From Chloroflexota bacterium (GTDB lineage Bacteria > Chloroflexota > UBA11872), in NCBI GenBank assembly GCA_022821645.1, contig JAJEDE010000012.1:62001-126000 (forward strand): 64,000 bases of DNA. The letters are read 5' to 3'. This document shows, piece by piece, positions 1 to 64,000 of this stretch; within the stretch, counting starts at the first letter, position 1; every line of letters begins with the position of its first letter. Below the pieces are notes generated by a model, which had not been told where the DNA came from, made no database searches, and saw nothing but the letters and a program-made list of their open reading frames with translations. The translations under genes were made by a program, and so were the position numbers.

Positions 1-204
1 GTAGAGCACCGTCTGGTCCGAGGCGTCGGCCTTGGCGCCGTAGGTCCAGACGGCCAGCAGATCGCCCCCCGGCGTCACGTCTACGAGGACGTGATCGACG
101 GCCTCCACGAATTGCGGCGGCTGCCTGGGCAGGAAGAGAACCAGGTCCGGATTGGTGCGGCGCCAATCGTCGCTGAAGCACTCGTAGTCGCCGGCGACCG
201 GCAT
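1..204 (-). CDS. Sialidase-like (BNR) protein, N-terminal fragment
   Basis: An open minus-strand frame starts at an ATG at 204 and runs off the left edge, giving 68 residues. After a short polar start it reads DHVLVDVTPGGDLLAVW, which resembles the first strand pair of BNR or exo-alpha-sialidase propellers. No Asp box is visible because the fragment is too short. Two further BNR proteins lie nearby at 2420 and 4370, so a third would fit the locus. The assignment is by resemblance only; any beta-propeller glycosidase is possible. Its start faces the parS site and tRNA gene to its right. Confidence 0.5.
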   Translation of the reverse strand, partial: MPVAGDYECFSDDWRRTNPDLVLFLPRQPPQFVEAVDHVLVDVTPGGDLLAVWTYGAKADASDQTVLY

Positions 205-295
205 CGGCGTCCTCGCTTACCGAAGCCCCGGACGCGATCCGACCGGGCAGCGGAAGCGTAGACCGCGGTTCGCCGCCCAGCGAGCCATCCGGACT

Positions 296-317
296 GAATG
301 TTTCACGTGAAACATTC
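296..317. other. parS: parS centromere site (ParB-binding palindrome)
   Basis: The core at 299-314 reads TGTTTCACGTGAAACA, which matches the widely conserved bacterial parS consensus without a mismatch. The perfect palindrome extends three more bases on each side, to 22 bp. It sits in the non-coding gap between the sialidase-like fragment and the selenocysteine tRNA. In known systems ParB loads at parS and organises chromosome segregation, and parS sites cluster near the origin. No parA or parB gene is in the window. Confidence 0.93.
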
Positions 318-331
318 GGAGACATATGGGC

Positions 332-425
332 GGAGGTGCATGGGAGTCGAACCCACCTGGAACGCTCACCAGCGCCCCACAACGGTTTTGAAGACCGCGA
401 GGACCACCCGGCCCCGTCCACCTCC
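332..425 (-). tRNA. selC: tRNA-Sec (selenocysteine, anticodon UCA)
   Basis: Read on the minus strand, the RNA begins GGAGGTGG and ends CACCTCC followed by a G discriminator base, giving a long acceptor stem. The anticodon stem CGGT/ACCG closes the loop CTTCAAA, whose middle triplet TCA pairs with UGA. A GC-rich long variable arm (GGGGCGCTGGTGAGCGTTCC) and the T-arm GGTTCGACTCC follow. The extended acceptor stem, long variable arm and UCA anticodon identify tRNA-Sec rather than a serine tRNA. CCA is not encoded. No selA, selB or selD is present here, so the insertion machinery must be elsewhere. Confidence 0.94.
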
Positions 426-621
426 GCGTTCACGCTAGCAGGTCTGGCGGGTTTACTCGGGACGTTGGGGACACGAGCCCGATCATGCGCGAACGCGCAA
501 CGCTCGTGGAGTGCGCGATGTCCCGGCGAGCGCATCAGTGAGCAGTCCTCGTGCTCTCGATCGGCATCATCGAGCTATGGCCCAAGACAGGCCGCCACAG
601 ACGCTGTTTGCGCTGAGACGT

Positions 622-650
622 TTGTCAGCGACGAGCGGTCAAGGTAAGGT
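622..650 (+). promoter_or_regulatory. Predicted sigma70-type promoter of the first solute-binding protein
   Basis: TTGTCA at 622-627 and TAAGGT at 645-650 are separated by 17 bases and lie about 40 bases upstream of the start codon of the solute-binding lipoprotein. The rest of the roughly 250-base gap after the tRNA gene shows nothing else I recognise. This is a consensus match by eye only. Confidence 0.4.
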
Positions 651-692
651 GTTTCGTTATGGAATAGTCTTAAGATGAAGGGCGTGGGCAAG

Positions 693-2279
693 ATGTCACG
701 AACGATGACGCGTCGCCGTCTGCTTGCCGGATCCGTGGGTGCCTTTGGGGCCACCGTACTGGCGGCCTGTGGCGAAACCCAGGTCGTTGAGGTGGAGAAG
801 ATCGTTACCCAGGAAGTGATCAAGGAAGTTCCGGTCGAGAAGATCGTGACGCAGACGCAGATCAAGGAAGTCCAGGTCGAGAAGATCGTGACGCAGACGC
901 AAATCAAGGAAGTCCAGGTGGACCGGGTCGTAACCCAGGTCGTCGAGAAGGTCGTTGAGGCGCCACCAGCGGCCCGCACGGTGAAGTTTAATTTTGAGAC
1001 TGACCATACGTCCGGTCCTCGAGGCAAGTCGACGCAGTGGGCGATTGATCGCTACAACCAGATCAAGCCGAACACGATCGTCAAGTTCATTGCGCAACCG
1101 GACCAGTTCACTGAGAAAATCAATATTCAGGCGGTGGCCGGCACTCTTTCCGAAATCAGTCTGCTCAGCGACAGGGTGTTCCAGCAGTGGGTTGACGCCG
1201 GAACGTGGCTGCAGATCAACGATCTCCTGGCCAAGAATCCTGATTTCACGCCCGCCGAGTACCACTTCTCAGGCGAGGTGTATACGGACAATAAGGAGCC
1301 GCCCGGCCCGCTGCCCTACGACGACACGATGCGCGGACCGCAATACGGGATGCCCTATCAGGGCGCTGGAATCGCGGCATTCATCTACAACGTCGATCTC
1401 CTGGATGCCGCAGGTGTTCCGGCGCCCACGGATGGCTGGTCCTACGACGACATGCTCGAGGGCGCCATGCAGGTCCGTGATCAGGAGACGGGCGTCTGGG
1501 GACTCAACTCCGGGATCCTTGGCATGCAGCACCAGTGTTGGGGTTTTAACGGGCTCCAGAAGTACATCGTGGGCCCGGAGGGACACCTGGTCCTGGGCAA
1601 CTTCCAAGGCGCCGGGAGAGAGTCGCTCCAGCGAGCCTATGACTACATCCACACCTACGATGTGCAGTTCAGATCGGAGTTGCGCCAGGAGATTGGCGGC
1701 GAATACGGCAACCCGTTCAATGCGGGGTTGCAAGGCTTCGACCACGGACGGGGCCGCAGCACGGGCTTCAACCTGACCCGGATTGGGGATCGGTTCCGCT
1801 GGGCGCAGGCCCCGAAACCGCGTGGGCCGCACCCAACGTCAACGGGCGACAACGAGTACGTCGATCAGCCGCATATCGTGGCCTCCACGGCCACGCTTAC
1901 AGGCACCGAAGAGCAGGTGGTTGATTTCGCGATCTTCATGGCAGGTCCTGAGGTCCAGGGTCGCAACGGCATTGACCGAGGCTTTTATCCTTGTCGGCGC
2001 GGCGTCCAGAACAATCCCGCCGCCGTGGCGCCGCCGCCGGAACGCATGGAGGAGTTGTATCTGATTTACGAGAAGTGCCTGATGCGGCCTGGCGGCATCT
2101 ACGTACCCGGTTCTCCCTCAGGGCGCGGCGAAGTCGAGGGCATGTGGGTCCGGCCCGTTCAGAAGCTGTTTGCTGGCGACCTTTCGGTCGATGAGACGGT
2201 TGAGATCGCGGAGAAGGACGTGAGCGATCAGATGGCCAAGTACAAGGCGGACCTGGATGCGGGTCGCGTGAGTCGATAG
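693..2279 (+). CDS. Extracellular solute-binding lipoprotein (ABC importer, family 1 type)
   Basis: This is a membrane-anchored substrate receptor for an ABC importer, probably of a sugar or oligosaccharide. The N-terminus has a twin-arginine-like stretch TRRRLLAG, a hydrophobic run and the lipobox LAAC. Next come about 65 residues of VEKIVTQ-type repeats, a spacer typical of Chloroflexota binding proteins, then the binding domain. I chose the ATG at 693 because AAGGG stands about 10 bases upstream; an ATG at 675 is also in frame. No permease lies next to it. It is followed on the same strand by two sialidase-like genes, which suggests a glycan-derived substrate. It resembles the binding proteins at 8882 and 17749. 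Confidence 0.85.
   Translation: MSRTMTRRRLLAGSVGAFGATVLAACGETQVVEVEKIVTQEVIKEVPVEKIVTQTQIKEVQVEKIVTQTQIKEVQVDRVVTQVVEKVVEAPPAARTVKFNFETDHTSGPRGKSTQWAIDRYNQIKPNTIVKFIAQPDQFTEKINIQAVAGTLSEISLLSDRVFQQWVDAGTWLQINDLLAKNPDFTPAEYHFSGEVYTDNKEPPGPLPYDDTMRGPQYGMPYQGAGIAAFIYNVDLLDAAGVPAPTDGWSYDDMLEGAMQVRDQETGVWGLNSGILGMQHQCWGFNGLQKYIVGPEGHLVLGNFQGAGRESLQRAYDYIHTYDVQFRSELRQEIGGEYGNPFNAGLQGFDHGRGRSTGFNLTRIGDRFRWAQAPKPRGPHPTSTGDNEYVDQPHIVASTATLTGTEEQVVDFAIFMAGPEVQGRNGIDRGFYPCRRGVQNNPAAVAPPPERMEELYLIYEKCLMRPGGIYVPGSPSGRGEVEGMWVRPVQKLFAGDLSVDETVEIAEKDVSDQMAKYKADLDAGRVSR
834..917 (+). repeat. Two tandem 42-bp units encoding the lipoprotein spacer
   Basis: Units 834-875 and 876-917 differ at only one base that I can see. 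Each encodes a 14-residue block of the form VEKIVTQTQIKEVQ. Flanking sequence on both sides is a more diverged version of the same unit. The near-identity suggests recent slippage or unequal-crossover growth of the spacer between the membrane anchor and the binding domain. Confidence 0.85.
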
Positions 2280-2289
2280 CCGGCAGCAC

Positions 2290-2339
2290 GCCGTCGCTGG
2301 CCCCGGGTGATCGTTAGGATGCGCGGAGCCAGCGGCGGC
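2290..2339 (+). terminator. Possible weak hairpin after the solute-binding gene
   Basis: CCGTCGCTGGC at 2291-2301 and GCCAGCGGCGG at 2328-2338 pair with one mismatch across a loop of about 26 bases. There is no T-run. It could slow transcription between the binding protein and the sialidase-like gene, but the large loop makes it weak. Confidence 0.25.
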
Positions 2340-2419
2340 GGGTCGAGCGTTCGACAGTTGGCGCGACGGCTCGTGCGTATCCGCGGAATAGTCCTCTCCG
2401 CAAGAAAGTGTGATGCAGG

Positions 2420-3784
2420 ATGACCGCCCCATTCTTCGAGAACGTGGATGTGTTCTTTCCCGGCCAGGGCGACACGTTGACCCAAGCGCCGGCGTATCAC
2501 TGGGAGCGCAAAGCAGCGCCGGCGGAGGTTTCCGCCAAGGAAGGTCTGTCCGAGCAGACCGAACGCCCATCTGACGCTCTGCACACCTATGGCGTGACGG
2601 CCAACTTCTATAGCAGCACCCGTGATCCCAATTCGGTGCTCGTGGCGGTGATTGGGACGGACCGCGAAGAACGAAGAAAGCTGGCGGGCGCCAAGATCAC
2701 CATGGACTTCACGAACCTGCAATACCACGACTTCGATGGATTTGGGATCCATCTGCCCGGAATGATCGTCACGGATGCCGGGAGCGTGGTCGCCGTATGC
2801 CAACGGCGTCACGGGGGAATGGGTGACGGCGGCCACGAGAACGATGTCCTCATGTCGCGCAGCGAGGACGGCGGCAAGACGTGGTCGCGACAGCGGGTGA
2901 TCTATGCGGAGAAGGGTCAATACACCTTCCTCGGCGCCATTGTCGAGGACCGTATCTCAGGCACGCTCCTGGTTGTCGGTTGGAACATGCCGGCCGACGT
3001 TGTCGATGACCTTGGCTACTTCAGCACCTATGCCGAGCAGGGCGGCGGGTTCTGGGTCGTCCAGAGTGTCGATGATGGAGTGACATGGTCAGAGGCGCGG
3101 GATGTCGACCCGAGGCCGAGTCCCGATGGATGGACCGGCTGGCCGAATAACAGCGTGCACGGGATTCAGCTAAGCGCGGGGCCGCATTCCGGGCGGCTGG
3201 TGATTCCGGGATTCCTCTACAAGGAGGGCGAACCCGGGGAGGTGCCGGGCGTGCGCGGCGGGTTGCTGTACAGCGACGACCATGGCGAGACGTGGACGGT
3301 TGGCGCCGTGCTCCCCGAGGGCTCCGACGAGGTGTCGCTGGTGGAGACCGGGGGCGGCGAAATCTACGTCAGCTATCGGAGGAATACTTGCCGAAGGGAC
3401 GGACGCACGTTCGCCCGGAGCCGGGACGGCGGCACGAGCTTCTATGAACTGGGCGAGCATGGGGACCTGAGCGGCCGGCCCGTACACGTTGGACTGGCCC
3501 GGCATGGATCGGCTGCCAACAACCATCCGGAGGTGCTGCTCTTCTCGCATCCCGTTGGGGTCAATCACCTTATCCCCGGCGGGGCGGACATGATGATCTA
3601 CGTCAGCCAGGACGACGGACGTACTTGGCCCATGTCGAAACTCATCGACCGGAGACCGTGTCGGTACTCCGACCTAGCCGTAACCGCAGACGGCACCGTG
3701 CTATGCATTTACACGGTAGGCGAGATGCGAGACAGCGAAAAACTCACGGTCGCTCGCTTTAACCAGGAGTGGTTGTTTGCCTAG
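2420..3784 (+). CDS. BNR/sialidase-family beta-propeller protein, copy 1
   Basis: This 454-residue protein carries several Asp boxes (S-x-D-x-G-x-T-W): SRSEDGGKTWS, SVDDGVTWS, SDDHGETW and SQDDGRTW. These mark the blades of a sialidase-type propeller. A conserved FDGFGIHLPGMIVTDAGSVVAVCQRR stretch would carry the active-site arginine region. No signal peptide is visible, so it may act inside the cell on imported oligosaccharide. Copy 2 at 4370 is closely similar along its length, and a small lipoprotein gene lies between them. The family includes sialidases and other exo-glycosidases or lyases, so the exact substrate is not fixed by sequence. Confidence 0.8.
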   Translation: MTAPFFENVDVFFPGQGDTLTQAPAYHWERKAAPAEVSAKEGLSEQTERPSDALHTYGVTANFYSSTRDPNSVLVAVIGTDREERRKLAGAKITMDFTNLQYHDFDGFGIHLPGMIVTDAGSVVAVCQRRHGGMGDGGHENDVLMSRSEDGGKTWSRQRVIYAEKGQYTFLGAIVEDRISGTLLVVGWNMPADVVDDLGYFSTYAEQGGGFWVVQSVDDGVTWSEARDVDPRPSPDGWTGWPNNSVHGIQLSAGPHSGRLVIPGFLYKEGEPGEVPGVRGGLLYSDDHGETWTVGAVLPEGSDEVSLVETGGGEIYVSYRRNTCRRDGRTFARSRDGGTSFYELGEHGDLSGRPVHVGLARHGSAANNHPEVLLFSHPVGVNHLIPGGADMMIYVSQDDGRTWPMSKLIDRRPCRYSDLAVTADGTVLCIYTVGEMRDSEKLTVARFNQEWLFA

Positions 3785-3948
3785 CCAGTTTGAGAGGCGC
3801 GCCGGCACGTATGTCGCGAAGCTGGATGCCTCGCGGCACGCGTCGCTTACGGCCTGCACATGCACTCAAGGGTCGCCGTCACTTACGCGAGTCCGATGCC
3901 CCTATTATCAACCCGACGGCCGAAGGTGGCGTGGTGGAGGGTGACTTT

Positions 3949-4194
3949 ATGCGCTCGTCGAAGAAGTTGACCAAGTACGTTACGGGCGCGGCACTTGCGT
4001 TGTTGATGGCCATGGTGGTTGTGGGTTGCGAAGCAAGCGACGAGTTCGAGTACATGAAGAGTGAGCGGCAGATGATGCGGCACGGTGACTATGGCCCTGG
4101 AATGAGCGATGCCGATCGACAGAAGCTCCAGGAGAGCTACGCGAGTAAGCAGCTGTCTAAGGTGACGCCGACCAGCGGTGCCGCGGCGCCATAG
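3949..4194 (+). CDS. Small lipoprotein of unknown function
   Basis: This 81-residue protein has a charged N-terminus (RSSKKLTK), a hydrophobic core and a lipobox ending VVGC, so it is predicted to be a short membrane-anchored lipoprotein with about 55 mature residues. The start at 3949 is supported by GGAGGG a few bases upstream; the frame stays open further left but without signal-like sequence. The mature part is rich in Met, Asp and Lys (EYMKSERQMMRHGDYGPG) and ends in an Ala/Pro tail. It sits between two sialidase-family genes. I recognise no family. Confidence 0.65.
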   Translation: MRSSKKLTKYVTGAALALLMAMVVVGCEASDEFEYMKSERQMMRHGDYGPGMSDADRQKLQESYASKQLSKVTPTSGAAAP

Positions 4195-4369
4195 CGTTGG
4201 GCACGGTGGCGAAGCGCTGTGGATACACCGGACGACCTGCCCCGGGTGCTACTCGCGCCCCTAGGGCACTTGTCTATTGCACGCCGCTGTGACCCCGGTC
4301 GCCGGGCGCGACAGCAAGAGCCAGCCGCGTCAGGCTACGTACTTCCTGATCTGATGAAGGAGCCGAACC

Positions 4370-5653
4370 ATGCCTGCTGAGCAATTTGAGACGGTGGACG
4401 TACTTCTGCCGGGAGTTGGCGAGACGCTCAATCAGGACGTGGCCGCCCATTGGCAGGCGAGCGAAAGCCTGACAGCGCAGATCTATCTGGGGCAGCTCGG
4501 ACAGGAGGAGGTCATGCTCCACCTGTCGGGTCTGACTGCCGATCAGCGGCGCCTCCTGACCGAACGACCAGTAATCGTCGATGCGGGGTGGGCGCATCAC
4601 GTGATTGACGGATATGGGGTCCGCATACCTGGAATCCTCGTCACACCTCGCGGCACGGTCATTGCGGTCTGCCAGCAGCGGGTGGGCTCCCTGGCCGATG
4701 GCGGCCACGCGACGAACGTCCTGGTGACGCGTAGCGAGGACGGCGGACGGACCTGGTCGCGGCAGGAGGTGCTGTTCGCGGAAGCGGGAATCAATACCTT
4801 CCTTGGACCGATCCTCGCGGACCGCTACACGAACGATGTGTTCGTGACCTTCTGGAAGCTGCCGCAGGCGGAGGGCAACGGCCTGGGCTACTTCGCTCCC
4901 TATGCCGAAATGGGCGGCGGGTTCTGGATGGTGCGAAGTTCGGACGAGGGCCAGAGTTGGTCCGAGCCATACTTCGTCCGCCCGGCGCCGAACGCGGATG
5001 GGTGGGTTGCCTGGGTGAACAACTCGTCGCGCGGGGTGCAGCTGGCGCGAGGCCCGCGGGCCGGGCGGCACGTGATCGCGGCATTTCTCTTCAAGGCCGG
5101 CGAGGAAGGGCAGGCCCCCGGCGTTCGCGGCGGCCTGGTGTACAGCGACGACCACGGCGAGACCTGGCAGGCGGGCGCTGTTCTACCCGCGGGTTCGGAC
5201 GAACTCATCCTGGAAGAGACGGAAGACGGCGGAATCTACGTGAATTACCGGAAGAATCGCCCCTACTACAACGGACTGCGCTGGTTTGCGCGCAGTTCGG
5301 ACAGCGGGGAGAGCTTCGACGCCCACGGGCAGCACGAGGAGCAGATCACGCCGTGCTGCCACGCCGGGCTTGTGCGTTACTCGAGCACGGACGATGGCGG
5401 CGAGAACGTGCTGCTGTTCAGCAATCCGAGAGGCCCCAGCCGCCGCAATCTGACGGTTCGGCTCAGCCGCGACGACGGCAGGACATGGCCGGTATCGCGT
5501 ACGGTAACCAGCGACCTGGCCGGCTACTCCGACCTTGCGGTTCTGCCCGACAAGACGATTCTGTGTATCTGGGAAGGCGGTACGCAGCGTTACCACGAGA
5601 AGATAAGCGCGGCGCGCTTCAACCTGGACTGGGTGCTGGCAGGCGACGGCTGA
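4370..5653 (+). CDS. BNR/sialidase-family beta-propeller protein, copy 2
   Basis: This 427-residue paralogue of the protein at 2420 has the same architecture: N-terminal segment with a LPGVGETLNQ motif, a central GYGVRIPGILVTPRGTV block, and Asp boxes TRSEDGGRTWS, SSDEGQSWS, SDDHGETW and SRDDGRTW. The start has a clear AAGGAG site 10 bases upstream. Like its partner it has no signal peptide. Tandem copies that have diverged moderately suggest an old duplication followed by specialisation, for example for different linkages. It converges on the minus-strand glycosidase gene that ends at 5682. Confidence 0.8.
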   Translation: MPAEQFETVDVLLPGVGETLNQDVAAHWQASESLTAQIYLGQLGQEEVMLHLSGLTADQRRLLTERPVIVDAGWAHHVIDGYGVRIPGILVTPRGTVIAVCQQRVGSLADGGHATNVLVTRSEDGGRTWSRQEVLFAEAGINTFLGPILADRYTNDVFVTFWKLPQAEGNGLGYFAPYAEMGGGFWMVRSSDEGQSWSEPYFVRPAPNADGWVAWVNNSSRGVQLARGPRAGRHVIAAFLFKAGEEGQAPGVRGGLVYSDDHGETWQAGAVLPAGSDELILEETEDGGIYVNYRKNRPYYNGLRWFARSSDSGESFDAHGQHEEQITPCCHAGLVRYSSTDDGGENVLLFSNPRGPSRRNLTVRLSRDDGRTWPVSRTVTSDLAGYSDLAVLPDKTILCIWEGGTQRYHEKISAARFNLDWVLAGDG

Positions 5654-5681
5654 GAAGGCGGTCTGCGCTTCGCAACCAACG

Positions 5682-7175
5682 CTAGCGGGCTGGTGCTGAA
5701 CCTACGTACGCCGCGTAAATCTTGACGTCGTCGGGCCGCGGACACTCGCGGCTGACCGGTCCGACATCCACCTTCAGGCGCAGCGGCGTGTCAGTCGCCG
5801 GCAGCGAGCCGTGGTTGGCCCAACGGACGGGCACACGCAATCCGGAATCACGCAGCGTGGCCGCATCGTCGCCGGAGTAGCCGGGTAGCGGCCGGAACTG
5901 AAGGTCCACCACTTCTACCCGCGCCGATGCGAACTCGCCCACGCCCGACACGTTCACGTGCACTGGCAGTCCATCCGTCTCGACTCTGAACGGACAGGTG
6001 ATGAACTGCGCCCGGGTGCCCGCCGCGTAGGGCTGCACGTAGCCGAGGCGGTCCCGTTCCCACTGGGCCAGCCGGACCTGGCCGTCGCCGCGCCAGACCG
6101 AGTACCAGTACAGGGTTTTGTCGCCCACGTTCTCCATGCCTTGCCCCTGCTGGAGGGCGGGCGCTGCTCCCAGGCGTGTGTCTCGCTCCTCGAAGGCAGG
6201 AATGAAGCGGAATCCGGGGATCGGCTCGCGGTAGCGCAGCGCATCGTGGCTGATGGCCAGCCCAAGGTCGATTGGGACGTAGCGCCGGTCGCTGTAGGGG
6301 TAGCCGTGCCACTGACCGTAGATGGCGAGGATCACGTTGCCCCACGAGTGCGTCCCCGCGCCCATGTGGATTTCCTCCCAGATGTTCTGCCGGTCTTCCA
6401 GGTCCGGCCCCTCCAGGCGCGGGGTCCGTGTAAGGCCGAGGGCGCTGCCCTCGGTCCAGTGCTCGAAGTCGTACGAGGCGTAGACTTCTATCTTGCGGCC
6501 GGGGCCCGGATGCCCAACGCTGTGGCCGTTGACGTAGTAGCAGCCGTTCCACTTGATCAGGCCGGACTGCTCGAAGGCGACGCTGCCACGCGGGTTGTCG
6601 GGGCTCAGCTTCCAGTGCAGGCCGTCCGGGCTGTAGGCCACTGACAAGCCGCCGCGCCGGCTGCCAGAGGGGCCGGTGCGATGACTGTACGCGATCTTGA
6701 ACCGTCGTTTGGGATCGGGATCTTCAGGGTCGTGGATGATCGGGGCCCACCCGAGGTCGATGTGCTGAGGGAAGTCCACCAGATTGTTGGCCGTTGAGCC
6801 CTGGTATTCGACCAGGCCAAGTTCGGGCTTGGTCCAGTGGATGCCGTCGCGGCTGACCGCGTAGCAGAGACGGCCGTCGTAGCCCTGGTAGCCGCCGACC
6901 CACGTCGGGTTGCAGCCCACGCGTCCGATGTACCACATGCGGAACTCGTCGCCCACGCGGGCGGTGCTGCCGTAATAGTGGACCTGCTCGTCATGCGCGC
7001 CGGGCTTGCCATGAGGCACCACGACGGTCGGTCCCGTGCGCCAGTCAGGCGTTCGCTTGCCGTGAATGAGATGCATCTGGAAGTTCGTGCGGAAAGGGAT
7101 GCAGACGTCGTCGAACGCGAAGAACGTGGCTTCCTCGACTCGCATCTCCGACGATCCGGTGTGGACGCGGAGCAT
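5682..7175 (-). CDS. Five-bladed-propeller glycoside-hydrolase-like protein, copy 1
   Basis: This 497-residue protein has motifs typical of GH32/GH43/GH130-type five-bladed propellers: MWYIGRVG, LCYAVSRDGIHWTKP, VAYSPDGLHW and YASYDFEHWTEG. These are the repeated 'D-G-x-x-W' turns of the fold. A separate C-terminal beta-rich region of about 130 residues follows, with VEVVDLQFRPLPG. There is no signal peptide. A very similar copy lies immediately upstream on the same strand (7299). It is the last gene of the minus-strand sugar-uptake array. The reaction is not determined; hydrolysis of a glycan or a phosphorolytic activity are both conceivable. Confidence 0.65.
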   Translation of the reverse strand: MLRVHTGSSEMRVEEATFFAFDDVCIPFRTNFQMHLIHGKRTPDWRTGPTVVVPHGKPGAHDEQVHYYGSTARVGDEFRMWYIGRVGCNPTWVGGYQGYDGRLCYAVSRDGIHWTKPELGLVEYQGSTANNLVDFPQHIDLGWAPIIHDPEDPDPKRRFKIAYSHRTGPSGSRRGGLSVAYSPDGLHWKLSPDNPRGSVAFEQSGLIKWNGCYYVNGHSVGHPGPGRKIEVYASYDFEHWTEGSALGLTRTPRLEGPDLEDRQNIWEEIHMGAGTHSWGNVILAIYGQWHGYPYSDRRYVPIDLGLAISHDALRYREPIPGFRFIPAFEERDTRLGAAPALQQGQGMENVGDKTLYWYSVWRGDGQVRLAQWERDRLGYVQPYAAGTRAQFITCPFRVETDGLPVHVNVSGVGEFASARVEVVDLQFRPLPGYSGDDAATLRDSGLRVPVRWANHGSLPATDTPLRLKVDVGPVSRECPRPDDVKIYAAYVGSAPAR

Positions 7176-7298
7176 GGCTACAACCTTGGGCTCGGCTCAG
7201 TACGGAGTCGAAAGCCAGCCGGCCGGGGCGTCGCGGCTACGCCGGCGGGGCAGCGTCGGGTCATGCCGGCCCGGTCGATGCAGACGTTTCAGGCCGGA

Positions 7299-8786
7299 TC
7301 ATCCCGTGGCGGAACCGACATAGGCGGCATAGAGCTTGACGTCCTCGGGCCGCGGACAGTCGCGGCTGACCGGGCCGACCTCTACTTTCAGACGTAGCGG
7401 CGAGTCGGTCTGGGGTAGTGCGTCGCGGCTGCCCCAGCGCACCGGTACGTACAGCCCGGATTCACGTAGCGTGGCCGTGTCGTCGCCGGAGAAGCCAGGC
7501 AGCGGTCGAAAGTGATGGTCAACCACTTCGACTCGCGCCGCGGCGAACTCACCAAGACCGGACACGTTCAGGTGGACTGGTGACCCAGCCGTCGGGGCAC
7601 TGAACGGGCAGGTGATGAGTTGCGCCCGCGTGCCCGCCGCGTAGGGCTGCACATAGCCCAGGCGGTCGCGTTCCCACTGGGCGAGGCGGACCTGGCCGTC
7701 GCCGCGCCAGATGGAGTACCAGTAGAGGGTCTTGTCGCCCACGTTCTCCATGCCCTGCCCCTGCTGCAGCGCGGGTCCTGCTCCCAGCCGCGTGTCGCGC
7801 TCCTCTCGCGAGGGAATGAACCGAAAGTCCGGGATTGGCTCATGAAAGTGGATCGCGTCGTGGCTGATGGCCAGGCCAAGATCGATCGTGACGTAGCGTC
7901 GGTCGCCGTAGGGGTAGCCGTGCCATTGGCCGTAGATGGCCAGGATCACGTTGCCCCAGGAGTGCAGCCCCGCGCCCAGGTGGATTTCCTCCCAGATGTT
8001 CTGCCGATCTTCCAGGTCCGGTCCTTCCAGCCGCGGGCTGCGCGTCATGCTCAGGGCGCTGCCTTCGGTCCAGTGCTCGAAGTCGTAGGAGGCGTAGGTC
8101 TCCATCTTGCGACCGGGACCCGGATGGCCAACGCTGTGGCCGTTTGCGTAGTAGCAGCCGTTCCACTTGATCAGGCCCGAGTGTTCGAAGGCGACGCTGC
8201 CGCGTGGGTTGTCGGGGCTGGGCGTCCAATGCAGCCCGTCCGGGCTGTAGGCCACCGACAAGCCGCCGCGGCGGTTGTCAGAGGGCCCGGTTCGGTGACT
8301 AAAGGTGATCTTGAACCGCCGGTTGGGGTCGGGATCCTCAGGGTCGTGGATGACGGGCGCCATGAACATGTCGATGTGACGGGGGAAATCCACAATGTTG
8401 TTGGCCTTGGAGCCCTGGTATTTGACCAGTCCGAGATCCGGCTTGGTCCAGTGGATGCCGTCGCGGCTGTTCGCGTAGCACAGGCGCCCGTCGAAGCCCT
8501 CGTAGTTGGCCCAATTCGGATTGCGGCCGACGCGTCCGATGTACCACATGTGGAACTCGTCGCCCACGCGGATGGTGCTGCCGTAGTAGTGGACGCCCTC
8601 GTCATGCGAGCCAGGCAGGCCCCTGGGGACGACCACGGTCGGCCCGTCGCGCCAGCCAGGCGTTCGCTTGCCGTGGATCAGGTGCAGCTGGAAGTTGGTC
8701 CGGAAGGGGATGCAGACGTCGTCGAAGGCGAAGAAGGTGGCTTCCTGGACCTGCATCTCCGAGGGTCCGCCGTGAACTCGCAGCAT
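7299..8786 (-). CDS. Five-bladed-propeller glycoside-hydrolase-like protein, copy 2
   Basis: This is a 495-residue protein closely similar to the product at 5682 from end to end, including FAFDDVCIPFRTNFQ, MWYIGRVG, SRDGIHWTKPDLG and the shared C-terminal domain. The start has GAGG about 9 bases upstream. It follows the second solute-binding gene after a strong hairpin, so it is probably expressed from that gene's transcript at a lower level. The high similarity of the tandem pair suggests a fairly recent duplication. The catalytic class is inferred only from the propeller motifs. Confidence 0.65.
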   Translation of the reverse strand: MLRVHGGPSEMQVQEATFFAFDDVCIPFRTNFQLHLIHGKRTPGWRDGPTVVVPRGLPGSHDEGVHYYGSTIRVGDEFHMWYIGRVGRNPNWANYEGFDGRLCYANSRDGIHWTKPDLGLVKYQGSKANNIVDFPRHIDMFMAPVIHDPEDPDPNRRFKITFSHRTGPSDNRRGGLSVAYSPDGLHWTPSPDNPRGSVAFEHSGLIKWNGCYYANGHSVGHPGPGRKMETYASYDFEHWTEGSALSMTRSPRLEGPDLEDRQNIWEEIHLGAGLHSWGNVILAIYGQWHGYPYGDRRYVTIDLGLAISHDAIHFHEPIPDFRFIPSREERDTRLGAGPALQQGQGMENVGDKTLYWYSIWRGDGQVRLAQWERDRLGYVQPYAAGTRAQLITCPFSAPTAGSPVHLNVSGLGEFAAARVEVVDHHFRPLPGFSGDDTATLRESGLYVPVRWGSRDALPQTDSPLRLKVEVGPVSRDCPRPEDVKLYAAYVGSATG

Positions 8787-8816
8787 GGCTACAGCCTCAA
8801 CCCCCGTCTAGCGCGC

Positions 8817-8848
8817 ACCGGCCAACCCCACTGCTGGGGCTGGCCGGT
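8817..8848 (-). terminator. Strong intercistronic hairpin after solute-binding gene 2
   Basis: ACCGGCCA (8817-8824) pairs with TGGCCGGT (8841-8848), and inside it CCCCA pairs with TGGGG, leaving a 4-base loop. No T-run follows on the minus strand. It stands between the solute-binding gene and the downstream glycosidase-like pair. It could act as an attenuator or as an mRNA 3'-end stabiliser that keeps binding protein in excess. Confidence 0.7.
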
Positions 8849-8881
8849 GGCGTCCGATTCGGCGCGTCGGTACAGCGGTCG

Positions 8882-10558
8882 CTACGGGGTGACCGGATTC
8901 GGCTGGCTCTCCGCCCAGCTCTTGAGCTCCAGATAGCGGTCGTGGTGCTCTTCCATGTACTGGTCGAGAATCCCCAACATTTCCTCGATGCCCTGTTCCA
9001 CGGACACCTCGCCCAACATGACCTTGCTATTGCTGGCGTACCCGGACTGCTCCACCATTTCCTGCCACGCCGGATGCATGCGCTGCTGGTAGGCGGGGTT
9101 GTCGCTTTCCAGATAGTGCAGCTGCTGCACGTGATTCTCGGGCGGTCCCGCCGCGTATTCGGGTGACGACGCCACGTCCTTGCGCCAGGTAACCGAGCCG
9201 CGGTCAATCGCTACGCGCGATTGCACCTTCGGTCCCGCCAGGTACAGGAGCCACTCCACCACGGATTCGGTGTTGCCGCGGAGGCCGGCCATCTGGGTGA
9301 TCAAGTGCGGCTCGTCGCTGAACTTCTGTGGCTGCGGGCCGCGCGGTCCTTCGGGCAGAGGGATCAAGGCCCAGGGGAAGCGATCCTTGATGCGGTTGAT
9401 GGGTCCGCCCACACCGCCGCCCCAGTGGAAGAACCCTGTCTTCCCGTTCGAGAACGGTTCGCCGGCATCGCCTCTGAGCTCCCGGTACCGTGCGCGCGTC
9501 GGCACCACGCCCTCTTCGAGCACGAAGTCTCGGAGCATCTGCAACCCAACGTGCGCGCCGGAATCAAACACGGTCCAGCGCGTGGCGTCCTTGTTGTAGT
9601 ACATCAGGTTCTCTTCGTCGGACAGCGCCCAGCCCCACGAGACTGCATTGCTACTCACAAGCGTCCCGGAGTCCCATAAGCCAAAGGTTTCCGTCTCGGG
9701 GTCGGTGATGCGCCGCAAGGCATCCGGCAGCTCGGTCTGGATGCCCCAGCTGCCAGGCGTTGGAAACTCGACGCCCGCGCCCTCCATTAGCGCCAGATTG
9801 GCCGAGAGGACGTTCAAGTTGCCCTGATAGGGCATGCCGTGGAACGGCCCCCGCAACCCATCACGGTGCGGGAAGGGGCGTTCGTTGACCAGATTGACGG
9901 TGGATTCGTCGGGGCACCAATACCAATCGGCGGGATCAAAGTCGTCGTGCTTTTGCAGCACGTCGTCGATCACCGTGAAGGCGCCCTGCGCCAGAAACTG
10001 GGCCGCGAACCAGCCCGGCATCAGCACCGCCTCGGGCTGCGTACCCGCGGCGATCATGATGGCGATCATTTCCTGGTTCGCGTCCGGCGAGAGGACGAAC
10101 TTCACGTCGATGCTGGGGAACTCCCTGGCGAAGTTGTCCAGCGCCCATCCCATGGCGGCGCCACGCGGACCCGACGTGTGGTCGGTGTGAAAGACGAACT
10201 TCACCGGCGGGGTCTGCGGTGCGACCTCGACAATTTTCTCGACGATTTTCTCGACTTCCCTGGTGACGACCTTTTCGACAACCTTTTCGACCGGGACCTC
10301 GACAACCTGCTTGACCTCGACGACCTTCTCGACCGGAACTTCCTCACGGACGACGTTCACGACCTCTTGGGTCACGATTCTCTCGACCTGCTGAGTGACG
10401 ATTTTTTCGACCGGGACTTCTTTGACTACGACCCGCTCGACGGGAACTTCCTTGGTCACGACCCTCGGTTCAGCTTCGCCGCAGGCCGCAAGCGCGATTG
10501 CGCTCATTGCTCCGGTGGCGCCGATCAGAACTCGGCGTCGTGTGATGTTGGCCTTCAT
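8882..10558 (-). CDS. Extracellular solute-binding lipoprotein 2 (ABC importer)
   Basis: This 558-residue lipoprotein begins MKANITRRRVLIG, with a twin-arginine-like motif, and has the lipobox LAAC. Then follows an unusually long spacer of about 90 residues made of VPVEKVV/VTREVEKIV repeats before the binding domain (VKFVFHTDHTSGPRGAAMGWALDNF). That start of the domain closely matches the binding protein at 693, so the two may bind related substrates. The start is preceded by GGGGGG. It lies downstream of the dehydrogenases of the sugar array but has a 190-base gap and its own candidate promoter. Confidence 0.85.
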   Translation of the reverse strand: MKANITRRRVLIGATGAMSAIALAACGEAEPRVVTKEVPVERVVVKEVPVEKIVTQQVERIVTQEVVNVVREEVPVEKVVEVKQVVEVPVEKVVEKVVTREVEKIVEKIVEVAPQTPPVKFVFHTDHTSGPRGAAMGWALDNFAREFPSIDVKFVLSPDANQEMIAIMIAAGTQPEAVLMPGWFAAQFLAQGAFTVIDDVLQKHDDFDPADWYWCPDESTVNLVNERPFPHRDGLRGPFHGMPYQGNLNVLSANLALMEGAGVEFPTPGSWGIQTELPDALRRITDPETETFGLWDSGTLVSSNAVSWGWALSDEENLMYYNKDATRWTVFDSGAHVGLQMLRDFVLEEGVVPTRARYRELRGDAGEPFSNGKTGFFHWGGGVGGPINRIKDRFPWALIPLPEGPRGPQPQKFSDEPHLITQMAGLRGNTESVVEWLLYLAGPKVQSRVAIDRGSVTWRKDVASSPEYAAGPPENHVQQLHYLESDNPAYQQRMHPAWQEMVEQSGYASNSKVMLGEVSVEQGIEEMLGILDQYMEEHHDRYLELKSWAESQPNPVTP

Positions 10559-10617
10559 ATCGCCCCCCGATCAGGCCGGAACCAGTATGGTTCTATCCTG
10601 AATTACCAAGTAGATAA

Positions 10618-10648
10618 AGATTAGGCCACGAAACTTCTTTGGCGTCAA
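10618..10648 (-). promoter_or_regulatory. Candidate promoter for solute-binding gene 2
   Basis: On the minus strand TTGACG (10648-10643) and TAATCT (10623-10618) are 19 bases apart. They lie in an AT-richer part of the 10559-10747 gap, about 60 bases before the start codon. The spacer is longer than ideal, so this is tentative. Confidence 0.3.
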
Positions 10649-10747
10649 GCGTGAGACGGGTCGAGATCGGTGTTCCTCGAAGCGGTCCTGCCTCGGAGGC
10701 CTGGACCGGTTGCCGCCTGCGGACAGGGAAGCGTCAGCCCGTTTCAG

Positions 10748-11779
10748 CTAAGGGAAGCGAACCCCGATTTTGATTGCGCGATCGGGGTCGGCGAGGCCGT
10801 CGGTTAACGCCCTGGCCGCATCAGGGAAGTTGACGATGGGTGTGACGATGCCGTGGGAACTAACCAGCCGGCGTCGGAAGAGGTCAATGGCCGTTTGGCG
10901 GGCGCGTTCTTCGTCCCACAGGGGGTAGGAGCGGTCCGGGTTCCGCCACACGGCCTGGCTGCCGATGATGGTGGGCCGGTTGACGTGGAACTCCTCGTCC
11001 AGGTGCAGGGTTGAGGCGTCCTTGGGTCCGTAGGGGACGTGCACGATAGTTCCGCACTGGCGAATGGCGCGGATGGCTTCGTGCAGGGCGGCGGCGTTGC
11101 CGGAGGTTTCAATGGCCACGTCCACGCCGTGGTTGGCCGTCGCGCGCTTGATCCGCAAGCCCGCGTCCTCCGTGCCGGGGTCCACGGTCAGGTCGGCGCC
11201 CAGAGCCGATGCCCGCGCTCGTCGGCTCTCGACCGGATCGACCGCGATCACTGCGGTAGCTCCGCTGCGGGCTGCGATTTGGACGGTCATCAGGCCGATG
11301 GCGCCCATGCCGAACACGGCCACCGCGTCACCGATCCGCACGTTCCCGTCACGCACCGCCACCAGCGCCACGTGGGCCGGGTCGGAGCAGACGGCGTCGG
11401 TTTCGGAAAGACCATCGATGGGTCGCCAGGCGTCGGCGGGCAGCTGATGCGTCTCGCGGACCGGCCCGTACCCAAAGACGCGGTCGCCCGGCGCGAACTC
11501 GGCGACCTCCGCTCCCACCTCGATCACCGCGCCCACCACCATGTTGCCGACCGGGCGCTCGGTCAGTGGAAGCGTTTCGACCCGCGGGAGGTACAGACGC
11601 AACTCTTCGTCCCATTGTTTCCGGTGATGTGGGTTCCCGGTCAGGGAGTGCAGCTCGGTCCCGTGCTTTGGCGCCGCGAACTCCACCCGCACCCGCACGT
11701 CGCGAGGGCCAAGATCCGGCAGGGCGTATTCCCGGTATCGAAACGTCTGGCCGTCAGTCGAAACGACTTCGAGTGGCAT
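10748..11779 (-). CDS. Zinc-free MDR-family oxidoreductase
   Basis: This 343-residue medium-chain dehydrogenase has an N-terminal GroES-like fold and an NAD(P)-binding domain with VFGMGAIGLMTVQ, followed by acidic VDPVESRR that favours NAD. The usual catalytic zinc ligands (Cys-x-x-Asp near residue 40 and the structural four-Cys lobe) are not visible; the equivalent site reads APKHGTELHS. It probably oxidises or reduces a sugar-derived alcohol or ketone. It follows a zinc-dependent dehydrogenase of the same superfamily in the operon, so the two may act in sequence on an imported sugar or polyol. Confidence 0.75.
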   Translation of the reverse strand: MPLEVVSTDGQTFRYREYALPDLGPRDVRVRVEFAAPKHGTELHSLTGNPHHRKQWDEELRLYLPRVETLPLTERPVGNMVVGAVIEVGAEVAEFAPGDRVFGYGPVRETHQLPADAWRPIDGLSETDAVCSDPAHVALVAVRDGNVRIGDAVAVFGMGAIGLMTVQIAARSGATAVIAVDPVESRRARASALGADLTVDPGTEDAGLRIKRATANHGVDVAIETSGNAAALHEAIRAIRQCGTIVHVPYGPKDASTLHLDEEFHVNRPTIIGSQAVWRNPDRSYPLWDEERARQTAIDLFRRRLVSSHGIVTPIVNFPDAARALTDGLADPDRAIKIGVRFP

Positions 11780-11822
11780 GTGGGCTTCTCCGGATTAGCT
11801 CGTCGTTGCGCGGGATCGGCTG

Positions 11823-12923
11823 TCAGCTTCCCTGATCGAAGGGGTCGATGACGGCTTTGATCACGCCATCGCTCGCCGCGGCGTTGCGGATCAGGCTTAG
11901 CGCGTCGCCGGTGAAGCTGAGGGGGAAGCGGTGGGTGACCATGCGGTCCAGGGGATAGCGGGCGGAGGCGGCCAGGGCGATGGCGGCGCGGACGGCAGCC
12001 TGATCGTGGCTGTTGACGCCCTGGGCGCGGACTTCCTTACGCACCAGTTCGTTCCAGGGAAGCTTGATGCTGGCGGCGGCCGTGGAGCCGGCCATCACGA
12101 AGGTTCCCAGCGGGCGTACCGTCTCGGCCGCCACGGCGGGCGAATTCGCGCTGCCGGTTACGTCGATTACGACGTCGGCCAGCTGTCCGCCGGTCAGGTC
12201 GGTGATGGCCTCAACGGTGTGCTGATCGAACGTTAGCGTGTCGGTCGCGCCGCAGTCGCGAGCGAAGGCCAAGCGTGCATGGTCGCCAGCCAAGCCGACG
12301 GCGAGTATCTGAGAGGCACCCGCTGCGTGGGCCGCGATGACGGCGGCCAGGCCCTGCGGACCCGGGCCGAAAACGACCACGGTGTCACCAACTCCGGCAC
12401 CGCCCACGGTATGGACCCAGCGCACACCGTTGGCCAGGACTGCGCCAATGACGACTCCGACCTCGGGTGAGATGGCGTCGCCGACCCGATGGACGCGGGC
12501 TCGCGGCGGCAGGTAGAGGTGCTGCCCGTAGGCGCCCCAGAGGTGGGGCTTCATTGCGGCTGAGATCCGGCCGCCGTAGCCCTGGCCCTCCGCGCAGATC
12601 TGGTAGCTGCCACGCAGGCAAAGGTCGCAGAGGCCGCAACCGAAGCTGGCCTCGGCGATCACGCGATCCCCAACTGTCACGCCCCAGCGCCTGGCCGCGG
12701 TAGGCCCCACCCGCTCGATCCGGCCAACGATTTCGTGGCCGAGGATGGCGGGCAGGTTGCGGCTCACGGCGGAGTTCCCACTCCAGTGGAGCACGTCGCT
12801 GCCGCATACGCCGGCGAGTTCCAGTCGAAGCAGCCCGTCGTCGTCGCCGACGGCGGGAAGCGGAAACTCGCGCAGCTCGAACGTCTCCGGGGCTCGCAGT
12901 ACCGCGCTGGTCGTGGTGTTCAC
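11823..12923 (-). CDS. Zinc-dependent alcohol/polyol dehydrogenase
   Basis: This 366-residue MDR dehydrogenase has the catalytic zinc signature GVCGSD and GHEIVGRIERVG, and a structural-zinc lobe CGLCDLCLRGSYQIC. The nucleotide-binding glycine motif is FGPGPQGLAAV. The family includes sorbitol, threonine and galactitol dehydrogenases. The GTG start overlaps the stop of the upstream alpha/alpha-toroid gene (GTGA), implying translational coupling. Context points to oxidation of a sugar or sugar alcohol brought in by the adjacent ABC permeases. Confidence 0.85.
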   Translation of the reverse strand: MNTTTSAVLRAPETFELREFPLPAVGDDDGLLRLELAGVCGSDVLHWSGNSAVSRNLPAILGHEIVGRIERVGPTAARRWGVTVGDRVIAEASFGCGLCDLCLRGSYQICAEGQGYGGRISAAMKPHLWGAYGQHLYLPPRARVHRVGDAISPEVGVVIGAVLANGVRWVHTVGGAGVGDTVVVFGPGPQGLAAVIAAHAAGASQILAVGLAGDHARLAFARDCGATDTLTFDQHTVEAITDLTGGQLADVVIDVTGSANSPAVAAETVRPLGTFVMAGSTAAASIKLPWNELVRKEVRAQGVNSHDQAAVRAAIALAASARYPLDRMVTHRFPLSFTGDALSLIRNAAASDGVIKAVIDPFDQGS

Positions 12924-13942
12924 GGATGGCTTGCCAGGCAGCCGATGATCGTGTCGACGTGTGCCACGAACTCGGCCGTAATCTCCAGCGTGCGCCCCTC
13001 CGTGGGGTCATTGTCGAAGACCCAGGAGCCGTCGTCGGCCTGGGTATCGGCGAACCAGTGGGCCAGCTTGACGGCCCAGGCGGCGTAGGGCTCCTCGCCG
13101 GTGACCTGGTACAGCAGGCCGGCGCCCCAGCCGCTCTTGCAGACCTGGGGGAACTCAAACTGGCGCGGGGTGCTCTGGATGGAGAACTGTTGGAATTCGC
13201 GCGCCAGCGAAAGGTAGGCGGGATTCGGATCGACCATGTACAGGCGGCAGAGGAAGGCGGCCGATAGCCCACCCACCGTCCAGCGCTGCGCTCGCGGTTC
13301 TTGCGACTCGACGACGTGCCAGAAGATGTCCTGCTGGTCGTACTCGGTGATCACGGCCTGTTGTCGGCGTGAGAACGAGTAGTAGAGGCGTTTGGGCAAT
13401 TCGGTCTGCGCGTTCCAGACTCGTTGAAGGAACTGGTAGACCTGTCGGGCTGCGTCCAGCCGGCCGAGCGCGATACAGGCGAGGCCGCAGCCGCAGGTGT
13501 AGGGCAAATCCATGACGTCGCCGAGGGTTCCGTCTGGATCTCGATCGTTGGCGAACCCGCCGGACGATGGATCCTGCATAGCGAGGATGAACTCAAGACC
13601 ACGCGCGCTCAGGTCAAATTGCCGGGCCATGTGGGCGCCGTAGACCAGGGTGGCGTTGCGGTAGGCGTAGGCGTCGTAGAGCATGCGGCGGCCCCGATCG
13701 AAGTCGCCGTCCGGCGTGAGCATGTGCTCGCGAATCCAGCCGCAGACGGCGGCGGCGGCGTGCGTGTGGCCGGACACCGTGAGGGTCCAGGGCAAGCGGT
13801 AGAACCGGAAGCCCTCGTTGCGCGGGCTAACCTTGCCGTCGGGATCCACGCGATCCAGCAGCCACTCGGCTCCGCGCCGCTTCGTTTCCCTGAGCCGCTC
13901 GATCGCCGTCGGTCGGTCAGACAAGGTCCCGATGTGCCGCAT
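12920..13942 (-). CDS. Alpha/alpha-toroid protein (six-hairpin glycosidase or cyclase-like)
   Basis: This 340-residue protein starts at the ATG at 13942, 10 bases after AGGAGGG; the longer frame upstream runs into the permease gene and is not used. Repeating helical pairs with aromatic and small-residue turns (RRGAEWLLDRVDPDGKV, LEFILAMQDPSSGGFAND, LAHWFADTQADDGSW) resemble alpha/alpha toroids such as six-hairpin glycosidases, uronate hydrolases or prenyltransferase-like repeats. The 'QxxDGSW' type motif is typical. No signal peptide is seen. The operon position makes a glycan-processing role more likely than terpene chemistry, but the reaction is unknown. Confidence 0.6.
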   Translation of the reverse strand: MRHIGTLSDRPTAIERLRETKRRGAEWLLDRVDPDGKVSPRNEGFRFYRLPWTLTVSGHTHAAAAVCGWIREHMLTPDGDFDRGRRMLYDAYAYRNATLVYGAHMARQFDLSARGLEFILAMQDPSSGGFANDRDPDGTLGDVMDLPYTCGCGLACIALGRLDAARQVYQFLQRVWNAQTELPKRLYYSFSRRQQAVITEYDQQDIFWHVVESQEPRAQRWTVGGLSAAFLCRLYMVDPNPAYLSLAREFQQFSIQSTPRQFEFPQVCKSGWGAGLLYQVTGEEPYAAWAVKLAHWFADTQADDGSWVFDNDPTEGRTLEITAEFVAHVDTIIGCLASHP

Positions 13943-14013
13943 GTCAGGCACCCTCCTGTTGCCGGCGGAAACCTGCGACGCCAGCCTATCGACTTGCGAT
14001 CGGCGGGTTGCGA

Positions 14014-14964
14014 TTAGGAGCGTTGGCCCTCGTAGTAGACCCAGCGACTGGCGCTGATGAATTGCACGATTGTGAAGAACAGGATGATCAGAAAGAGCAC
14101 CCAGGCGATAGCCGAGGCGTAACCCATGTTGAACGCCGTGAATCCGATCTGATAGAGGTGTAGGAGGACGAAGAGTGTGGCGTCGGCCGGCCCGCCCTCG
14201 GTGATAATCAGGGCTGCGGTAAAGACCTGAAACGAGCCAATAACGCCAAGCACCGAGGTAAGGAAGATTTGCGGCGTCATCATGGGAATCGTGACGTTGC
14301 GAACCTTGCCCCACCAGCCGGCGCCGTCAATCTCGGCGGCTTCGTAGAGGTGTTGAGGAATGCCCTGGAAGCCGGCGAGGAAGATGATCATCGTTGTCCC
14401 AACCGTCCAGAAGCTCATGATGATGAGCCCCGGCATGGCCCAGGTCGTCGAGCCCAGCCAGTTGGGTCCTCGAATGCCGAAGGGTCCCAACAGGATGTTG
14501 ATGAAGTTGTTCAGAAGACCGTTGGGCTGTAGGACCCAGAACCAGAGCACGGCCGTGGCCACACCCGTCGTGATGGACGGAAGGTAAAAGCAGGTCCGGT
14601 AGATAGCGATGCCTCGGACTTTGCGATTGAGCAGCCCAGCGATCACAAACGAGATGATCAGAACACCGGGCACGTGGAACACGACGTAGTAGGTGGTGTT
14701 GTATACCGCCTGGACGAAACGTTGGTCTTCGGCGGAGAGGAGCCGCGCGTAATTCTCCAGGCCCAGCCACTTGAGGTCGCCGACGAAGCGCCATTCGGTC
14801 AGGCTGACGAAGAAGGAAAAAAAGAACGGCCCGGCAATAAAGACAAGAAAACCGAACAGCCAGGGCAGGACGAATAGGAAACCCTGAGTCTCGCGCCACG
14901 TCCAGCCAAAGAGCCGGGTACGACGCCTGTGCGCTTCCGTCGCAGGCTGTTCGGCGAGCGCCAT
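14014..14964 (-). CDS. ABC sugar transporter permease (UgpA/MalF type), second copy
   Basis: This 316-residue inner-membrane permease has six predicted helices, beginning with FLFVLPWLFGFLVFIAGPFFF. The EAA loop that docks the ATPase reads EAAEIDGAGWWGKVRNVTIP. The ATG at 14964 has GAGGA upstream; another ATG 36 bases further left is possible. It is the third permease in this array and resembles the UgpA-type one at 16714 more than the UgpE-type one at 15777. It may pair with the same partner to serve the second binding protein. No ABC ATPase is encoded nearby. Confidence 0.88.
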   Translation of the reverse strand: MALAEQPATEAHRRRTRLFGWTWRETQGFLFVLPWLFGFLVFIAGPFFFSFFVSLTEWRFVGDLKWLGLENYARLLSAEDQRFVQAVYNTTYYVVFHVPGVLIISFVIAGLLNRKVRGIAIYRTCFYLPSITTGVATAVLWFWVLQPNGLLNNFINILLGPFGIRGPNWLGSTTWAMPGLIIMSFWTVGTTMIIFLAGFQGIPQHLYEAAEIDGAGWWGKVRNVTIPMMTPQIFLTSVLGVIGSFQVFTAALIITEGGPADATLFVLLHLYQIGFTAFNMGYASAIAWVLFLIILFFTIVQFISASRWVYYEGQRS

Positions 14965-15084
14965 ACCAATCCTCGTGCGGGGGTCGTTGCGCAGCGCCAA
15001 CCACTTCGACGCTGAACTTGACGCGTGAGCTTACCGTGCGGTCGCTGGGCGCGCTTGCGCGGGCGCCCCGCCACTACGGTTGTG

Positions 15085-15690
15085 TTAGTAGTCCTCGGCG
15101 ATGGTGGTGCGGATGTAGCGGATCGAGTAGTGGACGTCGTCGGGGTACCCGTCTTCGGACCAGGCGGGAATGGCGCCCATGCCGGCAACGCGAACGCGGT
15201 GTGACGGCGGGATGTCGAACGCTGCGCAGCTCATGCCGGCGACCGGCAGCGCGTGGTAGGAACCGCCCTGCTGCAGCAGGTCGGCGCGCAGGTGCATGCC
15301 CCACAGGTTGTCGACGCGAAAGCGCGCGGATACCGCGCGCTCGTTCTCGCCGTCGTGCCTGAAGTTGTCGATCGTGTCGCACTCGACCAGGATGGATCCG
15401 GGCGGGGTGCAGGCGCTGCCGATGACGGCGACCTGCACCATCGGGTGGTCTTCCTCGATCACGATCCAGTCGGACGGGGTCTGGGTCGTGGCCGTGGAGC
15501 CGTCCGTCGTCTTGATCGGAAAGAGCTCGATGCCGTGGCGCTCGCCGCCAACCCAGACTCGGTCCACGATCACGTTGGGGTAGTTGAAGGGGAACTCGTA
15601 CTCGTAGGTCGTGAGATTGAGCGCCTTGCGCTCGCGCGGCGGATCGTTCGGGTAGCCGGTGATTCGCTTGTCGGCGGCCTCGGTAGCCAT
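15085..15690 (-). CDS. Conserved-looking protein of unknown function in sugar operon
   Basis: This 201-residue protein has no signal peptide or membrane segment. AGGAG stands 7 bases before the ATG, so translation is well supported. The sequence looks beta-rich and acidic, with many aromatic residues (YEYEFPFNYPNVIVDRVW, WSEDGYPDDVHYSIRYIR), compatible with a jelly-roll or lectin-like fold. It sits between two permease genes in the operon, so a role in handling the imported carbohydrate is plausible. I do not recognise a family. Confidence 0.6.
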   Translation of the reverse strand: MATEAADKRITGYPNDPPRERKALNLTTYEYEFPFNYPNVIVDRVWVGGERHGIELFPIKTTDGSTATTQTPSDWIVIEEDHPMVQVAVIGSACTPPGSILVECDTIDNFRHDGENERAVSARFRVDNLWGMHLRADLLQQGGSYHALPVAGMSCAAFDIPPSHRVRVAGMGAIPAWSEDGYPDDVHYSIRYIRTTIAEDY

Positions 15691-15776
15691 CAGTCGCTCC
15701 TGTCTTCAGGCAGGCCGGCGTCCACCAACGGACGCTCGATCGGACCTGCCGGTTGCAGCACGGAAGTCCATGAGTC

Positions 15777-16709
15777 TTATCGCCCGGCGATCCCGGTTAG
15801 CGCCACCCCCCGGATGAAGTAGCGCTGGGCCGAGAAGAAGATGACCAGGACCGGAATCAGCATGACGACTGATGCCGCCATCATGAGATTCCAGCGGGTA
15901 AGTCCGGCGCCGCCCCCCACTTCGGTGTAAAGGAAGAAGCGCAGGTACAGGGCAAGCGTGCGCCACTCCTCACTGTTCAGGAAGATCAGGGGGTTGAGAA
16001 AGTCGTTCCAGTGATGGATGAAGGAGAAGATGGCGGAGGCGGCCAGGGCGGGCTTGGATAGCGGGAGCATGATCCGCCAGTAAATACGGAAATAGGAGGC
16101 CCCATCCACAAGGGCCGCCTCGTCCAGTTCGCGCGGCAACTGGAGCATAAACTGCCGAATCAGAAAGACGAAGAACGCGCCGCCAAAGGCACCGCCTCCG
16201 AACCACCATGGAACGATCAGCGGCAACGGTGTATCGATCCATCCGAGGGTTCTAAAGAGGACAAATGTGGGGACTAATGTCACAATACCTGGCAGCATCA
16301 ATGTGGAGAGCAAGATGATGAATAATACGCGCTTACCAAAGAAGTCAAGCCGGGCGAATCCAAAGGCTACCAGCGACGAACTCAATACTGTGCCAAGCGT
16401 GGCAAGAACTGCAATCATCAACGTGTTTCCAAAATAACGTGCCAGATTCGATGTCTCGAATGCCGTGAGGTAGTTGCCGAAGACGATTGGGTTTGGGAAC
16501 CACTGGGGCGGAAACAGGAACTCGCGGCCGAACGCTTTCAAGGAGGTCGAGACCATCCAGACGAGCGGAAGCAGCGAGATCACCGCTACGAGTATGAGGG
16601 CTGCGTAGCCGAACGTCTGCCCAACCACGATTCGCACGTAGGCAGCGAGGGTGCGCTGCCTGGTGGTCCCTTCGCGGGCCTGGAAGGAAACTTGGCTAAG
16701 CCACGGCAC
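15777..16709 (-). CDS. ABC sugar transporter permease (UgpE/MalG type)
   Basis: This 310-residue permease with six predicted helices has an EAA loop ELDEAALVDGASYFRIYWRI followed by MLPLSKPAL, typical of the MalG/UgpE branch. Translation likely starts at the GTG at 16709, only a few bases after the stop of the UgpA-type permease, so the two are coupled. It should form a heterodimer with the 16714 product, and possibly also with the 14014 product. The ATPase partner is missing from the locus and is probably a shared MsmK/UgpC-like protein encoded elsewhere. Confidence 0.9.
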   Translation of the reverse strand: MPWLSQVSFQAREGTTRQRTLAAYVRIVVGQTFGYAALILVAVISLLPLVWMVSTSLKAFGREFLFPPQWFPNPIVFGNYLTAFETSNLARYFGNTLMIAVLATLGTVLSSSLVAFGFARLDFFGKRVLFIILLSTLMLPGIVTLVPTFVLFRTLGWIDTPLPLIVPWWFGGGAFGGAFFVFLIRQFMLQLPRELDEAALVDGASYFRIYWRIMLPLSKPALAASAIFSFIHHWNDFLNPLIFLNSEEWRTLALYLRFFLYTEVGGGAGLTRWNLMMAASVVMLIPVLVIFFSAQRYFIRGVALTGIAGR

Positions 16710-16713
16710 GGGC

Positions 16714-17652
16714 CTAGGTCCCTTCGCCTTCGTAGTACACCCAGCGGCGGCTCACCGCGAACTGGATCAGGGTGAAGAGCAGGATCACGCCCAGGAGCAC
16801 CCAGCCTAGGGTGGCGGCGTAGCCCATGCGGAAGTTCTCGAAGGCGTGCCGGTACATCCAGAGTACGTAGAAGAGCGTGGCGTGCTTGGGACCGCCGTTG
16901 GTCGCGATATAGGCGGATGCGAAGACCTGGAACGAGCCGATGATCCCAAGGACGAGGTTGAAGAAGATCACAGGACTGATCATGGGAACCGTGACGTGCC
17001 AGAACCGACGGAACTTGCCGGCGCCATCGATAGAGGCGGCTTCGACCAGCGTCTCCGGTACGGCCTGCAGGCCGGCCAGGAAGATGACCATCTGGCCGCC
17101 GACGTGCCAGAGGCTCATGATGATGAAGGCTGGCTTGGCCAGGTCGGGATCGGTCAGCCACCCCACTTTGGGGATGCCGAACCAGCCGAGAATGGCGTTA
17201 AAAATGCCGAACTCGGGGTTATACATGTATACGAACAGCACGACAAAGGCCACCGTGGGCGTGACCGTTGGCAAGTAAAGGGCGGTCCTGAAGACGTTTA
17301 TTCCGCGCAGCTTTTGATTGAGCAGCAGCGCCATGATGAGCGCCAGCAGAAGCTGGATAGGTACGGCCAGAAGGGTGTAGAAGGCCGTGTTGCCGAGAGC
17401 AGTCAGAAACAGATGGTCCGACACCATGCGTTCGAAGTTGCTGAAGCCGACGAACTCGGGTGGTCCCAACAGGTCGTACTTCGTGAAACTCAGGAACAGC
17501 GAGTAGATCATCGGGAAGGCCGTAAAGAGGGCGAATCCCGCGATCCAGGGGCTGATGAATAAGTAGCCGATCAGGTGGCGGCGCCAGCGGATGGACCGCA
17601 GGCCCGTCTTGGCTGGCGGGGTGGGTCGCAGTTGAGCCGTGTGGCTAGCCAC
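16714..17652 (-). CDS. ABC sugar transporter permease (UgpA/MalF type), first copy
   Basis: This 312-residue permease has an N-terminal helix (HLIGYLFISPWIAGFALF), five further helices and the EAA loop LVEAASIDGAGKFRRFWHV. It lies directly downstream of the binding-protein gene at 17749, with a strong hairpin in between. The paired UgpE-type permease follows without a gap. Expected substrates are mono- or oligosaccharides or glycerol-phosphate-like compounds; the family does not say which. Confidence 0.9.
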   Translation of the reverse strand: MASHTAQLRPTPPAKTGLRSIRWRRHLIGYLFISPWIAGFALFTAFPMIYSLFLSFTKYDLLGPPEFVGFSNFERMVSDHLFLTALGNTAFYTLLAVPIQLLLALIMALLLNQKLRGINVFRTALYLPTVTPTVAFVVLFVYMYNPEFGIFNAILGWFGIPKVGWLTDPDLAKPAFIIMSLWHVGGQMVIFLAGLQAVPETLVEAASIDGAGKFRRFWHVTVPMISPVIFFNLVLGIIGSFQVFASAYIATNGGPKHATLFYVLWMYRHAFENFRMGYAATLGWVLLGVILLFTLIQFAVSRRWVYYEGEGT

Positions 17653-17672
17653 GCGGACAGGTCCACGTGTGA

Positions 17673-17713
17673 GTGAAGCCCCGGCGCCCGCCGGTGCGGG
17701 CGCCGGGTTTCAC
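17673..17713 (-). terminator. Strong intercistronic hairpin after solute-binding gene 3
   Basis: GTGAAGCCCCGGCGCCCGC (17673-17691) pairs almost completely with GCGGGCGCCGGGTTTCAC (17696-17713), with a 4-base loop and one bulged base. It lies between the binding-protein gene and the first permease gene. As with the maltose operon, such a structure can protect the upstream binding-protein mRNA or attenuate permease expression. No T-run follows on the minus strand. Confidence 0.8.
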
Positions 17714-17748
17714 AGCCAAGCTCAGTCCTGCCGGCTGCACGAGCGGCG

Positions 17749-19248
17749 TTAGATCGGCTCGTTGAGCAACTCGTCGATTCCGGGCTTGATCCGATCCATG
17801 GCTTCCTGGACCGTCTCCTCGCCGAGAATCACGCCGTCCACGGCCGGCAGCACGAAGTCCGCGTTGATCTCGTCATAGCGGACGGGGTGGAAGAACACCC
17901 GGTCGTAGCGTTCGACGGCCGCCCGGTGGACCTCCGGGTCCTCCCAGGGCGCCAGCGAGTCAAGCCAGACGGGCAGGGTCTCATGAGACTTTCGTGTGGG
18001 GGCCGTGAATCCGACCTTGTACATCTCGATGACGCCCTCGGTCGTCATGTACTTGAGCAGGTCCCATGCCTCTTCGGGGTTGTTGCTGCCCCCGTGAACG
18101 GCATAGGCGTTGGTCGCGTCGCGATTGGTGTTGGTGCCGTTCGGCATCGTGTACGGCGGCACGATGCCGGCGTTGATGTCGTCCGGAACCTTGGTGGTGG
18201 TCCACTTGGCGCCCCAGTAGGTCCGCAGGTTGCCGCTGAGGAACATGCCCTCGGCGCCGCCCGGGAACGCCCGCGAAAAGTCGCGCGAAGGGACCAACTC
18301 ATCCGTGATCAGACGGGTGATGTACTCGAAGGCTTCCACCGAGCCCGCCTCGTTGAGCAGCGTGGCGGTGGCGTTCTCGTTCCAGACGCTGCCGTCAAAG
18401 CCCCAGACCCAGAGGTAGTAGAGCTTGAGGGCCGCCGGGATTTCACGGCCGCCCCAGACGCGGTTTTCGCCCTCGCCCCCGACGCCACGTTCCAGGATGT
18501 CGGTGTGGACGTCGATCGTCCACTTGCCTTCCTTGTCCATCTCCCACAAGTCGCCGATGCCGAGCTCTTCGAGCGAGTCCCTGTTGTAGATCAGCAGGAT
18601 CGGCGCGTGCTGCATGGGGATGGCGTAGAAGTTGCCGTCGAGGTACTGGTGCTGGAGCAGCAGGCCTTCGTAGAAGTCGCTGAGCGGAAACTCGGGGTCG
18701 TTGTTCCAGAAGGCGTTCAGCGGTCGAACGGCGCCGCGGGCGGCAAGCACCGAGTTGGTCTGAGGATGGACGTAGACGATGTCCATGCTCTCGCCGCCGG
18801 CCAGGGCGGTGAGGTACTTGGTGACGGCGTCGGGGTGCGGCACGCCGTTGGCCTTAAGCGTGACGTTGGGGTTTTGGGCCGTATAGTCAGAGGATATTTT
18901 GTCCCAGGCGGGTTTCGTGTATTCGATCTGGTTATACCAGGCAACCAGCGTCACCGGCGGCCGCTGCGGGGCGACCTCAACCGTTACGATCTTTTGACTT
19001 TCTACTACAACTTCCTTTTGGACTTCGACCGGGACTTCCCTAGTGACAACCTTCTCAACTACCTTCGTAATCGGGACTTCCTGAGTTACGACTTTCTCGA
19101 CGATTTGGGTGACAATACGGTCAACCGGGACCTCGACGATCTGAGTTTCACCACAGGCCGCCAGCGCTACGGCGGCCCCCGCGCCGAGCGCGCCGGACCC
19201 CGCCAGCTTCAGCAACGAGCGCCTGCTTACCTGCCTCTGTCGGTCCAT
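17749..19248 (-). CDS. Extracellular solute-binding lipoprotein 3 (ABC importer)
   Basis: This 499-residue lipoprotein starts at the ATG at 19248, right after GGGAGGA; a start 18 bases further left is in frame but less likely. The N-terminus VSRRSLLKLAG is a canonical twin-arginine signal (SRRxLLK) and is followed by the lipobox LAAC. A spacer of about 70 residues of VEKVVTREVPV repeats precedes a family-1 sugar-binding domain (PVTLVAWYNQIEYTKPAWDKI). It heads the minus-strand uptake operon. The upstream region is AT-richer than its surroundings and probably holds the operon promoter. Confidence 0.9.
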   Translation of the reverse strand: MDRQRQVSRRSLLKLAGSGALGAGAAVALAACGETQIVEVPVDRIVTQIVEKVVTQEVPITKVVEKVVTREVPVEVQKEVVVESQKIVTVEVAPQRPPVTLVAWYNQIEYTKPAWDKISSDYTAQNPNVTLKANGVPHPDAVTKYLTALAGGESMDIVYVHPQTNSVLAARGAVRPLNAFWNNDPEFPLSDFYEGLLLQHQYLDGNFYAIPMQHAPILLIYNRDSLEELGIGDLWEMDKEGKWTIDVHTDILERGVGGEGENRVWGGREIPAALKLYYLWVWGFDGSVWNENATATLLNEAGSVEAFEYITRLITDELVPSRDFSRAFPGGAEGMFLSGNLRTYWGAKWTTTKVPDDINAGIVPPYTMPNGTNTNRDATNAYAVHGGSNNPEEAWDLLKYMTTEGVIEMYKVGFTAPTRKSHETLPVWLDSLAPWEDPEVHRAAVERYDRVFFHPVRYDEINADFVLPAVDGVILGEETVQEAMDRIKPGIDELLNEPI

Positions 19249-19471
19249 TGCTTCCTCCCTGCGCAACCGAGCCGCACGAAACCGATGATTCCGGGATTAA
19301 ATATCCCTACTCGAATCCTTCATCGGAACAGTTATTTATCACTCGCCAATGCTCGGTGTCAAACGGCGCTCTCCGACTGGATGATTAGCTACGGAATCGC
19401 GGCGCTCGTGCTGGCCACACTAGGATTGGCAGTTGAGCTTGGCGTCCGCTGCGGCGCAGAAAGATCTGACC

Positions 19472-19843
19472 ATGCTCCTGCGTCTCCTGCGATACGTCGT
19501 CCTGGCGGCGACGGTGGCATCCGGACTTGTGCTGCTGGTGAGGCCTGAGAGCGTGAGCGGGTTCACGGGGCTGGCACCGGACACGGCACGCGGAATCACC
19601 GAGATTCGGGCGGCCATGGGCGGCGTGTTCATCGCGCTGGGCCTGGCGCCGCTGTTTCTGAAGACTCCGGCCGAGCGTGTTCTCGGCCTGGTCTATCTGG
19701 CCATTGCCGCGGTGCGCGCCCCGTTCATGTTCGCGGATGGATCCGCGGGCGAACAATCCAACTGGATCAGCCTGGCGTTCGAGGTCGCAGCGGCGGCGAT
19801 TCTGCTGGCCCGGCGATCCGGAGAGCCATCCCCCCGGTCCTGA
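19472..19843 (+). CDS. DUF4345-like small membrane protein
   Basis: This 123-residue protein has four hydrophobic segments (LLRYVVLAATVASGLVLLV, MGGVFIALGLAPLFL, VLGLVYLAIAAVRAPFMF and LAFEVAAAAILLA). The GITEIRAAMGGVFIALG stretch resembles the DUF4345 family of four-helix membrane proteins. I took the ATG at 19472; an upstream TTG in the same frame has no support. It appears to be the first gene of a five-gene lipid-related operon, and its function is unknown. Confidence 0.6.
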   Translation: MLLRLLRYVVLAATVASGLVLLVRPESVSGFTGLAPDTARGITEIRAAMGGVFIALGLAPLFLKTPAERVLGLVYLAIAAVRAPFMFADGSAGEQSNWISLAFEVAAAAILLARRSGEPSPRS

Positions 19844-19900
19844 CGCTGTGCTCCCCAGTCAACGGATTCCGATCCGCCGATCGACGCCGGACAGCGACCA

Positions 19901-20692
19901 ATGACCGATCCGTGGCTGCTTGGCGGGGCAGCGGCGGTGATTGCCGCGAGCATGACCCTGGTGTGGCTGCTGAGCCTGGCGCTGCGCAACGCGGGAATCG
20001 TGGATGTGTTCTGGGGGATCGGATTCACCATCCTGGCCGGGTTGGGCGTGTGGATGGGATCGGGCGATCCGGTCCGTATCGCGCTGACCCTGGTCCTGGT
20101 CGCGGTCTGGAGCGTGCGCCTGGCGGCGCACATTGGCTGGCGCAACCGTGGAAAGCCCGAGGACTTTCGATACCAGGAGTTCCGCCGCAACGCCGGCCCG
20201 GCTTTTTGGTGGCGCAGCTATTTCACCGTCTTCCTGCTGCAGGGGAGCGTGATGTGGGTGGTGGCGCTGCCTCTGATGGCCGCGCTGGACACCCCGGAAC
20301 CCCAGGCATTCAGCGCGTGGGATGTCGCTGCTGTGGTCCTGTGGGTCGTCGGGTTCGCATTCGAAGCCGGGGGCGATCTGCAGTTGGCGCGCTTCAAGGC
20401 CAATCCAGCCAACCGAAGCCGGGTCCTCTCCAGCGGGTTCTGGGGCCTCACGCGCCATCCCAACTACTTCGGCGATGCGGTTATCTGGTGGGGTTTCGGT
20501 TGCCTGGGGTTGGCAGTGGGCGCGTGGTGGGCACTCGTGAGCCCCGCCCTCATGACATTCCTGCTGTGGCGCGTATCGGGCGTGGCGATGCTTGAGCGCA
20601 GCATGGTCGACACCAAGCCGGGCTACCGCGAGTACGTGGAGTCGACGCCGGCGTTCTTCCCCCGAATCCCCGGGTTCAGCCGCCGTGGCTGA
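19901..20692 (+). CDS. DUF1295 membrane protein (steroid 5-alpha-reductase/ICMT-like)
   Basis: This 263-residue polytopic protein has the DUF1295 hallmarks: RNRGKPEDFRYQEFRRN near residue 85, and the C-terminal SGFWGLTRHPNYFGDAVIWWGF, followed by a conserved Glu in SMVDTKPGYREYVE. The family is related to 5-alpha-reductases and isoprenylcysteine methyltransferases, which bind NADPH or SAM at that C-terminal end. Its stop codon overlaps the start of the next gene. In many bacteria DUF1295 genes travel with cyclopropane-synthase-like methyltransferases and DUF1365 proteins, which suggests a role in fatty-acid or lipid modification. Confidence 0.85.
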   Translation: MTDPWLLGGAAAVIAASMTLVWLLSLALRNAGIVDVFWGIGFTILAGLGVWMGSGDPVRIALTLVLVAVWSVRLAAHIGWRNRGKPEDFRYQEFRRNAGPAFWWRSYFTVFLLQGSVMWVVALPLMAALDTPEPQAFSAWDVAAVVLWVVGFAFEAGGDLQLARFKANPANRSRVLSSGFWGLTRHPNYFGDAVIWWGFGCLGLAVGAWWALVSPALMTFLLWRVSGVAMLERSMVDTKPGYREYVESTPAFFPRIPGFSRRG

Positions 20693-21710
20693 CGAGCAAG
20701 CCTGGTTCGAACGGCTGGCGGCGCGACGGCTGGCGCCGGACGGCTTGCTGCGACTGGGCGTGCGGTTGGCGCTGCGACGGCGGCTGCAAATGCTGGAGCG
20801 AGGCACCGCGCAAGAGCGGATGCAGCGACGTCGAGGCGGACCAGTCGCCGTCAAGACCGGGGCCGCCAACCGGCAGCACTACGAGGTGCCCACGGAGTTT
20901 TTCCGCCTGATTCTGGGTCCGCGGCTCAAGTACAGCAGCGCGCTCTGGCCGCGCGACGACCTGACGCTGGCCCAGGCCGAGGACGCCATGCTGGAGTTGA
21001 CGGCTGAGCGTGCCCGGTTGGCCGATGGACAGCAGGTACTGGATCTGGGGAGCGGCTGGGGCGCGTTCTCGCTCTGGGCGGCCGAACGGTATCCGTCGGC
21101 GAGCTTCACGGCGCTCAGCAACTCGCGCACGCAGCGTGACTTTGTGGCGGCTCGGGCCGCGGAGCTTGGACTCGCCAATGTGCAGGTCGCTGCCGGGAAC
21201 GCGGCGCGGCTGGAGCTAGCGGGTCGGTTTGACCGCATTGTCAGCATCGAGATGCTGGAGCACGTGCGGAACCACGGGCCGTTGCTGGCTCAATTGGTAG
21301 ACGCGCTCGCACCGGACGGACGCATCTTCGTGCATGTTTTCAGCCACCGGCGGCACGCGTACACCTTCGAGCCCGAAGACGGCTGGATGGCTCGCCGATT
21401 CTTCAGCGGAGGCACGATGCCGAACCTCGATCTATTCGACGAGCGAGCGCCGGCCGTGCGGACCGTGGACCGTCACGTGGTCAGCGGACGCCACTATGCG
21501 CGGACGCTGCGGGAGTGGCTGGAGAATCTGGACCGCCAGCGCGACGCCGTTCGCAAGCTCTTTCGAACGGTCTACGGGGACGGCTCGGCCGACCTTTGGA
21601 TCGCACGCTGGCGGTTGTTCTTTATTGCGTGCGAGGAGCTGTTTGCCTTCCGAGGCGGCCGCGAGTGGGTGGTTGCACATCACCTGCTTGAACCCGCCGG
21701 GTCGACGTAA
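20685..21710 (+). CDS. Cyclopropane-fatty-acid-synthase-like SAM methyltransferase
   Basis: This 341-residue class I methyltransferase has the SAM motif VLDLGSGWGAFSLWAAE. The preceding NRQHYEVPTEFF and LKYSSALWP stretches match the entry to the catalytic domain of CFA synthases. IEMLEHVRNHGPLL is the conserved Glu/bicarbonate region motif. The N-terminal lipid-binding domain of classical CFA synthases is shorter here. I placed the start at the GTG at 20685, which overlaps the stop of DUF1295. It presumably methylates an unsaturated acyl chain of a phospholipid, making a cyclopropane, methyl or methylene product. Confidence 0.85.
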   Translation: MADEQAWFERLAARRLAPDGLLRLGVRLALRRRLQMLERGTAQERMQRRRGGPVAVKTGAANRQHYEVPTEFFRLILGPRLKYSSALWPRDDLTLAQAEDAMLELTAERARLADGQQVLDLGSGWGAFSLWAAERYPSASFTALSNSRTQRDFVAARAAELGLANVQVAAGNAARLELAGRFDRIVSIEMLEHVRNHGPLLAQLVDALAPDGRIFVHVFSHRRHAYTFEPEDGWMARRFFSGGTMPNLDLFDERAPAVRTVDRHVVSGRHYARTLREWLENLDRQRDAVRKLFRTVYGDGSADLWIARWRLFFIACEELFAFRGGREWVVAHHLLEPAGST

Positions 21711-21720
21711 AGGGGCCGCG

Positions 21721-22962
21721 ATGCATATCGCCGTCATCGGAGCCGGCGTTTCGGGACTGGTTGCGGCGCGCGAGCTGGCGCCGCATCACCAGGTCACGAT
21801 TTTCGAGGCGGGCAACACGCCCGGCGGACACGCGCACACCGTGGACGTGGCCTGCGGATCGCACACCTACGCGGTGGATACCGGCTTTGTGGTGTTCAAC
21901 AATCGAACCTATCCGGAGTTGCAACGCATCCTCGGCGAGCTGCGAATCCCGACCCAGCCATCGGAGATGAGCTTCTCCGTGCGCTGCGACAGGAGCGGGG
22001 TCGAGTACAGCGGCGGATCGCTGAATTCGGTGTTCGCGCAGCGACGCAATCTCGTGCGTCCGGCGTTTCTGCGCCTGCTGCTCGACTACCTGCGATTCAA
22101 CCGCCTGGCGACCGGTCTCCTTGGCCCCGGCGAACGCCGCACCCTGGGCGAATACCTGAACGACGCGGGCTTCTCGCGCGTGTTTCGGGATCTTTACCTC
22201 GTGCCGATGGGCTCCGCGGTCTGGTCGGCCGATCCAGCCAAGTTCAGTCGCATCCCCGTCCGCACGTTCGCGCGCTTCTTCTACAACCACGGGCTGCTGG
22301 GGATCTGGGGCAAGCCGCGCTGGCTCTCGATCGTTGGCGGCGCGCGGCGCTACGTGGAGGCGCTGATTCAGCCGTTTCGCGACCGCATCCAGGTGCGAGC
22401 TCCCGTGGTCGGGGTACGGCGGTCGATCGACGACGTGACCATCGCGGTGAAGGGAGCCGGCGAGGCCCGGTTCGACCACGTCGTCTTCGCGACGCACAGC
22501 GACCAGGCATTGGGCGCCCTGCGGGATCCCAGTCCCCGGGAGCGCGACGTGCTGGGCGCTATTGAGTACCAGCCGAACGACGTCGCGCTGCACACCGACA
22601 CGGGAGTGCTCCCGCGACGCCGTCGAGCGTGGGCCTCGTGGAATTACCGCATTCCGCCGGAGCGAACGGACGGCGTGCCGGCCACGTACATCATGAACCG
22701 CCTGCAGCGGCTGAACGCGCCGCGGACGTTCTGCGTGACCTTGAATCAGACCGACTGCATTGACGACGAGACCGTCCTCCGGCGTCTCCGGTATCACCAT
22801 CCAGTCTTCAACCAGGCGGCTATCGACGCGCAGGACCGCTGGGGCGAGATCAACGGCGCGCGCCGCACGTGGTACGCGGGCGCGTACTGGCGCTATGGCT
22901 TTCACGAGGACGGGGTGATCAGCGGGCTGCGCGCGGCGCGGACGCTGCTGGCCAGCGCATGA
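21721..22962 (+). CDS. FAD-dependent amine-oxidase-like oxidoreductase
   Basis: This 413-residue flavoprotein begins [19 protein letters not shown], the dinucleotide-binding Rossmann fingerprint, followed by [13 protein letters not shown], typical of the amine oxidase/phytoene desaturase superfamily. Near the C-terminus [22 protein letters not shown] and [17 protein letters not shown] match the subfamily that is regularly encoded beside DUF1365 and CFA-like genes. Redox change of a membrane acyl chain is the likely role. The stop overlaps the next start (ATGA). Confidence 0.85.
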
Positions 22963-23711
22963 GCGTGGCGAGCGCCCTGTACACGGGATACGTCACGCAC
23001 CATCGACGCGAGCCGGCGACCCACGGGTTTCGATTCAATCTCTTCATGGCCTACCTGGACCTTTCCGAAGTGCCGCAGTTGTTCGACGGGCGGCTGCTCT
23101 GGTCCGCTCGGCGTCCGGCGCTGGCCTGGTTTCGGCGCGCCGATCACTTCGGAGATCCTGATGTGCCGCTTGACGAGGCCGTGCGCTCTCGCCTGGCCGA
23201 AGTCACGCGCCGTCGGCCCGAAGGACCGATTCGCCTGCTGACCCATCTGCGTTATTTCGGCTACGTGATGAACCCCATCAGCGTCTACTACTGCTTCTCT
23301 CCCGATGAGTCGCGGGTACAGGCGCTGGTGGCTGAGGTGACCAACACGCCCTGGGGTGAGCGACACGTCTACGTGGTCGAGCCCGAAGCCGACGCCAGTG
23401 GCGAGCGGCTCAGGGCAGGCTTTGCCAAGGCGCTGCACGTATCGCCGTTCATGCACATGGACCAGCGATATCAGCTGACGGCCACGGTTCCGGGCGAGTG
23501 CCTGGACGTGCGGATCGAAGTGGCGCGGGGATCGACAGCCCTATTCGACGCCAGACTGGCGTTGCGTCGTCAGGAGTTGAGCGCTCGGAGTCTCGGCCTG
23601 GCCTTGACGCGTTATCCCCTGCTGACCGCACGAGTGACGGCCGGCATCTACTGGCACGCGCTGCGGCTGTGGCTGAAGCGGGTGCCCTTCGTACCGCATC
23701 CGGGTCACTGA
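22959..23711 (+). CDS. DUF1365 family protein
   Basis: This 250-residue protein has the DUF1365 pattern: [21 protein letters not shown] at the start, [20 protein letters not shown] in the middle and [17 protein letters not shown] later. The biochemical function is not established. It nearly always sits beside the FAD oxidoreductase and CFA-type methyltransferase, as here, and its start overlaps the oxidoreductase stop by four bases. It is the last gene of the lipid operon. Confidence 0.88.
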
Positions 23712-23784
23712 CGCGGGCGGAGCCGGGGGGCTGGTTCGTATGCTGGCGCGCCGCCTGCGATCTCTCCTGGGGTGACCCCTCGCC

Positions 23785-25218
23785 ATGACCACCCGCTACG
23801 AACCCAACTGGCGCTCCCTGCGTCAACACCAAACGCCGCGCTGGTTCAGCGACGCCAAGTTCGGCATCTATACCCACTGGGGCATCTACTGCGTGCCCGC
23901 GTGGGGGCCCAACGCCACGTGGTACCCGTATCGGATGTATCGGGAGGGCGAGCCGCATTACGCGCATCACGTGAAGACCTACGGGCATCCGTCGAAGTTT
24001 GGCTACAAGGACTTCATACCTGAATTCAACGGCGCGAAGTTCGACGCCGATGCGTGGGCCGATCTGTTCAAGCGGGCGGGGGCGCAGTTTGCCGGGCCGG
24101 TGGCGGAGCATCACGACGGCTTCGCGCTCTGGGACAGTGCGCACACGGAGTGGAACGCCGCCCGGATGGGCCCGAAGCGTGACGTGGTGGGCGAGCTGGC
24201 GCAAGCCGTTCGGCGCCAGGGCATGCGCTACATGGTGGCCATGCACCACGCCGAAAACTGGTGGTTCTTTCCACACTGGCGCACCGACTTCGATACGTCC
24301 GACCCGCGCTATGCCGGCCTGTACGGCGAGCCGCACAACCTGGACTTCCCGCCGCGCGACGTGGAGTGGGACGAGCAGGACAAGCCCAGCAAGGCGTTTC
24401 TGGACATGTGGAAGGCCAAGCTGGTCGAGGTGGTGGACAAGTACGAACCGGACTACATCTGGTTCGACTTTGGCCTGAAGGCAGTGCACGAGCAGTACAA
24501 GCAGGACTTCCTGGCCTACTACTACAACAAGGAAGCCGAATGGGGCCGCGGGGTGGTGGTGACCTACAAGTGGGACAACCTGCCGCCGGGCGTGGGCGTG
24601 CTGGATATCGAGTTGGGCAAGATGCCCGATCAGGCCTACCACGAGTGGATTACCGACACGACGGTGGACGACGGCTCGGGCTGGGGCTACCTGCGCGAGA
24701 CCACCTACAAGTCGGCCACGGAACTGGTGCAGTACCTGGTGGACAACGTCAGCAAGAACGGGCTGATGTTGCTGAACGTGGGCCCGAAGCCCGACGGCAC
24801 GATCCCGGACGAGGCGGTGACGGCCCTGGAAGGCATCGGCGACTGGCTGCGCGTGAACGGTGAGGCGATCTACGCGACCACGCCCTGGTGGACCTACGGT
24901 GAGGGACCCACCGAAATGTCGGTTTCAGGCGCCTTCAGCGACACCAAGGAAAAGCTGGCCTACCAGGGCAACGACATCCGGTTCACGGTGAAGGGCAACG
25001 TGCTCTACGCGATCTGCCTGGACTGGCCGGAGCCGACGTTCACGATTGAGTCACTGAAGACGCTCTATCCGAACGAGATCCGATCCGTAGAGCTTCTGGG
25101 CGCGGAAGGCGAGTTGGCCTGGCGAATGACGGCCGAGGGGCTGGAGATCGATAGGCCTGAGCGGCGGCCGTGCGAGCACGCCTACGCCTTCAAGATCACG
25201 CGCAATACGGCGATGTAG
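23785..25218 (+). CDS. Alpha-L-fucosidase (GH29), copy 1
   Basis: This 477-residue GH29 enzyme begins with FSDAKFGIYTHWGIYCVPAW, the family's first strand and His-Trp-Gly motif. It has AEHHDGFALWDS and the nucleophile region YIWFDFG, where the Asp is the expected catalytic nucleophile. A C-terminal beta-sandwich of about 100 residues follows. There is no signal peptide, so it would act in the cytoplasm on imported fucosylated oligosaccharides. A second, more distant GH29 lies at 34249. The general acid/base cannot be named with confidence in this family. Confidence 0.92.
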   Translation: MTTRYEPNWRSLRQHQTPRWFSDAKFGIYTHWGIYCVPAWGPNATWYPYRMYREGEPHYAHHVKTYGHPSKFGYKDFIPEFNGAKFDADAWADLFKRAGAQFAGPVAEHHDGFALWDSAHTEWNAARMGPKRDVVGELAQAVRRQGMRYMVAMHHAENWWFFPHWRTDFDTSDPRYAGLYGEPHNLDFPPRDVEWDEQDKPSKAFLDMWKAKLVEVVDKYEPDYIWFDFGLKAVHEQYKQDFLAYYYNKEAEWGRGVVVTYKWDNLPPGVGVLDIELGKMPDQAYHEWITDTTVDDGSGWGYLRETTYKSATELVQYLVDNVSKNGLMLLNVGPKPDGTIPDEAVTALEGIGDWLRVNGEAIYATTPWWTYGEGPTEMSVSGAFSDTKEKLAYQGNDIRFTVKGNVLYAICLDWPEPTFTIESLKTLYPNEIRSVELLGAEGELAWRMTAEGLEIDRPERRPCEHAYAFKITRNTAM

Positions 25219-25253
25219 TGGCTCGTGGCTGGCAGAAGGGCTTTGAGCCGGAG

Positions 25254-26225
25254 CTAGTCCTTGCCGTGCAACCAGCGCCAGGCCCAGCGGACTTTGAGGT
25301 CGCGGTGGGTTGAAGTGCTGGAGTGGTCGAGGAATGGATAGACGTCGATCTCGCGCGCTTCGCAGGTAAGACGGTTGTAGGCGCCGAAGACGGTGGATGG
25401 CGGGCAGATGTCGTCCCACAGGCCAACGCTGACCAGGGTGGGGCAGCGGATGCGGGGCGCCAGGTTGACGACGTCGAAGTAGCTGAGCGTGCGGAACGCT
25501 TCGTCGTAGCGGTCGGGATAGGCGCGGCAATAGGCGCCGATTTCTCCGTAGATGGTCTGCACCAGGCCGGCCGGTCCGGCGATTTGGGCGCTGCGGGGGA
25601 AGTCGCAGAGATAGGGCACTTCGGCCATGCCCAGCGCGACGCTTGGTTCCAGGGCCGCCGTGGCCAGGGTGAGGCCGCCGCCCTGGCTGATGCCGGTGCA
25701 ACCGACGCGGTCGGCCCGCACGCGGGGGTGCGATTGGACATAACGGACGGCACGCACGCAATCGACGTAGACCCGCCGGTAGTAGTAGGTGTCGGGCGAC
25801 TGGATGCCCTGGGTCATCCAACCCAGTGCGTGGCCGCGGGGATCGGCATCGGGGTCGGTGCTGAAGCCGGTCTGGCCGCGGATGTCGATGGCGAAGACGA
25901 CGAATCCCTGCAGCGCCCAGGCCGCGGCATCGAACACGGCGGCGCGATTGCCGGTGTAGCCGTGGAAGATCACTAGGCCGGGGAGTTCGGCGTCGCCGTC
26001 GGGGATCAGGAGAGATCCGGCTACCCGGCCCTGGCCGTAGCCGGCGATGGTGACGTCCTGGACGGTGAGCCCTTCGACCGGATAGTCGACCGGGGTGACC
26101 TTTTCGTCGTACGGATGGTCCTGCTCGGCCAGGGTCTGGGCCCAGAAGTCGTCCAGGTCGTCCGGCGCGGTGGGCGAGGGAACATATGTGCGTAGCTGTT
26201 CGAGTGGCCAGTCAATGCTTGGCAT
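25254..26225 (-). CDS. CE7-type acetyl esterase (acetyl xylan esterase/cephalosporin deacetylase)
   Basis: This 323-residue alpha/beta hydrolase has the CE7 hallmarks IRGQTG near residue 117, the nucleophile elbow GISQGGG and the Asp region LWDDICPP. The usual C-terminal 'HE' catalytic motif appears as DHSST, so the His is kept but the Glu is replaced by Ser. The enzyme removes acetyl groups from oligosaccharides and suits a neighbourhood rich in glycosidases. It ends convergently with the fucosidase, with about 35 bases between. No signal peptide is visible. Confidence 0.85.
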   Translation of the reverse strand: MPSIDWPLEQLRTYVPSPTAPDDLDDFWAQTLAEQDHPYDEKVTPVDYPVEGLTVQDVTIAGYGQGRVAGSLLIPDGDAELPGLVIFHGYTGNRAAVFDAAAWALQGFVVFAIDIRGQTGFSTDPDADPRGHALGWMTQGIQSPDTYYYRRVYVDCVRAVRYVQSHPRVRADRVGCTGISQGGGLTLATAALEPSVALGMAEVPYLCDFPRSAQIAGPAGLVQTIYGEIGAYCRAYPDRYDEAFRTLSYFDVVNLAPRIRCPTLVSVGLWDDICPPSTVFGAYNRLTCEAREIDVYPFLDHSSTSTHRDLKVRWAWRWLHGKD

Positions 26226-26258
26226 TGGTCGTCATCCCCTCCGTTGGGCGCCTCGCGG

Positions 26259-26702
26259 CTATCCGTGGGCGGCTTCGTGTTGGGCGATCAGTTGCTCGGG
26301 TGTGATTCGCGCGATGACCTCGCCGATCAGGTCCAACGCCGCGGCCTCGGCCCTGGGAAATCGAACACAGGACTTGCCCATGTTCAGGCGTTTGCCTGAT
26401 TGCTTGTAGGCGTCCACGAACCACTCGGTGAGTTCGGGGTCGGCGTAGAGACCGTGCAGGTAGACCGAGATGTGGCGTTTCTGCGCGGCTAGCGCGGCGA
26501 CGCCCAGCGCCTGCCCGTTGTAGGTGTTCGGGAAGTCTTCGAGCGGGATGGCGTAACCGATCATCCCGTACTGCATGCACTCCTCGAACCCATCCGGCAG
26601 GTTGGCCAGGATGACCTCGCGGACCTGCTGGATGTCGTCCCGGCGGTTCTCGGGGAGTTCGGCCATGTACTCCTCAACCGTGGCTGCTTTGCTGGAGACC
26701 AT
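26259..26702 (-). CDS. DUF1801 family protein
   Basis: This 147-residue protein has the DUF1801 (YdhG-like) pattern: TVEEYMAELPENRRDDIQQVREVILANLP at the start, EECMQYGMIGYAIPLEDFP in the middle and KRLNMGKSCVRFPR towards the end. The fold is a small alpha/beta domain of unknown biochemical role, sometimes linked to iron-chaperone or stress functions. It lies between the esterase and an SDR gene on the same strand with short gaps, so the three are probably co-transcribed. Confidence 0.8.
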   Translation of the reverse strand: MVSSKAATVEEYMAELPENRRDDIQQVREVILANLPDGFEECMQYGMIGYAIPLEDFPNTYNGQALGVAALAAQKRHISVYLHGLYADPELTEWFVDAYKQSGKRLNMGKSCVRFPRAEAAALDLIGEVIARITPEQLIAQHEAAHG

Positions 26703-26720
26703 CTGTTGGGTCCTTCCGGG

Positions 26721-27482
26721 CTACAGGCCGATGGCCATGCGGGTGGTGAGGGCGCCGTCGACGTAGAGGGTTTCGCCGTTGACGTAGGAAGCCTCGTCGG
26801 AGGCGAGGTAGACGACGGCGGCGGCGATTTCGGAGGGCTGGCCGACGCGGCCGGCCGGGATGGTCTGGCCGATGGTGGAGGCGTTCATGTTCTGGTCGGC
26901 GTAGCGGTCAACCTGGATGGCGCCGGGCGCGATGACGTTGCAGGTGACGCCGTGGGGCGCCAGGGCCAGCGCCAGCGCTCGGGTGAAGCCGTTGATGCCG
27001 CCCTTGGTGGCCGCGTACACGACGTTCTGAACGAGGTGCACGTAACCGTGGACGGAACTGATGTTGATGATGCGGCCGGATCCCCGCTCGACCATGTGGC
27101 GACCGGCTTCCTGGCTGCCGGTGATCATGGCGATCAGGTTGATGTTGAAGATGTCCAGCCAGTTCTGGGTGTTGCCTTCCAGGAATTCCTCGCTCAGCGT
27201 CCAGCCGGCGTTGTTGACGAGGATGTCGAGCTGGCCGTAGCGGTCGATTGCGCCTGTGACGACGCCGCGGGCGGTGTCGGGATCGCGGAAGTCGGCCTGC
27301 ATAATTTCGATTTCGGTGCCGTCGGCCCGCAGTTCATCGCGTAGTTCTTCGGCCCCGCCGATGTTGGCGGAGGCGGAGACCATGAGGCGGCAGCCTTCAG
27401 CCGCCAGCCGCTTCGCAATGCCCTTGCCAATGCCCGTGCCGCCGCCGGTAACGACGGCGACGCGTCCCTTGAGGTCTGCCAT
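26721..27482 (-). CDS. SDR-family oxidoreductase
   Basis: This 253-residue classical short-chain dehydrogenase has the cofactor motif TGGGTGIGKG, the NNAG motif (LVNNAGWTL), and a catalytic Ser with YAATKGG (Tyr-x-x-x-Lys). I chose the ATG at 27482; the frame stays open far upstream but that part overlaps the divergent methyltransferase. The family covers sugar, sugar acid and 3-oxoacyl substrates. Gluconate- or glucose-dehydrogenase-like activity would suit the surroundings but is not shown. Confidence 0.88.
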   Translation of the reverse strand: MADLKGRVAVVTGGGTGIGKGIAKRLAAEGCRLMVSASANIGGAEELRDELRADGTEIEIMQADFRDPDTARGVVTGAIDRYGQLDILVNNAGWTLSEEFLEGNTQNWLDIFNINLIAMITGSQEAGRHMVERGSGRIINISSVHGYVHLVQNVVYAATKGGINGFTRALALALAPHGVTCNVIAPGAIQVDRYADQNMNASTIGQTIPAGRVGQPSEIAAAVVYLASDEASYVNGETLYVDGALTTRMAIGL

Positions 27483-27657
27483 GGTTCCGCTCGCTTGAAG
27501 TGCCGCTGGTGAGTTGCGCGCATTCTGGCATTGAGCGGGCGGAGTGCGATTGGGTCGTGGCGGCGTGTGACAAGCTTCGGGCAGCGAGAGGGTGTCAAGG
27601 CCCATGCGGTCTGACCGCAAGATTGGGTGCCGGATGGCCGGAGTTGGGGCTCGGTTG

Positions 27658-28395
27658 ATGCGGTGGATGGTGCTGGCCGCAGTGCTGCTGCTGGTTGCCT
27701 GCGGGGAATCGACCAGCAGGACGCCAGCTGCCGATGTCCGTGATGACGGCGTCTTTGCCGAGCGGCGTTCGAAGCTGATGGCTGAGATCAGGGCGTCGGA
27801 GCGCGAGATTTCGGAGCCGGTGCTGGGGGCGGTGGAGCGGGTGGATCGGCACCGGTTTGTGCGGCCGGAGAACGTGGGGGAGGCGTATGAGAACCGGCCG
27901 TTGCCGATCGGCGAGGGGCAGACGATTTCGCAGCCTCTGGTTGTGGCGATGATGACGGAGGCGCTGGGCATATCGCCGGGCGACCGGGTGCTGGAGATCG
28001 GCACCGGGTCGGGATACCAGGCGGCGGTGCTGGCGGAGATGGGGGCGACGGTTTACAGCGTGGAGATCATTCCGGCGCTGGCCGCGTGGTCCGAGGAGAA
28101 CCTGCGGGGGGCGGGCTACGAGGAAGTCAAGCAGCGTACCGACGACGGCTACTTTGGCTGGGAGGATGAAGCGCCGTTTGACGGCATCATCGTGACGGCG
28201 GCGCCGGACCACGTGCCGCAGCCCTTGATCCGTCAACTCAAGGTGGGTGGGCGGATGATCGTGCCGGTGGGCCCGCCGGGGTTCTACCAGACGCTCTGGA
28301 AGATCGAGCAAACGTCGGACGGGGCGGTGGCCGAGAACCTTGGTCTGGTGCGGTTCGTACCGCTTACCGGGGAGATGTCGGCCGAGGATCCTTAG
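27658..28395 (+). CDS. pcm: Lipoprotein protein-L-isoaspartate O-methyltransferase
   Basis: This is a 245-residue PCMT with an N-terminal lipoprotein signal: RWMVLAAVLLLVACGES is a compact signal peptide with lipobox LVAC. The PCMT domain follows, with PLPIGEGQTISQP, LEIGTGSGYQAAVLAEMG (SAM site) and GIIVTAAPDHVP. PCMT repairs isoaspartyl damage in proteins using SAM and is normally cytosolic, so an exported version is unusual. In-frame ATGs at 27604 and 27634 are alternatives; I prefer 27658 because it gives a standard signal and has GGGG 8 bases upstream. A soluble paralogue lies at 33530. The last 32 bases overlap the convergent gene. Confidence 0.8.
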   Translation: MRWMVLAAVLLLVACGESTSRTPAADVRDDGVFAERRSKLMAEIRASEREISEPVLGAVERVDRHRFVRPENVGEAYENRPLPIGEGQTISQPLVVAMMTEALGISPGDRVLEIGTGSGYQAAVLAEMGATVYSVEIIPALAAWSEENLRGAGYEEVKQRTDDGYFGWEDEAPFDGIIVTAAPDHVPQPLIRQLKVGGRMIVPVGPPGFYQTLWKIEQTSDGAVAENLGLVRFVPLTGEMSAEDP

Positions 28396-30703
28396 TGCGC
28401 CAGAGCGGCACGGCCACGGCGTAGGCCAGGGCCGCGCCGAGCAGCGTCCAGGCGAAGCCGATGGACACGATCAGGATGGCGGCCACGAAGGCGGCGGCGA
28501 CCGAGGCCGTGCCGTTGACGGCCCAGGCCCAGGAGATGGCGGCTCGGTCGTCAGCCAGGGCGCGAATGGCGGACGGCATGACGGCGCCGAGCGCCAGCGA
28601 CGGCGAGGCCGCCAGGATTCCGATGGCCACGCGCATGGCAAGGGGCGCACCGAGGGCAAGCGGCGCCGCCAGCAGCAGCCCACCCAGAATGAACACGCTC
28701 ATAGCGGCCATGCCGGCGGCCGAGTCAGGCGACGGGCGCCACCAGCGAGACGACAGGCTGCCCAGGCCGGCCCAGGCCAGCATGGCGGCGATGCCGGTGG
28801 CAAAGGCGACCGTGGGGGCGTCGAGCACCAGGATGAGGCGTTGCAGGAGGGCGATCTGGGTTGCGGTGAAGGCGACCCCGGCGGCGGCCACAAAGCCAAG
28901 GCGACGCAGGCCTATGCGGGTTGCCCCGCGTCGACGGCGACCCATAAGCGGAGCGATCATCGTGAGCACCGCCGCGCCTGTGGCGGCTGCTGCCAGCGGG
29001 ACCAGCACCAGGAATCCGGCGCCGCCGAAGGGTTGCCAGGTGCGACCGGTAGTCGAGAGGACTTCGCGCCACTGGGTCCAGTCGAAGTAGTGGAAGAAGT
29101 AGGGGCGGTCGTCGGTGACGGGCGCCCAGGTTTCGGGGATCGGGTCGCCTCGAACCACCGCTTGGAACGCTCCGTAGAGCGCGGTGTCGGGCAGGCGGTT
29201 GAAGCGGTTGGAGTCGGATTCGAGAAGTTCCACGTGAAACACCCAGTCGAAACCGTCGCGCTCAAGGCCGTCTGAAAGCGCCTGACGCTCCGTTGCGGTG
29301 AAGGGCGTTGGCGAGGCGACCATGGTGACGACTTCCAGCGAGCGCCAGGCCAGGACGTGGGCGGCCGGGTCGGCGGCTCCCGACAGTCGAATGGCATCGA
29401 ACATTGAGGCCCACATTCGAACGGACTCTGACGGGGTGGCTTGCAGCCAGCGGGTGACGACGAGGCGGCCGTCGGGCGCCAGAGCGCGAAACCCGTTGGC
29501 GAGGGCCGCGCGGGTAAGGGCGTAGGTCTCGCGGAGGCCGAAGGTGCCGGCGGCGACGCCCTGGAAGGACTCGCGGAGTGGCCAGATCACCAGGTCGTAG
29601 CCGGCGGCGGACCGCAGGGCCGAGCGGACGCCGTGACTCAGGACACGGATGTTGCTGTCGTTCAGGACGGTGGCGTCGCCTGAGGATTGCCAGGCTTCGC
29701 GCAGCGCGGCGTCGGGCTGGACGAGGTCGATTCGGTCGATGCCGGATCGGAGCAGAGCGGCGGCGTCAAACGCGCCGATGGGATCGAGCAGCAGGGCCGA
29801 GGCGGCTGGTCGCAGGCCGACGGCGTGCGCGAGCGGGACGTGGTCCAGGGCTTCGGTCAGTGGGACGTCCAGCGCCGCCGCATTTCCGCCGTCGACAGTC
29901 AAGCCAAGTCGGGGCCGCGGGACGGATCCCGTGTAGTTCAGGCTCAGGCCGGTGGCCGTGCGGAATCCGGCGTCTTCGAGAATGTCCACGCGTGAATTGG
30001 CGGAGAGTTCGGTATCGAGGCGGCTGGCGTCGGGACGTTGGAGGGCCTGGGCGAGCTGGGAGTGGACCGAGACGCGGGGTCCGGCCGGGGTGACGACCAT
30101 GGCCCCTGCGAAGAAGGCGACAACCGCCAGGCCGGCTCCGATGGCCGGGAGCCGGCGAGCGGTGATCACCGTCGCGGCCACGGCCAGCCCGGCAGCCAAG
30201 AGAATGGTTGCGGCCGACCCGACGAGGGCTAGCAGCGGCACGGCGAGGGCCGTCCCGGCGGCCGAACCGGCCAGACTCGCGCCGTAGGTCGTGCCCGCCC
30301 CCGCCGGGCTGTGTCGCAACGCGGCAACCACGGCCACCCCGGCACAGGTAAACGGGACGGCAGCCACGATGAAAAAGAGCGCCAGCCATCCCAACTGGCT
30401 GGCGTCCGCGCCAATCCGGTAGGTGTCGAGCGGAATGCGGTCGGCCGTGACATAGGCGCCGACAGCCGTGAGAGCGAAGAGCGCGCCTGCCCAACTGATC
30501 GCGGTTTGCGGAGCGGCTCGCGCTATGCGCGCTGAAGTTGCCGTGAGGGTCCCCGCCGCGCCGATTCCCAGCAGGGCCATCGCAATCGCGACGAAGGCAA
30601 AGTGGTGCCCCTGCGCAATGGCATACACACGCGTGAGCGCGATCTCAAACAGCAAGCTTGCCGCCGAAACCAGAACCAGACCGCCGACGAGCCTGTACTT
30701 CAC
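28364..30703 (-). CDS. Spermidine-synthase-like polytopic membrane protein
   Basis: This roughly 779-residue protein has many hydrophobic helices at both ends and a soluble middle domain. The N-terminus LVLVSAASLLFEIALTRVYAI is typical of membrane-bound spermidine-synthase-like proteins. The central part (RIDLVQPDAALREAW, YDLVIWPLRES, LAPDGRLVVTRWL) resembles the SAM-like Rossmann domain of that family. The GxGxG-type SAM site is poorly conserved, so amine-transfer activity is doubtful. I chose the GTG at 30703, which puts the first helix at the N-terminus; an upstream GTG at 30796 is in frame. It overlaps the convergent pcm gene by 32 bases. Confidence 0.7.
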   Translation of the reverse strand: MKYRLVGGLVLVSAASLLFEIALTRVYAIAQGHHFAFVAIAMALLGIGAAGTLTATSARIARAAPQTAISWAGALFALTAVGAYVTADRIPLDTYRIGADASQLGWLALFFIVAAVPFTCAGVAVVAALRHSPAGAGTTYGASLAGSAAGTALAVPLLALVGSAATILLAAGLAVAATVITARRLPAIGAGLAVVAFFAGAMVVTPAGPRVSVHSQLAQALQRPDASRLDTELSANSRVDILEDAGFRTATGLSLNYTGSVPRPRLGLTVDGGNAAALDVPLTEALDHVPLAHAVGLRPAASALLLDPIGAFDAAALLRSGIDRIDLVQPDAALREAWQSSGDATVLNDSNIRVLSHGVRSALRSAAGYDLVIWPLRESFQGVAAGTFGLRETYALTRAALANGFRALAPDGRLVVTRWLQATPSESVRMWASMFDAIRLSGAADPAAHVLAWRSLEVVTMVASPTPFTATERQALSDGLERDGFDWVFHVELLESDSNRFNRLPDTALYGAFQAVVRGDPIPETWAPVTDDRPYFFHYFDWTQWREVLSTTGRTWQPFGGAGFLVLVPLAAAATGAAVLTMIAPLMGRRRRGATRIGLRRLGFVAAAGVAFTATQIALLQRLILVLDAPTVAFATGIAAMLAWAGLGSLSSRWWRPSPDSAAGMAAMSVFILGGLLLAAPLALGAPLAMRVAIGILAASPSLALGAVMPSAIRALADDRAAISWAWAVNGTASVAAAFVAAILIVSIGFAWTLLGAALAYAVAVPLWRTKDPRPTSPR
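29226..29241. other. Second parS-like site inside a coding region
   Basis: AGTTCCACGTGAAACA differs from the classical parS form TGTTCCACGTGAAACA only at the first base. It lies inside the spermidine-synthase-like gene, where it encodes VFHVEL on the minus strand. In species with several parS sites many lie within genes. Together with the perfect site at 296-317 it suggests a ParB-loading region. Confidence 0.6.
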
Positions 30704-30836
30704 CCAACCTCGACCGTCGTGATGTGCCGCTCGGTAGATCGTCACACGCGAGGCGGCCACTGCCTGCCGATGGTCAGCCGACTCGAGCCATTTCACTCGA
30801 CACGAGCAGTGCCCGCCTCACCCTCGCTGGCTGGCG

Positions 30837-33446
30837 CTAGCCGCCTCCATCTCCCCACCTGAGTTCGATCCGGTGTTCGCCGGTTGATAGCCGAACGCTG
30901 ACGGTATCGGGGGTTGTTTGCACGTCGGTGTCAGGGTTCTGAAGGTCGTGGATCCGGTCGTTGACGACGAGCGTCTGCGGCCGTTCCGGGTCCCGATCCA
31001 GCGTCACGTGAGCTTCCACGCCGTCGGGGAGTTCGGCCGTGAGCTCCAGGCCGCTGTCGGTTCGTTTCCAGGACACTCTCAGGTCGCCGTGGGGTGTGGG
31101 GATCACACCGTTGGCCCAATCCAGCACGCCGGGGTGCGGGCGAATCCGGCAGGTCTGAAACCCCGGACCGGTTGGGGTCACACCCAGGAGGTCGGTCGTA
31201 AGCGCCACGCCGGCTCCCACCGCGCTCACATGGGTGAGGCTGCGCGGCGCGGCCCGACGCATCTGGTGGCGCGTGGCCACCTGCGCGTCCGAGGTGATGG
31301 GGTCGTGATGCGACAGGAAGGGACCCCATGCTTCCCAGACCGTGGGGTTGTCCATGAGTTCAAGCATCGGGCGAAAGCGCTCGCGGACCCCATGCAGCGC
31401 CTGCGCCGACAGCCCGACGCGCAGCAGCGCGGTCAGCACGTCGCCAAAGTATGCGGGACTTGCGGGCGCCAGCGACGGATCCCGGGCGCTGAGCCTGGCA
31501 GCGATCCGCCCGGCCTGTTTGGACGTCGCCACGCCGTGGATCAGGGCAAGCGCGTTGCCGTGCTCGCTGGCGAGTCCCGTCAGCTTCCCGTGGTGGTGGC
31601 TGTCTTCATACAGGCCGCGCTTGGGGTTCCAGAAGACGCGGCGAATCTGTGTCCGAACCGATTGAGCGATGCCGTTCCAACGGCGCGTGTCCGCCGGCCG
31701 ACCAAGCTGCTCGGCCAGCCAGGCGGCAGCCTCCAGGCCAATGGCGTAAAAGATGTTGGTGGCCAGATTGGCGCCTCGCAGGTCCACGGGCGCCCAGTCC
31801 AGCCAGTTCCAGCCGGGCAGGCCGCGCAGCAGGCCCAGACGATCCCGGTACGGTTCGTACCAGTCGATCTGCCGCTGAACGCTGGGGTACAGGTCTTCCG
31901 CAACGTCGCGTCGCCCGGTGAAGAGGTAGTGCTCACGAACGTTCAGGCTCCAGGCCAGCAGGTGCTGGGGGATGAAGATGCGTGGATCGATCCGGACCGG
32001 CGGAAAGGTGATCTCCAGCCTGCCGTCGCCCCGATCCGTGGCGGGAAACGTTCGCAGCAGCCGGTCGGCCAGCGGCAGGTCGCCGTAGGCGAGGTACATG
32101 CCCGGGATGCCCTGACGCGGGTCGCCGCCGGCCCATTGCACGCGCTCGCGCCAGGCGTCGCCAGTTAGCGTGTCTTCCATGTTCAGGTAGACGGTATCGG
32201 CGCAGGCCGTCCATAGCTTGGTGAGGAGGGGATCGGCGCAGGCGAATGCGCCGCGCCGCTCGGCCGGGTACTCGTACGAGTTGAGCGAGATGCCGCGGAT
32301 GCGGACCGGGGTGTCGGGACTGCGGACGGTGAGATGCAGATAGCGGAACTGGCGATAGGCCGCCACCTCCCAGACTTGCTCACCGGCTCGGGTCAGGTAA
32401 CGGTCCGCAACCGGGAGCCTGGACGGCACGCGGTTGTCGACCAGTAGCTGGTCGTAGGTCAGGTCCAGCTTCGCGCCCGCCGGGGCGTCCAGCCGTATGC
32501 GTGGAAAGCCAAAAACCTGGCGACCGAAGTCAAGCACCAGGAAGGGCTGGCGGATGCCGTGCCCGGCGACGAGGGCGCCCTGGAACACGGCGGCGGTGGC
32601 GTCGCCGGTGAGGACGGCTTCCGACCGCTCCGCACGCGAGTGTTCCAGGGGAAGCCGGGGCTCGGCGGCCAGGAGGCGCGCCACGTCCAGCCTTGCTCGG
32701 CGCCGGTGTCGCGTGGGCGGGGAGTAGGCGAACGCGGGTGGTTCCAGGTCGATCACCTCGCCGACCGTCACCACCCGGGTGGGTAGGACCTCGCGCTCTC
32801 GCAGCAGCGGCGTCGAACGCGGCTCCAGCAGGAACCAGTCCAACTCGCGGGGTGGAATCTCCCAGGCCGGGGACCAGTCCGAATCGTCGAATTCCACCCG
32901 CATCCAGTCCGGCGGATCGGCGCTGGCGTCGTAGACCTCGGGGCTGCCGAAGGTTCCCTCAAGCGGCGGCACGTCCCGATTCCAGGCTGTGGCCGGTCGC
33001 AGCTTCCAGCGGGAATCAGTTCCAATCACCTCGGACGTGCCCTCCGGCAGCGTGACTTCCAGTTCCGCCCAGAGGCCGGCGCGTTCGCCCACGGTGTAGG
33101 GGTTGCCGCTATGCGAGTGCCAGCCCTCCCCCTGGGCCACCGCGCCGTAGTGGTAGGCGCGGACCGCGATGACGTTTGCACCGGAACGCAGCCTGGAGGC
33201 CACGTCGTGCGTGTCGTAGCTCTTGCGCCTGGGATCGCTGCGCGCCGGGCCGCGGCCCACGTAGGCCCCGTTGACATACAGGATGTAGCGATCCGATGCT
33301 GTGATGTGTACGCGCGCGCGGCTGGGTTGCTGGGCGAGCGCAAGTGAGCGGCGGGCGTATAGATAGCAGTGGTAGGGCTTGGGGTCGCCCTGGCGCCAGA
33401 TCCAGACCCCGGTCCGTTGACTCGACGGAGACACTCCGGCCGTCAT
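30837..33446 (-). CDS. Alpha-L-rhamnosidase (GH78)
   Basis: This 869-residue GH78 enzyme has an N-terminal beta-sandwich (DRYILYVNGAYVGRGPARSD), the family domain with FDFGRQVFGFPRI-like text, then the six-hairpin barrel. The catalytic region reads TGDAWRERVQWAGGD, matching the usual D-x-x-x-R-x-E-R-x-x-W-x-G-D pattern that carries the general acid. A C-terminal beta domain with PHGDLRVSWKR closes the protein. GGAGG stands 8 bases before the ATG at 33446, which decides the start. There is no signal peptide. It should remove terminal rhamnose from oligosaccharides taken up by the cell. Confidence 0.92.
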   Translation of the reverse strand: MTAGVSPSSQRTGVWIWRQGDPKPYHCYLYARRSLALAQQPSRARVHITASDRYILYVNGAYVGRGPARSDPRRKSYDTHDVASRLRSGANVIAVRAYHYGAVAQGEGWHSHSGNPYTVGERAGLWAELEVTLPEGTSEVIGTDSRWKLRPATAWNRDVPPLEGTFGSPEVYDASADPPDWMRVEFDDSDWSPAWEIPPRELDWFLLEPRSTPLLREREVLPTRVVTVGEVIDLEPPAFAYSPPTRHRRRARLDVARLLAAEPRLPLEHSRAERSEAVLTGDATAAVFQGALVAGHGIRQPFLVLDFGRQVFGFPRIRLDAPAGAKLDLTYDQLLVDNRVPSRLPVADRYLTRAGEQVWEVAAYRQFRYLHLTVRSPDTPVRIRGISLNSYEYPAERRGAFACADPLLTKLWTACADTVYLNMEDTLTGDAWRERVQWAGGDPRQGIPGMYLAYGDLPLADRLLRTFPATDRGDGRLEITFPPVRIDPRIFIPQHLLAWSLNVREHYLFTGRRDVAEDLYPSVQRQIDWYEPYRDRLGLLRGLPGWNWLDWAPVDLRGANLATNIFYAIGLEAAAWLAEQLGRPADTRRWNGIAQSVRTQIRRVFWNPKRGLYEDSHHHGKLTGLASEHGNALALIHGVATSKQAGRIAARLSARDPSLAPASPAYFGDVLTALLRVGLSAQALHGVRERFRPMLELMDNPTVWEAWGPFLSHHDPITSDAQVATRHQMRRAAPRSLTHVSAVGAGVALTTDLLGVTPTGPGFQTCRIRPHPGVLDWANGVIPTPHGDLRVSWKRTDSGLELTAELPDGVEAHVTLDRDPERPQTLVVNDRIHDLQNPDTDVQTTPDTVSVRLSTGEHRIELRWGDGGG

Positions 33447-33529
33447 CCGCAAGCCTCCACGCCGCAGCGACCGCGGTCGGCGGCTCCAAACATAGAGCAT
33501 GGCGACGATGTCCGCCCTGAGCGCAGGGT

Positions 33530-34228
33530 GTGACAAGCTGCGAAACGCAGGTTCCCGACCGCTACGGATTACAGGTGTTCTGGAAGCGGCGGCGTGGGCG
33601 CGACAAGTTGATGGCCGAGATCCGGCAGACCGGCATCGTGAAATCGGAACCGGTGCTGGAGGCTATCGAGCGGGTCGAGCGGCGCCACTTCGTCCGTCCC
33701 GATGACGCGAAAGAGGCCTACGACAACGCACCGCTGTCGATCGGCCGGGGCCAGACCATCTCGCAGCCGCTGGTGGTGGCGTTGATGTCCGAGGCGCTGG
33801 CAATCAGTCCAGGCGACCGGGTGCTGGAAATTGGGACGGGGTCGGGCTACCAGGCGGCAGTGCTGGCCGAGATGGGTGCGAAGGTATTCAGCGTCGAGAT
33901 CATTCCGCAGCTCAGTGCCTGGGCAGCGACGAATCTGCGGAACGCCGGCTATCGCGACGTCGAGTTGCACACCTCTGACGGGTTCTTCGGGTGGGACGAG
34001 CACGCGCCGTACGACGCGATCATCGTCACCGCGGCCGCCGGCAAGATTCCGCGGCCGCTGGTTCCCCAGCTGCGGATCGGCGGGCGGCTGGTGGTTCCCG
34101 TGGGTTCGAACGCCTGGGATCAGACCCTATGGGTGGTGGAGCGGACCGAGGAGGGCGAGACGTCAACCAACCTCGGCCCCGTGCGTTTCGTGCCGCTCAC
34201 GGGCGAGGGTCAACACGCATCGACTTGA
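33530..34228 (+). CDS. pcm: Protein-L-isoaspartate O-methyltransferase, soluble copy
   Basis: This is a PCMT-domain protein of up to 232 residues with ISPGDRVLEIGTGSGYQAAV (SAM site), PLSIGRGQTISQP and AIIVTAAAGKIPRPLV. It is closely similar to the lipoprotein PCMT at 27658 but has no signal peptide, so it should act in the cytoplasm. The start is uncertain: the GTG at 33530, the GTG at 33575 or the ATG at 33611 are in frame. Similarity to the paralogue extends upstream of 33611 (KLMAEIR), which favours one of the GTGs. It is divergent from the rhamnosidase with a gap of only about 80 bases. Confidence 0.85.
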   Translation: MTSCETQVPDRYGLQVFWKRRRGRDKLMAEIRQTGIVKSEPVLEAIERVERRHFVRPDDAKEAYDNAPLSIGRGQTISQPLVVALMSEALAISPGDRVLEIGTGSGYQAAVLAEMGAKVFSVEIIPQLSAWAATNLRNAGYRDVELHTSDGFFGWDEHAPYDAIIVTAAAGKIPRPLVPQLRIGGRLVVPVGSNAWDQTLWVVERTEEGETSTNLGPVRFVPLTGEGQHAST

Positions 34229-34248
34229 AGGGATAGCGCTGCGGCTCG

Positions 34249-35457
34249 TCAGACCCCCGGCTCGTCGCCGAATCGGTCGTGCTCCTGGGGCTCGCCGTCA
34301 AACTCCAGCGCGATGACCGTGTCGATCGGATCGGGGGCGTAGGCGGGCAGGCCGCGCAGCCAGACGCGGTGACCCCGTTGCTCCACGGCGACCGGCGCAT
34401 CCGACCCCAGCAGGCGCGCGCTCAGGATGCGTCCACCGACGCCGCCCACCACGATCTCTTCGCCCGGCCAGCGCCAGCAGTGCAGGTAGAGCGTGTTGCC
34501 AATCTTGGTGTGCGTGCGCCCCGCGCTGCTGATGCGCAGCCGGTCGGCGGTCGGTTCGCTGCCGTAGATCGACTCGCCGTACACGTCCAGCCAGCGGCCC
34601 ATGGCGCGCAACCGCTCCACGGACTCAAACGGAATGCGGCCTTCGGGGTCCGGTCCCACGTTCAGCAGGTAGTTCCCGCCGCCGTTGGCTGCGGTCACCA
34701 GGTAGTGAATGAGCTGGCGGGGAGACTTCCACTCGCGGTCGATGGTTGAGTAGCCCCAGGTCGTGTTCATCGTCATGCAGCTTTCCCAGAGCCGATCCGC
34801 AGAGGGCGTGACGTGCTGTTCCGGCGTGTCGAAGTCCTCCGGCTGCATGGAGCGGTTGTTGATGAGGATGTCGGGATGTAGTCGCCGGACCTCGGCGTTG
34901 AGCGGGGTCGAGTTCCAGTCCTCGGGCGTGTACGGCCAGCCGCCGTCGTACCAGAGCACCGAGAGGTCGCCGTAGTCGGTGCACAGTTCCAGCACCTGCG
35001 CGTGCACGTAGTCCAGGAACTCAGCCCAGCCTTCCGGGTCGCGGGCCTTGCCGCGGAAGTAGGCCGGGTAGCGCCAGTCCAGCAGCGAGTAGTAGAAGCC
35101 GTAGCGCATGCCGCGCTTCTCACAGGCGTTTACGAATTCGGCCAAAAGATCGCGCTTCGCGGCCGTCCTGGGCGCCGTGAAGTCGGAGACCTGGGAGTCC
35201 CAGAGGCTGAAGCCCTCGTGGTGCCGCGAGGTCAGGATCATGTAGCGCATGCCGGCGTCCTCGGCCAGCGCCACCCATTCGTCCGGGTTGTAGTGCTGCG
35301 GATCGAAGCGGTCGGCCAGGCCGCGGTATTCCTCGGGAGGAATGCTCTCCTGGTACATCGTCCACTCGTGACGGGCCAGGAGGGAGTACAGGCCCCAGTG
35401 GATAAACATGCCGAAGCGGGCGTCGTGCCACCAGGAGAGCGCTGCGGGAGTTGGCAT
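34249..35457 (-). CDS. Alpha-L-fucosidase (GH29), copy 2
   Basis: This 402-residue GH29 protein starts at the ATG at 35457 behind AAGGAA; the frame extends further but without family similarity. ALSWWHDARFGMFIHWGLYSL is the family start, SRHHEGFSLWDS the substrate loop, and LSVLWYDGGWP holds the expected nucleophile Asp. It is shorter than copy 1 but keeps a small C-terminal beta domain. No signal peptide is present. Two GH29 enzymes plus GH78 imply use of fucose- and rhamnose-bearing glycans. It is transcribed against the soluble pcm gene. Confidence 0.9.
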   Translation of the reverse strand: MPTPAALSWWHDARFGMFIHWGLYSLLARHEWTMYQESIPPEEYRGLADRFDPQHYNPDEWVALAEDAGMRYMILTSRHHEGFSLWDSQVSDFTAPRTAAKRDLLAEFVNACEKRGMRYGFYYSLLDWRYPAYFRGKARDPEGWAEFLDYVHAQVLELCTDYGDLSVLWYDGGWPYTPEDWNSTPLNAEVRRLHPDILINNRSMQPEDFDTPEQHVTPSADRLWESCMTMNTTWGYSTIDREWKSPRQLIHYLVTAANGGGNYLLNVGPDPEGRIPFESVERLRAMGRWLDVYGESIYGSEPTADRLRISSAGRTHTKIGNTLYLHCWRWPGEEIVVGGVGGRILSARLLGSDAPVAVEQRGHRVWLRGLPAYAPDPIDTVIALEFDGEPQEHDRFGDEPGV

Positions 35458-35600
35458 GGGATATTCCTTGAATTGCAGAGTTGAGCCGTCCGCAGGATGC
35501 GACGGACCGGGCGTGTTGGGCAATGGCTGCACGACGGTCCGGCGGGGATGCCGGCCTGGAGTAGCCTCGGGTGGAACTCGCCCTACCCACTGGCTGCCCC

Positions 35601-35849
35601 ATGTCAGACGGCCGATCGCGTCTTACCCGTCCACTGAACCCAATGCCGCCCGAGGTCGAACGCGCATTGGAGGACGCCGGCCTGATGGAGGCCTACCAGG
35701 CCCGTCCGCCCTACCAGCGGAACGACTACCTGGGCTGGATCGACCGGGCCAAACGCCCCGAAACCAAGGCCCGCCGCCTACAGCAGATGCTGGACGAATT
35801 AGGGCAGGGCGACGTGTACATGAAGATGGGTTGGCGGGTGGGGAGATAG
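35601..35849 (+). CDS. YdeI/OmpD-associated-type small protein
   Basis: This 82-residue protein ends with [20 protein letters not shown] and a [16 protein letters not shown]-type stretch, the C-terminal signature of the YdeI/OmpD-associated family. The family is otherwise usually longer with an extra N-terminal domain, so this is a minimal form. I chose the ATG at 35601; a later ATG at 35643 would also leave the conserved part intact. The function is unknown. Confidence 0.65.
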
Positions 35850-35883
35850 TGGAGGGCGCAAGCGCGTCAACTACGATGTGTCA

Positions 35884-36186
35884 ATGTCTATGAAGAGCCC
35901 GCCGCATCCCGGGCGAAGCATCCAGGAGAACTGCCTGGATCCGCTCGGTCTGAGTGTCACGAACGCAGCGAAGGGCCTGGGTGTGGCGCGTCACACGCTT
36001 TCGCGTGTGCTGAACGGGCACGCGGCGATTTCGCCGGAGATGGCGATTCGGCTTGAGAAGGCCGGGTGGTCGAACGCCGAGTTCTGGCTGCGCCGGCAGA
36101 CGGCCTATGACTTGGCACAGGCACGCCAGCGCCAAGACCAGATTCGGGTCGAGGTCTCGCTGATTGAGGCCCGGCCGGCAGGTTAG
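35884..36186 (+). CDS. higA: HigA-type XRE-family antitoxin/regulator, no visible toxin partner
   Basis: This 100-residue helix-turn-helix protein begins with [20 protein letters not shown], the usual HigA opening. The HTH reads [19 protein letters not shown], followed by [22 protein letters not shown], all typical of HigA antitoxins. HigB toxins normally lie directly upstream. Here the upstream gene is the YdeI-type protein and no HigB-like frame is visible, so this is an orphan. It may act as an autonomous repressor or be a remnant of a lost pair. Starts at 35878 (GTG) or 35890 (ATG) are also possible. Confidence 0.8.
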
Positions 36187-36300
36187 ACGATCGGCAATGA
36201 AGCAACTATGGACGATTGTCCCGTGTGTGGGGCGGTGATTTAGTTGGAGCCACGCCCTCTCGAATAGGTGGCGGGTGGTGGTTTTACCGGTGCTTGACTG

Positions 36301-36345
36301 TTAGACCATGAGTTCGCCGCCGGTGATGTCGAGCGCGGCGCCGTT
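36301..36345 (-). pseudogene. Isolated 3' end of an SDR gene (14 codons plus stop)
   Basis: On the minus strand this stretch reads GAALDITGGELMV then a stop, the same C-terminus as the intact SDR gene at 45941. About 40 of the first 43 bases match 45941-45983 in direct orientation. Nothing upstream of it looks like the rest of an SDR. The remainder of the 36187-36494 gap (about 300 bases) contains no other feature I can support. Confidence 0.8.
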
Positions 36346-36494
36346 CGCGAGCCTGGGAATCAGCGCTGGCGAGAAACTAACGATCCGAGGGAACGAATGA
36401 ACCGCGTGGTGCGTAATCTCTTGCAACGGATCGATACGTCCCGGACACCATAATTCGCACGCGCGCCTCAACGCGGGTTCGGTTTCGCCGCCTC

Positions 36495-39400
36495 TTGCGG
36501 GCGGTCAGTCCGCTCTTAGTGGCGCTGGCGCTGGTGCTGATTGCAACTCTGCAACCCGTGGCGCGGGCGCAGGAGCCCAGCCCGGGCCCGGCGCTGCTGC
36601 CGACGGCGGCGGCCGAACCTCCGAAGCCGGAGGATCGTTTCGTCACGGTGAGCAGCGGCAACTTTCACACGTGCGCCCTGCGAGCGAACGGCGAAGTTCT
36701 GTGTTGGGGCGCCTGGCCGCCGGGCGAGACGGCCGAATTCGGCCAGGTTGACTTCGGCCAGGCGACGCCGCCGGACGGCGAGCGCTTCGCGTCCATCAGC
36801 AGCGGCGGCTTTCACACGTGCGGCCTGCGGGACGATGGAAGCGTCGTGTGCTGGGGCGCCGGTCTGGACGACCAGTCCGAAGGCCTGGGCCAGGTGGGCT
36901 TCGGCCAGACGTCCCCTCCGGTTGGCGAGGTCTTCACCGCCATCAGCAGCGGCGGCGGGCATACGTGCGGGCTGCGCGAGGATGGATCGGTGGCCTGCTG
37001 GGGGGACGACGAATCCGGCCAGACCTCGCCGCCGGACGGCGAGACATTCAGCGCCATCACCAGCGGCGCCAATCACTCCTGCGGTCTTCGAGAAGACGGC
37101 GTGGTCGTGTGCTGGGGACCGGAGCCGGGGCCCGGTCCGTTCGGCGGCTGGGAAGCTCCACCGGAAGCCGCGTTTGCGTCGATCGACGGGGCCCACGGTT
37201 ATACGTGCGGCGTGCCGCTGGAAGGTCCGCCCTTCTGCTGGGGGAGCTATTCGGAGATCCCCAACCTTGCACGCTACCCGCCGCCGGACCTCTGGCTTAT
37301 GGCCGTCAGCGGTGGCGGTGGCCATGCCTGTGGGCTCAACAAGGACGGGACCCCGATCTGCTGGGGCGACCTGGCGGACAGTCCGCCGCCGGGGCAGCGC
37401 TTCGCGTCGCTCAGTAGCGGGGTCGGGCATACCTGCGGGCTCCGCGCCGACGACGGCACCGTGGCCTGCTGGGGCGACGATTCGTATGGGCAGGCGTCTC
37501 CGCCCGAGGGCGCGCGGTACCTGGGTTCCGAGCCCATCCCGCCCGATCCCTACGACCCGGGGGCACCGCTGACCGCGCTCAGCAGCGGTGGTAATCATCT
37601 CTGCGGCATCACCAGCGAAGGCCTCGCCTGGTGCGTTGGCAGCGACTCATTTGGTCAGGCATCGCCGCCGCCTGGGATGAAGTTCGCAGCCATCAGTGCC
37701 GGCTGGCTCCACACCTGCGGGATTCGCCTGGATGGCGTGGCGGTCTGCTGGGGTGACGATGAGGACGGCGAATCTTCGCCGCCGCCTGGGGAGCGGTTCG
37801 TGGCGATCAGTAGCGGCACCGCCCGTACCTGCGCTCTGCGCGAGGACGGGACGCCCGTCTGCTGGGGTGGCGAGAGCGCTGAAGAGACGGCCGCCGTGGA
37901 GGCCGAGCAGTTCACCGCCGTTAGTACCGGCTGGTCACACGCCTGCGCGCTGCGGGCCGACGGTTCAGCCGTCTGCTGGGGTACCGACTGGGATGGCCGG
38001 GCCACGCCGCCGGAAGGACAGAAGTTCAAGGCCATCAGCAGTAGCTGGCAGCACACCTGCGGAGTGCGCGAGGACGGAACCGCGGTGTGCTGGGGCCGCG
38101 ACAGGGACAGGCAGGCCTCGCCGCCTGATTACGAGCGCCTTGTGGACATCAGCACAAACCTCTACCACACCTGCGCGCTGCGAGATGACGGTACGTCTGT
38201 GTGTTGGGGCGCCGCTCGCCCTGGGGTGGACGACGGTCAGGCTTCTCCGTTGCCCGGCGACCAGTTCGTGGACTTGAGTAGCGGAGTCGAGTTCACCTGC
38301 GGCCTGCGCGCGGATGGCACGTACGGGTGCTGGCGCTTCGGCCCCGCGAAGCTCGGCTTCGACCTTGAGAAAGTTGGGCGCCAGGGATTCAGGGCGGTCA
38401 GCGATCGTGCGCTGACTGCGGTTAGCAGCGGTAACCGACATACCTGCGCGATCGATGCGGACGGCGCGCTGCATTGCTGGGGTTTGAACGACTACGGGCA
38501 GGCCTCTCCACCGGCGGACGGGAGCTTCACCGCGGTCAGCAGCGGAGAACGGCACACCTGCGCCCTTCGCGACAACGGCGAGGCGGTCTGTTGGGGCGAC
38601 GCGGCGGATGGCCGGACCGAGCCGCCGGCCGACGAGCGGTTTGTGGCGATCAGCAGCGGCTGGGCCCATACCTGTGCGCTGCGCGAGGACGGTTCAGCCG
38701 CGTGTTGGGGTAAGGATCATGATGGACAGGCCTCGCCGCCCGCGGATGAGCGCTTCAGTGCCATCAGCAGCGGGCCAACGCACGCCTGCGCGCTACGCCA
38801 GGACGGGTCGGTGGTGTGCTGGGGGCAGGATGACGACGGCCAGGCCTCGCCGCCGGAGGGCTCGCAGTTCTCCGCCATTAGCAGCGGCTCGGATTACACC
38901 TGTGCCCTCCACGAGGACGGCAGCCCGTTTTGCTGGGGCGACTCCGATAACGAGGCGTCGACGCCGCCATATGTCGACCGCTTCGTCTCGATCAGCAGTG
39001 GTTCCGATCACGCGTGCGGACTACGGGCCGACGGCACGCCGGTCTGCTGGGGCGAACGGAATGCGGTCGCTCCGCCGGGCGAGCACTTCGACGCCATCAG
39101 CATCGGCGCCGTGCATACCTGCGCGCTGCGTACAGACGGACGCCCCGTCTGCTGGGGCAGTGGCTTCGTCACGCCGACCGAGTCGGCCGTGCGTTCACAG
39201 TTCGAGACGGTCAGTGTTCAGAGCTTCGTCGCTATCAGCAGCGGCTACGGGCACGTCTGCGCGCTGCGCGAGGACGGGTCGGCTGTCTGCTGGGGCTCGA
39301 GCGGCGCCGGCCAGACCGCGGCGCCGCAGGGCGAGACGTTCTCCTCGCTGACCAGCGGCGGCTCCCACACGTGCGGGTTGCGGCGGGACGGCGTGGCGGT

Positions 39401-42400
39401 CTGCTGGGGATACAACGAGCAGGGCCAGGCGTCGCCGCCGGAGGACGAGCGGTTTACGACGCTCACCAGCGATAGCTATCACACCTGTGGGCTACGTAGC
39501 GACGGAACCGCGATCTGCTGGGGGCGTGACGACAACGGTGAGGCGTCACCGCCCGAGGGCGTGCAGTTCATGGCAGTCAGCGCCGGCGAGCGCCACACCT
39601 GCGGCGTGCGAACCGACGGCGTGGCGGTCTGCTGGGGGGACGATGAGCACGGCAAGTCGACGCCAACGCAGGCCGAGCGATTCGTTGCCGTGAGCGGCGG
39701 CGAGGAGCACACCTGCGCGCTGCGCGCCGACGGGACGCCGGTCTGCTGGGGCATGGCCGGGAGCGTGACGTCACCGCCGCACGGCGTGGCGTTTACCGCA
39801 CTCAGCAGCGGCCCACAGCACACGTGTGGATTGCTGGCGGACGGGACGCCGGTCTGCTGGGGCTCAAACGCCGGCGGTTATGAAACCCCTGGCGGGCGAG
39901 CCGTAGCGCCGCACGGCGAGAAACTCAGCGCGGTGAGCAGTGGCGGTGACTTTACGTGCGGCCTTCGCACGGACGGCACGCCGGTTTGCTGGGGCGGGCG
40001 CTTCGAGACCGGAGCACCGCGCTATCCGCCTATCGCCGGCGGCCCGTTTGTTGCGATGAGCAGTGGGGAGTTGCATACCTGTGCGCTGCGCGAAGACGGC
40101 TCGCCGCTCTGTTGGGGCGACGACACCCACGGTCAGGCGTCGCCGCCAGCGGACGAGCGCTTCGTGGCCGTGAGCAGCGGCGAGCACCACACCTGCGCGC
40201 TGCGCGAGGACGGTGGTGCGGTGTGCTGGGGATCGAATCGCGATGGGCGGTCAACGCCGCCGGAGGGTGAACGATTCGACTACCTCAGCAGCGGCTCAAG
40301 CCACAGTTGCGCGTTGAGGTTAAATGGGTCCGCGGCGTGCTGGGGGCGCGACGACCAGGGGCAGGCCTCGCCGCCAGAAGCCGAGACGTTCGTGGCGATC
40401 GGCAGCGGCGGCGAGCACACCTGCGGCCTGCGCGATGACGGGTCCGCCTTCTGCTGGGGCTCGGAAGACCGATCCAGCAGCCGGGACAAGCCCTGGCCGC
40501 CTGAGGACGAGCGCTTTGTCGCCCTCAGTGTTGGGCCGAACCATACCTGTGCGCTGCGAGCGGATGGCACGTTTTGGTGCAGCACGGACTTCAATCAGTG
40601 GTCCGGGGAATACGAGCACGAGCGGTTCGTTTCCATAAGCAGCGCCCGCGAGCGTCTTTGCGGCCTTCGGGACGACGGTTCGGTCGCCTGCCTTGGCGAC
40701 TTTCGAATCTACCTTCCGGTCAACCAGCCGTTCGTGTCGCTTAGCACTGGGGCCCGGCACACCTGTGGGCTGCGCGAGGACGGCGCCATCCTGTGCTGGG
40801 GGCAGAACAACCGGGGCCAGGCTTCGCTACAGGACCGGTACCCAACGTCATTGCGTGGCGAGCGTTTCACGGCCGTGACCGCCGGCAGCCGCGTCGCCTG
40901 CGCGCTTCGCCAGGACGGGACGCCGGTCTGCTGGGTGGCGCCCGATTCCAGGTGGTCGTCGCCACGCGACCTTCCGGAGACTCCAGACGAGCGGCTGAAG
41001 ACAGTCAGCGCCGGGTCCGGGTACGTCTGTGGGCTTCGCGACGATGGCACCCCCGTGTGCTGGGGAGAGGACTGGAACGGCCGAGCCGTGCCGCCGGAAG
41101 GCGAGGTGTTCGCGGCCATTAGTGCCGGCTCGGGGCACACCTGCGCGCTGCGCCCAGACGGCACCCCGGTGTGCTGGGGCGGCAACGATGATGGGTCGGG
41201 TCGGCACGTCGGCGGGGCGTCGCCGCCGGCTGGTGAGCGCTTCTCGACCATCAGCGTGGGTGCGTTCCACACCTGCGCCCTGCGGGAGGACGGCACCACG
41301 GTGTGCTGGGGTAGCAACGAGGACGGGCGCGGCAACCCCGTCGGCCAAGCCTCACCTCCCAGCGGCGAGCGTTTCACGACCCTCAGCAGCGCATCGCTTC
41401 ACACGTGTGCCCTGCGCGAGGACGGCACGGCCGTCTGCTGGGGTGAGAACCATGACGGCCGGTCGTCGCCGCCGGCGAACGACTCGTTCGTCGCGATCGA
41501 CAGCGGCGCCGAACACACTTGCGGTGTCCGCGCCGACGGTTCCGCCGTCTGCTGGGGACAGGACTGGAGTGGCGAGTCTTCGGCGCCGGCGGGCGAGACT
41601 TTCGCAGCCATCGGCAGTGGGCAGGACTTCAGCTGCGCCCTGCGCCAGGACGGAACCGCGACGTGCTGGGGCGAGGGGTTCCCCCGCCCGCCTGAGGTGA
41701 CACCCCCGTACACACCGCCGGCGCCGCCGCTGCCCAGCCCGCTGCCAGCGTTCGTGGCCGTCAGTTGCGGAGCGTTCCACACCTGTGCGCTCAGCCTGGA
41801 TGGTCAGGCAATTTGCTGGGGTGGATGGTCCGTCAATCGGCCGGTGTGGCCCCCGGAAGGTGAGCGGTTTGTCGCGCTCAGCAGCGGGTGGAGCCACACC
41901 TGCGGGCTACGCGAAGACGGAACGGCCGTGTGCTGGGGTGTAGGCGTCGCCGTCAGCGAGCCGCCCCCTGTCGGCGAAACGTTCTCCGCGCTGAGCAGCG
42001 GCTCAAGCCACACCTGCGGCTTGCGTAGCGATGGGACGGCGGTCTGCTGGGGCTTCGACGATGACGGTCGAACCTGGCCTCCGGCCGGCGAACGGTTCAC
42101 GATGCTCAGCAGTGGTGGCGGTCACACCTGTGGCCTGCGCGAGGATGGGACGGCGGTCTGCTGGGGACGCGACGACGAAGGCCAGGCCTCGCCGCCCGCC
42201 GACGAGCGGTTTACGGCAATTGCCAGCGGCGGCGATCACACCTGCGGGTTGCGTGCGGATGGGACCGTCCGCTGCTGGGGCGACAAGTCAGCCGCTCACG
42301 CGACGCCGCCGGTGGGCGAGACTTTCGTGGCAATCAGCAGCGACGACTACCGCACCTGTGGGCTCCGTAGCGATGGGACCGTGGAGTGCTGGGGATCCTT

Positions 42401-42545
42401 CCGACCCGGCGAATCCACATCGCCCGACGACGTGCGGGTCACCACCATCAGCATGGGTCGAGCACACATCTGTGGCCTGCGCGCGGACGGAACCGTGGCT
42501 TGCTGGGGGTCCGATGACGAGGGCCAGGTGTGGCCGTCGCGATGA
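36495..42545 (+). CDS. Giant secreted RCC1-repeat protein (49 repeats)
   Basis: This 2016-residue protein has a signal-like N-terminus (SPLLVALALVLIATLQPVARA), a Pro/Ala linker and then RCC1-type repeats to the end. I count 49 repeats of about 38-45 residues with the core HTCGLREDGTAVCWG. Nearly every repeat has two Cys nine residues apart, as expected for one disulfide per blade outside the cell. Longer linkers follow repeats 7, 14, 21 and 42, with shorter irregular ones after 28 and 35, so the chain parses as seven seven-bladed propellers. No anchor or catalytic domain is seen. The start codon appears to be TTG at 36495; an upstream ATA or ATT start cannot be excluded. The stop overlaps the next gene. 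Confidence 0.88.
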   Translation: MRAVSPLLVALALVLIATLQPVARAQEPSPGPALLPTAAAEPPKPEDRFVTVSSGNFHTCALRANGEVLCWGAWPPGETAEFGQVDFGQATPPDGERFASISSGGFHTCGLRDDGSVVCWGAGLDDQSEGLGQVGFGQTSPPVGEVFTAISSGGGHTCGLREDGSVACWGDDESGQTSPPDGETFSAITSGANHSCGLREDGVVVCWGPEPGPGPFGGWEAPPEAAFASIDGAHGYTCGVPLEGPPFCWGSYSEIPNLARYPPPDLWLMAVSGGGGHACGLNKDGTPICWGDLADSPPPGQRFASLSSGVGHTCGLRADDGTVACWGDDSYGQASPPEGARYLGSEPIPPDPYDPGAPLTALSSGGNHLCGITSEGLAWCVGSDSFGQASPPPGMKFAAISAGWLHTCGIRLDGVAVCWGDDEDGESSPPPGERFVAISSGTARTCALREDGTPVCWGGESAEETAAVEAEQFTAVSTGWSHACALRADGSAVCWGTDWDGRATPPEGQKFKAISSSWQHTCGVREDGTAVCWGRDRDRQASPPDYERLVDISTNLYHTCALRDDGTSVCWGAARPGVDDGQASPLPGDQFVDLSSGVEFTCGLRADGTYGCWRFGPAKLGFDLEKVGRQGFRAVSDRALTAVSSGNRHTCAIDADGALHCWGLNDYGQASPPADGSFTAVSSGERHTCALRDNGEAVCWGDAADGRTEPPADERFVAISSGWAHTCALREDGSAACWGKDHDGQASPPADERFSAISSGPTHACALRQDGSVVCWGQDDDGQASPPEGSQFSAISSGSDYTCALHEDGSPFCWGDSDNEASTPPYVDRFVSISSGSDHACGLRADGTPVCWGERNAVAPPGEHFDAISIGAVHTCALRTDGRPVCWGSGFVTPTESAVRSQFETVSVQSFVAISSGYGHVCALREDGSAVCWGSSGAGQTAAPQGETFSSLTSGGSHTCGLRRDGVAVCWGYNEQGQASPPEDERFTTLTSDSYHTCGLRSDGTAICWGRDDNGEASPPEGVQFMAVSAGERHTCGVRTDGVAVCWGDDEHGKSTPTQAERFVAVSGGEEHTCALRADGTPVCWGMAGSVTSPPHGVAFTALSSGPQHTCGLLADGTPVCWGSNAGGYETPGGRAVAPHGEKLSAVSSGGDFTCGLRTDGTPVCWGGRFETGAPRYPPIAGGPFVAMSSGELHTCALREDGSPLCWGDDTHGQASPPADERFVAVSSGEHHTCALREDGGAVCWGSNRDGRSTPPEGERFDYLSSGSSHSCALRLNGSAACWGRDDQGQASPPEAETFVAIGSGGEHTCGLRDDGSAFCWGSEDRSSSRDKPWPPEDERFVALSVGPNHTCALRADGTFWCSTDFNQWSGEYEHERFVSISSARERLCGLRDDGSVACLGDFRIYLPVNQPFVSLSTGARHTCGLREDGAILCWGQNNRGQASLQDRYPTSLRGERFTAVTAGSRVACALRQDGTPVCWVAPDSRWSSPRDLPETPDERLKTVSAGSGYVCGLRDDGTPVCWGEDWNGRAVPPEGEVFAAISAGSGHTCALRPDGTPVCWGGNDDGSGRHVGGASPPAGERFSTISVGAFHTCALREDGTTVCWGSNEDGRGNPVGQASPPSGERFTTLSSASLHTCALREDGTAVCWGENHDGRSSPPANDSFVAIDSGAEHTCGVRADGSAVCWGQDWSGESSAPAGETFAAIGSGQDFSCALRQDGTATCWGEGFPRPPEVTPPYTPPAPPLPSPLPAFVAVSCGAFHTCALSLDGQAICWGGWSVNRPVWPPEGERFVALSSGWSHTCGLREDGTAVCWGVGVAVSEPPPVGETFSALSSGSSHTCGLRSDGTAVCWGFDDDGRTWPPAGERFTMLSSGGGHTCGLREDGTAVCWGRDDEGQASPPADERFTAIASGGDHTCGLRADGTVRCWGDKSAAHATPPVGETFVAISSDDYRTCGLRSDGTVECWGSFRPGESTSPDDVRVTTISMGRAHICGLRADGTVACWGSDDEGQVWPSR

Positions 42546-45500
42546 GGCTGGTGAACGTGCTGATGGTCCTCCAGAGCGTCAGTTGCTCTGCCGCTCGTCG
42601 GGTGGGGCGGCGACTCCGGTCGGCTTGTTCGGCGCAAGCGATTCGGCTGACTCCAGGCCTTCGTCGATCGCGCGGCAGATCGAGGCCATTGCCCGGACAG
42701 CTGCGACCTCTCACCGCAAGACGTAGGTCCCGAGCCCTGGCGCCGCCGTTGCGCTTCGTCGCGCTGGCCGCCGTGCTGGTTGCGCTCGGTGTGAGCCTCA
42801 CGACCCGGCCGGCGCATGCGCACAGCCGCATTCCGCCGTGCGAGAGTTTCGGTCTCCGCGGCATTCACGTGATGAATGCCCGGAACTCGGTGCAGTGGAC
42901 GCCGGGTGGCTCCGAACTGCTATTTATCCACCACGACCAGCTCTACCAGGCGACGGCGGACGGGACACGCGTGCACGGCACGTTTGAGGTGCCGTACGAG
43001 GCCCACATCGAGTCGCGGTCGTATATCAAGGTCTACCTGTCCCACGCCGACGTCTCCCCTGACGGGACTCGCGTGGCGTACTCCGTCTGCTGGGACTCCT
43101 TTACGTTCTGGGACAGCCCGCCAAGGGAACCGCCGGACGAGGAGTCCCGGGCGGTCGACGCTCCGATCGGCACCGTGTTCTTCGAAGTCGCCGTCTGGGA
43201 TGCGACCACGGACGAGGTGGACTACCTGGCCGTTGGCAGCGTGCCCGTGTGGTCGCCCGACGGTAGCCGCATTGCGTTCTTGTCCGACTACAACTACGCC
43301 GACCCGCCGGACGGCCGACGGACACGCGTCGAGGCCGACCCGGGGCTCTTCAGCATGGCCGCGGACGGCTCCGACATCCAACGCCTGGCGCCGGCGGACC
43401 TTGGGGATGTCGGCCTTCCGCCCCGCTGGTCGCCGGATGGGCAACTCCTGGCCTTTGTGCGTGGCGTGGGTTCGGCGGAGCAGGCGGTGTACACGGTAGG
43501 CGCCGACGGCTCCAATCTCAGGCAGGTATCCGCCGCGGCCAGTCTTCCCTCCTGGTCCCCCGACGGCGCGCGGCTGGCGCTGGCGTTGCCCGACGGCGAC
43601 GAGGTGGCCCTGTACACCCTCGCGGCGGACGGCTCGGACCCGCGGCGGCTGACGACGATCGAGGGCTGGCACAGCCTGGGCTGGAACGAAGGCTCGTCCG
43701 AGGCGGAAGCGGCGACCGCCTGGATCGAGACCGTGGCCTGGTCGCCGGACGGATCGAAGATTCTCTATACGTGCGGATGGACGTCGGTCTGCGTGGTCGA
43801 CCTGGATGGAAATCCCGTCGGGTCATCGCCTGAGAACTTCGGGGAGCCACACGGACCGGTCTGGTCGCCCGACGGATCGCGAATCGCGATTGGCCTGGGC
43901 GCTGAGTTGGACCGCTATTCGCGCAGCGTGCCCGAGGTTCTCTACACGATGAGGCCCGATGGCTCCGACCTGCAGGTCCTTGTGACCCTGGGCGTCGGGC
44001 TGGTGGCCGAGAGCGTCAGAGAGGCCGACCTTGCAACGCGATACGCGGCCTGCACCGCCGGATACGTAGTCCCCGAACCCGGTGCGAATTCCGGCCTGGT
44101 GAGCGACTGCCAGACGTTGATGAATCTGCGGGATTGGCTGTACGGCGGCGTGACCACGAACTGGAACTCCGGGACGCCCATCGACGAGTGGGTGGGGCTG
44201 ACGATCGAGGGCTCGCCACGGCGAGTGACTGGACTGAGCGTCGGTAGCGGCAGATACGGCGATCCCGTAACCGCGGGCGTTATTCCGCCCGAACTCGCAA
44301 ACCTGACCAAGCTGCGGACGCTGGAACTCGCCGGTAATCAGATAGCGGGGAACATTCCGCCGGAGCTCGGTCAACTCCGCGAGTTGGAGACGCTGGACGT
44401 CGCCCACAATCAACTCTCGGGAAGGATTCCAGCAGAGTTGGGCGACTTGATCTCGCTGCGGAGCCTGAACCTGGCCGGCAATCGGCTCTACGGTGAGATT
44501 CCACCGGAAGTGGGCCGGCTCGCCAGCCTTGAACTCCTGGACCTTGCCGGGAACGATCTGCACGGCGAGATCCCAGCGGAACTGGGCAACCTTTCCAGCC
44601 TGCAGCGGCTCAACCTTCGGGAAAACGAGTTCGGCGGGAGGATTCCACCCGAACTGGGTCAACTTGCCAGCCTGGCGGTGCTGGACTTCGCCGAGAGCGG
44701 TGTCACGGGAAGCATTCCGCCCGAAATCGGCGATCTGGCCGGGCTGGAGACGCTGGACCTCTCCAACAATGAGCTGACGGGTGACATTCCGCCCGAACTC
44801 GGCGGGCTGCGAAACCTGAAGGGGTTGAATCTCAGCCAGAACCACCTGACGGGCGGCATTCCCTGGGAACTGGGCTGGCTGACCAAGCTCACGGAGTTGC
44901 AGTTCGGGGGCAACCAACTCACCGGACGAGTTCCGGTGGCCCTGGGGTCCATGTACCACCTGCGGTCGCTGGGGCTGTGGGGCAATCAACTCGAGGAGTG
45001 CCTGCCGTTCCACCTGAACCGACGTGAGCCGCCGTACATCAGCCCGCGCGAGTGGGCGACCTGCGAGGCCGGTTCGTATGCCTTCAACATTCGAGACGAC
45101 GCCTTACTGGGCGCCAGCGTGGGGCAGGTCTACATCCCCGGCCGGCTGGCGGACACGGTCAGCTACGTGATCGCGGGCGGCAACGAGGACGGGGTATTCG
45201 CCATCGACTCCAGCAGCGGCCGCATCAGCGTTGCAAGCGCACTGGATGCTTCCGCGGTCGATGCCTATTCGCTAACGGTCGCGGCGAGCGATGGAATCGG
45301 CGACCCGGTACGGGTGGAGATCAGGGTCAATCCAGCGCCGTCGCCGCCGACGTGTGCCAGTGGAATCGCCGTACCCAATCCGGAGGAGAATCCCGGGCTG
45401 GTGAACGACTGCCGGATCCTTCTTGAGGTCAAGGAGCTATTGGCAGGGCGCACGTGGCTGAATTGGAGCGCCGAGGCTCCGCTGGAGCAGTGGGAGGCTA

Positions 45501-45937
45501 TCGAGCTTGGCGGCACGCCGCGACGCGTCCTGGCGCTGGAGATCCGAGGGCCGCACGGCGGCGGACGCATTCCTCCCGAACTTGGAGATCTGACTGCCCT
45601 GCGGCGACTCGTGATCTCCGACAACCGCTCGTGGGGTCCCATCCCGAGCGAACTCGGCCAATTGAGCGAGTTGCGCGAACTCGATCTGTCGTACAACGCC
45701 TTCTCGGAAGCGATACCGCCGGAACTGGGTCGGCTTGCCAACCTGAGGACACTCAATCTGGCGGTCAATCGACTGGCCGGGCAGGTCCCGGCGGAACTCG
45801 CACAACTGGCAAATCTGCGCGAGTTGCAGCTCGAGCGGAACTACTACCTGGCGCAGTGCCTGCCGGCCGGCCTGGCCGTGCGAGCGCGGGATGGGGTCGC
45901 GTTGCCGGACTGGCCGACGTGTGAGGCGGACGGCTAG
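42542..45937 (+). CDS. Secreted WD40-like propeller/LRR/cadherin-like protein
   Basis: This protein has up to 1131 residues. A hydrophobic signal segment (FVALAAVLVALGVSLTT) sits near residue 70, so the true start may be the TTG at 42749 rather than the ATG at 42542 that overlaps the upstream stop (ATGA). Domains in order: seven PD40 blades with WSPDGSRIAF-type motifs (about residues 95-490); a Cys-flanked cap and about ten plant-type leucine-rich repeats (IPPELGNLSSLQRLNL) to about 820; a cadherin-like repeat (VFAIDSSSGRISV); then a second cap and four more LRRs ending in a CLP cap. Both LRR blocks share the same cap, so the block was duplicated internally. It is probably a surface binding or adhesion protein acting with the RCC1 giant. 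Confidence 0.85.
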   Translation: MRLVNVLMVLQSVSCSAARRVGRRLRSACSAQAIRLTPGLRRSRGRSRPLPGQLRPLTARRRSRALAPPLRFVALAAVLVALGVSLTTRPAHAHSRIPPCESFGLRGIHVMNARNSVQWTPGGSELLFIHHDQLYQATADGTRVHGTFEVPYEAHIESRSYIKVYLSHADVSPDGTRVAYSVCWDSFTFWDSPPREPPDEESRAVDAPIGTVFFEVAVWDATTDEVDYLAVGSVPVWSPDGSRIAFLSDYNYADPPDGRRTRVEADPGLFSMAADGSDIQRLAPADLGDVGLPPRWSPDGQLLAFVRGVGSAEQAVYTVGADGSNLRQVSAAASLPSWSPDGARLALALPDGDEVALYTLAADGSDPRRLTTIEGWHSLGWNEGSSEAEAATAWIETVAWSPDGSKILYTCGWTSVCVVDLDGNPVGSSPENFGEPHGPVWSPDGSRIAIGLGAELDRYSRSVPEVLYTMRPDGSDLQVLVTLGVGLVAESVREADLATRYAACTAGYVVPEPGANSGLVSDCQTLMNLRDWLYGGVTTNWNSGTPIDEWVGLTIEGSPRRVTGLSVGSGRYGDPVTAGVIPPELANLTKLRTLELAGNQIAGNIPPELGQLRELETLDVAHNQLSGRIPAELGDLISLRSLNLAGNRLYGEIPPEVGRLASLELLDLAGNDLHGEIPAELGNLSSLQRLNLRENEFGGRIPPELGQLASLAVLDFAESGVTGSIPPEIGDLAGLETLDLSNNELTGDIPPELGGLRNLKGLNLSQNHLTGGIPWELGWLTKLTELQFGGNQLTGRVPVALGSMYHLRSLGLWGNQLEECLPFHLNRREPPYISPREWATCEAGSYAFNIRDDALLGASVGQVYIPGRLADTVSYVIAGGNEDGVFAIDSSSGRISVASALDASAVDAYSLTVAASDGIGDPVRVEIRVNPAPSPPTCASGIAVPNPEENPGLVNDCRILLEVKELLAGRTWLNWSAEAPLEQWEAIELGGTPRRVLALEIRGPHGGGRIPPELGDLTALRRLVISDNRSWGPIPSELGQLSELRELDLSYNAFSEAIPPELGRLANLRTLNLAVNRLAGQVPAELAQLANLRELQLERNYYLAQCLPAGLAVRARDGVALPDWPTCEADG

Positions 45938-45940
45938 CGG

Positions 45941-45983
45941 TCAGACCATCAGTTCGCCGCCGGTGATGTCGAGGGCGGCGCCG
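45941..45983. repeat. Right copy of the direct repeat flanking the RCC1/LRR module
   Basis: These bases are the 3' end of the intact SDR gene. They match 36301-36343 in the same orientation with three to four differences. The two copies bracket a 9.6-kb segment that contains only the RCC1 and propeller/LRR genes. See the remnant at 36301. Confidence 0.75.
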
Positions 45984-46687
45984 GTGATGTAGGCGGCGCG
46001 GTCGGAGGCGAGGAAGCAAACGAGATCGGCGACCTCGGAGGGTTCACCCATCCGGTTCAGGGGGATGGACGGGATGTACTCCTGGATGCGCTCCTCGGAC
46101 CAGGCGACGCGCAGCATGTCGGTGTCGATCATGCCGGGACAGACGGCGTTGACGGTGATGCTGTAGGGGGCCAACTCCTTGGCAGCCGCGCGGGTGAGGC
46201 CGAGCACGGCGGCCTTTGAGGTGGTGTACGAGGCGCCGCCGACGGTGCTGACGTTCTTGCCCGCGGTGGACGAGAAGTTGACGATGCGGCCGTAGCTGTT
46301 GGCCTGCATGGCCGGAATGACGGCCTGGGTGCAGAAGAACACGCCGTTGACGTTGACGTCCAGCACCCGCCGCCACTCGGACTCCTGGATGGACTCGAAG
46401 GCCGTGGGCGAGACGATGCCGGCGTTGTTGACGAGGATGTCCAGGCGACCGAAGCGCTCGGTGACGGCGGCGACCATCGCGTCGACTGACGCTCGGTCCG
46501 CCACGTTGGCCGGAAACGCCGCGGCGTCAGATCCAAGTTCGGATGCGACGGCTTCGATCTGCTCAACGTTGACATCGTTGACGGCAACTTGCGCGCCGCC
46601 GGCCAGCAGACGCTCGGCGGTGGCCCGGCCCATGCCGCGCCCGGCTCCGGTTACCAATGCGACGCGGCCCTGGAATTCGTCGGTCAT
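45941..46687 (-). CDS. SDR-family oxidoreductase (3-oxoacyl reductase-like)
   Basis: This 248-residue classical SDR has TGAGRGMGRA (cofactor site), LVNNAGIVSP, the catalytic FSSTAGKN...YTTSKAA (Ser and Tyr-x-x-x-Lys) and a C-terminus ITGAALDITGGELMV. Start at the ATG at 46687, eight bases after AGAGGAG. The sequence resembles FabG and sugar-alcohol dehydrogenases. The stop is almost adjacent to the stop of the propeller/LRR gene, so the two converge. Its last 14 codons recur alone at 36301. Confidence 0.9.
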   Translation of the reverse strand: MTDEFQGRVALVTGAGRGMGRATAERLLAGGAQVAVNDVNVEQIEAVASELGSDAAAFPANVADRASVDAMVAAVTERFGRLDILVNNAGIVSPTAFESIQESEWRRVLDVNVNGVFFCTQAVIPAMQANSYGRIVNFSSTAGKNVSTVGGASYTTSKAAVLGLTRAAAKELAPYSITVNAVCPGMIDTDMLRVAWSEERIQEYIPSIPLNRMGEPSEVADLVCFLASDRAAYITGAALDITGGELMV

Positions 46688-46750
46688 CTGGGCGATCTCC
46701 TCTGGCGACCCGTTCGGCAATTCTGAAACATCATCCTGCCAGCAATGCGG

Positions 46751-46909
46751 TCACGTGACCGCAACGTCGAACCACAGGCCCCAGTGGTCGGAGGCGTACA
46801 GGTCGCCGTCTCCATGCGCGGTTCCAAAGCGTCCCTCGGCGACGATCTTCAGCGGTGAGTGCGACTTCGCGCGGACCAGCAGGTGGTCGATTCGGAGTCC
46901 CGGATCAGG
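46751..46909 (-). pseudogene. C-terminal remnant of an endonuclease/exonuclease/phosphatase-family gene
   Basis: The minus-strand frame reads PDPGLRIDHLLVRAK and ends GDLYASDHWGLWFDVAVT. The 'RIDHLLV' and 'SDHWGLWFDV' pieces are the last two conserved blocks of the EEP nuclease superfamily (the Asp and the Asp-His pair of the active site). The N-terminal three quarters of such a protein is missing, because the frame runs into the unrelated gene at 46905 just upstream. This is most likely a truncated relic. The stop codon lies inside a perfect 16-bp palindrome at 46747-46762. Confidence 0.65.
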
Positions 46910-47585
46910 CCTTAATCGCGGACAGCCGGCCTTCGAACAGAAATCGGTCGAACAGGTCGTCCAGGTTCATGTTCGAGATGTCCTGAAGCACGTCGTCGGC
47001 TGCGCGGGTGCGCAAGCGGCCCAGGGTCAGCGGCAAGGCCTCCGTGACACCCTCCGCCGCGAGCGTCTGCTGAAGGCCCACGAGCGCGGCCAGTTCCAGC
47101 GCGCCCAGGGGCAGGAAGGTCAGGCCGGTGTGACGGTAGCCGCCTTCGCCGTTGACCGCGCGCACGGCGAACTGGGTGACGCGACGCCGCTCCTCGTATT
47201 CCAGTTCGATCACGTCAACAACGCGACCTTCGCTCGCGCCCTCGGCCACGACGAACACGCAATTGTTGGAACCCTGCGATGGCTGGAAGTCGGCCGCCGG
47301 CTGCAGCGGGTGCTCGGCTACGAGGATTTCGACCTCTTCAGTGCGCGGGATGGCTTGCAGCAGTCCATGCACCTCACCGTGACTGGCGTCCCGGTCCTGG
47401 ACCTGCACGTCCGAGGCCTGAGGTACGGCATCGGGATCGTTCGTAATCACCGTGATGTCGTCCGCACCAATCTGGCGCAGCTGCTCGATAGTGGCGTCCA
47501 GCGGCGTGCCGCCGTTATCCGAGGCGGCCGCCCCGTCCGCCGTGGTTTCGTTGCCGACAAAGATCACGCCCCGCAAGTCAGCCAT
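46905..47585 (-). CDS. Divergent nucleotidyltransferase-fold-like protein
   Basis: This 226-residue protein starts MADLRGVIFVGNETTADGAAASDNGGTPLDATIEQLRQIGADDITVITNDPD. The spacing and the TIEQLRQIGADDITVIT block match NTP-transferase proteins, and SHGEVHGLLQAIPRTEEVEILVAE matches the next strand. The glycine-rich G-x-G-T-R nucleotide-binding loop and the following Pro-x-Lys are absent, however. It could be an inactive or re-purposed member. The C-terminal half is unlike anything I recognise. It abuts a truncated nuclease remnant. Confidence 0.45.
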   Translation of the reverse strand: MADLRGVIFVGNETTADGAAASDNGGTPLDATIEQLRQIGADDITVITNDPDAVPQASDVQVQDRDASHGEVHGLLQAIPRTEEVEILVAEHPLQPAADFQPSQGSNNCVFVVAEGASEGRVVDVIELEYEERRRVTQFAVRAVNGEGGYRHTGLTFLPLGALELAALVGLQQTLAAEGVTEALPLTLGRLRTRAADDVLQDISNMNLDDLFDRFLFEGRLSAIKA

Positions 47586-47689
47586 AGCACCGCCGAGATT
47601 TGCTGCTCAACCGGCATACAGTACGGCATATCGGCGACAGCGCCAGAAAAAAGCCGCAGCTAGCCTTAGCTCCGGCGGCTTGCCGATGA

Positions 47690-48505
47690 TCAGGCGATGA
47701 CCGAACCGGCGGGCAACAGATGGGCCAGGCGCGGTCGCAGGTTGTCCGGGGCCTCGTCATAAACCTCGCGCGGCAGATCCTCGACGAACGAATCGATCCC
47801 GTCGCCGACGATGACCTGGCGCTCCACGTGCCCTCGGCGCGTCGGGTTGAGGTTCAACCACCAGGGCGCGAAGCGGACGACCACGGTCACGCGGTCCTGC
47901 TCGGTTGTGTTGGGTGAAACCGCGTGCCAGAGGCGGCTGTCCACGATGGCCACGGATCCGGCCTTGCCCAGCAGCCGGGCCTCGTCGTCGCGCGGCGCCA
48001 TCCAGTCGCCGAGCGGGCTGCCGGGACGTGGGTGGTCCTGCTGGCGGTGGCTGCCGGGCACCACGTAGGTCGCGCCGTTCTCGGGTGTGAAGTCCGTCAG
48101 CATCCAGAACGTGGTGAGGTGCATGGGCACATCCGGATAGGGCGCGGGAATATGGGCCAGGTTGCGCTGGTTGTACGGGAAATCCGCGTGCCAGATGTCG
48201 CGGTCGGTGCCCGGCCCGGTGACGTACCCGGTCACGTACGAGATGCGCCAATGGGGTCCGAGGACGCCCTGCGTGACGGTGTTCACGTTCTCGTTCCCGA
48301 GGTGCGGCAATAGGGCCTGGTCAAAGCGCAGCAGGTTCGAGACGCCGTAGCGCGGAGCGGGGGAGCGCGAGTGTTCGATGATGGACGCCGACACCTTCTC
48401 GCGAACGTTGCTGAGGGCCGGTTCCGAGATGATGTCCGGGATTACGCACCAGCCGCGTGTCCGCAGGTCGTCCACATGTGATTCAAGTCCGTTCGATGCG
48501 CTCAT
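47690..48505 (-). CDS. Phytanoyl-CoA dioxygenase (PhyH) family protein
   Basis: This 271-residue Fe(II)/2-oxoglutarate oxygenase has the metal site WHADFP (His-x-Asp) and the distal His in DSRLWHAVSPN, with Arg in QDRVTVVVRFAPWW as the likely 2-oxoglutarate anchor. TTFWMLTDFTPENGATYVVPGSHR is the typical core of the family. I took the ATG at 48505, which follows GGAGA. The substrate is unknown: bacterial members hydroxylate small molecules, osmolytes or natural products rather than phytanoyl-CoA. Confidence 0.88.
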   Translation of the reverse strand: MSASNGLESHVDDLRTRGWCVIPDIISEPALSNVREKVSASIIEHSRSPAPRYGVSNLLRFDQALLPHLGNENVNTVTQGVLGPHWRISYVTGYVTGPGTDRDIWHADFPYNQRNLAHIPAPYPDVPMHLTTFWMLTDFTPENGATYVVPGSHRQQDHPRPGSPLGDWMAPRDDEARLLGKAGSVAIVDSRLWHAVSPNTTEQDRVTVVVRFAPWWLNLNPTRRGHVERQVIVGDGIDSFVEDLPREVYDEAPDNLRPRLAHLLPAGSVIA

Positions 48506-48693
48506 CGTCGTCTCCGCCGGCGGACCTATCGGCCCGGCCGTTCGTGCGTTCACCTGCTTCGGGCAGGCAACGACTGCAACTTACGGAATGCTAGCAACGC
48601 CAACGGGCGGCGGTGTCCAACGACCCGACGGGAATGGGTGAAGCAGCGATGATGCCGCACTGGCCCAGCGATGCAATCGGACCTGGAGTCTCG

Positions 48694-48885
48694 TTAGCAG
48701 CTAGTCCCCAGGTTGCCGCAGCGGGATCTTGGGTCCTTGACGGGGAAGGGGTCGTCGCGGGTACCCGCGGTCGAACCGTCGTCCCCGCAGGCCGCGCCAA
48801 GGCCGGAGGCCATGACCGCGAATACGCCGAGCAGGGCTCCGGCAAACCGTCGTCGGGTGAGCGGCCGGCTGGTCCGTCTGTCCAT
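48694..48885 (-). CDS. Tiny lipoprotein 1 (twin-arginine-like signal, 31-residue mature peptide)
   Basis: This 63-residue protein carries LTRRRFAGALLG, a hydrophobic run and a lipobox ending AAC. After the lipid-bearing Cys only about 31 residues remain: a Gly/Asp-rich start, then GTRDDPFPVKDPRSRCGN and a terminal Cys. AGGAAA precedes the ATG. A paralogue with the same layout lies just upstream at 48977. The conserved tail in two copies argues for a real gene. I know no family with this tail. Confidence 0.7.
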   Translation of the reverse strand: MDRRTSRPLTRRRFAGALLGVFAVMASGLGAACGDDGSTAGTRDDPFPVKDPRSRCGNLGTSC

Positions 48886-48976
48886 TGCGACGTTTCCTGA
48901 CTGTTTGGCCGCGACCACTAGAACGGGTGCGGGTGGTGTCCGCAAGCTGGCCGATTGCCGGTGACCGACGGTACCG

Positions 48977-49168
48977 CTATCCGCATGTAACGTTGCCGCA
49001 GCGGGCGTTTGGGTCCTTGTACGGGAACGGATCGTCGCGGGTTCCTGCGGTACCGCCCGTATCGCCGCCGCAGGCTGGGCCAAGGCCTACGGCCACGACC
49101 ATCAACGCGCCCAGTAGCGCTCCGCCGAATCGGCGTCGAGTCAACGACCGTCGGGACCGTTTGTCCAT
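48977..49168 (-). CDS. Tiny lipoprotein 2 (paralogue of lipoprotein 1)
   Basis: This 63-residue protein has LTRRRFGGALLG, a hydrophobic run and a lipobox ending PAC. The mature part of about 31 residues contains GTRDDPFPYKDPNARCGN followed by VTCG, so two Cys lie close together near the end, as in the neighbour. Both genes begin with the same bases around the start (GCAATGGACA) and end with closely matching DNA, which shows a tandem duplication. The upstream region has GGGGGG as ribosome site. Function unknown. Confidence 0.7.
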   Translation of the reverse strand: MDKRSRRSLTRRRFGGALLGALMVVAVGLGPACGGDTGGTAGTRDDPFPYKDPNARCGNVTCG

Positions 49169-49298
49169 TGCGCTGCCCCCCGCGATTGTTCGGCTCTTGA
49201 CCATTAGAACGGTTGTGCTCGGCTAGCGCAAACGGGCGGTCCGACCGTCGCCGTCCCAAAGCGGCCCGAGGATCTCCGCGACGGAACGCAGTTGTTGC

Positions 49299-50279
49299 TC
49301 ACCACTGAAACACCGTGCCCATGAGCTGCGACGAATCGTCGCGCAGCGTGGCGTAAATGGGTGGCGCTTCGGCGGCCGGAACGACGTCCCGGATCAGCGG
49401 CGCGATGTTGACCAGTCCCCGGCCTACCAGGCGGCAGAGGTGCCGCAGATCGTCGCGGTCGAAATGGCTGTTCTGCTTGATCGTGATCTCCTGGCCCTGC
49501 CCGGTCCTGAAGGTGTAGTTCACCTCCCAGCGGCCCGCGACCAGGACCACGCGGCCCTGTATGCGGACGCACGTGATCAGCTTGTCCTCCATGCCGGGCA
49601 CGCCCGCAAAGTCAATGACGGCGTCGAAAGCGCCCTCGCCAATCTCTCGGTCCCAGCCGTCGCCGGAAACGTCCACGACCGCCTCGGCGGCGCCGATAGA
49701 GCGTGCCAGGTCCAACCGCCGTCCGGCCACGTCGCCGATAGTCACGCGCGCGCCCATGACGGCCGCAATCTGCGCCGCCATCTGCCCGATACAGCCAGCC
49801 CCTCCGACGATCAGCACGCGCTCCCCCATGCGCAACTCGGCATTGCGGCAACTGCGCATCGCCACCCCGCCCATGCCAAACAGCGTGGCGTGAACCGGGT
49901 CGATGCCCTCGGGCAGCTTGAGGACCAGATCGTCCTCCGCGATGGTGACGAACTCCACATGGCCCGCCGGGCTGCGCTGCGTGCCGCTATGGGCGCCGAT
50001 GAACACCAGGTCGCCAAGGCTTAGGTCGGCAACCTCTGGTCCCAGCGCAATCACCTCGCCGACGCTCTGATAGCCCTCGTTGGACGGCAACTCGTGGTCC
50101 GGGCGCGAGTAGTTGCCGCCCAGCATGTTGTTGCGTTCGGTGCCGTTGGTGATCCCGCTGTAGATGGTGCGGGTCTTGATCTCGTTGGCTTTGGGCGCAT
50201 CGGTGTACTCCGGCCAGTCGTCAACCAGCCGCTTGCCCCGCCGCCCATCGGCTTCAAGCACGGTTACCAATGCGCGCAT
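49299..50279 (-). CDS. MDR-family dehydrogenase without visible zinc ligands
   Basis: This 326-residue medium-chain dehydrogenase has AGGAGGG before the ATG at 50279, which sets the start. The coenzyme site is LIVGGAGCIGQMAAQ, followed by IGDVAGRRLDLA. The N-terminal Cys-x-x-Asp zinc motif is replaced by TNGTERNNMLGG, and the four-Cys lobe is absent. It lies downstream of ThuA and a PEP-hydrolase-like gene, a set often found with sugar-acid or polyol catabolism. It may use a keto-sugar or related alcohol. Confidence 0.8.
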   Translation of the reverse strand: MRALVTVLEADGRRGKRLVDDWPEYTDAPKANEIKTRTIYSGITNGTERNNMLGGNYSRPDHELPSNEGYQSVGEVIALGPEVADLSLGDLVFIGAHSGTQRSPAGHVEFVTIAEDDLVLKLPEGIDPVHATLFGMGGVAMRSCRNAELRMGERVLIVGGAGCIGQMAAQIAAVMGARVTIGDVAGRRLDLARSIGAAEAVVDVSGDGWDREIGEGAFDAVIDFAGVPGMEDKLITCVRIQGRVVLVAGRWEVNYTFRTGQGQEITIKQNSHFDRDDLRHLCRLVGRGLVNIAPLIRDVVPAAEAPPIYATLRDDSSQLMGTVFQW

Positions 50280-50302
50280 GGCCGTCCCTCCTGACAATTG
50301 AC

Positions 50303-50953
50303 CTAGAGCACTCCGGCGGCCCAGCGGATGCCCCGGTGCAGCACGGTGCGGAATCCAGCGTCGGCATAGGCAGCATTGTCGTGGCCCGACTGGAAGCAGA
50401 ACACGCGCGACTTCCCGAACCGCCGCGTCCAGGCCAGCGTTCGCATGCTCAGCGCGTGCTGAGTGGTCAGCAGGATGCGGCTGCCTTCCTCGGCGCTGGA
50501 CATCGTGTACGTCTCGTCCGGCAGTTCCCAGTCGGCCAGACCGGCGGTGATGGGGTGATCCGGATCGGCCACCTGCACCGGAACCTGCTGGTTCATGTGG
50601 TACCCGAAAGTCCGGTCGTCGATGCCGCAGATCTCGGACCAGCGCGGCCACTCGGGAAACGCCAGCAGCGCGTGGTGCAAAACCACGATGCCCTGTGAGG
50701 TTTCGCCCAGCGACTCCAGCGCCGCCGCCGTCCGCTCGTCCGGCGCCGGGCGGTGGAAGTTGTAGAACACCAGCACGTCATACGCGTCGCGCACCCCGCC
50801 CAGATCGGCCACGAAGTTGTCCAGGTCCTGCGGATAGGCATCGACATCCGCCATGCTCCGAAACGCCGCCTGGAACCCGGGCACGTCAAACCGGTGCTCG
50901 CCGGTGATAAGCGCGGCGGTGACCGTGCTGGCGTCCTTGGGTAGGCGTCCCAT
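50303..50953 (-). CDS. ThuA-domain protein (trehalose-utilisation type)
   Basis: This 216-residue protein has the class-I glutamine-amidotransferase-like ThuA fold: ALITGEHRFDVPGF at the start, DVLVFYNFHR, IVVLHHALLAFPEW and GKSRVFCFQSGHD. ThuA members from rhizobia convert trehalose to its 3-keto form, and others act on various keto-sugars. GAGGGAG precedes the start. It is 23 bases from the MDR gene downstream and 47 from the PEP-hydrolase-family gene upstream, so the three are one operon. Confidence 0.85.
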   Translation of the reverse strand: MGRLPKDASTVTAALITGEHRFDVPGFQAAFRSMADVDAYPQDLDNFVADLGGVRDAYDVLVFYNFHRPAPDERTAAALESLGETSQGIVVLHHALLAFPEWPRWSEICGIDDRTFGYHMNQQVPVQVADPDHPITAGLADWELPDETYTMSSAEEGSRILLTTQHALSMRTLAWTRRFGKSRVFCFQSGHDNAAYADAGFRTVLHRGIRWAAGVL

Positions 50954-50999
50954 TTGCTCCCTCTCAGCTAGGCGTGCGGCGGTGAGTCCGCAAACGCGT

Positions 51000-51836
51000 T
51001 CAGCCCTTCGCCGCCTTCAGCGCCTCCACCTGCTCGCGGATGCCGACCTCCGTCGGCAGGCGTTCGATGCTGGACGCGCCAAAGAACCCGGCCACGCCTT
51101 CGGTATTCGCCAGCACATGGCGCACGTCGCTGGGATCGGCAATCGGTCCGCCGTGACACAGCACCACCGCGTCCGGCTTTTCGGCCACGGCGGCGTCGTG
51201 AATGGCTTGCACGCTCGCCACCGCGTCGTCCAGCGTCAGCGCGGTCGTGGCGCCGATGGAGCCCTTGGTCGTCAGCCCCATGTGCGGCACCAGCACGTCC
51301 GCCCCGGCCCGGCTCATCGCCACCGCCTGGTCGGGGTCGAACACGTACGGACACGTCAGCATGTCCAGCTCGTGGGCCTGGCGAATCAGGTCCACCTCCA
51401 GGCCAAACCCCATGTTCGTCTCTTCCAGGCCCTGGCGGAAGATGCCGTCGATCAGCCCCACCGTCGGGAAATTCTGCACGCCGTCGAAGCCCATGGCCTT
51501 CAGCTGCTTCAGAAACGTGGGCATCAGCCGGAACGGATCGGTCCCGCACACCCCCGCCAGCACCGGCGTGTCCTGCACCACCGGCAGCACCTCCGACGCC
51601 ATGTCCACCACGATCGCGTTGGCGTCGCCAAAGGGCATCATCCCCGACAACGACCCGCGGCCCGCCATCCGGAAGCGGCCCGAGTTGTAGATGATGATCA
51701 GGTCCGCGCCGCCCTGCTCGGCGAACTTGGCCGTGATGCCGGTACCGGCCCCGCAGCCAATGATCGGCTCCCCCGCGTCCAGCGTGCCCCGCAGGCGCCC
51801 CAGCGCCTCAGCCCGTGGGATATACGGCATGCGCAC
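51000..51836 (-). CDS. Phosphoenolpyruvate hydrolase-family TIM-barrel protein
   Basis: This 278-residue protein matches the 'PEP hydrolase' or Tm-1-like TIM barrel family: [31 protein letters not shown] at the start, [15 protein letters not shown] in the middle, and VLCHGGPI near the C-terminus. Family members cleave or rearrange PEP-like or keto-acid substrates, though activities are poorly known. AAGGAA lies about 10 bases before the ATG. It heads the ThuA/MDR operon. The 204-base gap upstream (51837-52040) has no gene I can support. Confidence 0.85.
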
Positions 51837-52040
51837 ATTCCTTTCCTTCGTGTACGGCTCTTCTGGGAGACCCTCGCATCACGCCCCTCATCATCGAATC
51901 CGCATCCGCTCTTTCTCCATCTCCGCGTGGGAGAGGGTCGAATCGCCGGGTGTCCGCTGTCGCCGGCGAAACAGGACTGTCGCGACCATTCCCATCCGTC
52001 GCGACCGAAGGAAACACCGGGATCTCTTCGTTCGCGGCAC

Positions 52041-52415
52041 CTACCCCGCCCCAAGCTCGATAAGAACCCGGCCGGCCGTGACCTGCACCGGGTACACCCG
52101 CACCCTTGCCCGGTCCGGGTCGGCCAGCGCCCGGCCCGTGGCCATGTCGAAGATCCAGCCGTGCCACGGGCATTGGAGCAACGTCCGTCCGCCGGTCTGG
52201 TACTCGATGTGCCCGCCCACGCTATCGGCGTGAACGTTGCCCTTGCACCGGCCGGACGACAGCCGCGCCCCCTGGTGCGCGCACACATCGCGGGCGGCGT
52301 GAAACTGCGTGCCCCCGTTCACGACCACAAAGCCGCGCCCCCCGATCTCGACGCGCCTGGGCTGGCCGACCTCGAAGTCGGCCTCCGCCCCTACGTCATG
52401 CACGCTCGAAGTCAT
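52041..52415 (-). CDS. Rieske [2Fe-2S] ferredoxin
   Basis: This 124-residue Rieske protein binds a 2Fe-2S cluster through CAHQG (Cys-x-His) and CPWHGW (Cys-x-x-His), with the domain beginning GQPRRVEIGGRGFVVV. It is of the small soluble type that feeds electrons to oxygenases. The start at 52415 overlaps the end of the amidohydrolase gene by 20 bases, so the two are coupled. No oxygenase alpha subunit is in the window. Together with the amidohydrolase it suggests processing of an aromatic or cyclic acid. Confidence 0.88.
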   Translation of the reverse strand: MTSSVHDVGAEADFEVGQPRRVEIGGRGFVVVNGGTQFHAARDVCAHQGARLSSGRCKGNVHADSVGGHIEYQTGGRTLLQCPWHGWIFDMATGRALADPDRARVRVYPVQVTAGRVLIELGAG

Positions 52416-53508
52416 AGAACGCCGTGGCGTTGTCAGCCATGATCTTCCGCCGCAACTCGCCACGCACCACCGACGGCAGCGCGCGGTCCGGCGCGTCGAA
52501 GTCCCAGTGCGGATAGTCGGTAGCGAACATCAGGAAGTCGTCCCGCCCGATCATGTCGAAGATCTGCAGCAGGTGCTGCGGGTTGGGCGGCTCGTCCATC
52601 GGCTGCGTCGTCATCCGGAAATGCTCCAGGATGTACTCGCTCGGCAGCTTGCGCAGCCACGGCACTTCCTCTTTCAGCCCCTTGTAGTTCTTGTCGAACC
52701 GCCACATCAGCGGCGGCATCCACGAGAACCCGCCCTCGATCAGCGCGATCCGCAGGTTGGGCAGCCGCTCGAAGATGCCCTCCGACACCAGGCTCAACAC
52801 CTGCGCCTCGAACGCCTGTGTCATCCCCGTGTGGTCTTCCAGGTAATACGAAGGCCAGCCGGTGGCCGTGATCGGGTGGTTGCCCCACCCGCCAAAGTGA
52901 ATCCCAACCGGCAGGTCCATATCGGCCGCCGCCTCGAACAGCGGGTAGTAGTGACGTTTCCCGTACGGCGCGTTACCGCGAACCGTCAGGATCACCTGCA
53001 CGAATCGCCCGTCCTTGCCGCAGCGACGGATCTCTTCGGCCGCCGCCTCGGGAATCTGCGGCGTGACCGTGATGGAACTGCGCCAACGCTCGTCGCTGTC
53101 CAGCCACACGTGCCGCTGCCATTCGTTCACGGCGCGAGCCAGCGCGATCGAGAAGTCGTCGTTGTGCACGTGGCCCGCCGCGTACAACGGCGTAAGGATC
53201 CCAAACTGCATGTCCCACTCGTCCAGCAGTTGCTCGCGCACAAAGTCGGGATCCGCGCCCGGTCGCAGCCCATTCGGCGGCCAGGCGTCCCGTCGCGCGG
53301 CCATTTCGTAGCCCTTCGGATACTGCGTGCCCGGCGGCGCCGCAAAGCCGGACTGCTTGACGTACTGCACCCACCGGTCCGACATGAACGGGGTCAGGTC
53401 GTGAATCGTGTTCGGATACGGATGAACGTCGCAATCGATAACGGTCAACGAGGTACGGCCGTTCGCGGCCTCCGCAGCCGCCGGCGCGTCAAGGACAGCC
53501 TGTGCCAT
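52396..53508 (-). CDS. Amidohydrolase family 2 metal-dependent hydrolase
   Basis: This 370-residue TIM-barrel protein has the metal motif DCDVHPYP near the start, the barrel His in DLPVGIHFGG, ALIEGGFSWMPPLMWRFD, and the terminal Asp in LMFATDYPHWDFD. These mark the ACMSD/LigW-like amidohydro_2 group, which includes decarboxylases and lactonases of aromatic catabolism. There is no signal peptide. The Rieske ferredoxin gene overlaps its 3' end. Confidence 0.88.
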   Translation of the reverse strand: MAQAVLDAPAAAEAANGRTSLTVIDCDVHPYPNTIHDLTPFMSDRWVQYVKQSGFAAPPGTQYPKGYEMAARRDAWPPNGLRPGADPDFVREQLLDEWDMQFGILTPLYAAGHVHNDDFSIALARAVNEWQRHVWLDSDERWRSSITVTPQIPEAAAEEIRRCGKDGRFVQVILTVRGNAPYGKRHYYPLFEAAADMDLPVGIHFGGWGNHPITATGWPSYYLEDHTGMTQAFEAQVLSLVSEGIFERLPNLRIALIEGGFSWMPPLMWRFDKNYKGLKEEVPWLRKLPSEYILEHFRMTTQPMDEPPNPQHLLQIFDMIGRDDFLMFATDYPHWDFDAPDRALPSVVRGELRRKIMADNATAFYDFERA

Positions 53509-53580
53509 GGAACCCCCTCCTTATCGCCCGATACTCGCCACCCACACCCCACCCGTCAAGACCCGGCGGCCCTTTGCTCG

Positions 53581-53967
53581 CTAGGCGGCCTCGATATCCG
53601 TACGCGCAAAGTCCTCACCCTTGAACAGCAGCGGCTCCCCCGTCGACTCCGCCAGCGCATACGCAAAGCAGTCCCCAAAGTTCAGCCCCGCCGGATGGTT
53701 CCCCTTCCCAAATCGCCGCCAGGCTGCGCGTGCGATATGAGCCTGCTCCACCGTGACCGGCGCCAGCGCGATAGACGCCTCCTCCAAATATGCGTCCAAC
53801 TGATGCCCGGCTAGGAGGCCTCGACGACCCTCAAGCACCATGACTGTCTCTAGATAGTTGACAGCTGACAGTTGGCAGCGCGGAGCCCTGGCGATCGCCT
53901 CGTCGAAGTGCTCCGCTTCGTCTTCGTCGAACAGAATGCTGATGATCGCCGAGGTATCGACAATCAC
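53581..53967 (-). CDS. vapC: VapC-family PIN-domain toxin
   Basis: This 128-residue PIN ribonuclease has the four acidic residues expected in the active site: Asp in MIVDTSA, Glu in NYLETVMVLE, and the Asp pair region NFGDCFAYALA with a final Asp in KGEDFARTD. VapC toxins cleave specific tRNA or rRNA. The GTG start overlaps the stop of vapB by 4 bases (GTGA), the normal arrangement. The pair is probably autoregulated through the operator at 54236. Confidence 0.9.
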   Translation of the reverse strand: MIVDTSAIISILFDEDEAEHFDEAIARAPRCQLSAVNYLETVMVLEGRRGLLAGHQLDAYLEEASIALAPVTVEQAHIARAAWRRFGKGNHPAGLNFGDCFAYALAESTGEPLLFKGEDFARTDIEAA

Positions 53968-54221
53968 TTCGGCAACCCGCGTTCGTCGTACAGCAGGTCT
54001 CCGTGGTCAACTGCCGGCCCCCCCTCGCGCAACAGTTCGGCGCAGCGCTTGGAGATCACGCGCATCCTGCGGAGTCGCGCCTCCACGCTGCGTTCTCGCC
54101 GTTCCCGCTCCAGTCGCTCTTGCAGCGCCACGGTTATCGCACCCGTCTTGGTCTCTCCAGTGAGTTCCGCCAACTCGGTGGCCAACTGGCAGGTTTCCTG
54201 ATTCTTGATGTTGAGGCTCAC
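53964..54221 (-). CDS. vapB: VapB-family antitoxin
   Basis: This 85-residue antitoxin has a DNA-binding N-terminus (SLNIKNQETCQLATELAELTGETKTGAITVAL), typical of the Rv0623/PSK-type VapB family. Its C-terminal LLYDERGLPK tail is of the kind that binds VapC. The start is GTG. A frameshifted second copy lies about 120 bases upstream. Confidence 0.9.
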   Translation of the reverse strand: MSLNIKNQETCQLATELAELTGETKTGAITVALQERLERERRERSVEARLRRMRVISKRCAELLREGGPAVDHGDLLYDERGLPK

Positions 54222-54235
54222 GAGTTTCCTTCTAC

Positions 54236-54262
54236 GGTAGATTCGCCGCTCGCATGTCTACC
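54236..54262. promoter_or_regulatory. Candidate VapB operator upstream of the intact vapBC pair
   Basis: GGTAGA (54236-54241) and TCTACC (54257-54262) form an inverted repeat with a 15-base spacer, just upstream of vapB. The same half-site recurs before the decayed copy at 54600-54628. Conservation in both copies supports an operator role, probably for the VapBC complex itself. Confidence 0.55.
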
Positions 54263-54343
54263 CTACGAGTGGCTAATGCGCTGGGCAAGGTCATCCGGCT
54301 CTTGAAACAGGATCGCCAGCACCGCCGACGTATCCACGATCAC
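54263..54343 (-). pseudogene. Truncated second vapC (26 codons)
   Basis: The frame reads MIVDTSAVLAILFQEPDD and stops at 54263 after 26 codons, where a full VapC needs about 130. Only the first Asp and first helix remain. The stop falls directly against the operator of the intact pair. It starts with GTG overlapping the stop of the second vapB copy, just as in the intact pair. Confidence 0.8.
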
Positions 54344-54586
54344 TTCGGCAAGCCGCGCTCGTCATACAGGAAGTCGCCGTGATCCTCGGCCGACGGCCCG
54401 TCCCTTAGCACGGCCGCGCAACGCTTCCCGATGGCAAGCAACTCCTCGGTTAGCGCCTCCACGCTGCTCCCGCTCCAGCCGCTCCCGCAGCGCCACCGTT
54501 ATCGCACCGGTCTTCGTCTCGCCGGTCAGTTCCGCAAGCTCACTGGCCAGTCGACACGTCTCCTCGTTCTTGATGTTGAGGCTCAC
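54340..54586 (-). pseudogene. Frameshifted second vapB
   Basis: The N-terminal part (SLNIKNEETCRLASELAELTGETKTGAITVAL) is nearly identical to the intact antitoxin. Near 54461-54472 it lacks 11 bases present in the intact copy, which shifts the frame. In the shifted frame the C-terminus is still recognisable as LLAIGKRCAAVL and DHGDFLYDERGLPK, ending with a stop at 54340. So the damage is recent. The start is a GTG at 54586. Confidence 0.85.
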
Positions 54587-54599
54587 CGGTCCCTCGCAT

Positions 54600-54628
54600 G
54601 GGTAGAACACATCTAGACGATTCTACCC
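54600..54628. promoter_or_regulatory. Candidate VapB operator of the decayed copy
   Basis: GGGTAGAA (54600-54607) and TTCTACCC (54621-54628) are a perfect 8-bp inverted repeat, 13 bases apart, just before the frameshifted vapB. The half-site matches the one at 54236-54262. It may still be bound by the intact VapB protein. Confidence 0.6.
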
Positions 54629-54685
54629 TGCGATCCCTCGTGCCGGCCCGCACCCCGGGCTCCCCACCTATGTGACCATGCCCCC

Positions 54686-55468
54686 ATGCACCTCCAAGCC
54701 CTCCTCTTCGACCTCGACGACACCCTTATCCCCGACGAAAGCGCCTCCGAAGCCGCCTTCCTCGCCGCCTGCGCCCCCGTCGCCGAGCGTTACGGCCTCG
54801 ACCCCGCCGCCGTCGCCCATTCCGCCGGCGCCTGCGCCCGCCAACTCTGGCGCGCCTCCGATCACATCCACTACTGCCAGTCCATCGGCATCAGTTCCTG
54901 GGAAGGCCTTTGGGCCGACTTCACCGGCGACGCCCGCGACCTCCAACGCCTCAACGCCTGGGCCCCCGCCTACCGCCGCGAAGCCTGGAGCCTTGCCCTC
55001 GCCCAGCACGGCGTCGACGACACCGCCTACGCCGACCACCTCGCCAACCGCTTCCGCCACGAACGCCGCCAACGCAACGCCATGTTCTCTGACGCCGCCG
55101 ACCTGTTGCCCATATTCGCCCGCCGCCTGCCCCTCGCCCTCGTCACCAACGGCGCCCCCAACCTCCAGCACTTCAAGATCGACGCCTCAGGCGTCCGCCC
55201 TTACTTCCAGTCCATCGTCGTCTCCGGCGAAGTCGGCATCGGCAAACCCCACCCGGCCCCCATGCAACGCGCCCTCCAACAGCTCAACTGCGACCCCGCC
55301 CACGCCGCCATGGTCGGCGACAACCTCACCACCGACATCGCCGGCGCCCTCAACACCGGTGTGTACTCGGTCTGGCTGAATCGAGACAGCACTTCGCCCA
55401 CCGGCGACATTCGTCCAGACCGAACCGTTTCCGGTCTGCTCGAACTCTCCACCCTGATCGACCCGTAA
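54686..55468 (+). CDS. HAD-family hydrolase (phosphatase)
   Basis: This 260-residue HAD protein has all four motifs: the nucleophile FDLDDTLIPDE, the Ser/Thr site LVTNGAP, the Lys in GIGKPHPAPM and the acidic AAMVGDNLTTDIAGA. The large helical cap puts it in subfamily I, which includes phosphoglycolate and sugar phosphatases. Codon third positions are almost all C, which stands out from the plus-strand genes around 20-30 kb. It is a single gene between the vapBC region and a convergent membrane-protein gene. Confidence 0.9.
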   Translation: MHLQALLFDLDDTLIPDESASEAAFLAACAPVAERYGLDPAAVAHSAGACARQLWRASDHIHYCQSIGISSWEGLWADFTGDARDLQRLNAWAPAYRREAWSLALAQHGVDDTAYADHLANRFRHERRQRNAMFSDAADLLPIFARRLPLALVTNGAPNLQHFKIDASGVRPYFQSIVVSGEVGIGKPHPAPMQRALQQLNCDPAHAAMVGDNLTTDIAGALNTGVYSVWLNRDSTSPTGDIRPDRTVSGLLELSTLIDP

Positions 55469-55583
55469 GCGACATCGATTCGCCGGTCTGGCCACTCGGG
55501 CCGAGTCAGCGTCTCATGATCCGCTTTCGCAGCGTCGATCAGCCTCGGATCGGCGTCGACAGACGCACCGTCGGCAGCGGCAG

Positions 55584-56798
55584 CTAGGGCTCCACCAGCT
55601 CGGTGGCAGCATCCGCACGATCCAACGTCGTACGTGATCTCCCGGACAGAAGCCCGATGGCTTGCCACGTCACCAGCACCAACGTCGCGGCCGTGCGTAC
55701 GACCCAGAGAATCGGGCGCGAAAGCGGCAGCACGAACTCCACGAGGTAAACGGGAATCAGCCAGCCGACGGCTCGCGGCCGGGCGGCGAGCACAAGTCCG
55801 GTCGCCAGCGGGAGCACGTAGTAGCGACCGTGGCCGAGCATGAGCGCGAAGCCATAGGCCAGCGAAACCCTGAACATGCCCCAGCGAGGATCGCGGCTCA
55901 GCCACCCGACCAGCGGCGCCGATGCGAGAACCGCAAGCATGGGCCAGTCCTGCGGTCCTCGAAGCACATCGGGCATTTCGACGCCGAACGCCCGTGTGAA
56001 TCCCCAGAAGACCGGCAGTCCATCGCCACGGTCCTGTAGATGGCCGACAACAGCCCAATGCACGGCGGCGGCATCACGGATAAGAAACGGTCCGACAATC
56101 AGCGCGCCAATTGCCGCAGCGCCAAGTGCGTAGTGGGCAAGCATCTCTCGACCTTGACGGGCGTAGAACCCCGCAAGCACTAGACCGGGAATCACGAACT
56201 CTGATCGTGTAACGACGCTCAAGCCGATTAGCGCGCCGGCCTGCCAGGGAACCCAGACCTGCAACACCGCAGCGACCAGAAAGAACGCGGCAACGGCGGA
56301 GGCATGTCCGTTGAGCGCTCCCGCCTCAAACACCCAGGGCGTGAACAGCCACAGGATTCCAATTGCGAGAGACAAGGGCCGCGACAGCCCCTGCCTGCGG
56401 GAAAGAACGATAAACAGCCACGCCGCCGCGACCTCAAAGATGTGCACGATGACCTTAACGGCCAGGATCCGGTCCCAGCCCATCGCGTCAAAGACGCGCT
56501 GCAAGGGGGCCAGCAGCATGGGAAACAGCGGGAGATGGGCATAGGTGAACGATTGGTCCGAGTTGTTGGCGTAATAGTTGAAGTGCTCGGACGTGTAAAG
56601 AACCTCGGCGAAGGCGAAGAAGTGCTGCAGATCGCCGTAGAGGAACGTCTTACCTTCGAGCGATCGGACGGTCAGGGCCACTGCCAGAGCCGCGGCTCCA
56701 AGGGCAGCAAGAACCGGAAGGCGGTCAAGGCGTGCGACGAGGCCGTCAAGACGCGTCACGATGGGTCGGTTTTCTCGTCTGGGCGTAATGTTCGACAC
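55584..56798 (-). CDS. Polytopic membrane protein, GT-C glycosyltransferase-like
   Basis: This 404-residue protein has about ten hydrophobic helices. The first loop after helix 1 contains EGKTFLYGDLQHFFAFAEVLY and YAHLPLFPMLLAPL, a pattern seen in GT-C or GT87-type mannosyltransferases that use lipid-phosphate sugars, where an acidic residue follows the first helix. The C-terminal part is mostly membrane helices. The start at 56798 is GTG and not certain. It would transfer a sugar to an envelope glycan or lipid, but the evidence is topology and weak motif only. Confidence 0.55.
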   Translation of the reverse strand: MSNITPRRENRPIVTRLDGLVARLDRLPVLAALGAAALAVALTVRSLEGKTFLYGDLQHFFAFAEVLYTSEHFNYYANNSDQSFTYAHLPLFPMLLAPLQRVFDAMGWDRILAVKVIVHIFEVAAAWLFIVLSRRQGLSRPLSLAIGILWLFTPWVFEAGALNGHASAVAAFFLVAAVLQVWVPWQAGALIGLSVVTRSEFVIPGLVLAGFYARQGREMLAHYALGAAAIGALIVGPFLIRDAAAVHWAVVGHLQDRGDGLPVFWGFTRAFGVEMPDVLRGPQDWPMLAVLASAPLVGWLSRDPRWGMFRVSLAYGFALMLGHGRYYVLPLATGLVLAARPRAVGWLIPVYLVEFVLPLSRPILWVVRTAATLVLVTWQAIGLLSGRSRTTLDRADAATELVEP

Positions 56799-56901
56799 CT
56801 TACGGCCCCAGAGCCGCGGCTATACTCCAATACTCCCCGCTGGCGGCTGTCGGGTAACCGATGCTCGCCGGGACGGACCGGCCCGGAATTGAGGTGTGGC
56901 G

Positions 56902-58782
56902 ATGGCCTCCATGGATTCTGAAGTGCGGCGCCAGGCACATATGCGCCGCAGCCCGCTTACCTTCGTGCGCGATCACTGGCGCGCGATTCTCCTCTACCTT
57001 GGCCTCACAGGCCTCTTGGTCTACGGCCTGACGAATGCGTCAGAAATCACGCTGGGGATTCTGAGCTTCGCTTTCACGCTGGTTTACGCCATGATGTTCA
57101 TGGTCGTCCAGTTCGGCTTTCTGTTCTACATATTGGGCAGGGGCCGCGTCTACTGGGTCCAGCCGGGCGAAACCGGGGTCTACTTCACGGACTATCGCGG
57201 GAACGACCAGGTGCTGGAAGTCGCGCGTCGGGTCGTGCGGCTGCTGCAGGGCGCGAAGTCTTTCAAGCGCATGGGTGGCGAGATCACCCGCGGAGTTCTT
57301 CTAGAGGGTCCACCGGGTACCGGTAAGAGCTACCTGGCGCAGGTCATTGCCAACGAGGCCGGCATTCCTTTCGCTTACGCCTCGGCGCCGGGGTTCCAAA
57401 ACATGTTCATGGGTATCGGCAACCTGCGGGTGCGAATGCTCTATGGCAAGGCCCGCAAGATGGCGCGCAAGCACGGTGCCGCCATCATCTTCATTGATGA
57501 AATTGACGCGATTGGCATGGCCCGCGCCGGGCAGACAGGCGGCGGCATGATGATGGGCGGCTTGTTTGGCGGCGGGGCCGGTTTCGGCCTGCTGAACGAG
57601 TTGTTGCTGCAGATGGACCCGCCCAACTTCGACAACGGCTGGTTCTCACGACTTCTGCGAACGATCGGACTTCGGAAGACCAGAGCCATGCCGCCAATCG
57701 TCCTGACGATGGGCGCCACCAACCTGGCGTCGGCGCTGGATCACGCACTCCTGCGTCCAGGCCGCTTCGACCGCAAGATCCACGTGGACCTGCCGGACCT
57801 GGACGGCCGCAAAGACATCATTGAGTACTACCTGGCCAAGGTGCGGCACGAAGACATGCCGGTGGACCGCATGGCCAACGACACGATCTTGTACACGCCG
57901 GTGGCGATCAAGTTCGTAATCAACGAGGCTGTCATTCACGCGCACTTCGACGGGCGCGACGCGATCAGCTACGACGACTTCACGCGGGCGCGCGAGAACC
58001 ATGAATGGGGACTGCGCGAACCGATTCGCGGGCTGACCGACGAGGATCGGCGGCGGCTGGCCTACCACGAGGCCGGGCACGCCATCGCCCAGGTGAAGCT
58101 CAAGGAGTGGGAACGGCTAACCAAGGTGACCATCGTCCGCCACGGCGACGCGCTCGGCTTGGCGGCCTGGAAGCCGGTGGAGGAAAAGCGCGTGCTCATC
58201 CGCGAAGAGTTGCTGGCCAGCATTCAGGTCAGCCTGGCCAGCCGCGCGGCCGAGGAGTTGTTCCTGGGGTCGCAGACGCTAGGCGTGACGTCCGACTTTG
58301 CCGGTGCCACGCATCTGGCATTCCAGATGCTCAGCTTCTGGGGCATGGACGGCAGCTTCTATTCGTCGCTTCCATTCGGTCCGATGGTGGACGCCAACGA
58401 TCCGCGCATGAAGCGCAAGATCGACCAGGTGCTGGAACAGGAATACCGCAAGGTCAAAGGCCTGCTCTCGGAGTACTCGGGCGCGGTGCATGAACTGGCC
58501 CAGGAATTGATCGAAAACGACGAGGTAGACGGCCAGGACGTTGAGGACATGGTCAAGCGCTGGGACGAGAAGATCGCCGAGGGCAAGTCGCTCAAGGCAC
58601 TGCCTGAAGGCGGCGTTCTGGTGGGCGTCGACGCCGAGCCGCAGCCATACGCCTACGGCGGCAACGGTAGCGGCAATGACGCGAACGGTCGCAACGGACA
58701 CTCCGACGATTCGCCCGGCCGTGCCCGGCGACGCAGCAGGCTCCGAGACCGATACCAGTCGCGCGGAGCAAAGGACTCCTAG
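56902..58782 (+). CDS. FtsH-like membrane AAA+ metalloprotease
   Basis: This 626-residue protein has two N-terminal transmembrane helices (about residues 25-80), an AAA+ module with Walker A GPPGTGKS at about residue 136 and Walker B IIFIDEIDAI, and sensor/arginine-finger text LRPGRFDRKI. The M41 protease domain has HEAGH at about residue 389 and a downstream Asp in TSDFAGATHLA as the third zinc ligand. Unlike classical FtsH, the AAA insert contains a Gly/Met-rich loop (GGGMMMGGLFGGG), and the C-terminus ends in a Gly/Asn then Arg-rich tail. It probably degrades membrane or misfolded proteins. TTGAGG precedes the start. Confidence 0.85.
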   Translation: MASMDSEVRRQAHMRRSPLTFVRDHWRAILLYLGLTGLLVYGLTNASEITLGILSFAFTLVYAMMFMVVQFGFLFYILGRGRVYWVQPGETGVYFTDYRGNDQVLEVARRVVRLLQGAKSFKRMGGEITRGVLLEGPPGTGKSYLAQVIANEAGIPFAYASAPGFQNMFMGIGNLRVRMLYGKARKMARKHGAAIIFIDEIDAIGMARAGQTGGGMMMGGLFGGGAGFGLLNELLLQMDPPNFDNGWFSRLLRTIGLRKTRAMPPIVLTMGATNLASALDHALLRPGRFDRKIHVDLPDLDGRKDIIEYYLAKVRHEDMPVDRMANDTILYTPVAIKFVINEAVIHAHFDGRDAISYDDFTRARENHEWGLREPIRGLTDEDRRRLAYHEAGHAIAQVKLKEWERLTKVTIVRHGDALGLAAWKPVEEKRVLIREELLASIQVSLASRAAEELFLGSQTLGVTSDFAGATHLAFQMLSFWGMDGSFYSSLPFGPMVDANDPRMKRKIDQVLEQEYRKVKGLLSEYSGAVHELAQELIENDEVDGQDVEDMVKRWDEKIAEGKSLKALPEGGVLVGVDAEPQPYAYGGNGSGNDANGRNGHSDDSPGRARRRSRLRDRYQSRGAKDS

Positions 58783-58843
58783 CTAGCCGACTCACCAGGC
58801 GCGCGTCAGGCTTTGCCGGGCGCGCGTCTTGTCGGTCGGCAAC

Positions 58844-59347
58844 TCAACCCTCGATCAGCGCCAGCCGGTCCGCCAGGAAGTCCAGGCGTTCAAATGCGCC
58901 TCGGCGCAATCGCTGGTAGGTGTCGAGGGCCTTGTCCGCTTGCCCGGCGCGGATCGCGTCACGAATTACTTCGGCGTCGCCGACGAAGCGGTCGAAGTGC
59001 TCGAGAAACGTGCCGTGGAAAAGCGTGCCAAGCGCCGGGGCCTCGAGTTCGGCGGCGCGTGCCTTGGCGTCGCTCATGACTCCGTGGAATTCGACCGCCT
59101 GCTGCTCCGCGTTGCCGATTCCTTCGAGCGTTGCCCAGGAATCGGCCTCGGGCCCAAAGAAGGCATCAAACGCGGCTCGCTCGTCGGTCAGTATGGCCGC
59201 GACTGTCTCCGTGTACGCCCGCCGCTGAGCGTCCGACGAAATCGTCGGCCCACCGTCCGAGGTCGCCGTTGGCTCTCCGCAGGCAGCCAGGAGAACGGCA
59301 GTCGTGATTACACCGAACGCGCGTCGGTCGATCCGGCGCGGCGTCAC
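58844..59347 (-). CDS. Lipoprotein of unknown function
   Basis: This 167-residue protein has IDRRAFGVITTAVLLAACGE, a twin-arginine-like signal with lipobox LAAC, and then a helical, charged mature part of about 145 residues (AYTETVAAILTDERAAFDAFFG). Starts at a GTG at 59347. No motif is recognised. It lies between the FtsH-like protease (convergent) and the TatB fusion gene (same strand, 80 bases upstream). Confidence 0.6.
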   Translation of the reverse strand: MTPRRIDRRAFGVITTAVLLAACGEPTATSDGGPTISSDAQRRAYTETVAAILTDERAAFDAFFGPEADSWATLEGIGNAEQQAVEFHGVMSDAKARAAELEAPALGTLFHGTFLEHFDRFVGDAEVIRDAIRAGQADKALDTYQRLRRGAFERLDFLADRLALIEG

Positions 59348-59430
59348 AGCCAGAAGTCAGCAGCCAGCCGCTGCGGAGCAGGCACGAAAGACGCACGAAC
59401 GGTCCGGTCTCTTCCGGTCACCGTCGCCCA

Positions 59431-60765
59431 CTAGACCTCGACCTCTTCCCAGGCGTCGACGTCCTCGCGCTCGCGTTTGTCTTCCTCGATCTTGAGGCCG
59501 AACTGCCGCATGCGGGCATGGGTGAGGATGATGAGCTGGCAGCGGTCGGCGCCGTCGCTCATCCGGGTGGTGTAGGTGGCCTTCATGTCGAACTGCTTGA
59601 AAAACTCGTCGTCGTAGACGTTGCTGACGCTGCAGACTGGATGGTCCTTGCCGGGCGTCAGGCCGTAGGGGCAGGTGCCGAACTCGATCACCGCTGACGA
59701 CTCCGCGCGCTGGTCTACTTCAACGGCGTCGTGCGGGACGAGATGGCGGCGGCGTGCTGCCCAAGCCTGCGCAATGTCCATCGGTTCGGGGTCTTCGAGG
59801 TCGCCCAGGCTCTCGGCATCGGCGCGGGCCTGGCTGCGCAGGGCGGCTTCGGCCTGCTCGGCGAAGTCGGGATCGGCCTCAATGGCCTGCATCACCATCA
59901 ACCGCATGAAGCCGCCCATCTGGTTTTGCAGACCAGGGGTGGACGGGCCCAGGGCCGCTGCGGGCGCTGCGGGCTCCTCGGGCGTGGTGGCCGCCGCCAC
60001 GGCGGTCTGCGCCGGCTCGGGCGCGGGCGCGGCCACCGAAGGTGGTTCCGCCAGAGGGGCTGGCGTTTCTGGTTCGGTCGGACCGTTGACGTCGGGAGCG
60101 TAAGCCGACAGTCGTTGACCAGCCGGCGGCGGCACCGCTGGCTCCGCGGTGGGCGTTGGCACGGGCGCGGCTTCAACGGCGGCGACCGGCGGCGCCTCGG
60201 CGGCCTGGCCGTTGGTTGAGGTTGCAAACGTGTCCTGAATGGCCAGCGCCATAGCGTCGGCCGCCGGCAGCGGTTCGGCTGGCGTCGACGACGTGGTAGG
60301 GGACGCTGAGGTCGGGAGCGCAGACGGCGCTGACGTCGCCGAGGCATTGGCCGCGGGCGCTGGCAAGGCCGGCGCGGAGGTAGTTCCAGCCGACGGACCC
60401 GAAGCTCCCTGCGATGCCTCAGCTCCAGCCTGACCCGCGCTGACCGCGCCGCGCAGGTCTTCCGCAATGCCCTGGCCAGCCACGTTTACGTCGTCCGCGG
60501 CGCCCTGCAACGTGTCCGAGAGTTCAGAGCGAATATCGGCCAGTTCCTGGCGTGTGTTCTCGGCTTCCTGGCGCAGGACGTCCATTTCCTCGTAGAGGAT
60601 TGAGAATTCTTCGGCGAATTCCTTGCGAAACTCGCGCGTCATCTGGCGCAGTTGCCGCACCCAGCGGCCCAGCGTGCGCATGGCACGCGGCAGCCGCTCC
60701 GGTCCCAACACAATGAGCGCCAGGACAAGAACGGCGAAGAACTCGGCGACACCAATGCCGAACAT
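59431..60765 (-). CDS. TatB-like protein fused to a Cys-containing C-terminal domain
   Basis: This 444-residue protein begins MFGIGVAEFFAVLVLALIVLGPERLP, the single helix and hinge of TatA/TatB, followed by an amphipathic and coiled-coil stretch to about residue 100. A Pro/Ala/Thr-rich linker of about 180 residues follows. The last 150 residues form a separate domain with CPYG (Cys 365), HPVC (Cys 378) and DRC (Cys 409). That spacing recalls the cysteine domains of SufR-type regulators and ATC-hydrolase-like proteins. Standard TatB proteins are 100-170 residues and lack this. No tatC is nearby. Five lipoproteins in the window have twin-arginine-like signals. Confidence 0.8.
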   Translation of the reverse strand: MFGIGVAEFFAVLVLALIVLGPERLPRAMRTLGRWVRQLRQMTREFRKEFAEEFSILYEEMDVLRQEAENTRQELADIRSELSDTLQGAADDVNVAGQGIAEDLRGAVSAGQAGAEASQGASGPSAGTTSAPALPAPAANASATSAPSALPTSASPTTSSTPAEPLPAADAMALAIQDTFATSTNGQAAEAPPVAAVEAAPVPTPTAEPAVPPPAGQRLSAYAPDVNGPTEPETPAPLAEPPSVAAPAPEPAQTAVAAATTPEEPAAPAAALGPSTPGLQNQMGGFMRLMVMQAIEADPDFAEQAEAALRSQARADAESLGDLEDPEPMDIAQAWAARRRHLVPHDAVEVDQRAESSAVIEFGTCPYGLTPGKDHPVCSVSNVYDDEFFKQFDMKATYTTRMSDGADRCQLIILTHARMRQFGLKIEEDKREREDVDAWEEVEV

Positions 60766-60854
60766 GAGGGATCAGAGCGGCCGATGACGGCCGATGGTCA
60801 GGAGCCTAGGTGTTCAATCGTAGGCAGCGCGGGACACCGCGACAAGGGTTTCGC

Positions 60855-61928
60855 TCACGATGCGCGGGCCTTGAGTGCCGTACGCACGGCCTCGCCGAAC
60901 TCGCCGGTGGAGGCCGTGCCGCCCAAATCCACGGTGAGGACGCCGGAGCTCGTTACGTCCGCCAGAGCATCCAGCAGCAGGTTGGCGGCTTCGAGATTCC
61001 CGAAGTCTTCCACCATCATGGCCGCCGACCAGATGGATGCGAGCGGGTTCGCGATCTCCCGTCCGGCAATGTCGGGCGCGGAACCGTGGACCGGTTCGAA
61101 CATGGGCGGGTAGCCGGTGCCCGGACTGAGATTGGCGCTGGGCGGCACGCCCAGGCTGCCCATCAGCGCGCCGCCGATGTCGGACAGGATGTCACCGAAT
61201 AAGTTCGAAGCAACCAGCACATCCAGGGTCTGGGGACTGCCCACCATGCGCGCGGCGCAGGCATCCACCAGATTGCGGTCGGTGGTGATGGCCGGGTACT
61301 CACTCGCGACCTCGTCGAAAACCTCGTCCCAAAACACCGGTGCGAATTGCAGGGCGTTGGACTTGGTGACGTTGGTGACGTGGCTACGGCCAAGACGCTT
61401 AGTCAGCTCGAAGGCGTGCCGAATTACGCGTTCGACGCCCACGCGGGTAAAGACTGTCGTCTGGAGCGCGACCTCGTAGGCGGTGCCCCGGTGCACGCGG
61501 CCGCCAGTGCCGGCGTATTCGCCTTCGGAGTTTTCGCGGACGCAGATGAAGTCGATGCCTTCCAGCCGGTCTGACGCCAGAGGGCTGGGCACCCCGGGCC
61601 AGATGCGAACCGGGCGGATATTGGCGTACTGCTGGAAGCTCTGGCGGATCAGCAGGATCATCTCGCGCTGCGAGATGGGGTCGGGAACGCTGGGGAAGCC
61701 GCAAGCGCCAAAGTAGATGGCGTCGAACTGCTCCAGCGTCTTGAGTGCATCGGACGGCATCATCTCGCCGTGATCGAGGTAGTACTGGCAACCCCAGGGG
61801 AAGTCCTCGAATTCGAGGATTAGGTCACCGGTGACCTCCGACAGCGTTTCGAGGGTCAGGCGACCTTCGCGAATGACCTCGAGACCTATCCCGTCGCCGG
61901 GAACTACAGCAATCGAGTGCGTGGACAT
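60855..61928 (-). CDS. Isocitrate/isopropylmalate dehydrogenase-family enzyme (tartrate dehydrogenase-like)
   Basis: This 357-residue beta-decarboxylating dehydrogenase has SIAVVPGDGIGLEVI at the start, the substrate-binding RENSEGEYAGTGG, and the metal/substrate site NLFGDILSDIGGALMGSLG, with EPVHGSAPDIAG near the C-terminus. These are shared by 3-isopropylmalate, isocitrate and tartrate/malate dehydrogenases. The QYANIRPVRIWPG region and the lack of leuC/leuD neighbours favour a tartrate-like catabolic role over leucine synthesis, but this is not decided by sequence alone. Confidence 0.85.
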   Translation of the reverse strand: MSTHSIAVVPGDGIGLEVIREGRLTLETLSEVTGDLILEFEDFPWGCQYYLDHGEMMPSDALKTLEQFDAIYFGACGFPSVPDPISQREMILLIRQSFQQYANIRPVRIWPGVPSPLASDRLEGIDFICVRENSEGEYAGTGGRVHRGTAYEVALQTTVFTRVGVERVIRHAFELTKRLGRSHVTNVTKSNALQFAPVFWDEVFDEVASEYPAITTDRNLVDACAARMVGSPQTLDVLVASNLFGDILSDIGGALMGSLGVPPSANLSPGTGYPPMFEPVHGSAPDIAGREIANPLASIWSAAMMVEDFGNLEAANLLLDALADVTSSGVLTVDLGGTASTGEFGEAVRTALKARAS

Positions 61929-62035
61929 GGCACCGGCTCCGGGAGCGAGCGGGCAGAGTATACGGGCGGCGACTCCACGGCCCGCAGCGGAGTTGTGGCA
62001 CCTTGCGTAGGGATACGAACCGACAGCGATAGCCG

Positions 62036-62818
62036 GTGAGTACGGAAGCGACGTTTGAGGACCTGGTGGACGCGCTGGGGCGTCCGGGTTGTGCGATCTG
62101 TCGCCTGTCGACGCGGCGGGCCGATCGGTTCCTGGGTTCGTACATCTATGAGCACGTCAACGACGTGGACCTGCGCGCCACCATTCGGGAAGCGCGGGGA
62201 TTCTGTGAAGTCCATGCCGGGCACTTCCTGGAGAAGCTGGATGCGCTGGCGGTGGCCATCACATACCGCGACATCCTGAATACGCTGGTCAAGGAGCTTG
62301 ATGGCGCGGAACCCGCCGGTCGCGACGGCTCGACCGGCATGCGCGCGCGGCTGCGAGGGTTGGCGAGAGGTCGGTCGCGGAGCCCACGAACCGCGGCGAC
62401 GTGTCCGGTGTGCGAGGCGGAGGAGGCGGCAGCGGGGCGGGCGCTGGATGTGCTGACGCAGCATGGCGAGCAGATCGCTGAGGCCCTGGCCGAGGGCGAT
62501 CCGTTCTGTCTGCCGCATGCGCGGGAGGCGCTGCGGCGGCGACCGGGGTTCGCGGCGCTACAAGCCCGTCAGCATCGAGGCTGGTCGGCGCTTAGGGATC
62601 GGTTATTGGAGTTCATTCGGAAGTCGGATCACAACTACCGGTGGGAGACGCTGACGGACGAGGAGCGGGCGGCGATTGTGGGCGGGGTGCGGGCGGTGAC
62701 GGGAGTTCGCGCGCGGCCGCGGGACGACGCGAAGGCAGAGACGCGGAAGCTGCGGCGGGGCGGGACGAACGCGCTGCGGTCCAACCGGCACCCACCGAGA
62801 AAGCGCCGTTCGCGCTAG
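62036..62818 (+). CDS. DUF6062 family protein with two Cys/His clusters
   Basis: This 260-residue protein starts at a GTG. The N-terminal half has GCAICRL followed by FCEVHAGH, and the second half CPVCEAE followed by FCLPHARE: two C-x-x-C / C-x-x-H pairs that suggest two zinc sites in duplicated halves. This is the pattern of DUF6062. The C-terminus is strongly basic (RKLRRGG, PPRKRRSR). Function unknown. Its 3' end overlaps that of the convergent hydrolase by 4 bases. Confidence 0.75.
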   Translation: MSTEATFEDLVDALGRPGCAICRLSTRRADRFLGSYIYEHVNDVDLRATIREARGFCEVHAGHFLEKLDALAVAITYRDILNTLVKELDGAEPAGRDGSTGMRARLRGLARGRSRSPRTAATCPVCEAEEAAAGRALDVLTQHGEQIAEALAEGDPFCLPHAREALRRRPGFAALQARQHRGWSALRDRLLEFIRKSDHNYRWETLTDEERAAIVGGVRAVTGVRARPRDDAKAETRKLRRGGTNALRSNRHPPRKRRSR

Positions 62819-63711
62819 CCACGGTCCGCCGCGCGAATGAAGCGCAGGATGCGGTCGGCCATCTCATCAGGCGCCTGAAGCTGAAGGAAGTGGCCGGCGT
62901 CGGCCACCATGTGTAGTTCAGAGTTGGGGATCAGCCGGTGGAACTGGCGGGCGACGGCCGGTTTGAGGTAGGGGTCGCGGGCGCCCCAGAGGATAAGCGT
63001 GGGCGTTTGCAGGGCGGTGAGCGTTTCCAGGCTGCGCTGGTTGGATTCGATCTGGTCAGCGAGTTCGTTGTTGACGGTGTGAAAGGCCCGTCGGGCCGTC
63101 GGTGAGTGCCGGAAGACACTGTGAAAGATCCGGAGCAAGCGATCGAAGTCGGCCGTCCAGCCAGGCAAGACCTGACCGACTTGCCAGCGGTAGACGTGCC
63201 ACGACAGGCCGGTTCGGCCGATATCGAGAAAGCGCCGGACCAGCCGTCCGACGTAGGGAAGGTGAAGCAGCTTGAGGGCAAAGGGCATGCGGGCGGAGTT
63301 CCAGCCGTAATAGGTGTTGAGCAGGACCAGGGCGTGGGCACGCTCGGGGTGGGCGGCGGTCCAGCGAATGGCCGCGGGGCCCGACATGTCGTGGGCCATC
63401 AGGACAACGCGTTCCAAGTCAAGGGCATCAAGAATCTGCGCCAGCGTCCGGTCCAACATGTCGAAACCGAGCGAGAGCCCCTCGTTCGGCTGGGAGGATC
63501 CCCACCCGAGGAAGTCGGGCGCGACGGTGCGGTGCTCGGTTGCCAGCCTGGGTTGCAGGCAGCCGTAGATGCGAGAGTCGTCCGGCAGACCGTGCAGGAG
63601 AACGACGGTTGGCTGGCCTTCGCCAGCCTCGCGGACAAAGCAGTCGCCGGCGGGAACCTTGACCTGCCGTCCCGGCGGGGGCGCCCAATCGGCAACGGGA
63701 TCAGCGGCCAT
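62815..63711 (-). CDS. Alpha/beta hydrolase (haloalkane dehalogenase/epoxide hydrolase-like)
   Basis: This 298-residue protein has VLLHGLPDDSR (oxyanion loop), AHDMSGPAAIRWT, where Asp takes the nucleophile position, and the acid-His end LWGARDPYLKP...ADAGHFLQLQAP. An Asp rather than Ser nucleophile in 'AHDMSG' points to the dehalogenase/epoxide-hydrolase branch. I start it at the ATG at 63711, which overlaps the stop of the upstream gene by about ten bases. It is probably translated with the glycogen-debranching-like gene, but a metabolic link is not obvious. Confidence 0.8.
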   Translation of the reverse strand: MAADPVADWAPPPGRQVKVPAGDCFVREAGEGQPTVVLLHGLPDDSRIYGCLQPRLATEHRTVAPDFLGWGSSQPNEGLSLGFDMLDRTLAQILDALDLERVVLMAHDMSGPAAIRWTAAHPERAHALVLLNTYYGWNSARMPFALKLLHLPYVGRLVRRFLDIGRTGLSWHVYRWQVGQVLPGWTADFDRLLRIFHSVFRHSPTARRAFHTVNNELADQIESNQRSLETLTALQTPTLILWGARDPYLKPAVARQFHRLIPNSELHMVADAGHFLQLQAPDEMADRILRFIRAADRG

Positions 63712-64000
63712 TGGCGGCTCGTAGCAGGCGCAGGCCCCGCAGCCATTCGGCGGCGCCCCAGGCCTGGGCCGGCGCGCCTTCGGGAGCGAAGGGGGCTTCG
63801 GGCTGGAAGAGTTCGCTGACGGCGCCGACCACGCCTTCGTGGAGGTGCGCCAGCATGGCTTCGCGGAGGCCGCGGAGTTCGTCGGCCGGCGCGCCAGCCT
63901 TGAGACTGGCCTCAATGTACATGCCGAGCAGCCAACTCCAGACGGGACCCTGATGGTAGGCACCGTCGCGTTCGCGGGGTCCGCCGGCGTAGTGAGGGCA
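63701..64000 (-). CDS. Amylo-alpha-1,6-glucosidase (glycogen debranching enzyme), C-terminal fragment
   Basis: The last 99 residues of a protein that runs off the right edge. RERDGAYHQGPVWSWLLGMYIEA is the conserved C-terminal block of the GDE_C domain (usual form 'YHxGTVWPWLIGPF'), which is the alpha/alpha barrel that removes alpha-1,6 branches in glycogen or related glucans. ELFQPEAPFAPEGAPAQAWG also fits the family's 'G-x-x-A-Q-A-W' end. The stop at 63701 overlaps the next gene's start. Confidence 0.85.
   Translation of the reverse strand, partial: CPHYAGGPRERDGAYHQGPVWSWLLGMYIEASLKAGAPADELRGLREAMLAHLHEGVVGAVSELFQPEAPFAPEGAPAQAWGAAEWLRGLRLLRAANGR

Follow-up and report, generated by a model that had tools for sequence, protein, structure and literature searches.

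RCC1 repeats and their cysteine pairs

The window analysed here, 64,000 nucleotides of a Chloroflexota contig, contains one long reading frame of RCC1-type repeats, which raises the question of how these repeats are arranged on the chain and what such a chain could serve for. A sequence-only reading had proposed seven complete propellers on one secreted chain, and this proposal is supported by the number of repeats, by the phase of the linkers and by the counts of 49 or 42 found in orthologs. We consider an architecture of seven consecutive seven-bladed RCC1-type propellers on a single chain very likely.

The coordinates proposed for the chain were found to be right (Table 1); TTG is the listed start codon and the start position is putative. 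At E <= 0.01 the chain is matched solely by RCC1-type Pfam models, with RCC1_2 (PF13540) at E = 0 and 989.6 bits (cut-off 22) and WD40_RLD (PF25390) at 2.6e-197 and 655.8 bits (cut-off 150), and by none of the NCBIfam models. A hydrophobic stretch followed by an [AV]-x-A site was seen by eye in the window's chain and in seven orthologs, with putative cleavage after A-x-A or, in some orthologs, V-x-A. Judged from this signal peptide, the chain is probably secreted.

The core-motif pattern gave exactly 49 repeats in the chain, as had been claimed, and profile-based detection with a repeat HMM returned 49 in five of five complete near orthologs; the number is divisible by seven, as an arrangement in whole seven-bladed rings requires. 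Blades are divergent, with a median identity of 58% over 24 core residues. Every repeat (49/49) carries a Cys pair, followed by Trp in 46 of 49. The predicted spacing of nine residues between the two cysteines was confirmed in 48 of 49 pairs, with ten in repeat 7. These pairs account for 98 of the 99 cysteines of the chain, the odd one being residue 1758 within repeat 43, and they are kept across six orthologs without exception (291/291). From this conservation and the precedent of CR4 we infer that each blade may hold one disulfide, up to 49 in all.

Table 1. Positions in the window of the repeat chain, its predicted propellers and linkers, and adjoining features
Feature	Position	Strand	Residues	Basis or remark
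RCC1 49-repeat ORF	36495..42545	+	2016 aa	TTG start, stop included
Putative Sec signal peptide	36495..36569	+	aa 1-25	By eye
Propeller 1, repeats 1-7	36639..37568	+	aa 49-358	Including linker 7/8; spacing
Linker 7/8, from repeat-core end	37473..37568	+		97% ortholog identity
Propeller 2, repeats 8-14	37569..38411	+	aa 359-639	Including linker 14/15; spacing
Linker 14/15	38337..38411	+		Spacing, ortholog comparison
Propeller 3, repeats 15-21	38412..39224	+	aa 640-910	Including linker 21/22
Linker 21/22	39159..39224	+		97% ortholog identity
Propeller 4, repeats 22-28	39225..40046	+	aa 911-1184	Including linker 28/29; spacing, 11-repeat model
Linker 28/29, shortest	39996..40046	+		Spacing, ortholog comparison
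Propeller 5, repeats 29-35	40047..40865	+	aa 1185-1457	Including linker 35/36; spacing
Linker 35/36	40803..40865	+		Spacing, ortholog comparison
Propeller 6, repeats 36-42	40866..41750	+	aa 1458-1752	Including linker 42/43; spacing
Linker 42/43, Pro-rich	41673..41750	+		Spacing, ortholog comparison
Propeller 7, repeats 43-49	41751..42542	+	aa 1753-2016	Spacing
Neighbour ORF overlapping the chain's stop	42530..45937	+		WD40/TolB-like repeats, leucine-rich repeats, cadherin domain
44-bp copy (93%) of SDR gene 3' end	36300..36343	+		SDR gene end at 45940-45983

Repeat spacing and ring register

The usual spacing between repeats is 38 residues. After repeats 7, 14, 21, 28, 35 and 42 it is 56, 49, 46, 41, 45 and 50, respectively, giving a mean of 47.8 at multiples of seven, whereas the remaining 42 spacings average 39.2 (permutation p = 5e-5 at the pre-stated period-7 phase). 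When 72 choices of period and phase were compared, period 7 with phase 0 ranked first (p = 0.004). The long linkers announced after repeats 7, 14, 21 and 42 are therefore present, but they are not exclusive marks. Repeats 1 and 2 are likewise followed by spacings of 49, caused by inserts that lie within the blade behind CWG, and repeats 27, 38 and 39 by spacings of 44, so that a long spacing is not always a boundary. The irregular inserts reported after repeats 28 and 35 correspond to the spacings of 41 and 45.

Similarity between repeats does not carry this register. Repeats at the same ring position are 56.3% similar versus 55.6% elsewhere (p = 0.09), without significant 7-periodicity, and period 9 even scores slightly above period 7. 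The predicted ring register resides in the linkers. For the same reason, an origin by propeller duplication, which we considered, is without support, since same-position repeats are not significantly more similar than others.

If ring sizes were mixed, for example as 8+6, or if groups lay out of phase, the total of 49 would be partly a coincidence. The short boundary after repeat 28, with a spacing merely three residues above normal, would suit such an arrangement. Against it, the spacing is at least 41 at all six multiples of seven, which alone has a permutation p of 0.0007, and average conservation is the same in linkers and blade cores (0.88 for both) and lower in the inner loops (0.82).

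Repeat numbers in relatives

All six distinct complete orthologs from the same genus, the window's chain included, have 49 repeats, which speaks further against mixed rings. Four complete orthologs share all their spacings with the window's chain, as do two truncated ones over the parts available, and L019 departs from it at three places. Because this layout of 49 repeats recurs, with blades that diverge, in six distinct proteins, we rejected an assembly artefact as its origin. Five ortholog comparisons over residues 30-1900 gave dN/dS values of 0.17-0.22, with propeller 3 the lowest of the seven propellers in each of the five.

In the sister genus, three chains have 42 repeats (L059-L061) and one has 50. 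The first three groups of the 42-repeat chains best match the first three of the window's chain; in L059, period 7 with phase 0 again ranks first, at a non-significant p of 0.12. Other RCC1 arrays have 7, 14, 21 or 28 repeats, seven-repeat arrays being found in short proteins (L038, a 334-residue frame), and the four arrays of at least five repeats in the chain's own genome have 49, 14, 7 and 7. Overall, 34 of 45 RCC1-array clusters have counts divisible by seven. The 11 exceptions are real, and groups of eight occur in L058 (50 = 7+8+7x5), L098 (29 = 8+7+7+7) and L062 (15 = 8+7). These eight-repeat groups favour mixed rings, as does a WD40 protein whose 15 blades were modelled as 7+8 in the part of PMC9218822 drawn on here. 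Weighed against the linker phase and the constancy of 49, we nevertheless regard mixed rings in the window's chain as quite improbable.

Whole rings account for most of the difference between relatives, which suggests a binding protein built of modules with several sites. A wider formulation is plausible, although we put it forward with reserve: a disulfide-locked string of seven propellers, with different loops on each ring, would bind several ligands in sponge symbionts, and its length would evolve mostly by whole propellers through the conserved linkers, not blade by blade.

Predicted fold

An AlphaFold2 model of repeats 1-28, built from nine alignment rows, was too poor to use (pLDDT 55.4, pTM 0.37). 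An off-phase segment of 11 repeats was modelled at pLDDT 84.6, falling below 50 within linker 21/22. Foldseek matched this model to BLIP-II (3qi0_A; TMt 0.82, rmsd 1.9 A over 263 columns) and to CR4 (7a0j; up to 0.78). The predicted structure thus resembles the BLIP-II ring and not the continuous solenoid that would have contradicted the sequence-only reading. Within the 11-repeat model the match covers one whole BLIP-II ring; this closed fold was obtained for that segment only, and the match does not assign which seven repeats close, which is also compatible with off-phase closure as in mixed rings. Seven repeats per ring accordingly follow from count and linkers, not from structure, and closure in the linker register is most likely for all seven rings.

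An open solenoid or superhelix of blades could be imagined from L022, whose 28 repeats follow each other at a constant spacing of 37 without linkers, and from the 28-repeat model, in which rings were not resolved. The fit of the 11-repeat model to BLIP-II argues against it, as does the clustering of counts at multiples of seven, which a solenoid would not need. The relatives of the chain in the PDB by sequence are CR4, BLIP-II, UVR8 and RCC1, and the top-listed solved relatives (these four, RPGR and HERC2) are closed seven-bladed rings. A solenoid is therefore highly improbable. Sequence and predicted fold together establish kinship of the repeat chain to BLIP-II and CR4.

Gene neighbourhood and possible function

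The neighbouring frame probably starts downstream of 42530. Within the genus its TolB/LRR product is encoded in eight of eight genomes with the orthologous chain and in none of five without it. In the sister genus a relative of the chain is present in four of six genomes and the neighbour in none of six (E <= 1e-150), which counts against a partnership; the neighbour is a possible partner of the chain. The 44-bp copy of the SDR gene end flanks this gene pair. Promoter scanning found no promoter-like sites (0.9 expected), and terminator scanning found four terminator-like sites versus 4.5 expected.

On the reading that we prefer, one secreted chain would fold into seven consecutive seven-bladed propellers that belong, like those of BLIP-II and CR4, to the short type with three strands per blade. 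One repeat of about 38 residues would make up a blade, its C-x9-C hairpin probably bridged by a disulfide, and the short conserved linkers would fix the end of one ring and the start of the next. The resulting extracellular string with seven binding faces could keep a multivalent hold on protein or glycan ligands, within the matrix of the sponge or on other cells, and in the window's genus it may work together with the co-inherited TolB/LRR/cadherin protein. As a whole, a secreted seven-propeller chain for multivalent binding appears to us the likely explanation; its functional step, extracellular multivalent binding, is tentative. Ran exchange activity is disfavoured because the chain is probably secreted.

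Alternatively, the chain could resemble BLIP-II in function, being secreted as an inhibitor directed at a single enzyme class (beta-lactamase or protease) and carrying seven copies to raise the dose. In line with this are its probable secretion and the standing of BLIP-II, which comes first by fold and is one of the nearest solved structures by sequence. Diversity between repeats is also highest at repeat positions 8 and 9, in the loop that holds the aromatics of BLIP-II. However, the aligned BLIP-II blades are mostly aromatic in this loop, whereas the chain has aromatic residues in 7 of 49 repeats at position 9 and in 6 of 49 at position 8, and its loop residues vary from ring to ring. We judge an inhibitor distinctly unlikely.

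The group of the source bacterium is probably sponge-associated, and a eukaryotic-like protein that mimics host extracellular proteins would enlarge the range of repeat proteins in sponge symbionts. The neighbour's LRR and cadherin domains belong to classes that PMC9531527 reports to be enriched in Ircinia sponge MAGs, and three orthologs bear jk18x MAG names of the kind used there. Yet RCC1 has no occurrence in the main text of PMC9531527, other bacteria also have RCC1 arrays, and beside the sister-genus chains no such neighbour is present at E <= 1e-150. Such mimicry of the host seems to us doubtful.

Comparison with known systems

The plant receptor CRINKLY4/ACR4 (7a0j, 7a0k) is extracellular, as the chain probably is, and resembles it in the Cys pair and CW of its RCC1-like repeats. 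As excerpted from PMC4617170, its ectodomain has seven such repeats of about 39 residues with C-x~10-CWG, one disulfide thought to lie in each blade, and was modelled with three strands per blade. The spacer between the cysteines is x9 in the chain versus x~10 in CRINKLY4. In CRINKLY4 a single propeller is followed by a TNFR-like domain, a membrane helix and a kinase, whereas the bacterial chain has 49 repeats, and Pfam found neither a TNFR-like domain nor a kinase in it at E <= 0.01.

BLIP-II (1jtd, 3qhy, 3qi0), the best Foldseek match, is itself secreted by bacteria and forms an RCC1-like ring whose seven blades are short, as predicted for each ring of the chain. It differs in having one ring with an aromatic binding loop, a trait that the chain does not share, and in lacking C-x9-C pairs in the aligned stretches. 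HERC2 (RCC1-like domain 2 in 7q40, the third in 3kci) carries several RCC1 propellers, three in total; it is intracellular, with fewer rings and other domains between them.

In the literature searched, outside which most subscription papers lie, no title or abstract opening described an RCC1 chain of such length. The ring number of long propeller arrays is often unclear: in the excerpted survey of highly repetitive propellers (PMC9218822), the NACHT protein CRL31138.1 of Penicillium camemberti has the top blade number, 47, with a median blade identity of 81%, and neither its assembly nor its number of rings is resolved. In the present case the blades differ from one another, 49 repeats recur in several MAGs, and likely boundaries are marked by linkers, so that the maintenance of register in a multi-propeller chain can be put to the test; the 42- and 50-repeat proteins of the sister genus and the eight-repeat groups are natural test cases. 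As far as that survey is excerpted here, CRL31138.1 is the closest precedent for the length of the chain, from which the latter differs in its more divergent blades (58%) and in the recurrence of 49 in six distinct proteins.

Repeat architecture of the chain

A core-motif scan counted 49 RCC1 repeats in the chain of 2016 aa, as the sequence-only reading had claimed, with a repeat-to-repeat spacing of 38 aa in most cases when measured from the repeat starts. The Cys pair expected in nearly every blade was found in 49 of 49 repeats, separated by nine residues in 48 and by ten in one; a single extra Cys, aa 1758, is unpaired. The Pfam matches were to RCC1-type models only (RCC1_2, WD40_RLD, RCC1), and no NCBIfam model matched the chain. 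A putative Sec signal peptide was recognized by eye at the N-terminus, and its [AV]-x-A site is kept in seven orthologs.

The spacings after repeats 7, 14, 21, 28, 35 and 42 are 56, 49, 46, 41, 45 and 50. When periods 4-12 were compared in every phase, period 7 with phase 0 ranked first among the 72 combinations (z = 4.2, runner-up 2.0; max-statistic permutation of the chain spacings, p = 0.004). The spacings of 49 after repeats 1 and 2 reflect inserts within a blade and mark no ring boundary. These spacings support the proposed layout, and 7 x 7 is the best reading of the architecture; we infer that the chain functions in extracellular multivalent binding. Mean conservation across six orthologs was 0.880 for the linkers, 0.882 for the blade cores and 0.821 for the inner loops, the difference between linkers and inner loops having a residue-level permutation p of 0.006 with residues that are not independent. 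Individual linkers ranged from 0.97 (7|8 and 21|22) to 0.72 (35|36).

Predicted structure

An AlphaFold2 model of repeats 1-28 from nine alignment rows was too poor to use (pLDDT 55.4, pTM 0.37) except for one feature, three strands per repeat in most repeats. The second model, computed with 51 rows for repeats 18-28 (the last four of group 3 plus the whole of group 4), reached pLDDT 84.6 and pTM 0.67. In this model pLDDT fell below 50 over at least three residues at model residues 139-146 (linker 21|22), 374-380 (insert of repeat 27) and 418-431 (linker 28|29). Its top Foldseek match was BLIP-II (3qi0_A, TMt 0.82, rmsd 1.9, 263 columns), followed by CR4/ACR4 ectodomains, UVR8, RCC1, RPGR and HERC2. 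The 11-repeat model thus resembles a full BLIP-II ring, not the solenoid that the sequence-only reading had set against its own layout, and repeats 18-24 rather than group 4 may be the ones that form the ring.

RCC1 arrays in other loci

Across all loci collected, 121 open frames had at least five strong repeats. After removal of 41 that reached the end of their locus, the 72 distinct complete ones were grouped at 50% identity into 45 clusters. In 34 of these the modal count was a multiple of seven; the others left remainders of 1 (five clusters), 2 (three), 6 (two) and 3 (one). The binomial P of 4e-20 against an expectation of 1/7 overstates the case, because the clusters are related by descent, the loci counted also supplied the repeat HMM and we picked 20 of the stretches ourselves among the matches listed. 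The 11 exceptions are loci L024, L098, L023 (both pieces), L094, L055, L097, L093 (both frames), L105 and L042. Counting was automatic, and L055, the same protein as L062, scored 16 with one repeat split (15 by eye). Judged from the linkers, eight-repeat groups occur in L098, L055/L062 and L058, the last falling in the window's own cluster with modal count 49. The multiple-of-seven rule is strong, not absolute.

Several arrays are of separate note. In L024 (Acidimicrobiia), near-uniform arrays of 15 and 22 repeats, both 7n+1, follow an SLH-like stretch (by eye). L028 (Reinekea marinisedimentorum) carries six complete tandem ORFs, each with 14 repeats of about 50 aa, and one further ORF cut by the locus end. 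Seven-repeat arrays are fused to a GSDH domain in L012 and to a trypsin-like domain in L110.

Orthologs and habitat

The scan of genome contigs gave 28 loci, seven of which (L015-L021) are near relatives of the chain by sequence and layout. Five are complete with 49 repeats each; two are cut by contig ends, with 47 and 26 repeats visible. Spacings are identical in four complete orthologs and in the present parts of the two cut ones, and differ at three places in L019. Of 19 genomes covered by the family search, 13 had a match (own genome among them), and several of the matching loci are the same proteins as in the contig scan. Sister-genus relatives have 42 repeats in three proteins and 50 in one. 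The first three rings are stable and the middle ones fluid, since groups 1-3 of the 42-repeat proteins pair best with groups 1-3 of the window (54-61% identity), groups 4-6 have no clear counterpart in its chain, and groups 4-6 of L019 are the most diverged (61-65% vs 79-88% for the remaining groups). L019 retains the last ring, for which the sister genus offers no clear counterpart.

Names of the jk18x type, which PMC9531527 uses for Ircinia sponge MAGs, occur in three of the ortholog MAGs; COS and RHO names fit, by abbreviation only, sponge species in PMC8163846. Because of these matches a sponge association is likely for the family, and the window's own genome may share it.

Gene neighbourhood

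Gene order around the chain is conserved in orthologs. Within the genus, the neighbour ORF was found in 8 of 8 genomes with an orthologous chain and in 0 of 5 without, G008, which has a 15-repeat relative only, being scored as without. It was found in none of six sister-genus genomes at E <= 1e-150, four of which have a relative of the chain; the two genes are therefore linked at genus level only. In L115 and L116, loci of genomes without the pair, the interval from HigA to SDR contains no RCC1 array. In the window, 44 bp from the 3' end of SDR recur just upstream of the chain with 93% identity and so flank the pair, a possible trace of insertion or replacement; among 11 loci checked, the upstream copy was seen again in L018 only. 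Together the RCC1 and TolB/LRR genes have the look of a two-gene cassette that can be exchanged.

Features of the window and of compared loci
Feature	Locus	Position	Remark
PCMT, fucosidase genes (putative)	window		upstream of chain; our naming
HigA-type antitoxin gene	window		directly upstream of chain
SDR 3'-end copies	window	36300-36343; 45940-45983	44 bp
RCC1 chain	window	36495-42545 (+)	
Neighbour ORF	window	42530-45937 (+)	WD40-like, LRR, cadherin (Pfam); overlaps chain's stop
SDR gene (putative)	window		downstream of pair; our naming
MgtE-type transporter	L115	3423-4850	HigA-SDR interval; Pfam; same genus
MgtE-like frame	L116	about 3559-5088	HigA-SDR interval; by eye; same genus
RCC1 array	L023	619-4605	one in-frame stop codon; insert near array end with HExxH motif (by eye)
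Decayed RCC1 repeat fragments	L013, L014	C14:14727, C28:431989	own genome; short, in short frames

Selection and candidate binding loops

Over aa 30-1900, dN/dS was 0.17-0.22 in five comparisons. In each comparison propeller 3 had the lowest value among the seven (0.11-0.14), with propeller 7 counted to aa 1923 only. Repeat positions 8-9, following SSG, vary most among repeats, and the positions least kept across orthologs include 8-9 (0.72-0.73), 2 (0.71) and -4 (0.69). By analogy with BLIP-II, a putative binding face would be expected at positions 8-9, although the chain lacks the aromatic loop pattern of BLIP-II.
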